Under the pieces are notes generated by a model. That model saw only the letters and a program-made list of their open reading frames with translations, had not been told where the DNA came from and did not search any database. Shown piece after piece: positions 1 through 64,000 of a DNA stretch of 64,000 nucleotides. Every line of letters begins with the position of its first letter. Position 1 is the first letter of the stretch. Source of the DNA: an uncultured SAR116 cluster alpha proteobacterium (lineage in GTDB: Bacteria; Pseudomonadota; Alphaproteobacteria; Puniceispirillales; Puniceispirillaceae); contig CACCQD010000002.1 in assembly GCA_902547925.1 (NCBI GenBank), positions 1 to 64,000 of the forward strand, written 5' to 3'. Position numbers and translations under genes: made by a program.

Positions 1-918
1 TGACGAGTAAAAAGCCTCAAGCCCGGGCAACATTGCCATGGTGTAGGGACTTTGCGCATCTGTCGGCAATTGTTCAATAAACTGATTGATAAAACGATTC
101 TGAAGAGTTGGCATGAATCTGAACAACATCACCACAGCAAGTATCTCAACAACTACAAGCCAGAAGTAACGCCACAAGCGCGGTCGCCATACCAACCCCG
201 CAAGCATGCCACCGCAAGCGCGAATTAGGAAATTGATTCTTTCACCCGTCATCAATGAGATAATCAGTGTCACCAGCGCAAAAGCCCCAGAAAATAACGC
301 TAATCTCCCGGAGACTGACACAGCGAGTGCCACCATTATAACAAAAATTGGTAATCCCACTTTCGCAACGTAACTTCCCGGCAGTTTGTCACCGTAAGGC
401 CAGGTGAGTCGTCCACCTTGTTGACCAACAATAGCCAACTCAGCAGCCAATATCCCACACATCAGCAAAAGCCCGATTGCTGTTGAGAGCAGCATCGCAA
501 AAAGTAATTTTTTGTCGCGACCCAACCAAAATACAGTCGCCATAGCGAACACGGGGAAACGAAACCAAGCCAGCGCCTCGCCTAGTGAATAGACGACGTT
601 TGTCGACAAAATGGCAGACATAATGCAACAGAACCAAAATATAAAGCCCGAACGAACCCAAAGTGGTTTAAGCCATGCACCATCACGCTTTAGTATTGAT
701 CTAATTATAAAGCTGACTGAAATAAAAGAGAGCCAAACATCTGCTGGCGTCCGTTCAATTAACAAGATAAACGGGCCTAACAACCACAACAAATAAAAGC
801 CACGCTCCCACCTCGGCAATTCTTTTAGTGCCTCACCCGCGTCTTTTAAGACAGCTTTAGATGCTGAAAACAACCCTATGTGCTTACCTTTTTCCGCGAT
901 TAGCACATCGAGTTGCAT
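1..918 (-). CDS. O-antigen ligase/polymerase-like membrane protein (WaaL/Wzy family), 3' end truncated by window edge
   Basis: Manual reverse-complement translation from ATG at 918 is open for 306 codons to position 1: MQLDVLIAEKGKHIGLFSASKAVLKDAGEALKELPRWERGFYLLWLLGPFILLIERTPADVW...SLGEALAWFRFPVFAMATVFWLGRDKK...TWPYGDKLPGSYVAKVGLPIF...LMTGERINFLIRACGG. Multiple hydrophobic segments; adjacent to a Wzz-like gene. Not in the ORF track because no stop occurs in the window. Confidence 0.8.
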   Translation of the reverse strand, partial: MQLDVLIAEKGKHIGLFSASKAVLKDAGEALKELPRWERGFYLLWLLGPFILLIERTPADVWLSFISVSFIIRSILKRDGAWLKPLWVRSGFIFWFCCIMSAILSTNVVYSLGEALAWFRFPVFAMATVFWLGRDKKLLFAMLLSTAIGLLLMCGILAAELAIVGQQGGRLTWPYGDKLPGSYVAKVGLPIFVIMVALAVSVSGRLALFSGAFALVTLIISLMTGERINFLIRACGGMLAGLVWRPRLWRYFWLVVVEILAVVMLFRFMPTLQNRFINQFIEQLPTDAQSPYTMAMLPGLEAFYSS

Positions 919-1311
919 AAAACATTCTTCTTTGAAGTATTTTGAGCGATGAATTCAGAAAAAACTATCAAATCAAAACTTAATTCTGCCTGAAAAAGGC
1001 AAAGATAACAACTTTACAATAAAATTAAAGCGAGCGATCGATCACACAGCGAAAGTCTGAGCTAATCTTGTAGGAAAAACAATCCTGAGGTTTTTTCATT
1101 CAACATAGTGGTCCGCCTCTGACGCAACGGCCTACCACCAACCGTTACAATATTTCAGCCAAAAATTCTAATTGCTCAAATTTTGTTTTGATAACTCTGG
1201 AAAAGTCTTTCAAGCATTTAGCCAATCGGCCTTGTCAGTGGCGGGTAATTTATCGGTTTAACATTCGTTCGTTTCATTAGGCTACAAATGACGTTACGTC
1301 CGAAAAGCCCC

Positions 1312-2475
1312 TCACGATTTCGCCGACTCATCTTTTCGTTTGCGAATGACATTTGAAACTAGCACATACATCACCCCAACCAGTCCACCTAACAATATTG
1401 ATATAGCAACATAGCGCCCCGATTTTTTACTCGACTGACTATCGGCGAGTGCCAACTCAAATCTAACCCAATTATCTGAATTATCACTTTCTATCAACTT
1501 TCCAGCGATTTTTAATTGTGAGTTCGCAAGATCATTTTCAAGCAAAGTAATTTCATTTTTCAAGCCGATATAATCATCAGCCATTAACAACATTTCTTCT
1601 TCAGAGCGACTTTCAATTAATGCTATCTCTTTATTGATTGTTTTGTAGCCCCGAAGATAATAGGGGACGTTTCCCGCGTTAATACTGAGTGAAATTTCAT
1701 TTTGTAAACTTTGCTTTAATGCATTTGCGTCAAGTTTGTTCGTTTCAATTCCTAATGCTGTTGCAATAGCAGATTGCTCACTTAAACGTTGAATTTCCTT
1801 TCTAGTTTTTTCTTTTTCAACCGATACAATGACATCTAAATCATTACGCAGTCTATCGATTTTAAAGGAATTCTGAATTTCAACTATGTTTGCCAACTCA
1901 TAAATATTATTTTTTGCGACTTCTTGGACATTTTTAAGTGTTTTAAGAATAGCTTTATTAAATAATTCTCTGCCTTCAAGGTCGTCGTGCCACTCAAATT
2001 GTAAAACCCATTTTTTTTCTATATTTGATGGCGGTATTATCCTAAATGATTTAGCAAATTCAATTAAACGCCGTTGCTTACTGGTTTCATCCAAATCTTT
2101 AATTGACTGTTTCACAAAATCATTATCACTTACGACACTTGTCATTTCTTTATAGTCGTTAAACTCAAAAATAAACGACTCAAATATCGTCTCACTATCA
2201 AATTTATAACCATTTTTATTTAAATTTTTATCAAAAAGAAAACCTGCTTCTTGTAACAAATTATTGAGCGTTGTGTACGGAACAAATACAGATGATTCAG
2301 CGGTTTGAATATGAGTGGAAACCACGAAAGAGTTGGGCTTTACAAAGCTAAAAATAACCCCAAGTAAAGCCGCGGTAAAAGTCGTCGCTATTATCTTCCA
2401 CCTGCCGTTCCACAAAGTTTCAAATAAATCAACCAAGTCAATTTCATCACCGATTGTTGGACGAACTTCAGTCAT
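1312..2475 (-). CDS. Chain-length determinant/Wzz-like polysaccharide biosynthesis protein
   Basis: 387 aa; N-terminal 'DEIDLVDLFETLWNGRWKIIATTFTAALLGVIFS', central coiled coil, C-terminal TM segment; typical Wzz topology. Confidence 0.8.
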   Translation of the reverse strand: MTEVRPTIGDEIDLVDLFETLWNGRWKIIATTFTAALLGVIFSFVKPNSFVVSTHIQTAESSVFVPYTTLNNLLQEAGFLFDKNLNKNGYKFDSETIFESFIFEFNDYKEMTSVVSDNDFVKQSIKDLDETSKQRRLIEFAKSFRIIPPSNIEKKWVLQFEWHDDLEGRELFNKAILKTLKNVQEVAKNNIYELANIVEIQNSFKIDRLRNDLDVIVSVEKEKTRKEIQRLSEQSAIATALGIETNKLDANALKQSLQNEISLSINAGNVPYYLRGYKTINKEIALIESRSEEEMLLMADDYIGLKNEITLLENDLANSQLKIAGKLIESDNSDNWVRFELALADSQSSKKSGRYVAISILLGGLVGVMYVLVSNVIRKRKDESAKS

Positions 2476-3210
2476 TACATATCCTCAATCATTATGTTCA
2501 TTATTTCGTTGGTAGAACTGACTAACCCCACCAAACCAAAACAATGAAGATTTTGACAGTCAACGCACATCACGTGGAAATATATTTAGAAAAAAATATA
2601 TTTTTCATCTGTTAAATTATTTTCGAGGTGACTATCATATATTCAATCAAAAGTAAAAATACACCTCTCGGTAGAATAAAGATTGCATTTTACTTCTCTC
2701 CCCAACAGCCGGCACCCCTACCTCACTAAATTTAAATCCAACCTAAAAAACGTTTGTGATTTCGAATCCCTTTTTGGCATTTAGGGTTTACCAATCGTTG
2801 TTCTTGCAAGGCTATCAAAACTAAGGAAATGACTTTCTGGGCCGAAGTGTTAGTCGCTTTTATGCAAAATTATGTCGCTTACAAATAGTGCATTAAGAAC
2901 CAAGTGAAGGAGCCGTGTCCATGTATGAACTATTTTCACTCAATCGTTTCACTCTGGTTTATCACTTGAAAGCATATATTTAAAATACTTTGTGACCACT
3001 TTGTGTGTCGTTATTTCTTGTTTAGTTTTCCAAAATCTTTTTTTCGTCTCTATTTTTCATTAATAACTAACCTCTCTATAAATTTATTGAGATAGCAAGC
3101 GAAAGTGAGATAAATACTATTTCAAACCAAAATCCCATAATTTTTAATACTAAGTAATTACTTTTATTGTTATTTATTTTCACTATGTAGGTGCTTTGTA
3201 AGTAAATGGC

Positions 3211-3651
3211 TCAATCCTCAATCAACCTTTTTCCATAACTGATTACTTCATCTTCATTGTAGCCAACTGCTTTATAAAAGTTTATCGCTTCTTTGTTATC
3301 TGCTCTGATTTGCAGGTTTATTTTTGGGTAGCCTTTATCAAAAAGTATCTTTTCTCCAAATTCTAAAAACTGTTTTCCATAGCCACTTTTTTGGAATTGA
3401 GGGAGAACTGCGAAGTAGTTTAACCATCCTTTGTGTCCATCATAACCAAACATCGCAGTAGCAATTATTCTGTTTGAGAGTTCAGCGACAAAAAATAAAT
3501 TTTTTTATGTTTGTACCCTACGCTGAATATCTAATTTTGGGTTATTCCAACTTCTTATCAAACCGCATCCTTTCCAAATATGAATGACGTCTTCCATATC
3601 TGGGTGCTGATAAGTTCTTATGTTTAATTCTGTTAGTATTTTTTCAGTCAT
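3211..3651 (-). pseudogene. GNAT acetyltransferase (YpeA-like) interrupted by in-frame TAA at 3505-3507
   Basis: Same-frame translation: MTEKILTELNIRTYQHPDMEDVIHIWKGCGLIRSWNNPKLDIQRRVQT*KNLFFVAELSNRIIATAMFGYDGHKGWLNYFAVLPQFQKSGYGKQFLEFGEKILFDKGYPKINLQIRADNKEAINFYKAVGYNEDEVISYGKRLIED. The ORF track shows only the 80-aa C-terminal part. Confidence 0.8.
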
Positions 3652-3797
3652 TTCTAAGTTTCGCAATTGTACCTGTAGTTTGTAGGTTTCTTTGTAACAC
3701 CGTAAAAATAACCTATTTTTATCAATGAGTTAACTTTTCATAATTCAGTCACCATGAATTTTTTATATTATATCTTCAATAAGTTAAGTTAAGTCTA

Positions 3798-5351
3798 TCA
3801 TTCCCACTCGATGGTTCCAGGTGGTTTAGAAGTGACGTCATAGGCCACGCGGTTGACGCCCTTGACCTCATTCACGATCCGGGTAGCCGTGCGCGATAAA
3901 AATTCATGCGAGAACGGATAGCTGTCAGCCGTCATGCCGTCGCTGGAAGTGACAGCCCGCAGCACACAGGCATAATCATAGGACCTGGCATCGCCCATTA
4001 CTCCGACAGTTCGCACTGGCAGCAGAACGGCAAAGGCTTGCCAAATCTCATCATAAAGGCCAGCTTTACGTATCTCATCGAGATAGACAGCATCCGCGGC
4101 GCGTAAGATGTCCAGCTTTTCGCGGGTGACTGCGCCTGGAACGCGAATGGCAAGACCCGGCCCCGGAAATGGGTGGCGCGAGACCAGAGTTTCAGGAAGG
4201 CCAAGCTCACGCCCGAGGTCCCGCACCTCATCCTTGAACAATTCACGCAATGGCTCGACAAGCTCGAGCGCCATGTCGTCGGGAAGACCACCAACATTAT
4301 GATGCGACTTGATCGTCACCGCGCCACCGCCGGCAGCTGAAATGCTCTCTATCACATCAGGATAGAGGGTGCCCTGCGCTAGAAAACGCGCGCCACCAAT
4401 CCTTGCGGCCTCGGCGTCGAACACCTCAATGAAACTATTGCCGATAATCTTACGTTTCTCCTCTGGATCACTGACGTCATCCAGCCGGCCGAGAAACAGC
4501 TTCGCCACGTTCTTGTGGATAAGTGGGATATTATAATGTCCTCCAAAAAGGCTGACCACCTCCTTGGCCTCGCCAGCCCGCAACAGGCCATGATCGACAA
4601 ACACACAGGTCAATTGCTCACCAATAGCCTCATGGATCAAGATAGCTGCGACAGATGAATCAACACCGCCAGACAGGCCACAAATCACCTTGCCATCACC
4701 AACCTGCGCGCGAATGGCGGCAATCGTCCGCTGCCGATAGGCGGCCATCGACCAGTCGCCCGAGCAGCCACAGATACCAAGGGCAAAACGCGAGAGCAAG
4801 CGCTCACCGCCTTCGGTGTGAACAACCTCGGGATGGAACTGAACGCCGTAATATTGACGCGCCTCATCTGCAACCGCGGCGAAGGGCGCACCGACAGATT
4901 TTGCTACTACCCGAAATCCGTTGGGAAGCGCGGCAACGTGATCACCATGGCTCATCCAGACAGTATGCTGCGAGGTGGCATCATCCCAAACCCCCTCAAA
5001 CAGGGCCGAAGGTTCAATAACCTGCAAATCAGCACGACCAAATTCGCGGCTTATTCCCGGCTCGACGCGCCCACCAAGCTGCTGGCACATGGTCTGCTGA
5101 CCATAACAAATGCCAAGCACCGGTACCGCCAGATCAAAAACGATTTGTGGAGCGCGCGGCGTATCCGCCATTGCCACCGATGCGGGTCCGCCCGATAGGA
5201 TGATCCCCCGAGGCCTCGCAGCGCTGATTTTGCCTGCGGGCGTGGTGCAGGGCAAAATCTCAGTATATACACCCGTCTCACGCAAACGCCGTGCAATCAG
5301 CTGCGTAACCTGCGAGCCAAAATCAATAATCAGAATTGAATCATTCGTCAT
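3798..5351 (-). CDS. guaA: GMP synthase (glutamine-hydrolysing)
   Basis: 517 aa; GATase class I 'GICYGQQ', PP-loop '[10 protein letters not shown]', C-terminal '[11 protein letters not shown]'. Confidence 0.97.
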
Positions 5352-5396
5352 CCTATTTATCCTAGCCTTGTCATTCTAAATATGATCAACCACCCT

Positions 5397-6716
5397 TCAG
5401 CGCAGACGTGCCTGTAATACTGCCATGAAAAACCCATCCGTACCGTCACGTCCGGGAAGCAGCCGCAGCATCCCGTTATCCAACGGCGGACATGTACCGC
5501 CTTTTTGCGCCCCAATCGTGTCCTGCCAGATCGCACCAATATCAGCCAGCTCCAACTCCGGCGCCACCGACAGTAGCCGGTCAACCTGTGCTGTGCCCTC
5601 GCTTGCCAGAACGGAACAGGTTATATAAATAATCCGGCCACCGGGCATAACCATGGCACGTCCCTTGTCGAGCAATTGTGCCTGCAGACTGGTGTAGTGG
5701 GTAAGATCGTGAGTGCTGCACCGCCATCTTGCATCAACCTGCCGCCTCCACGTGCCAGAGCCTGAACAGGGCGCATCAATAACCACGCGGTTAAACTTGC
5801 CACGCCAGCGTTTGGTACCCCAACTGTCACCAACATGTTTTCGTTCAATGTTGTGAATGCCAGCACGGCGCATCCGCTCGCCGCCGCGTTCCAGCCGCTC
5901 AGCATCAGAGTCCAGCGCCAGAACGCGCCCCTTATTCCGCATCTGCGCCGCCATCACTAGGGCTTTGCCACCAGCGCCAGCGCACATGTCAACAACCTGC
6001 ATGCCCGGCCGTGCATCACACAACAAAGCCGCAATTTGTGATCCCTCATCCTGATACTCAAACAGCCCCCTCTTCCATTCTGGCAAATCCTTGGTACGGA
6101 TGCGCTTTTCCAACCGAATGCCAATTGGCGAGAGCGTGCTGAGATGGCATTTTAGGCCACGTCTGGCAAATTTTTCCCGCAGCAGGCGCCTGTCGCCAAG
6201 CTTGACCCGGTTGATCCGCACATCAGTTGCCGCCTCACCCTGCAACGCCACTAATTCGGCCTCGGTCGCCTCACCCAATGCGTCAACCGCATCTGCCAAT
6301 AGAAAATCTGGCCATTCAAGCGCCACATCGCGTGGCATCGCAGGATCATTCAATTGTCGCTCCGCCAATTTCGCGACAAGCTCACGCTCCTCCTCATTCA
6401 GTGCTGCCGCATTATGTCTGCTTTCACCGCCGAATAGCGCCATGATATCATCAGGCTTTTGCTGGTCGACTAGAATCTGCGCGGCAATTGTAATGCTTCG
6501 AGCGGTGACCTCGTGCCCGCATTGTTCCAAATGCCAAAACAAACGCGCCCAGGCCCGATGCACTCGCCAAAAGATGGCAGAAATTGCCTGCCGGTCACCA
6601 GAGCCTGCATAACGCCGCCGCTGCAACCCCCTGCGTAGCTCATAGCCAGCAAGATAGGTTTCCTCCATCCCGTCAATAATTTCGATGACAGCTGCGAGCC
6701 GTGCGGCTGGCGTCAT
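5397..6716 (-). CDS. RsmB/NOP2/Sun-family RNA (cytosine-5) methyltransferase
   Basis: 439 aa; 'VVDMCAGAGGKALVMAAQM', 'VVIDAPCSGSGTWRR', 'IIYITCSVLASEG'; lies between guaB and guaA. Confidence 0.9.
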   Translation of the reverse strand: MTPAARLAAVIEIIDGMEETYLAGYELRRGLQRRRYAGSGDRQAISAIFWRVHRAWARLFWHLEQCGHEVTARSITIAAQILVDQQKPDDIMALFGGESRHNAAALNEEERELVAKLAERQLNDPAMPRDVALEWPDFLLADAVDALGEATEAELVALQGEAATDVRINRVKLGDRRLLREKFARRGLKCHLSTLSPIGIRLEKRIRTKDLPEWKRGLFEYQDEGSQIAALLCDARPGMQVVDMCAGAGGKALVMAAQMRNKGRVLALDSDAERLERGGERMRRAGIHNIERKHVGDSWGTKRWRGKFNRVVIDAPCSGSGTWRRQVDARWRCSTHDLTHYTSLQAQLLDKGRAMVMPGGRIIYITCSVLASEGTAQVDRLLSVAPELELADIGAIWQDTIGAQKGGTCPPLDNGMLRLLPGRDGTDGFFMAVLQARLR

Positions 6717-6819
6717 GAATTCTTCCTCTTGCTGGCACCGCCAGATGCGGCGGCACGAAGACTAAAATCAAAATGATCACCGGAAACTGATGACAGTCAA
6801 TCCACTTGTTATGGATCGC

Positions 6820-8343
<1,524 letters not shown>

Positions 8344-8375
8344 CTATATCCAAGCATGGCTTCGAATCATAGCCC

Positions 8376-9200
8376 CTAAATTGGAGAAAATCCGCTGCCA
8401 TCAGGTGCGCTTTGCGATCCGGTTTCATCATCGTCCGGCGCCGAATTTTCGGCGCTGTTGGTAAGACCGTCACCATGAAAGCCCGTTGCCAGTACATAGC
8501 TTTCAACCGACTCCTGCCGGCTTGCGGCAGGTTTTACATGGCGCACCGTGTTAAAGTTGCGCTGCATTACATCAAGCACGCAACGTTCAGCACCACCGCG
8601 AAAACATTTCGCCAGAAAGAACCCATCCCTGTTCAGAATCTCAAGCGCAAAGTCCAATGCCGCCTCAAGCAATGCTGTGGTTCTGAGGTGATCAGTAGGC
8701 CGGTGGCCGGTAGTGGCAGCCGCCATGTCACTGAGAACCCCGTCGGCAACACCGCCGACAGCATCGCGGACCCGGGCCAGCATGTTATTATCCATCATGT
8801 CACCGACAAAGATATCAGAGTCGACGATGATTTCGGTTTCCAGCAAATCAATTCCCACCAGACGGGCCGACCCCCGCCCCAAGTTGGTGCGCATCGATGC
8901 CACCTGCATCCAGCCGCCGGGCGCGCATCCAAGGTCGACAATGGCCATCCCCGGCCGGAACAGTTTATAGCGATCATCAATCTGTTCGAGCTTAAGTGCA
9001 GCGCGCGAGCGAAATCCCCGGGATTTGGCCTCGGCAACAAAAGGGTCATTCAATTGGCGGGTCAGCCAGCGTTGCGATGACACCTTACGGCCACGCATCT
9101 TTTTCGGTTGGCGCGTGAGACCAGCCTTGCCGCGATAACTGCGTCCCGATGGCCCCTTTTTGCCATCCGAACGGCCACCGCCCTTACCACTGCCTGTCAT
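8376..9200 (-). CDS. rlmE: 23S rRNA 2'-O-methyltransferase RlmE/FtsJ
   Basis: 274 aa; 'SRGFRSRAALKLEQIDDRYKLFRPGMAIVDLGCAPGGWMQVA', 'LSDMAAATTGHRPTDHLRT'. Confidence 0.92.
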   Translation of the reverse strand: MTGSGKGGGRSDGKKGPSGRSYRGKAGLTRQPKKMRGRKVSSQRWLTRQLNDPFVAEAKSRGFRSRAALKLEQIDDRYKLFRPGMAIVDLGCAPGGWMQVASMRTNLGRGSARLVGIDLLETEIIVDSDIFVGDMMDNNMLARVRDAVGGVADGVLSDMAAATTGHRPTDHLRTTALLEAALDFALEILNRDGFFLAKCFRGGAERCVLDVMQRNFNTVRHVKPAASRQESVESYVLATGFHGDGLTNSAENSAPDDDETGSQSAPDGSGFSPI

Positions 9201-9380
9201 CGCACTCGAAACCTTCCAGATGGGGTGCCGCGTGTGACGGCATATCTTTTGCTGACCAATTGCAGTAATAACAGGTTATTGGGTGAGACGGCAAAATACA
9301 TTGCTTTTAAAATTTCACATTTCCTCTCATATCACCTACACGCCCCAATCCCGCCGCAATCCCGAAGCCCGAAACCCAAA

Positions 9381-10802
9381 ATGACGACAGCACCAGAGAC
9401 CACCAGTGAAGAAGGCCAGAGACCTCCGCCAATGCGGGGGTGGGCCTATCATCATTGGCAGAACATCAGGCTGGCAATGCCAATTGTCATTGGCGCGCTG
9501 TCAGTGATCGGCATTACGACGGCGGACATCATCGCCATGGGTTGGATCGACAGCATCAATCTGGCGGCAGGCTCGCTTGGGCAGCGCTATTACCAGCCGG
9601 TTTATTTCTTTGCGCTTGGCATAACATTGCCAGTCGGTGCTCTGATCGCGCAGGCGCTGGGCGCACGGGATGACCGCCAGATCCGGCGTGCCCTGCGGCA
9701 GGGATTGTTGATCGGCGTTGCCATCGGCATTCTGTTTGCGCCGTTGGTGATTGCTGGCCCGAAAATTCTTGTCTGGCTGGGACAGGACCCAGAGCTGTCA
9801 AATATGACGACAGATTATCTGATCTGGTCGGCAGTCGGTTTGCCGTTCAATTTCATCTTTTTTGTGCTGCGCCAATACATCGTGGCGCATCAGCACCCAC
9901 TGCCCCAGGTCATCGCCACCCTGCTGGGACTTGCTTTCAACATCATCGGCAATTACGCGCTCATTCATGGCATAGGTCCGTTGCCGGCGATGGGGCTGGC
10001 TGGCATCGCTCTGGCCACCACCTTGACCTGGCTGCTGGTTAGCATCGGCCTGATGATCTATATCGCCACCACCGAGCCCTATAGATCATCAAAACCATTT
10101 CAGCGGCTCTGGGTCATGGATTGGCAGATCACCCGCAGGATCACGACATTGGGCTTTCCCATCGGCCTGACTATTGTTGCCGAAAGTGGCATGTTCATTG
10201 CCATTGGTCTGCTCATCGGCCTGTTTGGCACTGCGGGCCTCGCTGCAAGCGCAATTGCCAACCAGATTGCCGCTGTGGCTTTTATGGTGCCCATTGCACT
10301 GGGTCACGCCGGCACCATCCGTGTCGCCCATTATGCCGGCAGAAAGGACAGGCAGAATCTGGGACGGAGCGCGCATTCGGTGATGCTGGTTGGCATCCTC
10401 GTGACCTCAGTCACAATGGCGGTTCTGCTGATCTGGCCGGAGGCGCTTGTTGACATTTATCTCAATCCTGATGATCCCCTGCTCGACGAGGTTGTGGCGC
10501 TGGCCCTTCCAATGGTGTTGATCGCCGCCCTGTTTCAGATCCCCGATGGGTTGCAGTGCATCGCCAATTCGGTTTTACGGGGGCTGAATGACACCCGAAT
10601 CCCGGCCTTGCTCGCAATCAGCAGTTTCTGGCTTTTTGGCGTTGGCGGCGGAGCTTTGATGGGCTTTACCTTTGAATTTGGACCGGTCGGTGTTTGGGCC
10701 GGCTTGCTGATTGGCCTTGGCGCCTCGGCGCTGGCGCTGGCATGGCGGATGCAGCGCGGCCTTGACAGATTAAAGGCTGGGGGGCGCATCCTGTCTGGAT
10801 GA
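9381..10802 (+). CDS. MATE family efflux transporter
   Basis: In-frame start chosen at ATG 9381 (MTTAPETTSEEG...); the ORF-track start at 9108 overlaps rlmE. Twelve-TM-like pattern, 'LPVGALIAQALGARDDRQI', 'NSVLRGLNDTRIPALLAI'. Confidence 0.88.
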   Translation: MTTAPETTSEEGQRPPPMRGWAYHHWQNIRLAMPIVIGALSVIGITTADIIAMGWIDSINLAAGSLGQRYYQPVYFFALGITLPVGALIAQALGARDDRQIRRALRQGLLIGVAIGILFAPLVIAGPKILVWLGQDPELSNMTTDYLIWSAVGLPFNFIFFVLRQYIVAHQHPLPQVIATLLGLAFNIIGNYALIHGIGPLPAMGLAGIALATTLTWLLVSIGLMIYIATTEPYRSSKPFQRLWVMDWQITRRITTLGFPIGLTIVAESGMFIAIGLLIGLFGTAGLAASAIANQIAAVAFMVPIALGHAGTIRVAHYAGRKDRQNLGRSAHSVMLVGILVTSVTMAVLLIWPEALVDIYLNPDDPLLDEVVALALPMVLIAALFQIPDGLQCIANSVLRGLNDTRIPALLAISSFWLFGVGGGALMGFTFEFGPVGVWAGLLIGLGASALALAWRMQRGLDRLKAGGRILSG

Positions 10803-10842
10803 TCTGGTTTGTTTGAATGCTATGCTGCGCTATGATCGTGCC

Positions 10843-13839
10843 ATGACCCGCGATCCAACTCATACCGAAATTACCCAGCTATGCCCGGGTTTGCCCGTCA
10901 TCTCAGCTGATCAGCAACCGGTTTATGACGATCTTGTTTCCTGGGCAGACACCATTACGGGTGATGCTGACACCGGAAACCCAGCAGGCGCACTTGCCGC
11001 CATGCTGGTGCATTCGCACCATCTTCAGACGCTGGCGCGGCGGCACCAGGACGCCATTGTACCAATCCTGCGGGGACAAGGTGCCACAATCATCAGCACC
11101 GCCTGTGACGAATTGACGGCGGCAACGCCAATAATCAGAGATGATGCCGCCATGATGCGGGCTCTTCGCAGGCTTCGCCAACGCAGTGCGCTCGCCGTGG
11201 CTCTGTCTGACTTGGGTGCAGGCACAAGCGCAGGGACAAGTAAAGGCGCAAGTCATGGCGCAAGGAATGGCGCAAGTGCTGATATCGCCACACAGATGGA
11301 ATGGCTCAGCAACGCCGCGGAGACCGCAGTTCGCGCCGCAGTTCGTTACCTGTTTGATCAGGCGGTGCGGCGGGGCAAATGCCCTCCACAGGCTGAGACG
11401 ATGGAACAGTGCGGCTGGGTCATTCTGGCGCTTGGCAAATTGGGCGCATCGGAACTGAATTACTCCTCCGATATTGATTTGATCATTCTTCATGATCCCG
11501 ATAGCACGCCATTGTTTGCAGCCGATACAGCCCAACAATTCTATGTTGAACAGACCCGCGCGCTTGTGCGGCTGCTCTCTCAGAGTACGGGGGATGGCAT
11601 TGGCTGGCGGGTCGATCTGCGCCTACGACCAGACCCGGGCGCAACCGCCGTCAGCATTCAGATTGGCGCGGCACTCAGCTATTATGAGTCAATCGCCCGC
11701 ACCTGGGAGCGAGCGGCCTTCATCCGGGCCAGACCGATCGCGGGCGATCTCGCACTTGGTGCCAGCTTACTTGGCGACATTCAGCCTTTCATCTGGCGGC
11801 GAACGCTGGATTACGCGGTAATGGACGATATGAAGTCGATGTTGCGCCGGCCAGTGCAAACATCCGGCTGGCAAGGCTATAACCTGAAAACCGGTAAGAA
11901 TGGCATTCGCCAGATCGAGTTTTTTACCCATGTCCTGCAATTGGTTGCGGGCGGCCGCATTCCCGCCATCCGCCAGCCCCGCACCCTGCCAGCCCTTCAG
12001 GCGCTGGCTGATGAAAAGTGGATCAGCCAGGATCAGGCGCGCAATCTGGCAGTCCTCTATCACGCCATTCGCCGCGTCGAACACCGGTTGCAGATGCTCA
12101 GCGATGCACAGACGCATTCATTGCCGCGCAGCGAAGCCGAGCTCACGCAATTCGTCCAGTTCCTCGGCCATGACAGCAATGACAGCTTCCTTGCCGCGCT
12201 TGCAAATGTGATGCAGGCGATCAGTGCAAACACCACACACAAACTTCTAGAGGATGCCGACCAGACTGCGATCTCCGTCAAGGCAGACGGTGACAGCCTG
12301 CTGCTCGATGACACCGAACAGCTTATCCAATGGCTTGTTGCACATGGATTCCAACGTCCGGGTGATGTCTGTGCCACCCTTGACGGTTGGATGGCAGGCC
12401 GGATCGCCACCACGCGGGGGGAGCGGGCGCGTTCGCTGCTGAACAGGCTGATGCCAACCATTCTTGCCCACTTGGCAGGCGGCAGCTCACCAGACGATCA
12501 ATTCGCAGCTTTCGCTCAATTCACCGAGGCGCTGCCAGCAAGTGTTCAGATTTTCTCGTTGCTCAACCATAACCGGCAGTTGACGAAATTGCTGTGTGAC
12601 GTTCTGGTTCTCTCACCGCGGATGGCGTCCTATCTGCGCCGCACCCCAGCCCTGTTTGACCTTGTCCTGTTTGACGATTTCTTCAACCCACTCCCCAGCG
12701 GCGATGTTCTGGAAGGGCAGATGCGGACCGCAATCGCCAACCTGTCGGTTGAGGAGGCGCTTGACGCGATAAAGCGGCGCGCACGGGAATGGCGTTTCCA
12801 ATGCGAGGTTCAGGCGCTCAGCCATGTTCTGCACCCAGCCGATCTTGGCCGCGCGCTGAGCATGATCGCCGATATTGTCGTTCGCGCCGTGCATCAATTG
12901 GCCGTTGAGGACATGCAGCGCCGGCATGGCAGCATTGACGGCGAAAGCACCATTCTTGCGCTTGGTCGACTTGGCATCCGGGCCTTGACGGCTCATTCCG
13001 ATCTGGATCTGGTTGTCGTTTTTCAGGCCGATGCAACCACTCAGTCAAATGGTGATCGCGCCGTGGGCGCCACGGCCTATTTTGCCCGTCTGACGCAGAC
13101 CTTTGTCAATTGGTTGAGCAGACCAACCGCTGAGGGCAGCCTTTATGAGGTGGATATGCGGCTGCGACCCGACGGCGAAAAGGGAACCGTCGCCGTCAGC
13201 ATTGACCGTTTCACCAATTACTATGAGAAGGACGCATGGGTCTGGGAAAAGCTGGCGCTTGCCAAGGCGCGGATCATCACCGATCCGACGCGCGCATCAT
13301 CAGCGGTGACAGCACTCACAAAAGCCATTCACAGATCGACGCAGCAACCAATCGGCCTGCCGACAGTCGGCAAGGCCGTTATTGATATGCGGCGGCGGTT
13401 GCGTGATGCCTATGGGAGCGCGCCGGCACTGCAACTGCGCAGGTTTCCGGGAGGAACGGCAGAGCTCGATCTTCTAATACAGGGGCTGCGGCTTGTCCAT
13501 GCTGACCTTTTTACAGGCACAGGTCAGAGCCAAATCGACATCATTTCAAAATTGGCAAGCGCAAAGCGCATCAGCCAGACCCATGCTGCCGATCTGGAGG
13601 GCGCAAGCAAGCTGTTCAACAATGTTTATACCAGCTTGCGCCTCTGCGTTGGGGCAGTTGGGCAGAACGCCGGGGATTTTTCCACTGCTGTCGTCCAGTT
13701 CATTGTCGAGAACAATGACGCCGCCGACGAGCCGCAGCTGATCGCTATGCTGGACGGCGAACGTGAAAAAATCATGGCTGTTTTTGATGCAATTTATCCA
13801 CCGCAGCACACCTCCAACGGGCCATCGACCGACCAGTGA
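10843..13839 (+). CDS. glnE: Bifunctional glutamine synthetase adenylyltransferase/adenylyl-removing enzyme
   Basis: About 998 aa; two nucleotidyltransferase modules: 'LGKLGASELNYSSDIDLIILHDPD' and 'LGRLGIRALTAHSDLDLVVVFQAD'. Confidence 0.95.
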   Translation: MTRDPTHTEITQLCPGLPVISADQQPVYDDLVSWADTITGDADTGNPAGALAAMLVHSHHLQTLARRHQDAIVPILRGQGATIISTACDELTAATPIIRDDAAMMRALRRLRQRSALAVALSDLGAGTSAGTSKGASHGARNGASADIATQMEWLSNAAETAVRAAVRYLFDQAVRRGKCPPQAETMEQCGWVILALGKLGASELNYSSDIDLIILHDPDSTPLFAADTAQQFYVEQTRALVRLLSQSTGDGIGWRVDLRLRPDPGATAVSIQIGAALSYYESIARTWERAAFIRARPIAGDLALGASLLGDIQPFIWRRTLDYAVMDDMKSMLRRPVQTSGWQGYNLKTGKNGIRQIEFFTHVLQLVAGGRIPAIRQPRTLPALQALADEKWISQDQARNLAVLYHAIRRVEHRLQMLSDAQTHSLPRSEAELTQFVQFLGHDSNDSFLAALANVMQAISANTTHKLLEDADQTAISVKADGDSLLLDDTEQLIQWLVAHGFQRPGDVCATLDGWMAGRIATTRGERARSLLNRLMPTILAHLAGGSSPDDQFAAFAQFTEALPASVQIFSLLNHNRQLTKLLCDVLVLSPRMASYLRRTPALFDLVLFDDFFNPLPSGDVLEGQMRTAIANLSVEEALDAIKRRAREWRFQCEVQALSHVLHPADLGRALSMIADIVVRAVHQLAVEDMQRRHGSIDGESTILALGRLGIRALTAHSDLDLVVVFQADATTQSNGDRAVGATAYFARLTQTFVNWLSRPTAEGSLYEVDMRLRPDGEKGTVAVSIDRFTNYYEKDAWVWEKLALAKARIITDPTRASSAVTALTKAIHRSTQQPIGLPTVGKAVIDMRRRLRDAYGSAPALQLRRFPGGTAELDLLIQGLRLVHADLFTGTGQSQIDIISKLASAKRISQTHAADLEGASKLFNNVYTSLRLCVGAVGQNAGDFSTAVVQFIVENNDAADEPQLIAMLDGEREKIMAVFDAIYPPQHTSNGPSTDQ
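11221..11280 (+). repeat. Five in-frame 12-bp tandem repeats within glnE
   Basis: GGCACAAGCGCA / GGGACAAGTAAA / GGCGCAAGTCAT / GGCGCAAGGAAT / GGCGCAAGTGCT, encoding GTSA GTSK GASH GARN GASA. Confidence 0.85.
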
Positions 13840-14020
13840 TCTGGAAAAATTTATTTTGTCTTTGAAACGACTGAATTTTGTTGAATGCAAGACAGACGGC
13901 ACGCTTCAGCCCGCCGTAATGAAGCGTACTATTTCCTGGTTTATCGGACACCCAATAATCCGGTTATCAACACAGTTGTGAGCACCGCTTTTTTGGGTCT
14001 TTTGGAGTTGGATATCGGCC

Positions 14021-15313
14021 ATGCTGAGATCTGCCGCTGCCTCATGGACCCTGTTTTTCGGCCTGTTGCTAATCATGGCCGGCAATGGCCTGCAGATGGT
14101 GCTGCTCGGTATTCGCTCTTCCGATGCCGGCTTCAGCAATGTGGCGACAGGCCTGATTATGGCCGGCTATTATTTGGGGCTTTTTCTGGGGTCTCTGGGC
14201 GTTCCGCACATCCTCAACAATGTTGGCCATGTGCGCGTGTTTGGCGCAATGTCGGCAATTGCCTCGGCTGCCGTTCTGTTGCATGCGGCCATCATTGATC
14301 CCTATGTCTGGACAATTATGCGGATTCTGACAGGGTTCAGCTTTGCCGGCATGTATATCGTCTGCGAAAGCTGGCTGAATGATCAATCAACCAACGAAAC
14401 TCGTGGGCAGATGCTGTCTTTATACATGATCGTTACAATGGCAGGCATCGCAGGGGGCCAGCTGATGATCTCGTTTGGCAGCGAGACTGGGCTTGAACTG
14501 TTTCTGCTGGCGTCTGTTCTTGTCTCGCTGGCGGTGGTGCCGATTTTGATCTCAGTTGGTAAAGCACCTGAGTTTTTGGCACCTGAACGCATCAGCCTGC
14601 GCCGGATCTTCCAGATATCGCCGCTTGCTGTCATCGGCCTCGCGCTGAATGGCATGTCCATCGCGATGGTTTTTGGCATGGGCGCGGTCTATGGCAAGTC
14701 AATTGGCATGAGCACCAGTGAGATCGGCTATTTCATGACAGCACCAGTGATCGGCGCTCTGGTGCTGCAATATCCAGTGGGCCGGTTGTCAGACCGGTTT
14801 GACAGGCGTGTTGTCATCCTCGGCGTTTCAGCAATGGCCGCTGGCACCTTGCTAATAGCCTCGCAGCTCGGGATTGGCAATTTTGCCCTTCTTCTTGTCT
14901 GCATGGTTGTGTTCGGCGGATTTCTGTTTCCGATGTATTCGCTATGTATCGCCCACGCGAATGATTTTCTAACCCCCTCGCAGATGGTCGCCGTGGCCTC
15001 TGGGTTGGTGATGATGAGTGGTGCCGGCGCCGTTATTGGCGCTCCTTTGGCGGCGTTGTCGCTCGAATATCTGAGCGTTGCCAGCTTTTTCCCGCTGCTG
15101 GCATCAACACAGATTGCCACCGCCATCTTTGTCATTATCCGTATGACACGGCGGCGCGCGGTTCCAAGCGCCGCACAGGGTCCCTTCATCGCCATTCCCG
15201 AGGCCTCAAGTGCTGTGGCTGCCATTTTGAACCCCGAAGCGGAATGGGTAATGTCGGAGGAGGAAGCAGGCGACGCCGAGGATCCTTTCAAGGACAACCC
15301 CTACGTCAATTAG
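14021..15313 (+). CDS. MFS transporter
   Basis: 430 aa multi-TM protein; 'YPVGRLSDRFDRRVVILG' loop motif, 'CESWLNDQSTNETRGQ'. Confidence 0.88.
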   Translation: MLRSAAASWTLFFGLLLIMAGNGLQMVLLGIRSSDAGFSNVATGLIMAGYYLGLFLGSLGVPHILNNVGHVRVFGAMSAIASAAVLLHAAIIDPYVWTIMRILTGFSFAGMYIVCESWLNDQSTNETRGQMLSLYMIVTMAGIAGGQLMISFGSETGLELFLLASVLVSLAVVPILISVGKAPEFLAPERISLRRIFQISPLAVIGLALNGMSIAMVFGMGAVYGKSIGMSTSEIGYFMTAPVIGALVLQYPVGRLSDRFDRRVVILGVSAMAAGTLLIASQLGIGNFALLLVCMVVFGGFLFPMYSLCIAHANDFLTPSQMVAVASGLVMMSGAGAVIGAPLAALSLEYLSVASFFPLLASTQIATAIFVIIRMTRRRAVPSAAQGPFIAIPEASSAVAAILNPEAEWVMSEEEAGDAEDPFKDNPYVN

Positions 15314-15331
15314 CGCGTCTTTATCAGACGG

Positions 15332-15805
15332 TCAGGTGCTAGCCCGTTCAATCCGGCAATGGAAACAGTTGTTCTGCTCTGATCGTGCATGGATAAACGC
15401 AACTGCCGGGTTCTCCAGAATGGTCTCTGCCCTGTCAATAATCCGCGCGCGGTCAACCACACCGCCCGTGCCAAAGACTATTATCTCACCATTGTCATAG
15501 TCGCGCAGGATATAGCCGGCACTGTTGAAGATTGCGGTGAGTGTATCACTAGACTCGGCCCGCCTGCATGCAGCGGCATGGACGAAGATTGGCCCTGTAT
15601 CGGCATAGGCGTGCAGACCAGAAAATGGGCGGTGGGCAAGAACCAGATAGGGATCACCCTTCCCGATATTTTCCAGACAGTGCCGACAGGAAAGGCCATC
15701 GCCATCCGAAATCTTTTGTTTCGCCGGGAGGCCGGAGGAGTCCACCCCTTCAGCCTGCCATCCGATCACATTTTCGCATGGTATAGGAATAAATCTCGCT
15801 GACAT
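15332..15805 (-). CDS. DUF1203-like protein
   Basis: 157 aa; 'CRHCLENIGKGDPYLVLAHRPFSGLHAYADTGPIFVHA' pattern. Confidence 0.65.
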   Translation of the reverse strand: MSARFIPIPCENVIGWQAEGVDSSGLPAKQKISDGDGLSCRHCLENIGKGDPYLVLAHRPFSGLHAYADTGPIFVHAAACRRAESSDTLTAIFNSAGYILRDYDNGEIIVFGTGGVVDRARIIDRAETILENPAVAFIHARSEQNNCFHCRIERAST

Positions 15806-15965
15806 TCCGCGCCCTCTTCCGGTTCAGACCGTCTGCGCCATCATGGCATCAGTTAACCACCTTACGAAACGCACCTTTTGAATCATCCAAAAGGTCATTG
15901 CGGGTTCGAAATGGCACCAAACATATGGGATAGCGCTCAGTGATCAATTGAATTAGATTTTTCTA

Positions 15966-16481
15966 ATGTATTGGAAATTCGAACTACTTCTGCTCTTCGG
16001 CCTCACTATGGCATCAATCCATATGGCGCAGGCGACGGAGACTGAAACTAAACCTGACCCGTTCTCTCTATCCGGCCAGATTGAGGTAACACGGGTCAGT
16101 GATGGGGACTCGCTGCGCAGTGGAAGATTGAAGATTCGCCTCTTTGGAATTGATGCCCCGGAAATCAAACAGCAATGCGAGGCTGGTGATGGTTCATCCT
16201 GGTCCTGCGGGCACGCCGCGCGCGATGCAATGCGTAAACTTTCCCGATCTGCGACACAACTTACCTGTCACCTGCGTGATGTTGACCGGTATGGACGGCT
16301 TGTCATGCAATGTTTTGCCGATGGCCGCGATATCGCAGCCGCGTTGGTGGATAAAGGGCTGGCTCTTGCCTATCGAGATTTTTCATCAGAATATGTGAAG
16401 AATGAGGAGCGTGCAGCAACGGCAGGACGTGGCATGTGGCAGGGGCGATTCAGCCCCCCCTGGGAATGGCGCCGAAAATGA
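15966..16481 (+). CDS. Staphylococcal nuclease-like (thermonuclease) secreted protein
   Basis: 171 aa with N-terminal signal-like segment; 'VTRVSDGDSLRSGRLKIRLFGIDAPEIKQQC', 'DVDRYGRLVMQCFADGRDIAAALVDKGLA'. Confidence 0.88.
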   Translation: MYWKFELLLLFGLTMASIHMAQATETETKPDPFSLSGQIEVTRVSDGDSLRSGRLKIRLFGIDAPEIKQQCEAGDGSSWSCGHAARDAMRKLSRSATQLTCHLRDVDRYGRLVMQCFADGRDIAAALVDKGLALAYRDFSSEYVKNEERAATAGRGMWQGRFSPPWEWRRK

Positions 16482-16588
16482 GTCCTCCATCAATGACAAA
16501 AAAGCACTAGTTGCCAAAAGGTCGGAAAACTGCCTGACAAAGCCGGAGTGATTTGGCATATTGCAAACAGCAAATTCTGACAGAACGG

Positions 16589-16807
16589 AGCCACACCATG
16601 GCTGATGAAGATCGTATTACCATTATCGCCGAGAGTTTTGAAGCCGCGGCACTTGAGTTTCACCGGCGGAATCTGGCGTCCGAGGGCTATCGCATGGCAG
16701 GGCCAATCTCGATGCAGCGCTTTGAGTTGATGAATGGACCGAAACGAGAGCACCTGTTTGATGGCAACCCGATGTTTGCAGTGACGTTTGCCAAGGACGG
16801 ATCATAG
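16589..16807 (+). CDS. Small conserved hypothetical protein
   Basis: In-frame ORF from an inner ATG (MADEDRITIIAESFEAAALEFHRRNLASEGYRMAGPI...); 'GGAG'-like context upstream. Confidence 0.55.
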   Translation, partial: SHTMADEDRITIIAESFEAAALEFHRRNLASEGYRMAGPISMQRFELMNGPKREHLFDGNPMFAVTFAKDGS

Positions 16808-16878
16808 GCAAGACAGATCATAGGCTAACGAGTCGTAGGTAAGACGGGTTGTTGCCAAGTCGGGTTATTGGCAAGGCG
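16783..16878. repeat. Degenerate 16-bp tandem repeat (about 6 units)
   Basis: gacgtttgccaaggac / ggatcataggcaagac / agatcataggctaacg / agtcgtaggtaagacg / ggttgttgccaagtcg / ggttattggcaaggcg. Confidence 0.6.
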
Positions 16879-16960
16879 GCACTCCCTCGCCTGTTCCCAC
16901 TGATCCGTACTGATCCATCCGGTAAAGGTTCGCGGGCTTGCCACACGCAATCTTACTTTG

Positions 16961-17380
16961 TCAGAGCAGGCCAAGCTCACGCAATTCGGCTGCCATCTCG
17001 GCTGGCATCACCTCGCCGCTGTCGGCGCTCACAGGGATATCAGCCGGCGCGTCCTTTGCCTCGAGATACCGCCACCCCTGAAAAACCCGGGCCCGCAGCG
17101 GTTCGACCGCAATCAAGTCCGGACCAAGAACTATGCCGCAGGCAGGACGCCCGTCGGCGCGTTGCATCGCGCGCAATTCGGTGATTGGCTGGCGGGCGCA
17201 CATCACACCCTTGATCACCCAGAAAATCGACCCACCATCAAGCACTTCCTGGCCCCGGCGGGGTGTGTTACGGGTTACATGTATCAGCTCCATGCCAGCG
17301 GCAAAGCGCGCTTCCTGCCAGTTTCGTAGAGTGGCGAGCGAGGTTGAACCAACGGATAATTTCTTCAGGTGAACGGTCAT
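16961..17380 (-). CDS. DUF1489 family protein
   Basis: 'HLKKLSVGSTSLATLRNWQ...HVTRNTPRRGQEVLDGGSIFWVIKGVMCARQPI'. Confidence 0.75.
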   Translation of the reverse strand: MTVHLKKLSVGSTSLATLRNWQEARFAAGMELIHVTRNTPRRGQEVLDGGSIFWVIKGVMCARQPITELRAMQRADGRPACGIVLGPDLIAVEPLRARVFQGWRYLEAKDAPADIPVSADSGEVMPAEMAAELRELGLL

Positions 17381-17490
17381 GGATACCACTATCAAGTCGT
17401 CGTCAGGAGATGGGCAAATGATCAGGCCAAATAAAGGGGAGGCAGAAAATATTCACTCAGGCCATCATATATGTCCCCGTCAAATCCTGG

Positions 17491-18900
17491 CTAAGTCAGA
17501 TAGAGTGCCGCCAACCCCAAAAAGACAAAGAACCCCACAACGTCTGTGATGGTCGTGATAAAGACGCTTGACGCCACCGCAGGATCGACGCCCAGGCGCA
17601 CTAGTCCGAGCGGCACCAATGTTCCACTGAGTCCGGCAACCATCATATTGGCGAACATCGCGACAGCCATCACCGCCGCAACGTCGGCATCGTTAAACCA
17701 AAGAAATGCCATCGTCGCCGACAGCATCGCAAAAACCAAACCATTCAGCGCAGCAACCAATAACTCCCGCCGAACAAAGGCCATCGCAGCATCACGGTCC
17801 AGTTGCCGAAGAGCAATGGCCCGCACGGCAACAGTTACCGTCTGGGTTCCAGCATTGCCCCCCATTGAGGCGACAATCGGCATCAGAATGGCAAGCGCCA
17901 CAAGCCGTTCGATGGTTGCATCAAACAGACCGATGACAGCCGAAGCAATGATCGCGGTGAACAGATTGATCAACAGCCAAGAGGACCGACCCTGCAGCGT
18001 ATCCCAAAGGCTTGAGCGGACATTCGCCTCACCGACACCTGCCAGCGCCATCAAATCCTCCTCGGCTTCCTCGTCAATTACATCGATGATATCATCAATG
18101 GTAATCATTCCGACCAGACGCCCATAATCATCAACAACACCGGCGCAAACCATGCCATAGCGGCGGAACAAAATGGAGACTTCCTCTTGATCCATGGTCA
18201 CCGGAATTTTTCTGAAATCGGTTTCCATGATCTCAGAAATACGGCGCGGACGTTGGGCCCGCAGCAAGCGGCTCAGACGCACCTCTCCCACCATGTTGCG
18301 CGCCGCATCGACAACAAAGATCAGATAGAATTCTTCAATGTCGAGATCCGAGGCTCGCAGAAAATCAATTGTCTGGCCGACTGTCCAGAAGGTTGGTACG
18401 GTGACAACTTCGCGTTCCATCATCCGGCCGGCGGAATCCTCCAGGAAGGACAATCCTTCCTCGACCAGAACACGGTCCTCTGCCGGTAGTGCTGCCAGCA
18501 CGTCGTCAATTTCGTCCTGCTCCAGTTCCTCGACAATATGGATGGCATCATCTGTTGGCAAATCAGGTAACTGGCGCGCCAGTGCCGCTACACCCATCAC
18601 GTCGACGATTTCCTCACGCGTTGCCTCGCCAAGATAGGACAGCATTTCGGCGTCGAGGTCGTCACCGAGCATGCGCACCAACTCCCCGGCCTTACGCGTT
18701 GGCAACCGCTCAAGCAGATCAGCCTGATCAGCTGGGTGGAGCGGCGCGACTAGTGCCCGTGCACGGCTCTCCAACTGCTGGTCCACAGCTGCCACGATCG
18801 CACTCTCGACCTTTGGCGTCAGGCCATAGAGCGACGCCAGCCGGTCTACCGCCTCATGCTTGCGTTCACCGCGATCATTGTGGTCTGCAGCGCCTGCCAT
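17491..18900 (-). CDS. mgtE: Magnesium transporter MgtE
   Basis: 469 aa; N domain, CBS pair, TM domain with 'PIVASMGGNAGTQTVTV'. Confidence 0.95.
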   Translation of the reverse strand: MAGAADHNDRGERKHEAVDRLASLYGLTPKVESAIVAAVDQQLESRARALVAPLHPADQADLLERLPTRKAGELVRMLGDDLDAEMLSYLGEATREEIVDVMGVAALARQLPDLPTDDAIHIVEELEQDEIDDVLAALPAEDRVLVEEGLSFLEDSAGRMMEREVVTVPTFWTVGQTIDFLRASDLDIEEFYLIFVVDAARNMVGEVRLSRLLRAQRPRRISEIMETDFRKIPVTMDQEEVSILFRRYGMVCAGVVDDYGRLVGMITIDDIIDVIDEEAEEDLMALAGVGEANVRSSLWDTLQGRSSWLLINLFTAIIASAVIGLFDATIERLVALAILMPIVASMGGNAGTQTVTVAVRAIALRQLDRDAAMAFVRRELLVAALNGLVFAMLSATMAFLWFNDADVAAVMAVAMFANMMVAGLSGTLVPLGLVRLGVDPAVASSVFITTITDVVGFFVFLGLAALYLT

Positions 18901-19112
18901 AGTCCGCTCCCCAGGGGCTGTCCGATCGCCACAACCCGGTCTCCGACAGGGTGATAGCCTAGCAGACTAAACAGGTGAAGAAAACCTGACAGCCAGCACC
19001 AAAACCGGGGTGAAATTTTATTACCGGGGCACATGCCGTAGCAGCAATGAAGCATCATTTCACAAAAGACAGGATGACACGCCATCATTTTGATTGACTG
19101 GCATCGCCATCA

Positions 19113-20540
19113 TTATTTCAATCCGAGATCATACAGGCCGATCCGCCGCACCGGGCCATCAAACTTGACAGCATGGCCAACTGGTGGATGCGCCCGCTGC
19201 GCACATTCCATCCGCTCACAGACCGCGCAACCAATGCCGATGGGATCAAGGGTAGCTCCCTTTATCTGTGCCAGTTGGTCTGCATACACCAGATCACGCC
19301 CATGGTGCATCTCACATCCAAGCGCCACGGCAAATTCTGGTGTCGGCTCATCAGGGCGTGACCAGATGCGGGGAACGGTGCGGGCGATGGTAAAAAACTT
19401 CTGTCCATTCGGCAATTCAGCAGCTTGAAAGAGCAATTGCTCAGGTGTGCGAAAGGCTTTATGCACATTCCATTTTGGGCAAGTGCCACCATGTTTGGCA
19501 AACTGCATTCCTCCAGCGGCAAGCCGCTTTGAGATATTGCCGGCATCATCGACCCTGACGAAGAAGAAGGGGATGCCGCGCGCTGTCGGTGCATTCAGGC
19601 TGGTCAGGCGGTGACAGACCTGCTCAAAGCTTGCACCAAACCGACGACCAAGCAGATCAAGGTCATAACGCAACTCCTTTGCCGCCTCCAGAAAGGCATT
19701 ATAGGGCATCATCACGGCAGCCGCAAAATAGCCGGCCAATGTCATTCGCAACAACGAGCGACACGCCGCGTCCTCGATGTCGTGATTGGCACATTCCGAA
19801 TCAAGCCACTCTGACTGGCTGATTAATGCCAACTGGACAAGCAGATGAAACTGTCTTTGCGGTCGGCGCAGCGCCTCACTGAGCAGGATTTCCCGCCGGT
19901 GATGGTCATAGCGGCGCAATTGTGAGCCCATAACCGCAACGGGGATGATCCGGACACGAAGACCAAGCACGTTATCTGCGTAGCCAACAAGGTTCTCCAT
20001 TAGCGCATCGCCATGCCCTGTGCCGCTAACTGTGGCATTCGCCCGAAAATTGTCTGCCGCTTCCTCGATGATCGCAAAATAGTTGTTCGCCTGCTGTAAC
20101 ACATCACGGATCCGCTCAACAGGATTGTTTGTCTCCACACCGCCACGCCCATCACCTGCTGCCACTTCAAGCTCAGCACGTACCTTGCGATAGGCTTCAA
20201 ATAGGTTGATCACCCCGCGCGCTGCAGCTGGTGCCGTCGTAATCAGATCCTGTAATTCGCGCCGCGAAATACGGTCACCCGCCAGCACCGGATCGGCGAA
20301 GACCTCGGTCAATTCGGTGGACAGCGCCGCGCTGTCATCCTCGGCAAATTCTTTCAGATCAATGTCAAAGGCACTGCCAAGGCGCAACAGCAAGCTGACG
20401 GTTAGAGGGCGCTGGTTATGCTCAAGCAGGTTCAGATATGACGGGCTGATGTCGAGGGTCTCTGCCATCGCTGTCTGCGACAGGTCGATCGATTGACGGA
20501 AGCGGCGCAACTTATGTCCAACGAGGATTTTTTCCTGCAT
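19113..20540 (-). CDS. XRE-family short-chain fatty acyl regulator (ScfR/RamB-like)
   Basis: 475 aa; N-terminal HTH 'KLRRFRQSIDLSQTAMAETLDISPSYLNLLEHNQRPLTVSLLLRL', long ImmA/IrrE-like and C-terminal domain; divergent from aceA. Confidence 0.85.
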   Translation of the reverse strand: MQEKILVGHKLRRFRQSIDLSQTAMAETLDISPSYLNLLEHNQRPLTVSLLLRLGSAFDIDLKEFAEDDSAALSTELTEVFADPVLAGDRISRRELQDLITTAPAAARGVINLFEAYRKVRAELEVAAGDGRGGVETNNPVERIRDVLQQANNYFAIIEEAADNFRANATVSGTGHGDALMENLVGYADNVLGLRVRIIPVAVMGSQLRRYDHHRREILLSEALRRPQRQFHLLVQLALISQSEWLDSECANHDIEDAACRSLLRMTLAGYFAAAVMMPYNAFLEAAKELRYDLDLLGRRFGASFEQVCHRLTSLNAPTARGIPFFFVRVDDAGNISKRLAAGGMQFAKHGGTCPKWNVHKAFRTPEQLLFQAAELPNGQKFFTIARTVPRIWSRPDEPTPEFAVALGCEMHHGRDLVYADQLAQIKGATLDPIGIGCAVCERMECAQRAHPPVGHAVKFDGPVRRIGLYDLGLK

Positions 20541-20623
20541 GACCCTCCCCTCACTTTCGGTGAGCCCGTGTCTTCACCGAAGTTATGAAAAATTTGTCCG
20601 TTTTGTAAAAACCTTTTAACAGT

Positions 20624-20668
20624 AAAATTGAAAATTGAAAATGTAAACATTTTACTTTTTTCAATTTT
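20624..20668. promoter_or_regulatory. Nested palindromic operator candidate between the ScfR-like gene and aceA
   Basis: AAAATTGAAAAttgAAAATGTAAACATTTTacTTTTTTCAATTTT: outer arms AAAATTGAAAA/TTTTCAATTTT and inner AAAATG-TAAA-CATTTT share nearly the same centre (about 20646). Confidence 0.6.
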
Positions 20669-20766
20669 GCACTTTTTTCCTCGTCTGCGACATTTTGGTA
20701 GGGTAACAACACACCAGTTTTTTGGCACCGCAGGGCGCGTTGCAAGTGAACCCCTAAAATTTAGGA

Positions 20767-22098
20767 ATGAGGAACAGGGTTATGACAAATAGACCAGACG
20801 AGAGTAAAGCTTTCGAGGAACATACAGGCGCAAAGTCCGGACGTTTTGACGGTGTTGCACGCGACTATTCGATGAAAGACGTGAAAAAACTGTCTGGGTC
20901 AGTGCCGATTGAACACTCCCTGGCCCGGCATGGCGCCAATAAATTGTGGGACCTCCTACACACCGAAGATTACGTGCACTCGCTTGGTGCCATGTCGGGA
21001 AACCAGGCTATGCAAATGGTACGGGCTGGTTTGAAAGCAATCTATCTGTCAGGCTGGCAGGTCGCTGCTGATGCCAACACCGCTGGCGCCATGTACCCCG
21101 ACCAATCACTTTATCCGGCCAATTCGGGCCCGGAGCTGGCACGCAAAATCAACCGCACGCTCCAGCGCGCTGATCAGATTCAGACGCTGGAAGGGACTGG
21201 TGATATTGACTGGTTCGCACCGATTGTGGCAGATGCTGAGGCCGGCTTTGGCGGTGCTTTGAATGCGTTTGAGCTAACCCGCAGCTATATCGAGGCGGGC
21301 GCTGCCGGTGTGCATTTCGAGGACCAGCTTGCGTCCGAGAAAAAATGCGGCCATATGGGTGGTAAGGTTCTGATCCCAGTGCAACAGCATGTCGCCAATC
21401 TCAATGCAGCGCGTCTTGCCGCTGATACGGCTGGCGTACCGACAATGGTTGTCGCCCGAACGGATGCCGAGAGCGCAAAGCTGATCACATCCGACATTGA
21501 CGAGCGTGACCAACGCTTCCTCACAGGAGAGCGGACCGAGGAAGGCTTCTTCCGCCTTGACCCGAAAGATGCGTTCGAGCGCTGTGTTGTTCGCGGTAAC
21601 GCCTTTGCTGAATATGCCGATTTACTTTGGATGGAAACATCAACTCCCGACCTTGAGCAGGCAAAACGTTTTGCCGAAGCAATCCACGAGAAGCACCCAA
21701 ACCAGATGCTGGCCTATAATTGCTCACCAAGTTTCAACTGGTCAGCGAACCTGTCACAGACTGATATCGCGCGTTTCCAGTGCGAAATTGGTGCTATGGG
21801 CTATAAATACCAGTTTATCACGCTCGCCGGCTTCCATTCAATGAACTACTCGATGTTTGAGCTGGCCTCTGGCTATCGTGATCGGGGCATGGCTGCCTAT
21901 TGCGAACTGCAGAATGCTGAATTTGATGCCGAGGAGCGGGGTTACACTGCGACCCGCCACCAGCGTGAGGTTGGTGCGGGCTGGTTTGATGCAATCTCAG
22001 TCGCGGTCAAAGGTGGGCAATCCGCAACAACGGCGATGGATGACTCAACCGAAGAGGCACAGTTCCAGGCCGAGGAAAAGCCTGTCGCGGCCGAATAG
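20767..22098 (+). CDS. aceA: Isocitrate lyase
   Basis: 443 aa; '[13 protein letters not shown]', '[23 protein letters not shown]', 'CSPSFNW'. Confidence 0.96.
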
Positions 22099-22187
22099 GA
22101 AACAAAAGCTCAGTTCCTGTTCAGAACAAAGGTTAATGCCGAGGGGCCTGGGGGGTCAACCGGCATTGTCACTGGACGGGTCTCGAG

Positions 22188-22228
22188 AACCGGAAGGGGT
22201 TTTTTGCTTTTCCCCTTCCGGTTTTTTT
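22188..22228 (+). terminator. Rho-independent terminator downstream of aceA
   Basis: 12-bp perfect stem AACCGGAAGGGG ... CCCCTTCCGGTT followed by a T run. Confidence 0.88.
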
Positions 22229-22270
22229 ATGGCCCGGTTTTTTTATGACCCGGCTCTTTTTATGGCCCAG
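22222..22270. repeat. Short tandem repeat downstream of the aceA terminator
   Basis: TTTTTTTATGGCCCGG / TTTTTTTATGACCCGG / (CTC)TTTTTATGGCCCAG, about 16-bp period. Confidence 0.7.
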
Positions 22271-22288
22271 TTTTTTTGGGCGGTTATT

Positions 22289-23602
22289 TTATAGTGACGC
22301 AATTGCAATCGCCAGATCGCCCAGATTCGTTCCTGTCGGCGGCACTTTCAAAAGCAGATTATGAGCCTCCAGATAGTGATAGCTGTCATGGTCCCTCAAC
22401 GCACGCCTCGCGGCCACCTGATCACAGGATGAAGCCGATGAAATGATGGCACCCGCAGCATCTGTCGGGCCATCGCGCCCATCAGTTCCCCCAGCCAAAA
22501 TCAACCACCGTGCCGGCGGCTGGTCCATGACGGTCATTTCATCAGCGAAGGCGAGCGCCAACTCCTGTGACCGGCCACCCTTGCCAACGCCTTTAATACT
22601 GGTCACGCTGCCAAGTGAGACAGTTGTTTCACCGCCCGTAACACCAAAAACCATCGCATTTTTATCGTGCATCCGAGCGGTGATACGGCGGGCCAGCGCG
22701 CGGCCACAGTCAGCTGCCTCACCAGTAAGCGGCATCATCGCTTCACCACCTCTGTCAAAGGAAGTCACCAGACTTCTTGCGGTGACATTCTGGCAGAGCG
22801 TGTTGCTGGCAAGTATCTGACTTGTCACACTGGCAATATCAGCGTCACCGGGACGGGCCGGCTGATCCGCCGCCCCACTGCGCAGCGCCTCGATATGCCG
22901 AGCCACAAAATCCAACCGATTAAGCCCTGCATCGGCGATCAGAGAAAACGCCACCTCAAGCGGCACCGGATCGCCGACCGCGGGACCGCTCGCAATCGAC
23001 TCCAGCCGATCTTCCGGCACGTCAGAAAGCAGTAACTGGGTGATTTTCGCCGGTCGGGCCAGCCGGGCAAGACGACCTCCTTTCAGGGTGGAGAACAGCC
23101 GCCTGATCGCATTCATCTGTTGGATATCCATCCCACTGGCCAACAACGCCTCATTGAGCTGTTGCTTTTCCGCCAGCGAGACGCCGGGCACCGGTGCCGG
23201 TAAAAGGGCCGATCCACCTCCGCTGATCAGCAATAAAAGATGGTCATCGCCGGTGAGGTTTTTCGCCATTTGTGTCACAGCATTGGCAGCTACCAGCCCC
23301 CGTTCATCGGGAACAGGGTGAGCGCTTGCATAGCACTCCATGCCATCGACAACTACGAAATTTTCATCATTGGTAACGATTATACCCGGCACCTCAGGAT
23401 AGATGGCACCAGAGTCACGTGCAGCAATGGCCATCGCCGCTGCCGCCTTGCCGATGGCAATGATTGCGCTCACCGGGGTTGCCAGTTCGGCCACCGCGTC
23501 GCTGGTCAGGCGGGCGGGATGGCCAGCATCGAGAGCGGCAGCAAAGGCCCTACGAGCTGCCTGTTGCCAGCCTTGCAGAGTGTCAGACCTGCCAGACATC
23601 AA
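22289..23602 (-). CDS. Glycerate kinase type 2 (DUF4147/MOFRL)
   Basis: 437 aa; 'LISGGGSALLPAPVPGVSL', 'GGTDGRDGPTDAAGA', 'VFGVTGGETTV'. Confidence 0.9.
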   Translation of the reverse strand: MMSGRSDTLQGWQQAARRAFAAALDAGHPARLTSDAVAELATPVSAIIAIGKAAAAMAIAARDSGAIYPEVPGIIVTNDENFVVVDGMECYASAHPVPDERGLVAANAVTQMAKNLTGDDHLLLLISGGGSALLPAPVPGVSLAEKQQLNEALLASGMDIQQMNAIRRLFSTLKGGRLARLARPAKITQLLLSDVPEDRLESIASGPAVGDPVPLEVAFSLIADAGLNRLDFVARHIEALRSGAADQPARPGDADIASVTSQILASNTLCQNVTARSLVTSFDRGGEAMMPLTGEAADCGRALARRITARMHDKNAMVFGVTGGETTVSLGSVTSIKGVGKGGRSQELALAFADEMTVMDQPPARWLILAGGTDGRDGPTDAAGAIISSASSCDQVAARRALRDHDSYHYLEAHNLLLKVPPTGTNLGDLAIAIASL

Positions 23603-24576
23603 ATCACCGGATCGATCAGATCCTGTCCAGCGGCAAAGGCATTGGCATTTTCCACCACCTTGAGCCCCATCGCCGTGCGGCTCTCGACAGTTGCCGACCC
23701 CAGATGCGGCAAAAGAACAGTGTTACGAGCGGCAAGTATTGCTGGATTGATATCCGGTTCACCCTGAAAGACGTCCAATCCCGCACCGCCAATATTTCCC
23801 GCATTCAAGGCCGCGACCAGCGCTGACTCATCGACAACGTCACCACGGGCGGTGTTGATGACATAGGCACCTTCATGCAGTGCTGCGAACGCTTCAGCAT
23901 CCAATATCTGAAAGGTGTCCGGGCTGGCGGCACAATGCAGACTGACAAAATCACTGGCGGCACACACTTCGACAGCGCTGACCATCTGCACCGCCTTCAT
24001 GTCATCGACATCGCCAACGGGCGAGCGGTTGTAAAAACATATATCCATGCCGAACCCGAAATGCGCCCGGCGGGCAACCGCCTTGCCAATCCGGCCCATC
24101 CCGATAATGCCAAGCCTCTTGCCGGTCATCGCCCTGCCGACCAGATGAGTTGGCCGCCAACCGCTCCATTCACCAGCGCGAAGCTCACGCTCACCCTCAC
24201 CGGCACGGCGGCAGAGCATCAGCATCAACGTCAGGGTCAAATCCGCCGTGGCATCCGTCAAAACACCGGGCGTGTTGCTAACCGGGATTGTCTGCGCTGC
24301 GGCCGCGGACAGATCAATATGATTGACCCCGACACCATAATTGGCAATCAGCCGACAATTGCCTTTGGCACCGGCAGCGATGATATCGGCGTCAATCTTG
24401 TCTGACACTGTCGGGGCGGCAATATCATGGCTGGCAAACCCGTCCATCAATGCGGCCTTGCTAAGCGGCTCATCCGACATGTTGAAGGTCGGTTCAAAAT
24501 GGTTGCGCAGTGCGTCTTCGGCAGTTTCAGGCCAGCGGCGCGTCACGAAAATCTTCAACTTCTTGTCACTCATCAA
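23599..24576 (-). CDS. D-2-hydroxyacid dehydrogenase (glyoxylate/hydroxypyruvate reductase-like)
   Basis: 325 aa; 'GKRLGIIGMGRIGKAVARRA', 'INTARGDVVDESALVAAL', catalytic 'LPHLGSAT'; 4-bp overlap with the glycerate kinase. Confidence 0.9.
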   Translation of the reverse strand: MMSDKKLKIFVTRRWPETAEDALRNHFEPTFNMSDEPLSKAALMDGFASHDIAAPTVSDKIDADIIAAGAKGNCRLIANYGVGVNHIDLSAAAAQTIPVSNTPGVLTDATADLTLTLMLMLCRRAGEGERELRAGEWSGWRPTHLVGRAMTGKRLGIIGMGRIGKAVARRAHFGFGMDICFYNRSPVGDVDDMKAVQMVSAVEVCAASDFVSLHCAASPDTFQILDAEAFAALHEGAYVINTARGDVVDESALVAALNAGNIGGAGLDVFQGEPDINPAILAARNTVLLPHLGSATVESRTAMGLKVVENANAFAAGQDLIDPVI

Positions 24577-24699
24577 ACATTCATCCCAAAAATTTCAAAA
24601 TCAAGGCAAGCTGCAACCACCATTTGCATGGACGTCCAAACCCAGATAGGCAAGGGGCACCGCCGGAAACGATGCCCCTTTTGTTTCCATAGCAATATA

Positions 24700-25794
24700 T
24701 TAGCCGGGTATCTTTCCGTTCACACCCTCGACATAATAGTTCATATCATTCCAGAGATTGCCATCATGATAAGCCTCGCCAGCCTTGAGAATGACATTGC
24801 CCTGATTGTCGCTGAAGGGACCTGTGAAAATATTGTAACCACCCCTGATCTTGGCTTCAGCTGCTTCGGCAGCCGCCTTGACATCAGCAGGCATATTCTC
24901 AAATTCAGTAAGAACGAGATAATCATCGGCCATGCCGAGCCAGGTGTTACCTGCCCAATGGTCTGGGCCATCCCCTGTTGACCAGGAACCATCCATCATC
25001 TGCTCAATCTTGGAGATGTAATAAGGCGCCCAATTATTGACCGAACTGAAGAGCTGTGCCTTTGGGGCAAATGCCTTCATATCGCTTGACTGGCCAAAGC
25101 CATGTACACCCGCCTTCTCGGCTGTCTGCAACATTGCGGGGCTGTCGGTATGCTGGGCCAAAATGTCTGCACCCTCGGCAATATGCACCTTGGCGGCATC
25201 CGCTTCCTTGACCGGGTCATACCAGCTGTTCACCCAGATGATTGACATTTCGGCATCTGGATTGACTGAACGCATGCCAAGTGCGAAGGCGTTGATGCCC
25301 TGAATCACTTCCGGGATCGGGAAGGAGGCAAGATAACCGATCTTGTTGCTCTTCGTCATCATTCCGGCAACGACGCCCTGAACATAACGGCCCTCATAGA
25401 ACCGGATGTTGCCTGTTGCCATATTACCAGACCGTTTGTAACCGGTGATATGCTCAAACTTCAAATCAGGGAACTCTTTCGACACCTTGAGTGTCGGGTC
25501 CATGTAACCGAATGAGGTTGTGAAGATGATCTCGTTACCTTGACGCGCCAACTCGCGGATCACGCGCGCGGCATCCGGGCCTTCGGGTACATTTTCAACA
25601 TAGGTCGTCTCGACCTTGTCACCGAAATGCTTGTTGACATCCAGACGGGCTACCTCATGTGCATAGGTCCATCCATGGTCGCCAGGGTTTGTCAGATATA
25701 CGAAACCAACCTTGACCGGGTCAGCAACAGCAGCACTGATTCCGCTGACAGCAGCAAAAGCACCTGCCACCATTGTAGTAAAAAACTTCTTCAT
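24700..25794 (-). CDS. BMP family ABC transporter substrate-binding protein
   Basis: 364 aa with signal peptide; 'VKVGFVYLTNPGDHGWTYAHEVAR', 'IIFTTSFGYMDPTLKVS'. Confidence 0.92.
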   Translation of the reverse strand: MKKFFTTMVAGAFAAVSGISAAVADPVKVGFVYLTNPGDHGWTYAHEVARLDVNKHFGDKVETTYVENVPEGPDAARVIRELARQGNEIIFTTSFGYMDPTLKVSKEFPDLKFEHITGYKRSGNMATGNIRFYEGRYVQGVVAGMMTKSNKIGYLASFPIPEVIQGINAFALGMRSVNPDAEMSIIWVNSWYDPVKEADAAKVHIAEGADILAQHTDSPAMLQTAEKAGVHGFGQSSDMKAFAPKAQLFSSVNNWAPYYISKIEQMMDGSWSTGDGPDHWAGNTWLGMADDYLVLTEFENMPADVKAAAEAAEAKIRGGYNIFTGPFSDNQGNVILKAGEAYHDGNLWNDMNYYVEGVNGKIPG

Positions 25795-25832
25795 GTGATT
25801 GTCCTCTCCTTTATCTGGTCACAAAAATACGC

Positions 25833-26744
25833 TCATTTTCCAGCATGAAAAATACGTCCCAAGCAGGCTGGCGAATTGGCCAGTGCAAATTCCCTGTTCC
25901 GCGAGATCAACACCAGAACGATGATCGTCGCGAGATATGGCAACATCGACAGAAATTGCGATGGGATTGTCCATCCCCGCGCCTGTCCGGCGAGCTGCAT
26001 GATGGTGATGCCCCCAAAAACCAATGCGCCACCTAAAACCCTCCATGGTCGCCACGACGCAAACACAACAAGTGCCAGCGCGATCCAGCCACGGCCGGCG
26101 GTCATTCCCTCCGCCCAGTGCGGTGTCAGCACCAGCGGCAGATATGCACCGCCAAGGCCTGCCATCATGCCACCAAACATGACCGCCAGCAAGCGAACAC
26201 CGAGCACCGAATAGCCAAGGGCGTGCGCGCTGTCGTGATTGTCGCCAACGGCACGGATAATCAGCCCGACACGGGTGGCGTTCAACACCCATGCGCACAG
26301 CCCGACCATGATCACAGCCAGATAGACCATTATATCATGCTGAAACAACAGCATCCCAAGAATCGGAATGTCGGAAAGCATCGGGATATGAATCTGTGGC
26401 AACCCGTCAATGGCGTGTCCTACCAATGGCGCGCCAATAAGACCGGACAGCCCAGTGCCAAAAATCGTCAGAGCAAGCCCCGTTGCCACCTGATTGGTTG
26501 CCAAACCCAAAGTAAAAAAGGCAAAAATACCAGCGGTTAACGCCCCAGCAAACGCGCCTGCAAACATCCCCAGAATTGGGCTGCCCGTCCCCATGGCAAT
26601 CGCAAAGGCGGACACAGCGCCCATCAGCATCATACCCTCAACACCGAGGTTCAAAACGCCGCTACGCTCGGCAATCAACTCACCGGATGCGGCAAAGATC
26701 AACGGCACCGAGGTCAGGATCACGGTCAAGATCAACTGTTCCAT
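25833..26744 (-). CDS. ABC transporter permease (BMP/nucleoside type)
   Basis: 303 aa; 'LIAERSGVLNLGVEGMMLMGA'; next to the BMP gene. Confidence 0.92.
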   Translation of the reverse strand: MEQLILTVILTSVPLIFAASGELIAERSGVLNLGVEGMMLMGAVSAFAIAMGTGSPILGMFAGAFAGALTAGIFAFFTLGLATNQVATGLALTIFGTGLSGLIGAPLVGHAIDGLPQIHIPMLSDIPILGMLLFQHDIMVYLAVIMVGLCAWVLNATRVGLIIRAVGDNHDSAHALGYSVLGVRLLAVMFGGMMAGLGGAYLPLVLTPHWAEGMTAGRGWIALALVVFASWRPWRVLGGALVFGGITIMQLAGQARGWTIPSQFLSMLPYLATIIVLVLISRNREFALANSPACLGRIFHAGK

Positions 26745-27853
26745 CAGTTCTGCCCTCCCGTGAGTTTTACTGCCGCAGACCGCGGCAGCCTGATCTCAAA
26801 GCGAAAACGGTTGAAAGTCTCACCGGCCAATAGCATAAAAAGCAAAATGCCCTTGAAAACACCTGTCACAACCTTCGGCATGCCAAGCGCAATCTGCGCC
26901 GAGTCGCCGCCAAGTTCTGCCAGCGCGACGACAAGGCCAGCGCCAATAACAGCCAATGGGTTGAGACGCGCCAGAAAGGTCACAATGATCGCGGTGAAAC
27001 CATAGCCGAACGAGATGTCCGGTTGCAGCTGGTCAATGTTTGCTGAGACCTCAACCATGCCGGCGACACCTGCCGCCGCGCCAGAAATGCCAAGCACCAT
27101 AACCGTGACAAAAGATGGGCTGAAACCAGCAAACCGACCCGCGCGCGGCGCGGCCCCCATCACCTTGACCTGAAAGCCAACAAGCATGCGGCTGAGCACA
27201 AACCACGCACCCACTGCCATCAGCAAAGCGCCCACAACGCCCCAATGTAGCTGACCAAGATAACCAATACCGGGAAGTTCTATCCGGGAGATCAGCGCTG
27301 CATCCTCATACATTTTTGTCAGCGGAAAGCCAAAGGACATCGGATCACGCCAGGGGCCGCGAACAATCCAGTCAATCAACAGCGCGGCAACATAGGTAAG
27401 CATCAGCGAGACAAGGATTTCATTCGTGTTGAAGCGCGTTTTAAGCAGCGCCGGAATCATTGCCCACAACAGCCCTCCAAGCATACTGGCAATGACCATC
27501 AATGGCATCATCGCCCAACCGGGCAGACCGGGGAATGTCAGCGCAACATAGCCAGAGAACACCGCACCAAGAATGAGCTGGCCTTCAGCGCCAATGTTCC
27601 AGACATTCGCCCGAAAGCAGAAGACGAGGCCGCTGGCGATGATAATCAATGGGCAAGCCTTAACGAAAAGATCGCCAATCTGATCTGGGCGTGATACCGG
27701 GGCAATGAAGAATTGATAGAGCGCCTGTAGCGGATCATAGCCAAGAGTGGCGAAAATGATTGCGCCAACAATAAGTGTCAGGGCAATGGCAATGATTGGT
27801 GTCATCACCGTAAGCGCCAGCGGAATATCTTTGCGGGGGATAAGGGAAATCAT
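26744..27853 (-). CDS. ABC transporter permease (BMP/nucleoside type)
   Basis: 369 aa; 'NVWNIGAEGQLILGAVFS', 'FNTNEILVSLMLTYVA'; overlaps both neighbours. Confidence 0.92.
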   Translation of the reverse strand: MISLIPRKDIPLALTVMTPIIAIALTLIVGAIIFATLGYDPLQALYQFFIAPVSRPDQIGDLFVKACPLIIIASGLVFCFRANVWNIGAEGQLILGAVFSGYVALTFPGLPGWAMMPLMVIASMLGGLLWAMIPALLKTRFNTNEILVSLMLTYVAALLIDWIVRGPWRDPMSFGFPLTKMYEDAALISRIELPGIGYLGQLHWGVVGALLMAVGAWFVLSRMLVGFQVKVMGAAPRAGRFAGFSPSFVTVMVLGISGAAAGVAGMVEVSANIDQLQPDISFGYGFTAIIVTFLARLNPLAVIGAGLVVALAELGGDSAQIALGMPKVVTGVFKGILLFMLLAGETFNRFRFEIRLPRSAAVKLTGGQN

Positions 27854-29442
27854 GCGTCAGGCCCCCTACCTGCAGCACTGCCACCCATGAGCAGGCCAAC
27901 TTTTTCAGCTGTCAGGCCGGTTGCGTCCATCGCAGCAGACAGGTGCCCGTTATACAGCACAGCTATCCGATGCGCGATCATGAACACCTCCTCAAGATCC
28001 TGCGAAATCATCACCACCGCTGATCCCTTTGCCGCAAGCTCCAGCATCGCTGAGCGGATGAACATGGCCGCGCCCACATCAACACCCCAAGTGGGCTGCG
28101 AGACGATCAGAAGCTCGGGAGATTTGGCAATTTCCCGGCCAACAACAAATTTCTGTAGATTGCCCCCGGACAGCGCCGAGGCCAACGGATTTTCATTTGG
28201 CAGACGGACATCAAAGGCTGTCGCCACATCGGCTGCCGCCTGGCGCATTGCGTCATCATCAATGACACCGTTTTTCACCGCACCACCAAGCGAGTGGCTG
28301 GTCAGCAGGTTGTTTTCGGCAAGCGACATTGTCGGCACCGCAGCGTGGCCATTGCGTTCCTCTGGCACAAAGCCTATGCCGGCATTGCGCCTAACTGCCG
28401 GTCCAGCGTGGGTGATATCAAGCCCTTTCAGAAAAATGATCCCATCGAGCCCAGCACGCCATTCGCCAATCAGGGCTTCCATCAGCTCATCCTGACCATT
28501 GCCGGCAATGCCGGCTATGGCGAGGATTTCACCCCGTCTTGCCTGCATAGATATCTTGCGAAGCGGCGTCGCAAATTGTGTTGGCCGCGGACGTGACAGA
28601 TGGCTGATCTCCAGCAGGACATCACCATCTGCAGGCGCCGTGTTGCAGGCGACATCACCGACCATCTCGCCAACCATCATTTCGGCCAACTGGCGTGCGG
28701 ACCGTGTATCGGTATCGACAGTGCCGACATTGATACCGCGCCGAAGAACCGTTGCGCGCGAGGTGAGCGCGAGGATTTCATCCAGCTTGTGCGAAATGAA
28801 CAGGATCGCCACCCCTGAGTCTGAAAAACGCCGCAGAACATCAAAAAGCTGGTCTGTCTCCTGCGGGGTAAGAACCGATGTTGGCTCATCCATGATCAGC
28901 AGTGATGGATTCTGCAACAGGCAGCGCATGATCTCGACACGCTGCTGCTGGCCAACCGAAAGATTGTGCACCCGGGCATCCGGATCAACACCGATCCCAT
29001 ATTCTGCAGACATCCTGCGGACACGATCCGACAGACCGGACAAGGACTCACCCGCGGGCAGGGCCAGCTGGATATTCTCGGCGACGGTCAAAGCCTGAAA
29101 CAACGAGAAATGCTGAAACACCATGCCGATGCCCATCTCGCGCGCGTGTTGCGGTCCATTGATCGTGACCGGCTGGCCGCGCCATTCAAGAGCGCCTGAA
29201 TCGGGCTGCATCAGGCCATAGACCATTTTCACAAATGTCGATTTGCCGGCGCCATTTTCGCCAAGCAGAGCGTGTATTTCACCTTCATAGATAGAAAAGG
29301 ACACATCATCATTGGCTGTAAAATTGCCAAAGCGTTTGACGAAGCCAGAGGCATTCAACAACGGCGTCTGGTGTGTCGGCGCGGCGACACCTGCCTTTTT
29401 GGCGCTATTTTTCGATGTCTTTGTGCGCGATCTGGCTGTCAT
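27850..29442 (-). CDS. ABC transporter ATP-binding protein, two nucleotide-binding domains (BMP/nucleoside type)
   Basis: 'LLGENGAGKSTFVKMVYG', 'LSVGQQQRVEIMRCLL', second 'ALSGGNLQKFVVGREI'. Start set at MTARSRTK; the ORF track begins at 29511. Confidence 0.92.
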   Translation of the reverse strand: MTARSRTKTSKNSAKKAGVAAPTHQTPLLNASGFVKRFGNFTANDDVSFSIYEGEIHALLGENGAGKSTFVKMVYGLMQPDSGALEWRGQPVTINGPQHAREMGIGMVFQHFSLFQALTVAENIQLALPAGESLSGLSDRVRRMSAEYGIGVDPDARVHNLSVGQQQRVEIMRCLLQNPSLLIMDEPTSVLTPQETDQLFDVLRRFSDSGVAILFISHKLDEILALTSRATVLRRGINVGTVDTDTRSARQLAEMMVGEMVGDVACNTAPADGDVLLEISHLSRPRPTQFATPLRKISMQARRGEILAIAGIAGNGQDELMEALIGEWRAGLDGIIFLKGLDITHAGPAVRRNAGIGFVPEERNGHAAVPTMSLAENNLLTSHSLGGAVKNGVIDDDAMRQAAADVATAFDVRLPNENPLASALSGGNLQKFVVGREIAKSPELLIVSQPTWGVDVGAAMFIRSAMLELAAKGSAVVMISQDLEEVFMIAHRIAVLYNGHLSAAMDATGLTAEKVGLLMGGSAAGRGPDA

Positions 29443-29610
29443 GAACGCCTCTGATAGATGGGGGCGACGAGCGGCCACCGTCAGCACCTGTTCAAAAAAG
29501 AATAGAGGCATTGAGGCGAGGATGTAAAGAAAATGACGCAGCTCAAATGCAATACTGGGAGTGAATCTAGGATCGCAAAGGACGATACTTGCTCAACTCC
29601 AATATCCACT

Positions 29611-29647
29611 AAAAAGGGCTGGCATCACGCGGATGCCAGCCCTGTTT
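29611..29647 (-). terminator. Hairpin terminator downstream of amtB
   Basis: GGGCTGGCATC-acgcg-GATGCCAGCCC, 11-bp perfect stem flanked by an A5 run on + (T5 on the minus transcript). Confidence 0.8.
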
Positions 29648-29680
29648 TATTCGACATTAGACAGTTGTGTCCAGCTGCAA

Positions 29681-31021
29681 TCAGACCTGCTTAGTGAAAT
29701 CCGGGTAAGACTCCATGCCTAGCTCTGCTCTGTCCAGCCCTTCAATTTCCTCCTCTTCTGAAACTCGGATGCCTAAGACCAGATTTATAACTGTCCAAAC
29801 CACCCAAGAAATCACAAAAGTGAAGGCTCCAACAATCGCGATGCTGATAATTTGTGTGCCAAAATTTGCGTCGCTGTTAGTCAGCGGTACCGCGAGTGTG
29901 CCCCAAATACCAGCAATGAGGTGTACCGGGATTGCGCCGACAACGTCATCGATTTTCATTTTATCTAGCATTGGTACAGCGAAAACAACAATCAAGCCGC
30001 CCACACCACCGATAAGTGTGGCCACTCCAAGGCTTGGGGTAAGCGGTTCAGCTGTGATCGAAACCAAACCGGCGAGTGCCCCGTTCAGCACCATCGTTAG
30101 ATCCACTTTCTTGTAAAAAATCTGGGTCAAGACCGCTGCAGCAAGTGAACCACCGGCCGCCGCTGCATTTGTATTTGCGAAGATCCGCGAGACGTCCGCG
30201 ACGTCACTCACAGTTCCCATGGCAAGCTGAGAACCGCCATTGAACCCGAACCAACCAAGCCACAAAATAAAAGTTCCAAGTGTCGCGAGCGGCAGATTAG
30301 CACCTGGCATTGGGACGACGCTGCCATCTTCTTTGTATTTCCCAGCCCGTGCGCCAAGAACCAAAGCGCCAGCCAACGCCGCCCAACCACCTACCGAGTG
30401 AACGACTGTCGACCCGGCAAAATCCAGAAAACCCATTTCGTCCAAGAAACCACCGCCCCATTTCCAACTGGCCTGCAGCGGATAAATAAACGCGGTTAGG
30501 ATCAGGGTGAAAAGCAAGAATGGCCACAGCTTAATGCGCTCAGCAAGCGTGCCAGATACAATTGACGCTGTCGCCGCACAGAACATCAGCTGGAAAAAAT
30601 AATCAGATGCAGTTGAGGCATAGCCGATATCATCAGCCGCTTCTGGCGCAACACCAACTGCCTCCATCACGGCAACCGCCGGGAAGAGCGCTGAAAGCAC
30701 GCCTTCGATGGACCAGTCACCAAGTGGGTACATCAAATTGTAGCCTATCAGGTAATAACCGATCGCTGCGGTTGAAAATAAAGCCATGTTTTTAGTTAAC
30801 TGCATCGTCGTATTTTTGGCTCTCACAAGCCCCGCTTCCAACATGCAGAAACCACATGCCATGAACATCACCAGGAAACCTGCCATCAGGAACAGGACAG
30901 AATTGAGGATGAACACACCGTGCTCGGGAACCTCCTGCGCCAGGGCAGGTGTTGCAGCAAATGCTGCCAACGCAGCAACAGCACCTGCGAGTGATAGTTT
31001 TGAATAGAAACTCTTAAACAT
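29681..31021 (-). CDS. amtB: Ammonium transporter
   Basis: 446 aa; 'LVRAKNTTMQLTKNM', 'DFAGSTVVHSVGGWAALAGALVLG'; linked to PII. Confidence 0.95.
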   Translation of the reverse strand: MFKSFYSKLSLAGAVAALAAFAATPALAQEVPEHGVFILNSVLFLMAGFLVMFMACGFCMLEAGLVRAKNTTMQLTKNMALFSTAAIGYYLIGYNLMYPLGDWSIEGVLSALFPAVAVMEAVGVAPEAADDIGYASTASDYFFQLMFCAATASIVSGTLAERIKLWPFLLFTLILTAFIYPLQASWKWGGGFLDEMGFLDFAGSTVVHSVGGWAALAGALVLGARAGKYKEDGSVVPMPGANLPLATLGTFILWLGWFGFNGGSQLAMGTVSDVADVSRIFANTNAAAAGGSLAAAVLTQIFYKKVDLTMVLNGALAGLVSITAEPLTPSLGVATLIGGVGGLIVVFAVPMLDKMKIDDVVGAIPVHLIAGIWGTLAVPLTNSDANFGTQIISIAIVGAFTFVISWVVWTVINLVLGIRVSEEEEIEGLDRAELGMESYPDFTKQV

Positions 31022-31042
31022 TGTGAATAACTCCGTATCGTC

Positions 31043-31381
31043 TTACAGCGCGTCAGCGCCTGTTTCGCCCGTGCGAATCCGCGTTGCGGCCTCGAGGTCG
31101 AGGGTAAAAATCTTGCCGTCGCCAATTTTGCCAGACTCGCTGGCAGCCTTAATGGTTTCGACAACCTTATCGGCCATTTTCGCATCTACAGCGATTTCGA
31201 TTTTGACCTTGGGTAGAAAATGCACCGTATATTCGGCACCGCGGTACATCTCGCTTTTCCCCTTCTGGCGCCCGTAACCCTGCACCTCTGACGTGGTCAG
31301 GCCCTCGATACCAATGCCCACCAACGCCTCATGCACCGCGGTCAATCGCCCCGGTTGAATGATTGCCACTATATATTTCAT
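31043..31381 (-). CDS. glnK: PII nitrogen regulatory protein
   Basis: 112 aa; T-loop 'GRQKGKSEMYRGAEYTVHFLPKVKIEI', 'GKIGDGKIF'. Confidence 0.95.
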   Translation of the reverse strand: MKYIVAIIQPGRLTAVHEALVGIGIEGLTTSEVQGYGRQKGKSEMYRGAEYTVHFLPKVKIEIAVDAKMADKVVETIKAASESGKIGDGKIFTLDLEAATRIRTGETGADAL

Positions 31382-31538
31382 GGTTATTCCTTTCTTATCG
31401 ACCCCGCATGCGCCCCTGACTCCGGGCTAACTCAAAAAACATCGGTGAACTTTCGACAACCGCCGAGGCCTCACCTGACCCGATAATTGGGATCTCGTCT
31501 TAATTAACAACTTGCGGTGAATTGAAATTCTGCTAAAT

Positions 31539-31557
31539 TTGCATTCATGCGATGCAA
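31539..31557. promoter_or_regulatory. LysR-type operator candidate (T-N11-A dyad)
   Basis: TTGCAT-TCATGCG-ATGCAA, perfect 6-bp arms with 7-bp spacer, in the glnK/lysR intergenic region. Confidence 0.55.
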
Positions 31558-31620
31558 TTTTTGCATATCATGTTCTGTAACTTGTACTATGCATCAAAAA
31601 GGCTCGTTTTAATGCGCTTT

Positions 31621-32547
31621 ATGGCCAATCTAAAGTTCATCGATACCATTTCCCGCGAAGGCTCAATTCGTAAAGCCGCGGACAAACTTGCAATCACCTC
31701 GACGGCGTTGAACCGCAGGATTCTCCAAGTAGAGGACGAAATCGGACAACCCCTGTTCGAGCGTCTGCCCTCAGGTGTCCGACTGAACACCGCGGGCGAA
31801 ATTTTCGTGCAGCACATCAGGTCCCAGATGGCAGACCTTGCGCGCGTTCAATCGCAGATCGCTGACCTCAGTGGAATACGGCGCGGTCACGTGCGGGTTG
31901 CCAGCGGCGCGGATGCGTTGCGCCATTTCCTGCCTGAGGCTGTCGCCGGCTATCGCAAGGAACACTCGGCGGTCACTTTCGAGATGACGCGCTGCTATAG
32001 TGACGCTGCTGAAGCGTCGCTATTGTCACTCGACACTGATATCGCCATGAGTTTTGCGCCAGTGCGGGCCGCACATTTCCATGTTGCCGCCGGCGTGCGC
32101 CAGCAAATTTACTGTCTGATGAACGAAGCGCATCCATTGGCCAGTCGCGATGTCATTCGGCTGCGGGACTGTGTTGGTCACCCTGCCATCATGCCAAACG
32201 TCATGAGCGGCATTCGCCATCTCCTCGACACCGCCTTGATTAAGCGCAGTCTGGAATTAAACACGATTCTGGAATCAGATAGTTTTGAGTTCATGCAGAA
32301 TTACCTCCTGCATGATGAGGCACTGTCATTCCAAATTCCGATTGGCCTTGCTGGCAGCGTTGAGACCACCGTTGATTCAGGCGTTGCCGGCATTGTGGCA
32401 CGCCCTGTTGATACAGCGGACGTTTCCCCCGGAGTCATACATATTGGCTACCTCAAGGGACGGGTGTTGCCGGTGGCTGCGGCAAAATTTCTGGATGACA
32501 TCATCCACCAATTACAACAGCGCTTTCCTGACGAGACTGGTCTTTAG
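31621..32547 (+). CDS. LysR-family transcriptional regulator
   Basis: N-terminal HTH 'MANLKFIDTISREGSIRKAADKLAITSTALNRRILQVEDEIGQPLFERLPSGVRL'; the ORF-track start at 31552 is likely too early. Confidence 0.9.
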   Translation: MANLKFIDTISREGSIRKAADKLAITSTALNRRILQVEDEIGQPLFERLPSGVRLNTAGEIFVQHIRSQMADLARVQSQIADLSGIRRGHVRVASGADALRHFLPEAVAGYRKEHSAVTFEMTRCYSDAAEASLLSLDTDIAMSFAPVRAAHFHVAAGVRQQIYCLMNEAHPLASRDVIRLRDCVGHPAIMPNVMSGIRHLLDTALIKRSLELNTILESDSFEFMQNYLLHDEALSFQIPIGLAGSVETTVDSGVAGIVARPVDTADVSPGVIHIGYLKGRVLPVAAAKFLDDIIHQLQQRFPDETGL

Positions 32548-32627
32548 TATAATACTGGAATACAAAGTTGGCAATTTTTGCCAAGGGGGCGCGCTCCCCC
32601 CTCTGGATTTACTGCCAGCCGGGGGCT

Positions 32628-33305
32628 ATGGTAATGGATATCGTAATCGAGGAAGAAATGACGTCCAATACTCCACTACCTGCCTATCTTGTGCAGCGTT
32701 ACATGGGCTGGAAGGCTACCAAATATGTTGAAAACAAGGTCTGGTTCAAGCATCTCGCCGAGGATGGCCAGCATCCCCGGGCAATGGTTATATCCTGCTG
32801 TGACAGCCGGGTTCACGTGACAGCGATTTTTGGCTCAGACACGGGTGAGTTCTTCATTCATCGCAACATCGCCAATCTGGTGCCGCCCTTCAGCCCCTCG
32901 GGAGATTACCACGGCACATCAGCAGCTGTAGAATATGCCGTCACGACATTGAAGGTTGCGCATATCATTGTCCTTGGCCACTCACACTGTGGTGGCGTTA
33001 ATGGGTGCTACAAAATGTGTTCGGGGGCAGCGCCGGAACTTGAACAGGATTCGAGTTTTGTGGGGCGGTGGATGGACATCCTGCGTCCGGGCTATGACAG
33101 AATCAAAGATATCAAGGGCGAGGAAGAACAATTACGGGCCCTTGAGCGGCAGGGCGTTCTGGTGTCGATGGAAAACCTGATGACCTTCCCCTTCGTGCGT
33201 AACGCGGTAGAAAATGAAACCCTGTCAATCCATGGGCTTTGGAATGATATTGGCGAGGGTGATTTATACTATTGTGATGGTGATGGCTTCACGCCCGTTA
33301 CGTAA
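32628..33305 (+). CDS. Beta-class carbonic anhydrase
   Basis: 'AMVISCCDSRVHVTAIFGSDTGEFFIHRNIANLVPP', 'VLGHSHCGGVNG'. Confidence 0.92.
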   Translation: MVMDIVIEEEMTSNTPLPAYLVQRYMGWKATKYVENKVWFKHLAEDGQHPRAMVISCCDSRVHVTAIFGSDTGEFFIHRNIANLVPPFSPSGDYHGTSAAVEYAVTTLKVAHIIVLGHSHCGGVNGCYKMCSGAAPELEQDSSFVGRWMDILRPGYDRIKDIKGEEEQLRALERQGVLVSMENLMTFPFVRNAVENETLSIHGLWNDIGEGDLYYCDGDGFTPVT

Positions 33306-33349
33306 GAATACGAATCCTGGTTAGATAGAACTGCCGCTTCACCGACAAT

Positions 33350-34150
33350 GTGATTTACCTGGCCTTTCTCACTTTTTTGAGGATATTGATATTCGCTGTG
33401 CTCTCCCGGGTGTATTTCTGCTGGGCGACAATCACCGACCATTCATTGCTGTAATCCACTGGAACCGTATGTTCATGCGAGATATCCCATCCTTACTCAT
33501 CAATGTTCATGGCCAGCTTATCCTCCCAGGAAAGTGACCAGTTCCACGGTCGCAACGATGGGCTGACCCAACCCGCGATATTGGTCAAATTGGCCCGCAA
33601 ATAGAGACTGGCCTCACGCTGTTCATCGCTGTTACGCCCTGTGTCCTTCTCGGCGTTCCTTGAGCTTTCGCTGATAAAATGTTATTCAAGATGAGCCCGA
33701 ACTGACAAGGTTCTGCCCGAAAAAATGTAGATGTAGGGCATGAAGCGGTAGGACTTGCCACTGACCTCGCCATAGTCACGATGCGCCAGCGTTAGGTGCG
33801 CGCCGACCTCATGCTGGCCATCCTTACCAAATCTGTAGCGAAGCCGCGGACCAATTTCAGAAATGTGGTCGCTGTCTTTTGGCCTATCAGGCGCCATGCT
33901 TTCGATCGTCTTGGAATTCAGGCTCGCATATTGAACACGTGAATAGAGGGTAAACTTCGGATGCAGGTCATATTTACCTTACAATGCATGGGATTTCTGG
34001 TCCTGCTCTCCCGTCTCGTTGAACAGATATTCACCGACAAATAGCCGCTGGTAAATTTTGGATCCCGATATTCATCCATCACATCTGCCAGGCAGGGGCA
34101 AACAGATCCAATAATCCTAGCAAGGCACACAGCACTAATTCGCCACATAG
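33350..34150 (-). pseudogene. Decayed outer-membrane beta-barrel-like protein
   Basis: Reading across frames: DEYRDPKFTSGYLSVNI..FNETGEQDQKSHAL.GKYDLHPKFTLYSRVQYASLNSKTIESMAPDRPKDSDHISEIGPRLRYRFGKDGQHEVGAHLTLAHRDYGEVSGKSYRFMPYIYIFSGRTLSVRAHLEYQ...SLYLRANLTNIAGWVSPSLRPWNWSLSWEDKLAMNIDE*; alternating beta pattern, frame changes and stops. Confidence 0.6.
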
Positions 34151-34226
34151 CATCATCCTGTCATGTGGCGTGATGACGCATTGTTTGGTGTGCTAAACAA
34201 TAAATGAATATTAAATTCAGAATTAC

Positions 34227-35411
34227 TTACACATGGCTGCCAGCGACAAAGCCGGACGACCAGGCCCATTGAAAATTATATCCACCGAGATAACCGGTGA
34301 CATCAACAACCTCGCCAATGAAAAACAGTCCAGGCACGGCCTTTGCCTGCATCGTCTTTGACGACAGCTCATCGGTATCAACACCGCCAAGGGTTACCTC
34401 TGCAGTGCGATACCCTTCTGTTCCAGCCGGAAAAACCTGCCAGTTATTCACGGCGTTCCCGAGGCGCAGCAGATCGGCATCAGTCTGATCGGCAAGCCGT
34501 CCACACTTATGAACTGCGGTTATATCCTGGGCAAGGCGGCGCGGCAAATGGCTGGCAAGTAGGGTTGCCGCATTCTGTTTTGGTGCAGAACGTTTTCGCT
34601 CCTTGAGCAGCATTGCCATGTCCGCGTCCGGCACAAGGTCTACATTGATCTCATCACCCGGGCGCCAATATGAGGAAATCTGCAGGATCGAGGGGCCACT
34701 TAATCCTCGATGCGTGAATAGCAGCCCTTCACCAAAACGGGTTTTGTCATACCCTACCTCGGCCTCGACAGACAAACCCGTCAGCGCCTTGCACCGTGCC
34801 AACAACGAATCATCGAACGTCAGCGGCACAAGGCCGGCGCGCTGATCAACCAGCCGCAATCCGAATTGGCGGGCTATATCATAGCCAAATCCGGTCGCAC
34901 CAATCTTCGGAATCGACAGCCCTCCCGTGGCGACGACCAACGACTCGGTTTCAATCTCACCCCGCGATGTGTTTAGGCCAAAACCCCCATTATCAAGACG
35001 ACAAATACTCTTGACGGTCACATTGTTGGCAACCCTGGCAGACACATCGGCACATTCAGCCAGCAGCATGTCAATTACGTCCTGCGCATTGTCGTCACAG
35101 AACAGCTGTCCCAGTTTCTTTTCGTGATAGGCAATGCCGTGTTTTTCAATCAGCGCGATGAAATCATGCTGGCTGAACTGCCGTAATGCGGATTTGCAGA
35201 AATGCGGGTTATTCGAGAGAAATTGAGCAGGACTGGCATGGATGTTGGTAAAGTTGCAGCGACCACCACCAGATATCCGTATTTTTTCTGCAATCCGCCG
35301 GGCATGATCAAGCACCAGCACATTGCGGTGGCGCGCCCCAGCCGTCAGCGCACACATCAGTCCCGCGGCCCCCGCCCCAATCACCACAACATCTCTTTTC
35401 TCAGCAAGCAT
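34227..35411 (-). CDS. NAD(P)/FAD-dependent oxidoreductase (HI0933/BaiN-like flavoprotein)
   Basis: 'DVVVIGAGAAGLMCALTAGARHRNVLVLDHARRIAEKIRISGGGRCNFTN', 'GLFFIGEVVDVTGYLGGYNFQWAWSSGFVAG'. Confidence 0.92.
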   Translation of the reverse strand: MLAEKRDVVVIGAGAAGLMCALTAGARHRNVLVLDHARRIAEKIRISGGGRCNFTNIHASPAQFLSNNPHFCKSALRQFSQHDFIALIEKHGIAYHEKKLGQLFCDDNAQDVIDMLLAECADVSARVANNVTVKSICRLDNGGFGLNTSRGEIETESLVVATGGLSIPKIGATGFGYDIARQFGLRLVDQRAGLVPLTFDDSLLARCKALTGLSVEAEVGYDKTRFGEGLLFTHRGLSGPSILQISSYWRPGDEINVDLVPDADMAMLLKERKRSAPKQNAATLLASHLPRRLAQDITAVHKCGRLADQTDADLLRLGNAVNNWQVFPAGTEGYRTAEVTLGGVDTDELSSKTMQAKAVPGLFFIGEVVDVTGYLGGYNFQWAWSSGFVAGSHV

Positions 35412-35455
35412 CACCACTATCCAAAAGGCGCTAAACTGGCTTAGGCTATACGGCA

Positions 35456-35728
35456 TTGGAGCATAAAGGGCAAAGCCATAAGATGCGTTGGGTGGTTTAC
35501 ATCCTCGAATGTGGGGACAAGAGCCTGTACACAGGCATCACCACCGATCTGTCGGCCCGGCTTGCGGCACATCGGGCAGGCACCGGTGCCAAATACACGC
35601 GAGGGCGCGGCCCGCTTAACTTGGTGTTTCAGGAGCCAGCACCAGACCGCAGTGCGGCAACACGGCGCGAAAGCGAGATCAAGGCGCTTGACGTAACCGC
35701 TAAAAGACGCCTGATCACCATCCGATAG
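35456..35728 (+). CDS. GIY-YIG nuclease family protein
   Basis: 'WVVYILECGDKSLYTGITTDLSARLAAHRAGTGAKYTRGRGPLNLV'. Confidence 0.92.
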   Translation: MEHKGQSHKMRWVVYILECGDKSLYTGITTDLSARLAAHRAGTGAKYTRGRGPLNLVFQEPAPDRSAATRRESEIKALDVTAKRRLITIR

Positions 35729-35774
35729 GCCCTGAGATACCGGTGAAAAGCAGCAACACTGTTGCATCTCAAGG

Positions 35775-35987
35775 ATGGGGAACATAATGAATACGGTATT
35801 GTGGGGTGGTCTGGTATTTCTGCTGGCTGTTGGCGGCATGTTTCTCGCGATGACCAGTATTGACCAGCCGGCCATGCCGGACCACGAGAAACGCCTGCTG
35901 AGTTACATCGTGCTTGCCGGCATCGCAATCCCAGCCATCGTTATTTTCCGCTGGGACAGTGTTACCTACATGGCGAAAGGTCTGTAA
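35775..35987 (+). CDS. Small two-TM hypothetical protein
   Basis: 70 aa with two hydrophobic segments; plausible RBS 'aaggatgggg' upstream. Confidence 0.5.
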   Translation: MGNIMNTVLWGGLVFLLAVGGMFLAMTSIDQPAMPDHEKRLLSYIVLAGIAIPAIVIFRWDSVTYMAKGL

Positions 35988-36012
35988 ATTTTATAATGCT
36001 GTCTGGCAGGTC

Positions 36013-36471
36013 CTAATGGGGCGTGCCGTCCTTGTGAACAAAGCGATATTTACCGGCCCGCTTCTCAGCGCGGAGATCAACATCTGGATAGTGGGCTGTT
36101 TCATCCTCGCTATGAGTGCCAATCTCAAACAACACAACTGGCTCCGCACTTCGGTTCTGAAAACAATGTCCGTTTGCAACACCAGCCTTGAAACCAGCGC
36201 AGTCACCGGCCCTCAGGATTGTTTCTGCATCATCCTCGATCAGCACCACCTCGCCGGCCACGACAATCACAAACTCATCCTGAACCTCATGCCAATGGCG
36301 CAGCGCGGTATGCGCATCAGGCGCAAGCACCACCCGGTTCACGCCGAACTGCGTCAACCCCGCCGCGTCACCAACACGCCGCTGCTCGTAGCCCATGGTC
36401 ACCGAACGGTGCGGCTCGGGATAGACCAGCCGGTCACGCACTGCCGCAGCGTCAATGTCAATCTTTGGCAT
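36013..36471 (-). CDS. Cupin domain protein
   Basis: 'ALRHWHEVQDEFVIVVAGEVVLIEDDAETILRAGDCAGFKAGVANGHCFQNRS'. Confidence 0.85.
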   Translation of the reverse strand: MPKIDIDAAAVRDRLVYPEPHRSVTMGYEQRRVGDAAGLTQFGVNRVVLAPDAHTALRHWHEVQDEFVIVVAGEVVLIEDDAETILRAGDCAGFKAGVANGHCFQNRSAEPVVLFEIGTHSEDETAHYPDVDLRAEKRAGKYRFVHKDGTPH

Positions 36472-36502
36472 AGCTTGCCTTTCTGCTACGAGCCCTACCC
36501 AA

Positions 36503-37642
36503 TCAGGCAGGGATCACCTGGTCAAGTGCGGCCCGAAAATTTGCCACACTGCGCGCGCAATCATGCAGCTTGTCGAGGCCAAACAATCCTATACGAAAGG
36601 TCTTGAAATCAGGCCCCTCGCCACATTCCAACGGCACGCCGGCAGCGATCTGCACACCCTGGGCAGCGAATTTTCTGCCATTCTTGATATCATCATCATC
36701 AGTATAACTGACAACAACACTTGGCGCCTTAAACCCCTCAGCAGCGACAGATTTTACCCCGCGTGCCTCAAGTAAATCGCGTATCGCCGTGCCAAGGGCA
36801 ATCTGTTCATCGCGCACCTTGTCAAAGCCAAAGGCCTCGGTCTCCAGCAGCGCATCACGGAATGTCGCAAGCGCATCAGTGGGCATGGTGGCGTGATAGG
36901 CATGACCACCATTTTCATAAGTTTCCATGATGGTCAGCCATTTTTTTAGATCGCACACATAACTGGCGGCATTGGTCTGGTCAATGCGCTTTCGTGCACG
37001 CTCTGACAGCATCACCAGCCCACTGCAGGGCGACGCACTCCAACCCTTTTGCGGAGCGCTGAGCAAGACGTCGACACCGAGGGCCTGCATATCGACCCAC
37101 ATGGCACCCGACGCGACACAGTCCAGAACAAAAATGCCGCCCACAGTATGTACCGCATCAGCAACCGCGCGGATGTAATCGTCAGGCAACATCATGCCCG
37201 CCGACGTTTCAACATGCGGCGCACAGACAAGGCCCGGCCTGTCCGCATGAATGCGGGCGACAACATCGGCGATTGGCATGGGCGCAAATGGTGACTGGCG
37301 GTTGGCACCACCATCGATCTGGCTTGCGGTAAGCACTGTCGTTCCGGCGGCGATCCTACCCTTCTCCATAATCTCTGACCAGCGAAAGCTGAACCAGCCA
37401 TTGCGAATGATCATCACATGCTCATCATCGCCAAACTGTCGGGCGATGGCCTCCATACCATAAGTTCCGCCGCCGGGAATAACGATCACTGAATGCGCCT
37501 TGTAGGCGCGTTTGAGCGCAGCAGATATATCGGTCATCACGCCCTGAAATCTGCGTGACATCGAATTCAGCGATCGGTCAGTAAAAACAACCGAATATTC
37601 CAGCAATCCATCTGGGTCAAGGTCTTGCAGTAAAGATGGCAT
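36503..37642 (-). CDS. Class V aminotransferase (alanine/serine-glyoxylate type)
   Basis: 379 aa; 'HVETSAGMMLPDDYIRAVADAVHTVGGIFVLDCVASGAM', 'DVLLSAPQKGWSASP' (PLP lysine). Confidence 0.9.
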   Translation of the reverse strand: MPSLLQDLDPDGLLEYSVVFTDRSLNSMSRRFQGVMTDISAALKRAYKAHSVIVIPGGGTYGMEAIARQFGDDEHVMIIRNGWFSFRWSEIMEKGRIAAGTTVLTASQIDGGANRQSPFAPMPIADVVARIHADRPGLVCAPHVETSAGMMLPDDYIRAVADAVHTVGGIFVLDCVASGAMWVDMQALGVDVLLSAPQKGWSASPCSGLVMLSERARKRIDQTNAASYVCDLKKWLTIMETYENGGHAYHATMPTDALATFRDALLETEAFGFDKVRDEQIALGTAIRDLLEARGVKSVAAEGFKAPSVVVSYTDDDDIKNGRKFAAQGVQIAAGVPLECGEGPDFKTFRIGLFGLDKLHDCARSVANFRAALDQVIPA

Positions 37643-37880
37643 AATATACTCCCGGATAATCCGTGTGCGCGACGATACAGTAAATTACATGATATGGGGG
37701 ATTTTTCGGGCAATGCAATTGCCAATTTGCCACGGACTGCAGTTCACCCCTGCCGGCCATCGCGACGGGTCAAACCAGGAGATAAACGAGGTGACTCCCT
37801 GTAAAGGATTTTAGAAACTGTTGACGAAAAAGTAAACATTTTTGGCGCATGCTAGCAACGGTCCGACCTATTTGGGGAGC

Positions 37881-38836
37881 ATGATCATGCGTAAACTATC
37901 TCATCCACTACCCTTCCTGCCACCGCATCTTTTGGTGGGGAACGACTTTTTATTCGCCAGCTATTTTGCAGTTCTCACACCGGCAACGGCATCCGAGAGA
38001 GATCTCAGGCTGGATTGTGAGTTCTCCAAGTTTCGCAATAAAGGCTAAACTGAAAAATTTGCCAGAACATGGATTGCGCCCATGTAAACCCAAATTTTCG
38101 AGGGAAATACTGACGCCTATGATAGTGCCGGCATCTCCTTCCACCGCAACCCGGACAAAATCAGCAAAAAAAACACCAAGTGCATCGAATGGTCATATGA
38201 AGGCCATGCGACCACCGTCAGACAAAAGGATGTCAGATATCGGCAGAAGTTCAACTATTTCTTCACGACAAACAAGGTCACCACAAGGGTCAGATTTCCC
38301 CATTTCAAATATATTGAACATGTCTGGGGCACATGTGAGCAGTACCCGGTCGCCCAGAAAAGACGAAGGATACGAACTCTTTATCTGGCAACGCGGCGCG
38401 GGACGTATCGCCCACAACGTCATACGGTGGCAATGTCCGCTATTGACAAAGCCATCAGCAAGCCAGCGTTTAAATCATACCGGTGGATAAAAGTGACTGG
38501 TCCGGGCTGGGACACAGCGAGGATACAAGCCTGTTTATCCAGCGTCATCTCAATGCCGTGATTATCGAGTCACAAAGTTGGAAATTCAAGCGACTTCATA
38601 ACCGGATCATGAATGGCGAAGTGATTGCTCTCGGGGTTGCAACCCGAGCAACAGACGAGCGACAGAGCCTGAAAAAATCGAAATATCTGTATGAACGTAT
38701 GGGCTATTTCGGGGAATCACATGAGGGCGATATTCGCCGCATTTTCCTGATGAGCAATCCGATTGACGATCTGCGTTTCCAGAATCAAGCGTTTAAGGAA
38801 TTGTCACTTAAAGACCCGGATTCAAATGTCTGGTAG
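37881..38836 (+). pseudogene. Decayed exported-protein gene remnants
   Basis: Signal-like N-terminus 'MRKLSHPLPFLPPHLLVGNDFLFASYFAVLTPATASERDLRLDCEFSKFRNKG*', then an ATG-less open frame from about 38088 (FEGNTDAYDSAGISFHRNPDKISKKNTKCIEWSYEGHATT...NYFFTTNKVTTRVRF...), then ORF 38483-38836 in another frame. Confidence 0.5.
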
Positions 38837-38846
38837 GTGGACCGGC

Positions 38847-39842
38847 TCAGCCAGTGATGGCGCTATCTCTCGAACCACCCCCCATCCCCACACCAAAAAT
38901 CCACCCTTCACTGCGAGCAGCCAGGCTGGCTGCGGCAGGCACCGACCAACAATCGCGATTGCGGACAAAATGACGTAACGCTGCAGCCGAAATGATTGCA
39001 TCAGCCTCATCGGCGTCACTGCCATGAGGCTGAAAATCCTGCGACACCCCCAGGCTATCATAGGCAGCAAGCGCCTTTGACATGAAAATATGATCAGCCG
39101 CCGCATTCCTGGCTGGGTTGAGTCCAGCGGCATGAAAATAGAGGCTTGGAAAAATCTCCACAATAATCATTGCTGGCTTTTTTTCAGCCGGTGTCACGGT
39201 ATCAAAAGGCCAGACGATCAGGTCACCGGCAAGCGCTGTTTTCAGCCGATGCAACAAGCGCATCCCCGACATCGACCCGGTGGCAACATTATCGGCACCA
39301 ATTGCCTTAAAGGTTGGTGAGGGGCTGCGGCCATCGCTACGCGAGGCTTGTTCGGTAATCCTGCGGCGACTGGTAAAGCGCGGCGCCGCGTGATTATGCG
39401 GCGACAGATAATAATCAGCCCATGGCGGCGTAGCAAAAATCCGTCCTCCATATAGATGTGGGTCCGGCGCACAGACGTGATCAATCATCCGCCACAAAGC
39501 GAAGGGAGTTTCCGGTTGCACCGCTGGCGGCAGACCGGGGTAGTAAACACCCTCATCGATAAAAGGATGGGCAAAGGCGAAATCAATCCCGACAAGAACC
39601 GGGCCATCATCACTTCGGCGAAAACTTTTTGTCAGCGCCACAGTGCCGCGGGCCAGAGCCAGCAACCAGTCAAAAACGGCCTCGCGCCCCCATTTTGACC
39701 CCATCTTCTCAGACGATGGAAAGTCAATCCGCTGTGGTGTCATATTGCCCGGCATTGCGGCGGCAATCTGGATGCCCTGTTGGCGCGGTCCCTTTGCCCC
39801 CGACCAGTCAATGCCGATAAAAGCTGAGGGGGTGATTGTCAT
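38847..39842 (-). CDS. Hypothetical protein, DUF429-like (possible RNase H-like fold)
   Basis: 331 aa; N-terminal 'FIGIDWSGAKGPRQQGIQIA', later 'LVGIDFAFAHPF', C-terminal 'SDADEADAIISAAALRHF' acidic motif. Confidence 0.6.
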   Translation of the reverse strand: MTITPSAFIGIDWSGAKGPRQQGIQIAAAMPGNMTPQRIDFPSSEKMGSKWGREAVFDWLLALARGTVALTKSFRRSDDGPVLVGIDFAFAHPFIDEGVYYPGLPPAVQPETPFALWRMIDHVCAPDPHLYGGRIFATPPWADYYLSPHNHAAPRFTSRRRITEQASRSDGRSPSPTFKAIGADNVATGSMSGMRLLHRLKTALAGDLIVWPFDTVTPAEKKPAMIIVEIFPSLYFHAAGLNPARNAAADHIFMSKALAAYDSLGVSQDFQPHGSDADEADAIISAAALRHFVRNRDCWSVPAAASLAARSEGWIFGVGMGGGSRDSAITG

Positions 39843-41398
39843 CCGGCGTCTGGCGTATCGGTCATGATTTTGGCAAGCAGATCAGCCGCTGTCGCGCTCA
39901 AATCGTTCGCCGAGCTCTCACCGGCAAGCACTGCGGAGAAGCGCAGCGCCATGACTTTGCCGAGCTCAACACCCCACTGGTCAAAACTGTTCACATCCCA
40001 AATGAAACCGCTGACAACCGTCACATGTTCATAGAGCGCAAGCAGTTGACCAAGCACATGCGGCGTTGTCACGGGCCAGCTAATCAGGCTGGACGGCCTG
40101 CCGCCGGCGAAGTGCCGATGCGGCTCCTCGGTGTTGGGGCTGCCAATGGCGAGAGCTTCCGCCTGCGCAAGCGCATTCGCTACCAGAATTTTGTGACTTT
40201 GCGCCCAATCTCCGGCAAGCCTGATACCGGCTGGTGACAACGGTACCATGATGTCGAGGGGTACGACGTCACTACCCTGATGGAGTGCCTGAAAAAAGGA
40301 GTGCTGGCAACCGGTGCCGGCAGCGCCCCAGATCACTGGTGTCGTTGCACTATCCAGCGGAGTGCCATCCCGCCTCACCGACTTGCCATTTGACTCCATC
40401 TCCAACTGCTGCGCCCAGGCTGGCACCAAGGCAAGGCGCTGGTTATAGGGCATGATACCATGCGTTGGATAACCCAGAAAATTGCGATTCCAGACCCGCA
40501 GCAACCCCATTATCACCGCAAGATTTTGTGCCAGCGGCGCGTTTTTGAAATAGTCATCCATAAGAGCCGCACCGGCCAGCATGGAAGCAAAATTTTCCGG
40601 CCCGACATCAATCATCACCGGCAAGCCAACCGCGGACCAGAGCGAGTAGCGGCCACCAACACCCTCGTCAAAATCAAATATCTGCGCCGCCAGAATACCC
40701 CATTCTGCCGCTTTTTCGGGCGCGGCTGTTACCCCGGCAAGCGAGTCCTCCTGGTTGCCTGCGGTCGCAAGCCAGTCCCGCGCCAGACCGGCATTGCGCA
40801 TGGTCTCGGCAGTGGTGAAGGTTTTTGATGTCACGATCACCAGAGTAGTCGCCGGATCACATTGCAGCAGAACATCATGCAGATGGCTTGGATCGACATT
40901 CGAAACATAATGTAGTTTTGGGCCATCACCGTGATTTGCCAAAGCCGCGCTGACCATCGCCGGGCCAAGGTCAGAACCACCAATCCCGATATTGATGACG
41001 GAGGTGACCTTTGATGAGCGCACCTCATCGGCGAAGGTTGCGAGCCTTGCAAAAGCTGGGTCCTCACGGGTGTCAGCAGACCGCTGCATCATATGGAGAA
41101 CAGGTCTATCCTCGCTGATATTGACCCGTTCACCAGAAAATAGAGCCGCAATCTTCTCGGAAAGATGCGCCTGTGTGGCCAATGTGATGAGCTGTGCCAT
41201 CACCGCTTGGTCAATGCGCTGGCGCGAGGCATCCAGCGTCAGGTCACCCACCCGATAGACCAGCGAACGCGATCTGACAGGGTCTGCTAGCAGGGCGGCC
41301 AGACTGGCCTGCTCCAACGTTCTGGCGGCGGACATCAGTTCGGCATAGGCTGGCAATGCAGTGAGCATCGGATAATCTCCATCGCGGCAAGGTGGCAA
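39839..41398 (-). CDS. pgi: Glucose-6-phosphate isomerase
   Basis: 519 aa; 'VINIGIGGSDLGPAM', 'SKTFTTAETMRNA', 'GRYSLWSAVGLP', 'FDQWGVELGK'. Confidence 0.95.
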   Translation of the reverse strand: MPPCRDGDYPMLTALPAYAELMSAARTLEQASLAALLADPVRSRSLVYRVGDLTLDASRQRIDQAVMAQLITLATQAHLSEKIAALFSGERVNISEDRPVLHMMQRSADTREDPAFARLATFADEVRSSKVTSVINIGIGGSDLGPAMVSAALANHGDGPKLHYVSNVDPSHLHDVLLQCDPATTLVIVTSKTFTTAETMRNAGLARDWLATAGNQEDSLAGVTAAPEKAAEWGILAAQIFDFDEGVGGRYSLWSAVGLPVMIDVGPENFASMLAGAALMDDYFKNAPLAQNLAVIMGLLRVWNRNFLGYPTHGIMPYNQRLALVPAWAQQLEMESNGKSVRRDGTPLDSATTPVIWGAAGTGCQHSFFQALHQGSDVVPLDIMVPLSPAGIRLAGDWAQSHKILVANALAQAEALAIGSPNTEEPHRHFAGGRPSSLISWPVTTPHVLGQLLALYEHVTVVSGFIWDVNSFDQWGVELGKVMALRFSAVLAGESSANDLSATAADLLAKIMTDTPDAG

Positions 41399-41524
41399 CG
41401 ATTAATTGGCAAAAGATCAGTAGCATGAGCTGGTAACACCCCACATCGACCACAATATAAGCTTTGTTGAACGGCCCCGGCTAGGCAGAAGCTGAAAAAA
41501 AACTGACACAGGACCAAGAACGAC

Positions 41525-42505
41525 ATGTCATCCAATACCCCTGTTGTCGATTATAACCTGGCGATCATCGGTTCTGGCATTGCCGGCCTTGCCGCCGCGC
41601 GGGCGGCAGAGGCCAAGGGGCTCTCAGTTAAAATCTTTGATAAGGGACGGCGTATTGGTGGACGCGCTGCGACCAGGCGCGCCCATGGCTTTACCTTTAC
41701 CCATGGCGCCCAATTCCTGACGGCGCGCGCGGATGAGTTTCAAGACGTCTGTGCGGCGGCGGTGGTGGATGGCGCCCTCACCAACTGGCAGATTGGCGAC
41801 AAAGCTGCCTTTATTGGGCGGCCAACGATGCGTGATTTTGCGGTGTTTCTAGGTCGCGATCTCGATATCAGCCAATCGGTGGAAATCACCAGCATTGAGG
41901 CTGCAGACAATCATCTCAATTTCCATACCGCTGAGGGCGTGGTTGCCAGCGCCAATCGTGCAATCCTGACACCGCCAGCCCCACAGACCGCCGCACTGCT
42001 GCATCAGATCGCCCCAACACTTGCAACCATCGCCGGTGGCGCAAGCTATGCGCCCTGCTGGACAGCGATGTTTGGTTTTGACGAAGCGCCACCTCTGCCA
42101 GTGAGCTTGGAGCCGCTGCAATTTGATGAAGGCCCCATTGCGCTGGCCAATTACGAGGCACACCGCCCGGGAAGCGACAGAGCGAATTTTGCCCTGACCA
42201 TTCAAGCATCGGGCGAGTGGAGCTCACGGCATCTGGAGGATGCGAGCGAGCAAACCGGGCGGACGCTTTTGTTCGAACTCTCGAGCTTGCTTGGTGTCAA
42301 AATGCCCACGCCTATTTATGAGGGTTGCCATCGCTGGCGTTATGCCAAGGTGATAGAGCCTGCCACACCCACCTCCAAGCTGACATCTGAATGTGGGAGG
42401 ATTGCGATTGGTGGTGACTGGGTGATCGGGCCCCGGATCGAGGCTGCCTTCCTGTCTGGCCTGGAGGCTTTTAAACAGCTGAGTGAAGCTGCAGAGCTTG
42501 ATTGA
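41525..42505 (+). CDS. FAD-dependent amine oxidase/renalase-like oxidoreductase
   Basis: 'LAIIGSGIAGLAAARAAEAKGLSVKIFDKGRRIGGRAATRR', 'IAIGGDWVIGPRIEAAFLSGLEA'. Confidence 0.9.
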   Translation: MSSNTPVVDYNLAIIGSGIAGLAAARAAEAKGLSVKIFDKGRRIGGRAATRRAHGFTFTHGAQFLTARADEFQDVCAAAVVDGALTNWQIGDKAAFIGRPTMRDFAVFLGRDLDISQSVEITSIEAADNHLNFHTAEGVVASANRAILTPPAPQTAALLHQIAPTLATIAGGASYAPCWTAMFGFDEAPPLPVSLEPLQFDEGPIALANYEAHRPGSDRANFALTIQASGEWSSRHLEDASEQTGRTLLFELSSLLGVKMPTPIYEGCHRWRYAKVIEPATPTSKLTSECGRIAIGGDWVIGPRIEAAFLSGLEAFKQLSEAAELD

Positions 42506-42549
42506 CGTGCAAAAATCACTATTTCGTCTGGCATCGGTAAACTTCAGAA

Positions 42550-43017
42550 ATGGCGGGACAGATGAAAACAACATTATTGACGGCAGCGATCGCAGCGATG
42601 GTTGCATTAATCGGACTGGCGACTGCGCCACATGTTGCAGCCCACGCCAATGCCACGGGTATCGTGAAAGAACGGATGGATAATTTCAAGGCATCGCAGG
42701 GGCACTTGAAAGCAATATCACGCCTTCTTGGTTCAGCCGAATTCGACGAGATCATCAGCCGTGCATCGGCGATGCGCGAGTGGGGAGTGGCCATGCCAGT
42801 AGCCTTTCCTGAAGGCAGCGGCGGCGCGCCCTCGGATGCAGCGCCAGCAATCTGGACCGATAATGCAGGCTTCGTCAACGCCGCCGGCAACCACGTTGAC
42901 GCACTTGATGAGCTGATCGCCGCCGCCGAGGCTGGAGATGCGGGCGCCGTGGGAAATGCCTTCAAGGCTGTTGCCGGCACGTGCAAAGCCTGTCATATGA
43001 AATACCGGCAGTTTTAA
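42550..43017 (+). CDS. Cytochrome c-prime-like protein
   Basis: Signal peptide and single C-terminal heme motif 'GTCKACHMKYRQF'. Confidence 0.88.
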   Translation: MAGQMKTTLLTAAIAAMVALIGLATAPHVAAHANATGIVKERMDNFKASQGHLKAISRLLGSAEFDEIISRASAMREWGVAMPVAFPEGSGGAPSDAAPAIWTDNAGFVNAAGNHVDALDELIAAAEAGDAGAVGNAFKAVAGTCKACHMKYRQF

Positions 43018-43143
43018 CAGGCGTCACCGGATTGCAAAAAGATCTTTGTTGCGTCCTTACCCAAACTCTACCCCGGTGGTCTGACTATTTGGGGCCTAAC
43101 CACTTTTGCCTGGCTCGCACAGGGTAAAGATGTTGATAGCTCA

Positions 43144-44073
43144 ATGGCAACAGTCCTCTCAATTTCCGTTCCCTTTTTTGCTATTATTTTCCTTGGCATG
43201 TTCACGCGGGCTGTTGGTTTTTTTCAACGAGCAGACGCCCGCACGCTCTCAAAATTTGCCTTTTATGTAACCGTACCGCCGATGCTGTTCGTCAATCTGG
43301 TTGGCAAGGATCCGGCAAGGATGCTGAATTGGGGCTTCATTTGGCGATTCGAGCTTGCAACCCTTATTATCCTTGTTAGCAGCGCGATGATCGCCAGACG
43401 GTGTTTCTCGCTTTCACGCAGCGAAGGTGGGATGTATGGGTTGAACGCCGCCTACCCCAATTATGGCTATATGGGTATTCCACTTGGCATTCTGACATTT
43501 GGCGATGCCGCCGCTGTGCCTCTTGCAGTTATCCTGTTTGTTGACAGTGTTCTTTTGTTTGGCTTTGCCGCCATTGCTGTTTCGGGCAAAGGCACAAACT
43601 GGGTTGGCACGCTTGCCAGCGTTCTGCGAACAATGGCGAAAAACCCGTTCCTGATTGCCATCGCCGCTAGTCTGGTCTTCTCCGCATCGGGACTGCAGAT
43701 GCCGGTGTTTATCGACAGAGTACTCTCGATGCTGGCTGGCGCGGCAACGCCCGTTGCACTATTTGCGCTTGGTGTCACAGTTTTTGGTCAGTCACTGCAA
43801 TCATCAATCGGCGAACTTCTGGGCATAAGCCTGTTTCGGCTGATCCTTCACCCACTGTTAATTGCCCTTCTGTTTCTCGGGCTGCCCGGCGTTGACCCGT
43901 TATGGGTTAAAGTCGCGATCATGTCGGCCTGCCTGCCGGTGGCGGCAAATGTCTTTGTGGTAGCAGATAATTACGGTGCCTATGGTTTACAGTCAGCCTC
44001 AGCAACACTCATAACCACCATTATGGCAAGCCTTACCGTCCCGCTCTTTCTTTATTGGGTGCTCAGCCTTTAG
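43144..44073 (+). CDS. AEC (auxin efflux carrier) family transporter
   Basis: 309 aa multi-TM; 'NYGYMGIPLGILTFGDAA', 'MSACLPVAANVFVVADNYGAY'. Confidence 0.88.
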   Translation: MATVLSISVPFFAIIFLGMFTRAVGFFQRADARTLSKFAFYVTVPPMLFVNLVGKDPARMLNWGFIWRFELATLIILVSSAMIARRCFSLSRSEGGMYGLNAAYPNYGYMGIPLGILTFGDAAAVPLAVILFVDSVLLFGFAAIAVSGKGTNWVGTLASVLRTMAKNPFLIAIAASLVFSASGLQMPVFIDRVLSMLAGAATPVALFALGVTVFGQSLQSSIGELLGISLFRLILHPLLIALLFLGLPGVDPLWVKVAIMSACLPVAANVFVVADNYGAYGLQSASATLITTIMASLTVPLFLYWVLSL

Positions 44074-44115
44074 AACCAACACCCGGCAGCAACCGACACC
44101 CCGCCGGAGCTGGCA

Positions 44116-44739
44116 TCACTGTGACGGCGCCCTGCGCGAGTCTACCGGCATTGTCTCGGCATAGCCAGCGACCGAGGCAGCAAAACCTGCCTGCCAGTCG
44201 GCAAGTGCCGGCGCATGGTCGCGCCAGGCGAGCGGTTTGCGGAAATCCAGATAATCCAGCGCACAGCCAAGACCTATGTCAGAAACATCCGGCATGCTGC
44301 CACCGCTGTACGGGGCAGCATCAATGCTTTGCAAGCCGCGGATGATCTTGTCACGCTGCCATTCAACGAACCGTTCGACCCGCATCTTCGACGGGCGAAA
44401 CCGGCCCTCATAAACCATCAGGAGTGCGGCATCGATGATTCCATCCATCTTTGCCGCCGCTGTCAGACAGGCGTAGCGTTTAATGCCTGCTGCCGGGATG
44501 ATCCGGCCGCCACCTGCACAACTGTCCAGATATTCCATGATCACCCGGCTGTCATACAATGCCGTCCCCTCCACAACCAGTGACGGAATCTTGCCAAGTG
44601 GATTGACCGTGCGGATTTCATCCTCGGGGTTCATTGTATCGGTTGGCCTGACGCTGATTCCATCAATCAATCCCAGAACATGAGCTGCCAATTTGATTTT
44701 CCGGCCAAAGGGGGAAGCTGTGCTTGAATAGAGGATCAT
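44116..44739 (-). CDS. Glutathione S-transferase family protein
   Basis: 'MILYSSTASPFGRKIKLAAHVLGL...NPLGKIPSLVVEGTALYDSRVIMEYLD'. Confidence 0.9.
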   Translation of the reverse strand: MILYSSTASPFGRKIKLAAHVLGLIDGISVRPTDTMNPEDEIRTVNPLGKIPSLVVEGTALYDSRVIMEYLDSCAGGGRIIPAAGIKRYACLTAAAKMDGIIDAALLMVYEGRFRPSKMRVERFVEWQRDKIIRGLQSIDAAPYSGGSMPDVSDIGLGCALDYLDFRKPLAWRDHAPALADWQAGFAASVAGYAETMPVDSRRAPSQ

Positions 44740-44847
44740 TATCGCATTCCTGAAAATTGTATGTGAGCAGATTAGAAGTGAGAGCCTGGCACCACAACAC
44801 ACAAATTAAGTGAGATTCTGGTGGGGGAAGTTATTGGGATACATTTG

Positions 44848-45531
44848 TCACGGAGGCACTCGAATCAGGTCAAACGCTGCCGAAAGGCTGGGTACCACAT
44901 GCGCAGGTCTTGCTGGCAGATCATCCCACAATTTGCCGGAACGGTTTATCCAGATCGTGGTAAAGCCAAAAGCACCAGCACCGGAGATATCCCAATTGTT
45001 TGAAGAGAAGAAAATGATATCGGCAGGGGCGCAATCAAAAGCATCTGTCGCCATCTGATAAACCAAGGGATCGGGCTTGTAGCGTTTCAGTACGTCCACG
45101 CTCAGCACCCTGTCAAAGCGCAATGCAATTCCAGCAGCTTCAAGCGCCATCTCCAGCATTTTTGGCGAACCGTTGGACAGCACCGCCATGCCTTGTTCAT
45201 CCTTCGCCATTTCGCTTAACACCGCGGGCACCTCATCATAGGCGGATAACGTGGTGTAGAGGGACAGCAGACGTGCGCGCAAAGTAGCATCGCCATCAAG
45301 ACCCATCTCGGCAAGCGTGACATCAAGCGCACCCTCAGTCACTTTCCAGAAATCAGTATAACGCTGCATCGTTGTTCGCAACCATGTATAGGATAGCTGA
45401 CGCGCCCGCCATGCCGCAGCAAGCTCCGGCCAGTTTGTGGCAAGGGCCTCCATCCCGCTTTCGCTGGCTGCCTCACGAGCCGCAGCGTCAATGTCGAGCA
45501 ATGTTCCATAAACATCAAATACATATGGCAT
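44848..45531 (-). CDS. Haloacid dehalogenase type II (HAD superfamily)
   Basis: 'MPYVFDVYGTLLDIDAAAREAA', 'MAVLSNGSPKMLEMAL', 'YKPDPLVYQ', 'FFSSNNWDISGAGAFGFTTIWINR'. Confidence 0.9.
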   Translation of the reverse strand: MPYVFDVYGTLLDIDAAAREAASESGMEALATNWPELAAAWRARQLSYTWLRTTMQRYTDFWKVTEGALDVTLAEMGLDGDATLRARLLSLYTTLSAYDEVPAVLSEMAKDEQGMAVLSNGSPKMLEMALEAAGIALRFDRVLSVDVLKRYKPDPLVYQMATDAFDCAPADIIFFSSNNWDISGAGAFGFTTIWINRSGKLWDDLPARPAHVVPSLSAAFDLIRVPP

Positions 45532-45794
45532 CAGTTTTTTGTATCCCGCGTTTCGTCCGTAACCCAAATGGCCATCTCTCATTCGATAATGCCCGATAAC
45601 ATCGGCCCCGGCAAAATCTTTGCTGACGCCAGGAGGGCCAGCACAAATATCTGCATGTTTTGGCCTGGATCAATGCCCGCATGTTTTGCAGTTGCACCGC
45701 AACGCAAGCCCTGCCAATCTTGGGATTAAGCCGCCAACAGGCTGAGCTGACATTATCGAAGTGACAATCTATTGTTTCCGGAGACGAAAAAATC

Positions 45795-46085
45795 ATGAAA
45801 AAAGCCTATTGGGTCGGGGTCTACCGCAGCATCTCAGACACTGAAAAACTCGCAAGCTATGCGGCACTGGCATTTCCTGCCATTCAGGCAGCGGGCGGCA
45901 CTTTCCTGGCGCGCGGCATGCCTGATATCATCAAGGAATCTGGCCAAAATAACAGGACCGTTTTGATTGAATTTGACAGCCTTGAGGCAGTCCGCGCCGC
46001 CTATGACAGCCCTGCCTATCAGGAAGCGTTGGCCGCCCTTGGTGATGCCGCGGTGCGTGACATACGCATCATTGAGGCCGCCTAG
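45795..46085 (+). CDS. DUF1330 family protein (copy 1)
   Basis: 'YRSISDTEKLASYAALAFPAIQAAGGTFLARG...VLIEFDSLEAVRAAYDSPAYQEALAAL'. Confidence 0.9.
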   Translation: MKKAYWVGVYRSISDTEKLASYAALAFPAIQAAGGTFLARGMPDIIKESGQNNRTVLIEFDSLEAVRAAYDSPAYQEALAALGDAAVRDIRIIEAA

Positions 46086-46103
46086 CCAGAGGCAAATACG
46101 ATC

Positions 46104-47330
46104 ATGCGACTTACCGATGAAGAAGAAGCAATGCTTGCCGGTGACATGGGCCCCCATGTGCAATGGGCCATTGATCACCAGATCAATATAGGCACTTTCT
46201 TTGATGCTGCCGACATGGTGCCCGTCAGCCAGGCGCATATGATGGCCGACCCTGAGTCATGTGGTGACGCGGGCACAGCATTTATGGAAGACATCGCCAG
46301 GGACAAAAGCAAGGTTGTCATTCCGATGATCACTGATCCGCGTGGTGTTGATCTATCATATTACCGCCCGCTCGGCCAGACCGAGGAGATGGCCAGTCTT
46401 GAACGCCGTTTCATTATCGCCTGCGAGGCGATCGGTATCATGATGACGAATACCTGCATCAACTATCAGACAATCATGCCGCCAGTTTTTGGTGATCATG
46501 TTGCCTACGGCGATACCGGCGTGGTGATCTATTCGAACAGCGTATGCGGCGCCCGATCAAATTTCGAGGGGGGGCCATCTGCGCTTGCTGCCGGTCTGAC
46601 CGGACGAACGCCGCGCTATGGCTTGCATCTTGAGCAAAACCGGACAGCTACACGCCGCTATCGTGTCACCACCCAACCACAGGAATTGACCGATTGGGGC
46701 GTGCTTGGTGCGGTTATCGGTCGGAAGGCTGGTTCTTATTGGGAGGTTCCGGTGATTGAGGGGCTTGATCACGCGCCAACGTCTGATGAAATCAAACATT
46801 TTGGAGCGGCAATGGCTAGCTATGGGTCAACGCCACTGTTCCATATTGTCGGTATCACTCCGGAAGCCCCGACAATCGAAGCGGTAAGTGGCACTGGCCT
46901 GTTGGAGGAAAAAATCACCGCAGCAGACATAGCTGCACTCCGCGATTCCTTCGCCGGGCACGGCGATCAACTGGATGTTGTTGTTCTGGCGGCGCCACAA
47001 CTCTCACTCGTTGAGATGCACGATGCGGCGAGCTATTGTGCAGGCCGGCGCCTGAAAAAGCCTCTTATCGTTTGCACCTCGCCGCAGGTCTATGGTGATG
47101 CCACTCGCATGGGCTTTGTCGCCACGATTGAGGATGCCGGTGGAACCGTACTGCAAGGCACCTGTTTCTACAATCAATATGCCCGAGAGATTGGCGAGGC
47201 GAATGGCTGGGTCAATCTGCTCAGCAACTCCGCGAAAATCGTAAATATTCTGGGCGGCTATGGCTATCAGCCTGTCCTTGCTAGTATGCGGGATTGCATC
47301 GAGGCAGCAATTGAGGGGAAGATGGCATGA
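46104..47330 (+). CDS. Aconitase X catalytic (large) subunit
   Basis: 408 aa; 'MRLTDEEEAMLAGDMGPHVQWAIDHQI', 'TNTCINYQT', 'AYGDTGVVIYSNSVCGARSNFEGGPSALAAGLTGRTPRYG'. Confidence 0.9.
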   Translation: MRLTDEEEAMLAGDMGPHVQWAIDHQINIGTFFDAADMVPVSQAHMMADPESCGDAGTAFMEDIARDKSKVVIPMITDPRGVDLSYYRPLGQTEEMASLERRFIIACEAIGIMMTNTCINYQTIMPPVFGDHVAYGDTGVVIYSNSVCGARSNFEGGPSALAAGLTGRTPRYGLHLEQNRTATRRYRVTTQPQELTDWGVLGAVIGRKAGSYWEVPVIEGLDHAPTSDEIKHFGAAMASYGSTPLFHIVGITPEAPTIEAVSGTGLLEEKITAADIAALRDSFAGHGDQLDVVVLAAPQLSLVEMHDAASYCAGRRLKKPLIVCTSPQVYGDATRMGFVATIEDAGGTVLQGTCFYNQYAREIGEANGWVNLLSNSAKIVNILGGYGYQPVLASMRDCIEAAIEGKMA

Positions 47331-47755
47331 CCCGGATATTTGCCTGCCATACTGGCATCGGCCCCATTGTGACCGGTAAAGCGCTTGTTGCTGCTGATAA
47401 TTTTTCAGCACGCTATGATCTTGATCGAATCAAGGGTGTGTTTTCGCGCCCGCAGCACCTACTCTTTGGTCAATCCTACAAAGACAAAGTTCTTGTGCTG
47501 AACACGGCAAAGGGGGGTGTCGCCACAGCGTGGATGTTGAATGAGATGGTCGCTCGCGAGGTCGCGCCTAAGGCATTAGTTCTGAACAGCGCAAATACGA
47601 TATTGGCACAGGGAGCAGCTATGGCGAATATGACGTTAGTTGATCGGTTTGTTGATGGTGACATTACCAAATTGATCAAAACCGGTCAGATTATTAGGAT
47701 TGATCCAAAAGCCGGCAACATTCAAATCACCTCAAGTTTATCGAGCGCTAGATGA
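47327..47755 (+). CDS. Aconitase X swivel domain (DUF126) small subunit
   Basis: 142 aa; 'VLNTAKGGVATAWMLNEMVAREVAPKALVLNSANTILAQGAAMAN'; 4-bp overlap with the large subunit. Confidence 0.88.
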   Translation: MTRIFACHTGIGPIVTGKALVAADNFSARYDLDRIKGVFSRPQHLLFGQSYKDKVLVLNTAKGGVATAWMLNEMVAREVAPKALVLNSANTILAQGAAMANMTLVDRFVDGDITKLIKTGQIIRIDPKAGNIQITSSLSSAR

Positions 47756-47884
47756 TTTTTTGTCCTTTTGGCCCGTTTTTTGCAAAATAAATTTTTGTAG
47801 GAACACAGATTGACGCAGATTAGGGCAGAATTGTAACTTCTGTTCGGAAAAGACTGACTCGTTTTTTGAAGGCCGGAGTCGACG

Positions 47885-48646
47885 ATGAATGAAGAATTAG
47901 ATGTTGAAGGTCACCTCATTGAGATTATCGAGGAGGACTCCTACGCTGAGGCCGCGTCGCATCGGATCAGCGACAAAATTACTTCGTATATTCCTCAACT
48001 TTTAGACATTGGCTCGATCAAGCAATTTAAAAACTTATTCTATGGTGAAAGGACAAAGGTTGATGAGACGATCCGGGTGATATCTGATTTCGCTCAAATT
48101 GAAATAGAGATTGTCGGCGAAACAAAATGGATTGTAGTGGACGTTTACATCCCTGAAATACTCGACCGAGTTAACGAAATTTTGGCCGAAGCTGAGTTAG
48201 AGATGCGCCAGACTGGTGAAGATCCGATCAAATTACGCGGTCAAATCCCAGCGCCCAACGACACTGAGTTGACCGTCATGCTCGATGGTCTAGACACGCT
48301 GGCATCACGCTCCTTGAGCGCAATTAACGCCGTGAAAGGCGATGCCCTGTCACGACTAAGGTCGGCAATGGATAAGGAGTTCATCGAACCATTGGATGCA
48401 AAGGAAGCCGGCATCGGAATAACTCGGGTGCACCTAGAAGCGACCGAGGTAATTAAAGTCTTAAGACTGAAGAAACGAATGGACCTTTTAGGGCGCCGTT
48501 TCCAAATCTCTAGTGACGAAGAAAAAGGTCTGATGCCAAAGCTCGAGGAGGAAAAATATATCGAAATTGAAGTAACTGAGAGCCTTGAGTCGGTGAAAGA
48601 AGAGCAAGCAGCAGCCAAAGCTGAAACCGAAGAACCAGAAGAATAG
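47885..48646 (+). CDS. Hypothetical protein, charged/coiled-coil-like
   Basis: 253 aa intact ORF with acidic C-terminal tail; no family recognised. Confidence 0.6.
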   Translation: MNEELDVEGHLIEIIEEDSYAEAASHRISDKITSYIPQLLDIGSIKQFKNLFYGERTKVDETIRVISDFAQIEIEIVGETKWIVVDVYIPEILDRVNEILAEAELEMRQTGEDPIKLRGQIPAPNDTELTVMLDGLDTLASRSLSAINAVKGDALSRLRSAMDKEFIEPLDAKEAGIGITRVHLEATEVIKVLRLKKRMDLLGRRFQISSDEEKGLMPKLEEEKYIEIEVTESLESVKEEQAAAKAETEEPEE

Positions 48647-49440
48647 AGCGATTTACTACTCGTAAGGGCCACGAGTAAAATCACCTTTCTGGGAAACCAT
48701 GAACAGTGGTTTTTGATCCTCAAACATCTCGTCCCAACTTTCGTAGCCAACTTTTTATGCTATTTTCCCCGTGCCCATCTACAGCGTTTAATGGCATTGT
48801 CTGATATCTCCGGCAAGTAGGGCGCCCGCCTCAATGTTGCATTTGGCATCGGTATTGTTGACCATCGGGCCTGAGCTGTCCTGAACCAGTACCGACCCTC
48901 CCTCACGTCCTGCAACCTGTTGTTCTTGGGCTGTAGTATTAGGATGAAGGCATTAGAGACCCTATGGTCATCATCACCACACACCACATCAACCGAGCAT
49001 TGAGTGGTATCACGTTCATGGGCGTGGCTTCGCATGAAGGCAACCACTGACCCCAAGCAAACAAGTAATTTGCTTCATGGTTTTCATGTAACCGCCACTG
49101 GTTAGATCACGTAAAGTTTTGAGCACTAAATCAGACTTTACACTATGCATGATATTTTAAGGATGAGAAGCAAGATTTGTCGGATAGAGTCAACGCCTGT
49201 GATAGTTAGCCCCATTATTTTTCTCGGCGAGGGTAACATCATGGCACTTTTTGGCGTTTGTTTTGTTAAAAGGTGTGGGCTAAGTTTTGTAAAACAATCC
49301 CAAAGATTGTAATTTGGTCTGCTTGTAGAGGACAGTTTTACAAATCCACGGTGATTGTGCTGTGACGACAGTATATGAGGGTATGCTGGGTGGAGTTCAC
49401 TCCAGATCAGGTCTCCAGATGCCCGCTGAAGAGTAAGCAA

Positions 49441-50070
49441 ATGCAGGAACCATTCGACAGGACAACATGGGCAAACAAGCTGGAAACCGGCTTAGAAGCT
49501 ATCACTTTTCTTGAAATCAATGATCCGAACAATGTTATAAATGAGGCAGTTGACAGCCTTTTTGCGAATATGGCGGAAAACGAGAGCGCCTGTGAGGCGA
49601 TCATTGAGAACATCAGCAATGACGAATACCGGAATGTCGCGCTGGCACGGCTACGCTTTAAGAAGGTTGAGCGGTTTGCCGCGGTGTTACCGCATGAATT
49701 CATTTATCCCCGCGAAGATGAAGATGACATCGCATCATCCGATGAGTTTGATAGCAGGGTATTTCAGCTCTGGGCCAATGTGAACAGAAGCCTGCTTGGA
49801 TTGGAAGAGGCTCTAGCCTGCCTACCAGAGGATATTGCAGCCGCGATCAGGCAGCGTGTCGAACTACCCGATTTTTCCGCAGAATTCGATGCGTGGATGT
49901 ATACAGCAAATGAAGAACTTCGCGCCAGAGTGGATGAGGACAGAAAGCATGTCGACATTGATGATACGATTTCCAACGCCGTTCAGAGCGGCGCTGTCAG
50001 CTCGATCATTTTTCTGCTCGTTGCGGCGGCCCTATTGGCACCACTGGTCAGCATGTGTACACAGGAATAA
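49441..50070 (+). CDS. Hypothetical protein with C-terminal membrane anchor
   Basis: In-frame start MQEPFDRTTWANKLETG; acidic helical body, C-terminal 'SSIIFLLVAAALLAPLVSMCTQE'. Confidence 0.6.
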   Translation: MQEPFDRTTWANKLETGLEAITFLEINDPNNVINEAVDSLFANMAENESACEAIIENISNDEYRNVALARLRFKKVERFAAVLPHEFIYPREDEDDIASSDEFDSRVFQLWANVNRSLLGLEEALACLPEDIAAAIRQRVELPDFSAEFDAWMYTANEELRARVDEDRKHVDIDDTISNAVQSGAVSSIIFLLVAAALLAPLVSMCTQE

Positions 50071-50091
50071 TCCCCTTTAGCCGAAAATGCA

Positions 50092-50691
50092 GTGATGACA
50101 GATAATCAAACGCTCAATGTCTATAATGAAAATGTTGATACCTACCGACAACTGGTCGACAAGCTGCCAGAGCTGGAATCGATTACCCACTTCACCAGCC
50201 TGCTTTCTCCGGGTGCGTTAATCCTCGATCTTGGATGCGGTGTCGGCAACGCCGCGGCGCAGATGCGTGATCAGGAGTTTCAACTTGTTTGTGTCGATGG
50301 CTCACCGGAAATGGTTAAGGCAGCGAATGACACCTTTTCGCTGAATGCCAAAACAGCGTTATTCAGCGATCTCGATGCAGTTGCCCTATATGACGGGGTC
50401 TGGGCCAATTTCAGTCTATTGCATGCTGCCAAGGTGGATTTTCCAACACATTTGCAAGCGGTCCACACTGCTCTCAAACCGGGTGGTTTGTTCTTCATCT
50501 CGCTGAAGACTGGCGCCGGCGAAAAGCGCGACCAGTTGGGTAGATTCTATGCCTATTATCAGGAAGATGAGCTGGAAAAATTACTTCTGGAAACTGGCTT
50601 CACGCCTAAACACACACACCGTGGTGCGTTGCGTGGCATGGCCGGTGATGTTGAGGATTGGTTCGGCATCCTGAGCTGGAAAGAGACATGA
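50092..50691 (+). CDS. SAM-dependent class I methyltransferase
   Basis: 'GALILDLGCGVGNAAAQMRDQEFQLVCVDGSPEMVKAA', 'LKPGGLFFISLK'. Confidence 0.9.
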   Translation: MMTDNQTLNVYNENVDTYRQLVDKLPELESITHFTSLLSPGALILDLGCGVGNAAAQMRDQEFQLVCVDGSPEMVKAANDTFSLNAKTALFSDLDAVALYDGVWANFSLLHAAKVDFPTHLQAVHTALKPGGLFFISLKTGAGEKRDQLGRFYAYYQEDELEKLLLETGFTPKHTHRGALRGMAGDVEDWFGILSWKET

Positions 50692-50985
50692 ATGACGGCC
50701 AAAGTTCTCTGGATTTCAAGCTATTCACGCATCTCACATCCAGACAAGCTGCAGGCCTATGCCGCGCTGGCCCTTCCGGCAATCAAAGCTGCGGGTGGCC
50801 GGATACTGGCACGTGGCTTCCCTTTACATACCTATGAGCAGGGACAATTGGAGCGTGTCGTTGTCATGGAATTTGACAGCCTCGAAGCTGCGCGCAGCAT
50901 GCATGACGGAGCAGACTATCAAGACGCACTGGCAGCGCTGGCCGATGGTGCGGAACGCGATATCAGGATCATTGAAACTGTCTGA
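50692..50985 (+). CDS. DUF1330 family protein (copy 2)
   Basis: 'YSRISHPDKLQAYAALALPAIKAAGGRILARGF...VVMEFDSLEAARSMHDGADYQDALAALADGAERDIRIIETV', paralog of 45795-46085. Confidence 0.9.
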   Translation: MTAKVLWISSYSRISHPDKLQAYAALALPAIKAAGGRILARGFPLHTYEQGQLERVVVMEFDSLEAARSMHDGADYQDALAALADGAERDIRIIETV

Positions 50986-51103
50986 TGGAATGAACGCCAT
51001 ACTCTCGGTACAATTCACACTCCCAGAATACCAAGGTGTGACACTTGCCTCCTATTGCAAAGTAACGCACGGCCATCACAAAAACACATCGGAGGTCCAG
51101 CTC

Positions 51104-51934
51104 ATGAAGTCGATTTTGATAACTGGTTGTTCGAGTGGCATCGGCCTTGATTCCGCGCTTGCCTTTCACGATGCAGGCTGGCTGGTAATCGCCAGTTGCC
51201 GCAAGGAAGCGGACTGTGAGATGATGCGGAGCAGGTACGGCATGCAAAGTGTGCGAATCGATTATGAAGATGAGCCAAGCATCCGCGCGGGCTTTGAAGC
51301 CTCGCTCGAGATCACAGGCGGAGAACTTGATGTGCTATTCAACAACGGTGCCTATGCCATCCCTGCCCTTGTTGAGGATCTGCCAACAGATGCGCTGCGT
51401 GCCATTTTCGAGGCAAATTTCTTTGGCTGGCACAGTTTGACACGGCTTGCCATCTCTCAGATGCGCCAGCAAAAGGAGGGCCGCATCATCCAGAATTCGT
51501 CTGTGCTTGGCTTTGCCCCCTTGAAGTTCAGGGGCGCTTACATTGCAACGAAATTCGCGCTTGAGGGCTTAACAGATACAATGCGACTTGAGCTATATCG
51601 GACGAATATTCAATTGATCCTAATCGAGCCTGGCCCAATTCGAACCAAAATTAGGGAAAATGCCTATGCGCAATTCAAACACTGGATTAACTGGAGAGAA
51701 ACAGCGCGAAAATCATGGTATGAAAACGTCGTGATCCCACGCCTGTCTGCCATTAACCCGCCGCGTGAAACTTTTGAATTGATGCCAGATGCCGTCACAA
51801 AAGCGGTGATGCACGCCGCCACCGCACTCCACCCCAAATTGCGGTACCGTGTGACCACTGGCACTACCTTAATGATGATTTTTAGGCGCATTCTCAGCTC
51901 ACGCGCTTATGACAGGCTGGCGCGACGGCTATGA
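51104..51934 (+). CDS. Short-chain dehydrogenase/reductase
   Basis: 'KSILITGCSSGIGLDSALAF', 'FNNGAYAIPALVEDLP', 'GAYIATKFALEGLTDTMRLEL'; start set at the in-frame ATG after 'ggagg'. Confidence 0.92.
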   Translation: MKSILITGCSSGIGLDSALAFHDAGWLVIASCRKEADCEMMRSRYGMQSVRIDYEDEPSIRAGFEASLEITGGELDVLFNNGAYAIPALVEDLPTDALRAIFEANFFGWHSLTRLAISQMRQQKEGRIIQNSSVLGFAPLKFRGAYIATKFALEGLTDTMRLELYRTNIQLILIEPGPIRTKIRENAYAQFKHWINWRETARKSWYENVVIPRLSAINPPRETFELMPDAVTKAVMHAATALHPKLRYRVTTGTTLMMIFRRILSSRAYDRLARRL

Positions 51935-52021
51935 TCTTATTAACAAAATGCAGGCAATGCCTGACCAACGGCATAGCGCAAGCTGATCGCCTTTGTCCAT
52001 GCGTCTGCGACATGACGCGGT

Positions 52022-52672
52022 GTGGATAATGGACTCATCCGTAGTGTTTCATTGACCCCTGCCTTGGCAGGAAAGGACAAAGGCATGTTTAGCCTTGGGT
52101 TGCTAACGGTTGCCCCTGCCATCTTGTCACTTTTTATTGGCTTAAAAACGACAATGACGCTTTTACTTTTTCCCTCGGTTGTACTGGCGGCAACATTTGG
52201 ATGCTGATGCGCTGTCTGGCTATTCTTCGTGCCAGCCAACGTTGCCGTCTAACTTAGAGCGAAGCTTTACGTAAAGTTACGGCTGCAATTGACAGAGGCG
52301 ATGCTCGGGCTTTTGCTGATGCTATATGCCATTGCCGGCCTGAAACGGTTATACCCCAAATTTCAAAAAACCAATGAACGACCAATAGGTGTGTTCTGCG
52401 GCGGGGTAAATGGCGTCTTGACTAGATTGACTGGCTCATTTGTGCTCCACAAATGATCTTTTGGCAGGCACGCCAGCTTAATTGAGAGCAGTTTGTTCAG
52501 ACCTTGAGGATTTTATTTACCCTTTCAACGCCGACACTGAGACTCGCTTTGCGGCGCTATGGCAAACTGACACCCTTTCTTGGATTGTTATCGGGACTAT
52601 GGGTGCCGCCTGTAGTGGTTGGAATGATCATTGGCAGCAGCATACGGCATTTACTGACGGCGATGTAATTTT
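52022..52672 (+). pseudogene. Remnant of a TauE/SafE (TSUP) permease
   Basis: Fragments in successive frames: LTPALAGKDKGMFSLGLLTVAPAILSLFIGLKTTMTLLLFPSVVLAATFGC*, KLYVKLRLQLTEAMLGLLLMLYAIAGLKRLYPKFQKTNERPIGVFCGGVNGVLTRLTGSFVLHK*, TLRLALRRYGKLTPFLGLLSGLWVPPVVVGMIIGSSIRHLLTAM*. Confidence 0.55.
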
Positions 52673-52871
52673 GACTAGTCCCTTTAGCCCGCATGCTGGG
52701 TCTTTGACTTGCCATACTTACCAGCGCAATCTTTTAACCAGCCTGTCTCGCCGACTCACAAAACGGCCAGAGTGCTGCATTTTTTGCACGTCAATATCAA
52801 AAATTAAGCACTAGTGCGCAGCGTCCAAGGCTTTAACGTGCGTGGTGCGGTGTGAAACAGAGATTTAAATA

Positions 52872-53240
52872 TTGATGATAAAGCGACATTACAAGAAAGG
52901 TGAAGCGGTCTTTCGCGTGGGTGAATCATCCAGCGCTGTGTTCTTATTGATTTCGGGTGAGGTGGGCCTGTTTTTCCCAACTGACCTCTCAAAACCCTAC
53001 ATGTTCATCAAAGAGTCTGAGACTTTTGGCGAAATGGGCCTGATCGAGGGTGAACTCAGAAACGCGCGGGCAACCTGCCTTACAGATTGCTTAGTTGTCC
53101 ATATTGAGCGATCGGATTTTGACGCTAAATACGACAGTGCCGATCCTTTGATCAGAGCATTGGTGAGATCGCTGAGTAGCCGCTTACGTGACGCTAACAG
53201 AAAACTGAGCACTCAGCAACGCTTCGCCGTTGCATCGTAA
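52872..53240 (+). CDS. Cyclic nucleotide-binding domain protein (no HTH)
   Basis: 122 aa; 'YKKGEAVFRVGESSSAVFLLISGEVGLFFP...ETFGEMGLIEGELRNARATCLTDCLVVHIERSDF'. Confidence 0.85.
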   Translation: MMIKRHYKKGEAVFRVGESSSAVFLLISGEVGLFFPTDLSKPYMFIKESETFGEMGLIEGELRNARATCLTDCLVVHIERSDFDAKYDSADPLIRALVRSLSSRLRDANRKLSTQQRFAVAS

Positions 53241-53259
53241 AAAGGGCGGTCAAGATTAG

Positions 53260-54180
53260 CTATTCATCCGCCGGCCAGACACCGCGACCAAGGTTGTAAA
53301 GCGCGCTTATAATCCGAGCAAAACTCTGTTTAGCCAGCGGTACCGAATGGCGCGCTCTCAAATAACCGTGCACCAACCCTTGCTCGTTGATCCACCGTGA
53401 CCTGCCCCCAGCATTCGCAATATGCCTACAATAGTTTTGACCATCATCACTTAGCGGGTCAAATTCAGCGGTAACCACAATCGTTGATGGCAAACCTGAG
53501 AAATCCAGATCCATTAACGGCGCATAGGTTGGGTCACCTGTTGGTGGCTTGCACAAAACCCTGACTTTTTCATAAAACATCACATTATCACGTGACAACA
53601 TGGGCGCGTCGGCATGACGGAGATAACTTCCAGTGTTAGGATCACCGCCAAGCGCCGGATAGATCAATAACTGACCTGTGATCTGGGTCACTGCTCCACG
53701 TAGCGTGTGTGTTACCGCTGCTGCCAGATTGCCACCGGCGCTATCACCGCACAGTAAAAGTGGCTGCCTGCTCATGTTAAAGACATGCCGGGTGGCAATC
53801 ATTGCATCACTATACATCGCTGGATGCCGATTTTCAGGCGCCAGACGGTAATCAACTGCAATCACATCATAGCCGGTGCCTGCGCAAATTTCAGCGCAGA
53901 CATCATCATGGCTGTCCAATCCCCCCACGACAAAACCACCACCATGAAAATAGACAATAGTCGCACTGCCACCACCAACACTATAATGGCGAAGTCCGAC
54001 AGCGCCCGTCCTGCTGTTAACAACCTTTATGTGGTCAGGTCGACCCGCGTTAAAGGTCTGGCACATTGCATCATAGGCACGCCGCTGCTCAGCAATTGAT
54101 AGCTCTACCCCGGGATAATGGCGTGTTGTAGCGCGGATGAACTGCCACATCGCCGGATCAATCAAATCGCTATAATCCAT
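53260..54180 (-). CDS. Alpha/beta hydrolase (HSL-type esterase/lipase)
   Basis: 'IVYFHGGGFVVGGLDSHDDVCAEI', 'DYRLAPENRHPA', 'LCGDSAGGNLAAAV'. Confidence 0.92.
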   Translation of the reverse strand: MDYSDLIDPAMWQFIRATTRHYPGVELSIAEQRRAYDAMCQTFNAGRPDHIKVVNSRTGAVGLRHYSVGGGSATIVYFHGGGFVVGGLDSHDDVCAEICAGTGYDVIAVDYRLAPENRHPAMYSDAMIATRHVFNMSRQPLLLCGDSAGGNLAAAVTHTLRGAVTQITGQLLIYPALGGDPNTGSYLRHADAPMLSRDNVMFYEKVRVLCKPPTGDPTYAPLMDLDFSGLPSTIVVTAEFDPLSDDGQNYCRHIANAGGRSRWINEQGLVHGYLRARHSVPLAKQSFARIISALYNLGRGVWPADE

Positions 54181-54436
54181 TACTCTCTCGTTTGGTTGAT
54201 GACACGACAAATAGTTTTTGCACTGTCAATGCAAATACCAGTGTAGCGGCAAAACCGGAGCAAGATCAGGTCTTTATCTTTTTCAATATGCTTTTAAAGA
54301 TAAATTAAGGTTGAAGATAAAATAGGTTCAAGGGCAAAATCCGGCAACAAATAGGTTTAGATCATAGATACACTGTAAGCTGCAGGGTTCATCAACCTTG
54401 GCTGACCATTATTCAACTAGGTCGAGGCAAAAAACA

Positions 54437-55354
54437 ATGTTCAATAATCTCTCACCTGGCAGTCGCGGTGCGGTTCTGCTTGTTACCGGAATTTCGATTT
54501 TTGGGTTTTCCGACAATTTGACTCTTTTGGTTTCCGATCATGCGGGTGTCGGTCAATTCCATTTCAGCCGCTCGTTATTTGCAATGATCATGGTCACATT
54601 GTTGGGCCGATTATGGGGCTTAGATGTCGTTCCACGTTTTTGGAAGCCGGTACTGGCGAGAACCGCCTTCATGGTCGCATCAATGTTGCTTTATTTTGGT
54701 GTGATGCCAATGATGCCTATAGCCGAAGCGGGGGCTGGCCTTTTCACATCACCCATTTTTGTTCTGTTATTCTCGACTATCCTTTTCAAGGAGCGCATCG
54801 GTTGGCGGCGCATTCTTGCGGTAATAATCGGCAGCGCGGGTGTTTTGTTGGTATTGCGTCCCGGCAGCGAGGGGTTCACAGTCTATCACCTGCTACCAGT
54901 AGTCGCTGGCGCTTCCTATGCCATGGGATCGCTGATCACCTATCGCCATCTTCGCGAGGAGAGTCCACTTGCGATCCTGATGAGTTTCATCGTTAGCATC
55001 GGGATAGTTGGCGCATTTGCCGCAACCGGATTGACACTGTTTCCTGTTTCTACTGAACTGCAACAACAGGCACCTTTTTTGTTCTCTGGTTGGCGGAGCG
55101 TTGATGGGATATTCTGGGCTTGGATCGCGATAATTGCCACAGGAGCGTCTGTCGCATTATCACTTATGACACGCGCATATCAACTTACAAAGACAAGTTA
55201 CGCTGCGATCTATGAATATGCCTATCTGCTTTCAGTCGGATTTTTTGGGTGGTTGTTCTGGGACATTATTCCAGACATGGTCAGCATTGCCGGGATCGCT
55301 CTCATCATCATGGCTGGGGTCGTCATAGTGCTGGCGCAAAGCCGGAGTGAATAG
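54437..55354 (+). CDS. DMT/EamA family transporter
   Basis: Ten-TM-like protein; 'FSRSLFAMIMVTLLGRL', 'RRILAVIIGSAGVLLVLRPGSEGF'. Confidence 0.9.
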   Translation: MFNNLSPGSRGAVLLVTGISIFGFSDNLTLLVSDHAGVGQFHFSRSLFAMIMVTLLGRLWGLDVVPRFWKPVLARTAFMVASMLLYFGVMPMMPIAEAGAGLFTSPIFVLLFSTILFKERIGWRRILAVIIGSAGVLLVLRPGSEGFTVYHLLPVVAGASYAMGSLITYRHLREESPLAILMSFIVSIGIVGAFAATGLTLFPVSTELQQQAPFLFSGWRSVDGIFWAWIAIIATGASVALSLMTRAYQLTKTSYAAIYEYAYLLSVGFFGWLFWDIIPDMVSIAGIALIIMAGVVIVLAQSRSE

Positions 55355-55555
55355 CCAATCTGACCGAAGGGTCACAAACCAACAGCGAGAAAGGCACTGG
55401 CATCCTGTTCAGGTGACGAGCCTCGAATCGAGCGATTGGCATAATCACTAAGGGTGATACTGTTGATCTTTATAAATTCTAAATTAGATGTACCGCGTGA
55501 TGTCTGTCTGCAAACATGAAGTTGAAACGCCAGAGCAAAAAAGGGAGTTATCTAG

Positions 55556-55906
55556 ATGCAAACCTACATATTAATGGGCAAGACAAGCCAGAGTTTTGCC
55601 ACCGCGATGCTGAACAAGCCGCAGAACAGGCGTGAATCCGTCCAACCAATGCTCGAAGCCTTCGGCGTGGAAGAGGTCGCATTCATGTTCACAAACAACC
55701 CCGAATATAATTTTGTCGCCATCATGAAGGCTGAGAGCGATGAAGTCTGTGAAGCCTTGGTCAATGTTGTCTATGCAACGGATAATTTTACAAAATTCGT
55801 CTGGAATCGTGCCTTTGATGCCGAGAACTACCAAAAGGTTTTTGAGCTTGGTCAACAGAACATGGCCAGCTACGTTTCCTCACTAAAAGAAGCGGGATTG
55901 AGCTAA
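55556..55906 (+). CDS. Small hypothetical protein (possible dimeric alpha-beta barrel)
   Basis: 116 aa intact ORF with 'gggag' upstream; back-to-back with the next gene. Confidence 0.6.
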   Translation: MQTYILMGKTSQSFATAMLNKPQNRRESVQPMLEAFGVEEVAFMFTNNPEYNFVAIMKAESDEVCEALVNVVYATDNFTKFVWNRAFDAENYQKVFELGQQNMASYVSSLKEAGLS

Positions 55907-56161
55907 ATGTATGGACGCACCATCTCATTCACATTGTTGGCACCATCGCTATGGGCGGTGCTTGAGACCATTGCAAAGACCACCTCAACCCCGGACATGA
56001 CGCGCTACGCATTCAAGACGGGCGATAACAGCGGAGTCATCATTGAGATCTTTGCCGACAAGGAAATGGCTGGCAGCCAGTTGGATATCCTGAGAGCCGT
56101 TCAGAGCCTGAACGAGCAGGCCATGGCGAAAGTGACCGTGGTTGAGGGGTATTCCGTCTGA
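55907..56161 (+). CDS. Small hypothetical protein
   Basis: 84 aa ORF starting immediately after the stop of the preceding gene. Confidence 0.55.
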   Translation: MYGRTISFTLLAPSLWAVLETIAKTTSTPDMTRYAFKTGDNSGVIIEIFADKEMAGSQLDILRAVQSLNEQAMAKVTVVEGYSV

Positions 56162-56209
56162 CCAAATTTCGGCGCACCATTGCCCCTTTTCACCGGCGGG
56201 GATAAACGT

Positions 56210-56620
56210 CTAGCTCTTCGCCAACCCATCGATGATCGGGCAATTCGGGCGGTCATCGCCATCACATGCGTTGGCAAGGGTCTGCAGCTCTTGCTTTAGT
56301 TTCTGCAGTTCAGCCAGCTTGGCGTCGATGTCGTCAAGCTTGTTCAATGTGATCTTTTTCACCTCTCTGCTTGGCCGGTTTTTATTTTCATATAATCCAA
56401 GCAGCTCCCTGCATTCCTCAATCGAAAAATTGAATCGGCGCGCGGTGCCCACAAATTTTAATTTTGCAACATCCGTCTCGGCATATTTGCGATACCCCGT
56501 CTCCTCAGAAATCTGCGGTGTGACAAGCCGTATATTGGCGTAATAGCGCAGAGTTTTGACGGTTAGACCGGCAGCTGACGCGGCTTCCCCAATTTTCATA
56601 ATAACTGTGCTCCTTGTCAT
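56210..56620 (-). CDS. MerR-family copper-responsive regulator (CueR-like)
   Basis: 'MKIGEAASAAGLTVKTLRYYANIRLVTPQISEETGYRKYAETDVAKLKFVGTARRFNFSIEECRELLGLY' with the CueR-type C-x7-C metal loop 'ACDGDDRPNCPIIDGLA'. Start at 56620 (MTRSTVIM) or 56599 (MKIGEA). Confidence 0.88.
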   Translation of the reverse strand: MTRSTVIMKIGEAASAAGLTVKTLRYYANIRLVTPQISEETGYRKYAETDVAKLKFVGTARRFNFSIEECRELLGLYENKNRPSREVKKITLNKLDDIDAKLAELQKLKQELQTLANACDGDDRPNCPIIDGLAKS

Positions 56621-56650
56621 TGACTCTCCCCTTAGGGGAAGGGTTATCTC
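56620..56650 (+). promoter_or_regulatory. MerR/CueR-type promoter-operator with 19-bp spacer
   Basis: TTGACT (56620-56625), 19-bp spacer containing dyad TCCCC-TTA-GGGGA (56627-56639), then TATCTC (56645-56650). Confidence 0.7.
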
Positions 56651-56663
56651 CGTAGCATAAGAG

Positions 56664-57116
56664 GTGAAAATGGACATTGCAATCGAAGCGCTGAAAATCA
56701 ACTGGCACTGTTCCAGGACTTGGAAAAGGGCAAGCTACAACACCAGCTGGTGTCTGTTGGGGTGTGCCATAGGGGACATGGGCACGATCCTGTATTTTCA
56801 GTTGAATGGCATTGACTGGCCGGTTGTCTGGATCATGTCTCTGGCAATCATCAACGGGCTTTTGACATCGATTATTTTGGAGACAATCATTCTTTGTCGC
56901 CAAATGCCGCTTTTACTCGCCTTTAAAACGGCAATTGGAATGTCACTTGTTTCGATGATTGCGATGGAAGTGGCGATGAATGTGACAGATGTGTTTTTGA
57001 CCGGCGGTGCAATGCTCACCTGGTGGGTTATCCCGCTCATGCTGGTCGTAGGCTTTATCACCCCACTCCCCTACAACTACTGGCGGTTAAAAGCGCTTGG
57101 CAAGGCGTGTCACTGA
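56664..57116 (+). CDS. DUF4396-like membrane protein
   Basis: 150 aa; 'SRTWKRASYNTSWCLLGCAIGDMGTILYFQ', C-terminal TM segments; downstream of the CueR-like promoter. Confidence 0.7.
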   Translation: MKMDIAIEALKINWHCSRTWKRASYNTSWCLLGCAIGDMGTILYFQLNGIDWPVVWIMSLAIINGLLTSIILETIILCRQMPLLLAFKTAIGMSLVSMIAMEVAMNVTDVFLTGGAMLTWWVIPLMLVVGFITPLPYNYWRLKALGKACH

Positions 57117-57139
57117 TGAGAAAACTGATGAGGAGTTAA

Positions 57140-58582
57140 ATGAGTTCACGCCGTAATTTTCTCCAGCAATCCATAGCTTGCTTCTCGCTTTCAGCGATAC
57201 CGACAGGCCTTATGGCTGGTGAAAAAGTCCGCCATTATCAGCTCACAGCGGAACCCACCCCAAATTTTTTTGACGACAAGCCTGTGCCAACCAATCTATG
57301 GCTGTATAACCGGCAGAGCCCGGGCCCGCTTATTTCAGCCACCAAAGGCGATATCCTCGACGTTGAGTTTATCAATAATTTGAAACAGCCCACGACCATT
57401 CACTGGCATGGAATACGCAACATCAATGAGATGGACGGCGTTCCAGATTTGACGCAGGCCGCTGTTGAGCCGGGCGAACGATTTCGGTACCGCTTCCCGC
57501 TCAATGATGCCGGGACGTTCTGGTATCACGCACACAACAAGGCGTGGGAACAGGTGGCACGCGGCCTTTATGGGCCCCTCATTGTGTGGGATTCGGATGA
57601 AATTTCCGGAGACCGTGATGTGCTGATCGTTGCTGACGACTGGCTGATCAATGAAGAGGAACAGATTGACGCGACCAGTTTTGGCAGCCTTGGCCATTGG
57701 TCACATGGGGGCAGATTAGGCAATGCCCTGTCGATCAACGGAAAGTTCGCCCCGTCTTTACCAATTCCTTCTGCGGGACCGGTGAGGCTCAGGCTGATCA
57801 ACACGGCCAATGCCCGTGTCCTCACCTTTGCTCTCTCAAGCGCGGCATCAGGGAATATGCCGGAGGATCAATCAGGAGATCAGGCGGGCGACCCGTCCGA
57901 CAATTTGGTCCTGCGGGTAATCAATATTGATGGCTCTCCCTGTGCGCCCTTCGATGTAGACAGGGTGACACTTGGGCCCGCCCAGCGTGTGGATCTGGAG
58001 ATCAGCGATGCCTCGCAGCTTAAGACATTGCTGGAGATCAGCACCGGCCAGACTCTTGAGGCCGCCAGCTTCAAATCGATTGCCACCGTGCAGACTGAGC
58101 AAACTCGCCTGACGGAATCTCGTCCCTATTATCCACAGCCGAATACGACCAACGCAAAGCTAGTAGATATACATATGCAGGGCGGGGCCATGGGCAATCT
58201 GTCCAGCGCCATTTTTGAGGGCGAGATGCGGGGATTGCGCGACCTGGCAGTGAATGAACAAAAATTATGGGCATTCAATGGAAACATCGGCGGTTATGAT
58301 CACATCCTCGCGGAAATCAACCTTGGTGAGGTGGTTGTGGTGAGGGTTTGGAATGACAGCGCCTGGCCCCATAGCATGCATCTGCATGGTCAGCATTTCT
58401 GGGTGAATTCCCGCGAATTTGGCACGGAACAGCGTCCCCTCCTCAGAGACACCTATTTGTTGCAACCACGCGAAAAGGCTGATTTGGTCTTTGTTGCAGA
58501 CAACCCGGGCATGTGGTTGTTCCACTGCCACATGCTGGAACATCACGCCTCAGGGATGGGCGGCGTGATCGCCGTTTCATAG
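57140..58582 (+). CDS. Multicopper oxidase with Tat-like signal
   Basis: 480 aa; 'SSRRNFLQQ', copper motifs 'TIHWHGI', 'FWYHAH', 'HSMHLHGQHFWV', 'WLFHCHMLEHHASGM'. Confidence 0.93.
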   Translation: MSSRRNFLQQSIACFSLSAIPTGLMAGEKVRHYQLTAEPTPNFFDDKPVPTNLWLYNRQSPGPLISATKGDILDVEFINNLKQPTTIHWHGIRNINEMDGVPDLTQAAVEPGERFRYRFPLNDAGTFWYHAHNKAWEQVARGLYGPLIVWDSDEISGDRDVLIVADDWLINEEEQIDATSFGSLGHWSHGGRLGNALSINGKFAPSLPIPSAGPVRLRLINTANARVLTFALSSAASGNMPEDQSGDQAGDPSDNLVLRVINIDGSPCAPFDVDRVTLGPAQRVDLEISDASQLKTLLEISTGQTLEAASFKSIATVQTEQTRLTESRPYYPQPNTTNAKLVDIHMQGGAMGNLSSAIFEGEMRGLRDLAVNEQKLWAFNGNIGGYDHILAEINLGEVVVVRVWNDSAWPHSMHLHGQHFWVNSREFGTEQRPLLRDTYLLQPREKADLVFVADNPGMWLFHCHMLEHHASGMGGVIAVS

Positions 58583-58862
58583 GCCCCAGGATATCATCAG
58601 TCGACAAGCCATGACCATTCATCTTGACGCTGCGGTGCGGTTTTGGCGATTTAGCAGCAGACATTCGCAGACAATGCGCAGAGATTGAGCAGAAATCACG
58701 CCTGCGATTTGCGCCTAGATGCCACGGGCGGATATAGGTGATGTCTCAGGCGTATGGGGCGGGGGTTTTCAGAAGAAAAATGGTGCGGCCGATATAATTA
58801 GCTAACAAACATTTAGGAAATGAAAACAAAGAGATTAGCACCAATCAACATCTGCTTTTGCG

Positions 58863-60122
58863 CTATGGTTTGGGCCGTCTATTACAATTCACACAAGCTG
58901 ATTTTGTATTTTCAAGAATGGTTTTGCCGCCACTTTCCCAACGGTGAACATGGTCAGCATCCATCCCATCAAGCTTGATGGATTTACCACATGACTCACA
59001 TTTTTGGTTTGCCTTTATCCTGATTGTATGGCGTTCGGCTTCGCTAAAAAGTCTCTTTTTGTCTTTGATCACAACCGAAGAGTTCGACAAAAGAAAACGC
59101 CTCAATAATTGATCAACCCTCCAGGACATGCTGTTAAGGTCATTAGTGCCTTGCTGCGCAAGTCGTCCATACTCAATCAGATTTGGGTCCCGATCATCTT
59201 CTTCCTTTAGCAGGTTCTGCTCCCTCTCCAACTTAAAGGCATCAAGGAAATCGCGTGTAATTTTAGGAAGGTGCGGATGAGAATAATCAGCGAATACTTT
59301 CTTGCAAAAAAAAGTAATAAAGCTGGGTGTAAGGTTGTTTACCTAAGTGCGGATCATTATTTCGAAAAAGCCTGTGTAATATGCCTATCCCACCGTTGAC
59401 ATTATTAACCAATTTCCTTTTTTCATTCTACTTCATTATGTGATTTTGAAGGACCATTTCATCAAGGTGCTTCTTCTTCAAATCACAATATTCGCCGCCA
59501 CCTACAATTAAATTTTGTTCAATTTTCAGAAACTTTGCGGCCACCTCTTCATGTGAATAGCGCCTTAATTTGAATCCCAACTTAGTATGAAAAAATTTCT
59601 CTTTTGCAATTTCTATTATGGTATCGCACATATCGCCACCCAACGCCCTTCGTTGCTCGGCAGCATTGAGCGAATCACCAGCATTGAGACGTAAAAACAA
59701 CTCTTCAATGTCTTCTTGATCCGCTTTGGTTACTAACAACAGGTCAGCTGCGTATTCCCCAAAGACCTCCTTTGCCTCATCAGCAAGGTCTACATATCGG
59801 TCGCCAAGCTTCGGTGGTGTCCACATGTCACCTGAATATTGAAAATCGCTAGACAGTTCAAAATGTCCAGCTCGAAAATCCCAGATTGCAGACAACCTTT
59901 GTTTACCGTCGATCACGTTAAATGAGAAAGGATCTTCTTTATCGCTGATGTCCTGAATATAAAATTTTGGTAAATCAAAGTTATTGAATATCGAGTCGAT
60001 TAATTTCGACTTTTTACTGTTTGACCAAATGCCAGCTTCTCGCTGATATGGGGGGTTCAAATCGTAAAGATTTTTTCACGCCAAAGTTTGCTTATCTGAA
60101 TTTGCTGCGTTGAACATCTCAT
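58863..60122 (-). pseudogene. Decayed DUF262-HNH (GmrSD-like) restriction-type protein
   Basis: DUF262 core YDLNPPYQREAGIWSNSKKSKLIDSIFNNFDLPKFYIQDI...NVIDGKQRLSAIWDF and HNH part CESCGKSIKLDGMDADHVHRWESGGKTILENTKSACVNCNRRPKP, separated by TAG (59428-59430) and a +1 frame change within 59287-59342; N-terminus (MRCSTQQIQISKLWREK) also out of frame near an A6 run. Confidence 0.75.
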
Positions 60123-60219
60123 ACCCAACCTCAAAAAAACTATCCGAGCAACATCCCTCGACGACAACCTTACACAAACGTTTGTGCAGAAGCCAACAAA
60201 CAAAAATCTACAAAAGGAT

Positions 60220-60265
60220 TTGCGCTGAAACACAGCGCAATTTGCGTCGTACAGCGCAATTTGCG
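60220..60265. promoter_or_regulatory. Inverted plus direct repeat cluster upstream of the DUF262 gene
   Basis: TTGCGCTG-aaaca-CAGCGCAA hairpin (60220-60240) plus a 19-bp-spaced direct repeat CAGCGCAATTTGCG (60233-60246 and 60252-60265). Confidence 0.6.
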
Positions 60266-60616
60266 GTGTAGGGTGTCCAACACTGTCCAAGACAGTCCGC
60301 TCAAAATCGAGGCGCAGAAACCTATTTGTTGTAGGATATAGGTTGCAACAAACAGGATTCTGGTGTGGCCGAGAGACACGTAAATGCCTTATCTATGCAC
60401 CATCACTGACCTGGACATCAGCAATACGCGCATATTATGCGTCACTGACTCACTGTCAATAGGCACGTAATCTTTCACAGTTTCTTTCACAGTGAATAGA
60501 AATCTTCGGGTAGTGGAATAGACCTGCATATCCTTATCGTTATCAGTACAGAGTAAGTGGCTAGCTAGACTGTATTAGCAATCTCCATAAGACACGTAAC
60601 TATCATCACTTACCTG

Positions 60617-60660
60617 ACCACATGCATGGGCCAGTTGGGGTGTGTCGGTAATATATTGTT
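60617..60660 (+). repeat. Left copy of an imperfect inverted repeat
   Basis: ATGCATGGGCCAGT (60622-60635) ... TATATTGTT (60652-60660); reverse complement near 63956-63990. Confidence 0.65.
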
Positions 60661-60722
60661 GGGTCATGCAATGGATGGGGTCGTTTCTTTCATGCAACCT
60701 CAAAGCAAACTTACCAAGATCT

Positions 60723-61049
60723 TTAGCTAAAATCATATTGTACAATTCCACGATAAGGCACGATTTTAGTTATAAAATCAAAATTGCTTGAGGAGGCTTT
60801 CAGAAACTCTTGCCATATCTTATCGCATGCCACAAATGCTTCCTGATTTTCATACTCTAGCCAATTTCCGATAGTAAATTTATCGCCTTTATTAAAAACC
60901 CTAGAGATATAAAACTTCGTCATACCATTTGCTCTGAGATTGGCGGCATGTTGTTCCATGTTGCTTTCAACAAAAGAGAAAAAACCATTCATGTCTGCCT
61001 CTGACATGAAATCCATTAAGGTGTAGCTAGTAATAACGGCTTTTGACAA
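60723..61049 (-). CDS. Small hypothetical protein
   Basis: 108 aa intact ORF MSKAVITSYTLMDFMSEADMNGFFSFVESNMEQHAANLRANGMTKFYISRVF... Confidence 0.6.
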   Translation of the reverse strand: MSKAVITSYTLMDFMSEADMNGFFSFVESNMEQHAANLRANGMTKFYISRVFNKGDKFTIGNWLEYENQEAFVACDKIWQEFLKASSSNFDFITKIVPYRGIVQYDFS

Positions 61050-61352
61050 ACCAAGGCCTCCTCAATAAAAGTGGATGGAACAAACTTTATAACCGACTGT
61101 TAAAGCTGGCATACTACCCGAGCGTTTGCATTACAAAAGTTGTTAACCAATTTCGTTACCCAAATACCCACATCCATGGGTTTCCACTATCACAGGAAAT
61201 AATGCATCACAGACATACCGTGTATGACCCCGCAAGGCTCAATGGCGGCCTCTGGCATTGTCTTAAATCAATGATACGTCTGACCACGCCAAAGAGTCTG
61301 TATAAGGCTTAAACGAGGCGTTTTTTTGGTTATTGGTCTTCAAGGAAATTAC

Positions 61353-61557
61353 CTATACCTTCGTACCGGTATCATTAGCGCACTTAAAATAAAACTGCTT
61401 GGCTTCTTCAGGCAATGTAGGATTAACGCCTTTAATCATTTCCTCTATCCGTGCCATACATTTTTCTCTGGTTAGATGTAGTCCACGAGTATCGGTGATA
61501 CTTTATACAGTCACCTTCTCTGGCCAATGAGCAAACCATCACGATTGCAAGAAACAT
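61353..61557 (-). pseudogene. Small exported Cys-containing protein, frameshifted paralog of 61656-61841
   Basis: MFLAIVMVCSLAREGDCIK then, +1 frame, SITDTRGLHLTREKCMARIEEMIKGVNPTLPEEAKQFYFKCANDTGTKV*. Not in the ORF track. Confidence 0.65.
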
Positions 61558-61655
61558 ATGCCTCTCCATTCTGTCGGCTTAAATCTCAATTCCAATTTTA
61601 TCATCACACTAGCCCGTGTGTGATCATGGATATTCAACTAAGTCTCAGTGGGTAA

Positions 61656-61841
61656 TTAACTTTCGCATTTGTAGGTGTATCCTTGGGGGGTATCGTGAAA
61701 TACCGATTGAAGTGATTCAGCCATCTCGTGTGCACTTGCAACACATTGTTCTCTTGTTTGATACGGACCACGAGTGTCAGAGAAAACAACGCATTCACTA
61801 TCCGACATCAACAAACATCCCATTACTAAGACTTCAAACAT
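61656..61841 (-). CDS. Small exported Cys-containing hypothetical protein
   Basis: MFEVLVMGCLLMSDSECVVFSDTRGPYQTREQCVASAHEMAESLQSVFHDTPQGYTYKCES. Confidence 0.6.
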   Translation of the reverse strand: MFEVLVMGCLLMSDSECVVFSDTRGPYQTREQCVASAHEMAESLQSVFHDTPQGYTYKCES

Positions 61842-61922
61842 CGGCTTTTCCTCCTAATCAGCGGAACATTATGCGTTGTAAATAGCGTTCATAGCATGGA
61901 TCATTAATGGTACGATTAAGGC

Positions 61923-63272
61923 ATGGAAGCACTGAACGAACTTACCCAATCCATCGCATCTGAAATCTCATCTCAGGAGAGCCGATCACGTAAACGTTCA
62001 GCAGATGCCCAACACAACTTTGAATATGCGATTGAAACGATTCTTAAAGACCTCTGGAAGGCTGGTGCGATTAGCACAGAGCATGAATGTGGAATACACA
62101 GGCGTTCTAATTGGTACTCCATCACACCACGCTATCGTGATCCCAACCTTACATTCAAACAAACGATGGCCGTCTTTGATGGCATGATTGCGTTGGGAAT
62201 GATTGAGGTCACAAGAAGCGGCTTCTTTGATCGTGATACCGGTGTTGGCGATATCACCAAATACAGAGCAAGAGATAGATTGCTGGAGATGCTGGAGGAT
62301 GTTAAAGGCAATCCATTTACAGATAACAAGCCTGACTTGAACGCTGAGTGTATCATCCTTCGTGATATTGTTGAGGGTGTGCGCACTGTCAAACGTTACG
62401 ATGATGATGCAACCACTAAAGAGATGCGTGAGAACCTCTGTACCATCAACACTTGCCTAGCCAAACATTGGCCTGATCTCAGGATTAAGGATGAGCATTA
62501 CACTGCTTTACAAGAAAGGCTGATGTTAGATGAAGACAAGCAGCCAATAGATTTTACCCAACGCATCCTCACTCGTATCTTCTCTAATGGACGATTTGAT
62601 CAAGGTGGCAGGTTTTACCGTGCTTGGTGGCACAATGTGCCAAGTGAGTACCGCAAGTTCATCACAATAGATGGCAAGCGCACATGTGAGTACGACTACT
62701 CCCAACTGAACCCCCATATGGCTTACTTTATGCGTGGCAGAGAACTGGGCAGCGAAGATGCCTTCAGCAGGGTGTTTGACGGAGAACACAGGTCACTTGT
62801 TAAAGAGGTCTTCAATGCCATGATGCAAGCCTCTACACCACTTCTAAGGAAGCCTGATTGTATTGATCTCAGCGAAGTGGAGTTTGACTGGACCACTCTT
62901 AGGCAAGCTGTATTAGATGCCCATACACCATTGTCTGATGTCTTCTTTCAAGGTCATGGCAATCATCTCCAGTTCATTGATAGCTGTATCGCTGAAAAGG
63001 TCATGTTGCAGTTTGTGAGGTCAGATGATGAGCCAGTGCTGCCAGTTCATGACAGTTTCATCATGCATTACGTATTTGGTGATATGGGTGAATTGGAGGA
63101 AGCCATGCGAAGGGCATTCCACGATCACTTCAAGAAGGATATCAAAGTCAGTGAGGATATCGGGGTAATGCTACCATCCTCATTTGACGATAGGGAGTTT
63201 GACGATTTATCTGTTGAAGAGATAGCCATCGGACCGCCTGAGTACAGTCAGTGGAATGAGAGGAATTTCTGA
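61923..63272 (+). CDS. Putative replication-type protein with family-A-polymerase-like palm motifs
   Basis: 449 aa; N-terminal '...NWYSITPRYRDPNLTFKQTMAVFDGMIALGMIEVTRSGFFDRDTGVGDITKYRARDRLLEML' (Rep/wHTH-like); motif-A-like 'EYDYSQLNPHMAYF' (D258), motif-B-like 'HRSLVKEVFNAMM' (K294), 'LQFIDSCIAEKVM' then motif-C-like 'LPVHDSFIM' (D377). Confidence 0.6.
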   Translation: MEALNELTQSIASEISSQESRSRKRSADAQHNFEYAIETILKDLWKAGAISTEHECGIHRRSNWYSITPRYRDPNLTFKQTMAVFDGMIALGMIEVTRSGFFDRDTGVGDITKYRARDRLLEMLEDVKGNPFTDNKPDLNAECIILRDIVEGVRTVKRYDDDATTKEMRENLCTINTCLAKHWPDLRIKDEHYTALQERLMLDEDKQPIDFTQRILTRIFSNGRFDQGGRFYRAWWHNVPSEYRKFITIDGKRTCEYDYSQLNPHMAYFMRGRELGSEDAFSRVFDGEHRSLVKEVFNAMMQASTPLLRKPDCIDLSEVEFDWTTLRQAVLDAHTPLSDVFFQGHGNHLQFIDSCIAEKVMLQFVRSDDEPVLPVHDSFIMHYVFGDMGELEEAMRRAFHDHFKKDIKVSEDIGVMLPSSFDDREFDDLSVEEIAIGPPEYSQWNERNF

Positions 63273-63446
63273 TTGCTAAAGATAGTTCTCTTATCAGCAC
63301 TCGCCGTTGGCATCACACTGCTTGTCATACGTAAAGTGCCAAGACTGCGTTTATATGCACAACGGCTATTGCAAAATCCAATAGTGAGGACAATCCTGTT
63401 CAGAGGATTATGGCGATTGGTGCAGTTATTGATATTTAGGAGATAA
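63273..63446 (+). CDS. Small membrane/basic protein (TTG start), translationally coupled candidate
   Basis: MLKIVLLSALAVGITLLVIRKVPRLRLYAQRLLQNPIVRTILFRGLWRLVQLLIFRR*; starts at the base after the upstream TGA; its 3' end contains the RBS-like 'AGGAG' of the next gene. Not in the ORF track. Confidence 0.5.
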   Translation: MLKIVLLSALAVGITLLVIRKVPRLRLYAQRLLQNPIVRTILFRGLWRLVQLLIFRR

Positions 63447-63450
63447 GTAA

Positions 63451-63915
63451 ATGAGTTTGTATCGGGGCGGTTGTTCTTGTGGTGACTTAAGATACCACAT
63501 AAGCAAAGAACCCATATTCACTCAAGCTTGTCATTGCAGGCTATGCCAACGCCAAACAGCGTCTGCTTTTATTATTAGGACAATGATTGAGTCATCCCAT
63601 TTCCATGTTGATACGGGAGAATTAATTTGTGTGCACGGACCAACTGGTAGTGGAAGAGGCCAAAAGGTTTATCGGTGCGCTATCTGTAAAGTTCAAATCT
63701 TTAGTATTTTCAACAATAGCGATGTCATGACTTTTTTGAAGACGGCAACTTTTGATGAACCTGAACATTTTCCACCACAGGCGCATATTTTCACGAAGAG
63801 TAAACTCAGTTGGGTAAATTTGGATGGGGCTACTCCACGTTTTGAGAAATATTACAACAAAGAAGAACTGCTATCAAAAGACAGTCTTGCTAGAAGAAAA
63901 GCCATCGGCTGGTAA
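63451..63915 (+). CDS. GFA/CENP-V family protein
   Basis: 'GGCSCGDLRYHISKEPIFTQACHCRLCQRQTASAF...YRCAICKVQIFSIF'. Confidence 0.88.
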   Translation: MSLYRGGCSCGDLRYHISKEPIFTQACHCRLCQRQTASAFIIRTMIESSHFHVDTGELICVHGPTGSGRGQKVYRCAICKVQIFSIFNNSDVMTFLKTATFDEPEHFPPQAHIFTKSKLSWVNLDGATPRFEKYYNKEELLSKDSLARRKAIGW

Positions 63916-63955
63916 AACAGGAAAATCAGAGCCAACCCAATCTGTTGTAACACTT

Positions 63956-64000
63956 AACAATATACTACCCACACACACTGGCCCATGCATTGGTCAAAGT
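63956..64000 (-). repeat. Right copy of the imperfect inverted repeat (reaches window edge)
   Basis: AACAATATA (63956-63964) ... ACTGGCCCATGCAT (63977-63990), reverse complement of the 60622-60660 blocks. Confidence 0.65.

Follow-up and report, generated by a model that had tools for sequence, protein, structure and literature searches.

A compact TV-Pol-type family A polymerase of a tRNA-integrated mobile element, probably acting as an initiator or primase-polymerase

Our analysis of a 64,000-nucleotide stretch of SAR116-cluster DNA (hereafter the window) indicates that one of its genes probably encodes a compact TV-Pol-type polymerase of family A, which belongs to a tRNA-integrated mobile element and acts as an initiator or primase-polymerase. 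Alignments and structural models show a conserved polymerase active site, a minimal hand and a predicted DNA-binding-like head, and members of the family reside in elements with integrases. We infer that the enzyme initiates, by priming, the DNA synthesis of the excised element. The initial annotation had proposed a minimal replicase, a primase-like enzyme or a terminal transferase of a mobile element. The predicted palm fold, the invariant catalytic residues and the integrase elements favor the replicase or primase-like proposals, and no specific support was found for a terminal transferase. Three rival explanations were ranked, namely a gap-filling polymerase, then a single-subunit RNA polymerase, then a dead palm.

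61923..63272, plus strand: TV-Pol-type family A polymerase gene, 449 aa, recognized by motifs, conservation, AlphaFold, Foldseek and phrog_4756 (E=7.4e-37)

The translated reading frame is stop-free, and the gene is present in one copy in its genome. The polymerase has a 91% ortholog, and the relatives of the source genome are SAR116-cluster alphaproteobacteria. Comparison with the closest ortholog gave pS 0.326, pN 0.046 and a dN/dS of 0.11, and the protein is therefore under purifying selection. All motifs quoted in the initial annotation were found in the translation, with D258, K294 and D377 where it had placed them. Conservation was assessed in two alignments. The first holds 33 diverse homologs with a mean column identity of 17%, in which N176, G229, R230, R244, D258, K294 and D377 are invariant. 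The second (A6) holds 53 sequences, consisting of the 449-aa protein (P0001), one SAR116 ortholog and 51 viral-contig proteins; its invariant residues are G229, R230, R244, E256, D258, D279, R290, K294, H376, D377 and M395. D258, K294 and D377 are thus conserved above chance, being invariant in both sets. The collection scan was seeded with closer subsets, as the full 33-sequence alignment was too diverged for a seed.

The PHROGs family to which the protein belongs, phrog_4756, is matched by all 53 A6 members and is listed as having an unknown function. Sequence searches of Pfam, NCBIfam, PADLOC and PDB with the 449-aa protein gave no match, and this includes the Pfam DNA_pol_A family (PF00476). 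The host genome has its own Pol I besides this enzyme. The domains of the protein, all on the plus strand, are as follows.

62001..62270, plus strand: winged-helix-like N-terminal domain, residues 27-116 (helices then two wing strands in two models; weak Foldseek matches)
62409..62528, plus strand: minimal two-helix thumb, residues 163-202, N176 invariant or near-invariant (alignment, model)
62571..62618, plus strand: beta-hairpin corresponding to Pol I TGRLSS, with the sequence GGRFYxxWW and invariant Arg230 (alignments, model, profile alignment)
62676..62699, plus strand: palm strand with motif A, invariant Asp258 (model strand 252-259)
62757..62828, plus strand: short fingers with Asp279 and helix 290-302 carrying R290xxxK294 (alignments, model)
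63039..63068, plus strand: palm hairpin with motif C, His376-Asp377 (alignments, model)

An AlphaFold model seeded with the 53-sequence alignment (pLDDT 85.3, pTM 0.83) begins with helices and a two-strand wing, followed by two antiparallel helices and a beta-hairpin bearing R230. After these come the D258 strand, a short insert that forms the fingers and contains the R290xxxK294 helix, then a long helix, the H376-D377 hairpin, and a helix and strand. The thumb helices span residues 163-181 and 195-202, with a low-confidence loop between them, and the hairpin strands span 217-220 and 228-232. R230 is found in 33/33 and 53/53 sequences, and D279 and R290xxxK294 in 53/53 A6 sequences. The polymerase core covers residues ~163-413; a palm of ~200 aa and the absence of an exonuclease, both proposed at the outset, hold. 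Little space had been expected for thumb and fingers. Both are indeed minimal, but both do exist in the model.

The proposed family A palm is borne out by the model, which has an RRM palm, and by a Foldseek comparison with the PDB, where the best 50 matches were all family A DNA polymerases (T7 DNA polymerase, Pol I and apicoplast polymerase; best E=1.6e-4). An unrelated fold, or poor conservation of the key residues, would have spoken against the proposal; a palm was modelled, and D258, K294 and D377 do not vary. TM-scores were low, about 0.3 of the query, as expected because only the palm, the fingers and part of the thumb are common to the family A matches. A profile alignment against Pol I from the source genome and from related genomes (E=3.5e-4) placed GGRFY..WW..VP in register with TGRLSS..NLQNIP, and motifs A and C in register with their Pol I counterparts. 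Since its probability was only 37%, this alignment supports the relationship and does not prove it. Only the Foldseek comparison, made with a predicted structure, and this modest profile match link the 449-aa protein to known polymerases.

These comparisons also bear on the possibility that the protein is a single-subunit RNA polymerase, transcribing genes of the element or phage from a promoter to which its winged-helix head binds. The motif order is common to T7-like enzymes, the Glu steric gate is absent, and residues 350-405 match the RNA polymerase family phrog_414 at E=0.061, a weak value that is not significant. T7 RNAP was absent from the best 50 PDB matches listed, however, and the protein has no room for the promoter-binding N-terminal domain and specificity loop of T7. 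We therefore consider an RNA polymerase quite improbable.

The N-terminus had been described as a Rep-like winged helix. It is winged-helix-like in the models, including one of the N-terminus alone (pLDDT 82), but its Foldseek matches were mostly to general wHTH regulators (PadR/MarR/TFIIE-type) with weak E-values of 0.03-0.2. No plasmid Rep initiator was among the best 50 N-terminal matches listed, and the Rep-like part of the description is therefore unproven.

The active site differs from that of Pol I at two positions. At the position of the Pol I steric-gate Glu (Glu710 in Klenow), the alignment has His in 47/53 A6 sequences and Asn in the window's protein. The residue eight after the fingers Lys (K294), Tyr766 in Klenow, is Asn in 50/53. 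Positions that sense the sugar and the base pair in Pol I are thus replaced, which is compatible with ribonucleotide use. Because His or Asn stands at the steric gate in these sequences, the use of ribonucleotides in priming is plausible. Could the palm instead be catalytically dead and serve as a DNA-binding initiator or regulator? Inactive RRM-only Pol relatives adjoin SSBs in Bacillota elements (PMC10061031), but here both metal-binding Asp residues, RxxxK and the hairpin Arg are invariant across highly diverged sequences, which makes a dead palm highly improbable.

The polymerase gene lies within a 4,562-bp unit (contig 60361-64922) flanked by 260-bp inverted repeats of 96% identity. The features of this unit and its surroundings in the window are the following.

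60361..60620: left arm of the polymerase unit's 260-bp terminal inverted repeat (96%), whose right arm lies beyond the window at contig 64663-64922
60361..60372: att core TGGTGTGGCCGA at the end of the polymerase unit, matching the 3' end of tRNA-Leu(gag) at 69371
60241..60374: 134-bp segment repeated in direct orientation (90%) next to tRNA-Leu at contig 69251-69384, found by DNA search
60723..61049, minus strand: cargo gene for a DUF6974 protein (PF22388, 5e-7)
63451..63915, plus strand: cargo gene for a GFA-domain protein (PF04828, 1.2e-24)
58781..60360: tandem unit adjoining the polymerase unit on its left and carrying HNH and GmrSD_N genes

A core of 12-14 bp, identical to the tRNA-Leu(gag) 3' end, is found at 58781(+), 60361(+), 64911(-) and 66710(+), and in the tRNA itself at 69371. 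Contig 58781-69384 (window 58781-64000 plus L011) is a series of tandem att-bounded units at tRNA-Leu(gag), some with long inverted repeats; the inverted repeats showed no strong hairpin folding. The HNH and GmrSD_N genes (window 58863-60060) may be restriction or defence cargo. Unit 64911-66721 follows and carries a DUF6974 gene together with an integrase interrupted by a single premature stop; a relative has an intact copy of this integrase. The integrase unit recurs at about 97-98% beside the same tRNA-Leu(gag) in genomes G387 and G385; in G387, contigs break inside the element, so that the polymerase gene is not necessarily absent from that genome.

The mobile-element setting suggested at the outset was supported by a survey of homologs. 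A tyrosine or serine recombinase lies within 6 kb of the polymerase in 42/71 cellular loci. The 3' end of a tRNA recurs elsewhere in the locus in about two dozen polymerase loci, some of which are overlapping views of one place; with shuffled cores the chance of this was at most 0.05 per locus. Where direct tRNA-end repeats bracket a region, the polymerase and a tyrosine integrase are enclosed in 16/16 loci, giving elements of 6.7-13.9 kb; in one of the 16 (L265), the predicted integrase start overlaps the repeat. Other cargo of polymerase elements includes restriction-modification genes. In L060, a polymerase-bearing segment with a serine resolvase is tandemly duplicated (period about 8.95 kb, >99% identical). 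In seven loci (L010:4599-5375, L267, L268, L270, L276, L279 and L282), the polymerase has as its neighbour a ~245-aa protein that lacks a Pfam match; Cys/His residues are conserved in it, and an 'RHGS' motif strongly so.

RNase H is encoded beside the polymerase in 4/71 loci. Each of three such genomes checked has another RNase H elsewhere, and in the two loci with known element ends the polymerase-adjacent RNase H lies inside the element. Among 68 sampled operon neighbours, for which 25 of 41 Pfam families were listed, no helicase (D5 helicase included) or SSB was seen, a tally in which unannotated OB folds could be missed. The primase role of TV-Pols was earned from D5-helicase linkage (PMC2579912), and this argument is therefore weaker for the 449-aa enzyme.

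This neighbourhood also bears on the possibility of a primer-dependent repair polymerase that, instead of initiating replication, fills gaps and heals intermediates which the integrase forms during integration or recombination. The tyrosine integrase is the polymerase's constant companion, many elements have no helicase partner among the sampled neighbours, and the polymerase is accessory in phages, all of which would suit such a role. Tyrosine recombination, however, leaves no gaps that need filling, and the winged-helix-like head and element-encoded RNase H are better suited to initiation. A gap-filling role thus seems rather unlikely. For the preferred initiator or primase-polymerase, we envisage that the integrase would excise the element and that the winged-helix head would then dock the polymerase on element DNA. 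The palm would make a primer or short strand on the exposed template, and host enzymes would complete replication of the element. In some elements, the encoded RNase H would remove RNA stretches. In large phages that already have a replicative polymerase, the TV-Pol-type enzyme would be an accessory primase or initiator.

The layout tRNA, integrase, inverted core, polymerase recurs at tRNA-Thr (358-bp repeats, 99.4%) and at tRNA-Ser (705-bp repeats, 100%), the latter in another bacterial family. No description of this layout was found in the literature searched. As a control, loci lacking the polymerase but with a tRNA beside the same integrase class were inspected, and 9/12 also have the inverted core; the layout therefore belongs to the integrase class, and inverted att sites were rejected as a hallmark of polymerase elements. 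In SAR116-like genomes, this class of ~380-aa tyrosine integrase usually precedes an inverted copy of the tRNA 3' core, whether or not the polymerase is present (L353, L355, L356, L357, L360, L362, L369, L370 and L371), and the pair is possibly an invertible or cassette-like platform. Related inverted-repeat pieces in L224 (G386) 5602-13160 and G000:C20 occur in several copies and both orientations, resembling a cassette array.

In G387, the end that faces the chromosomal flank agrees, over ~150 bp past the repeat, with the integrase-proximal end of the unit in the window, a single and one-sided instance. Compared with G000, it looks as if the polymerase module had flipped, a difference in orientation that would suit the following scenario. 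The integrase could conceivably flip the inverted-repeat module, so that replication started by the TV-Pol and combined with recombinase-driven inversion would amplify the element; the excised circle would then resemble the yeast 2-micron plasmid, with its recombinase-driven inversion during replication. The inverted att at polymerase-free loci of the same integrase class counts against this amplification, and we regard it as doubtful.

Polymerase homologs were detected in 32/385 sampled alphaproteobacterial genomes (~8%) and in 25/398 genomes of the phylum. Within the family the distribution is patchy (19/61 genomes) and includes decayed copies. Homologs are carried by Thioclava, Paracoccus and Neorhizobium plasmids, and also by large gammaproteobacterial phages of Rheinheimera, Vibrio, Aeromonas and Pseudoalteromonas, ICP1 included, where they are annotated as hypothetical. 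In the well-studied cholera phage ICP1, the member is TUST1-191_00500 of Vibrio phage ICP1_2006_D (L062 11005-12675, "hypothetical protein"). One Barbavirus homolog in BFVD bears the name 'DNA polymerase', and Barba phages have a separate annotated DNA polymerase and primase beside the TV-Pol-type homolog. The commonness of the enzyme in Alphaproteobacteria and in large gammaproteobacterial phages is new. Although it occurs in ~8% of the sampled Alphaproteobacteria and in phages such as ICP1, the databases checked either call the family hypothetical or give it no name.

The enzyme shares the palm fold and motifs A, B and C with bacterial DNA polymerase I and T7 DNA polymerase, but its core is only ~250 aa, it has no exonuclease, and His or Asn replaces the steric-gate Glu. 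Its fingers are short, with 36 aa from D to K and 83 aa from K to D, compared with about 53 and about 124 in Klenow. The nearest assayed relative in kind is CcPol-MP of SCCmec, a proven primase that likewise has a family A catalytic domain on a mobile element, and PolA-type primases are known from SCCmec elements (PMC10061031). CcPol-MP and the PolA-SSB primases of SCCmec and other Bacillota elements have a fuller Pol I domain, exonuclease remnants and an operon with SSB and helicase (PMC10061031), whereas the 449-aa enzyme has no exonuclease, a smaller thumb and fingers, and no SSB or helicase among the sampled neighbours. Assays in the literature covered concern only these larger SCCmec relatives. 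A 449-aa protein with its own predicted DNA-binding head and no visible partner gene would offer a simple system in which to ask whether a family A enzyme can initiate de novo.

Four features define TV-Pols (Iyer, Abhiman and Aravind 2008, PMC2579912): the thumb consists of two helices, a hairpin carries an Arg that is absolutely conserved, the RRM palm has two Asp residues, and the fingers contain both an Asp and RxxxK. TV-Pols are stand-alone proteins of 400-600 aa from Alphaproteobacteria and other groups, with resolvase or integrase neighbours (PMC2579912). All four core features are found in the 449-aa protein, as judged from alignment and model, and we therefore file it as a TV-Pol, a member of a known, experimentally thin kind; stand-alone size, alphaproteobacterial hosts and mobile-element context (integrase or resolvase in 42/71 loci) are also shared. 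In Microcystis phage Ma-LMM01, a cited TV-Pol carrier, MAP_030 gives a weak alignment (6.3 bits; E 0.12 in a genome scan) that spans the hairpin and motif A, and the gene adjoins two transposase genes; it is presumably the TV-Pol meant by Iyer et al. The Zamilon virophage replication protein appeared in a viral fold search at E=4.7e-3. Several features of the present variant appear undescribed in the literature searched, namely the absence of helicase and SSB genes among the sampled neighbours, a head that is apparently winged-helix-like, the partnership with RNase H, and the layout with an inverted att. PMC2579912 makes no mention of an RNase H encoded by the element or of the att layout, and no D5 helicase was found fused to the enzyme or among its sampled neighbours. 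Finally, its N-terminus is predicted to be winged-helix-like, whereas an all-helical domain was predicted for one TV-Pol subset (PMC2579912).
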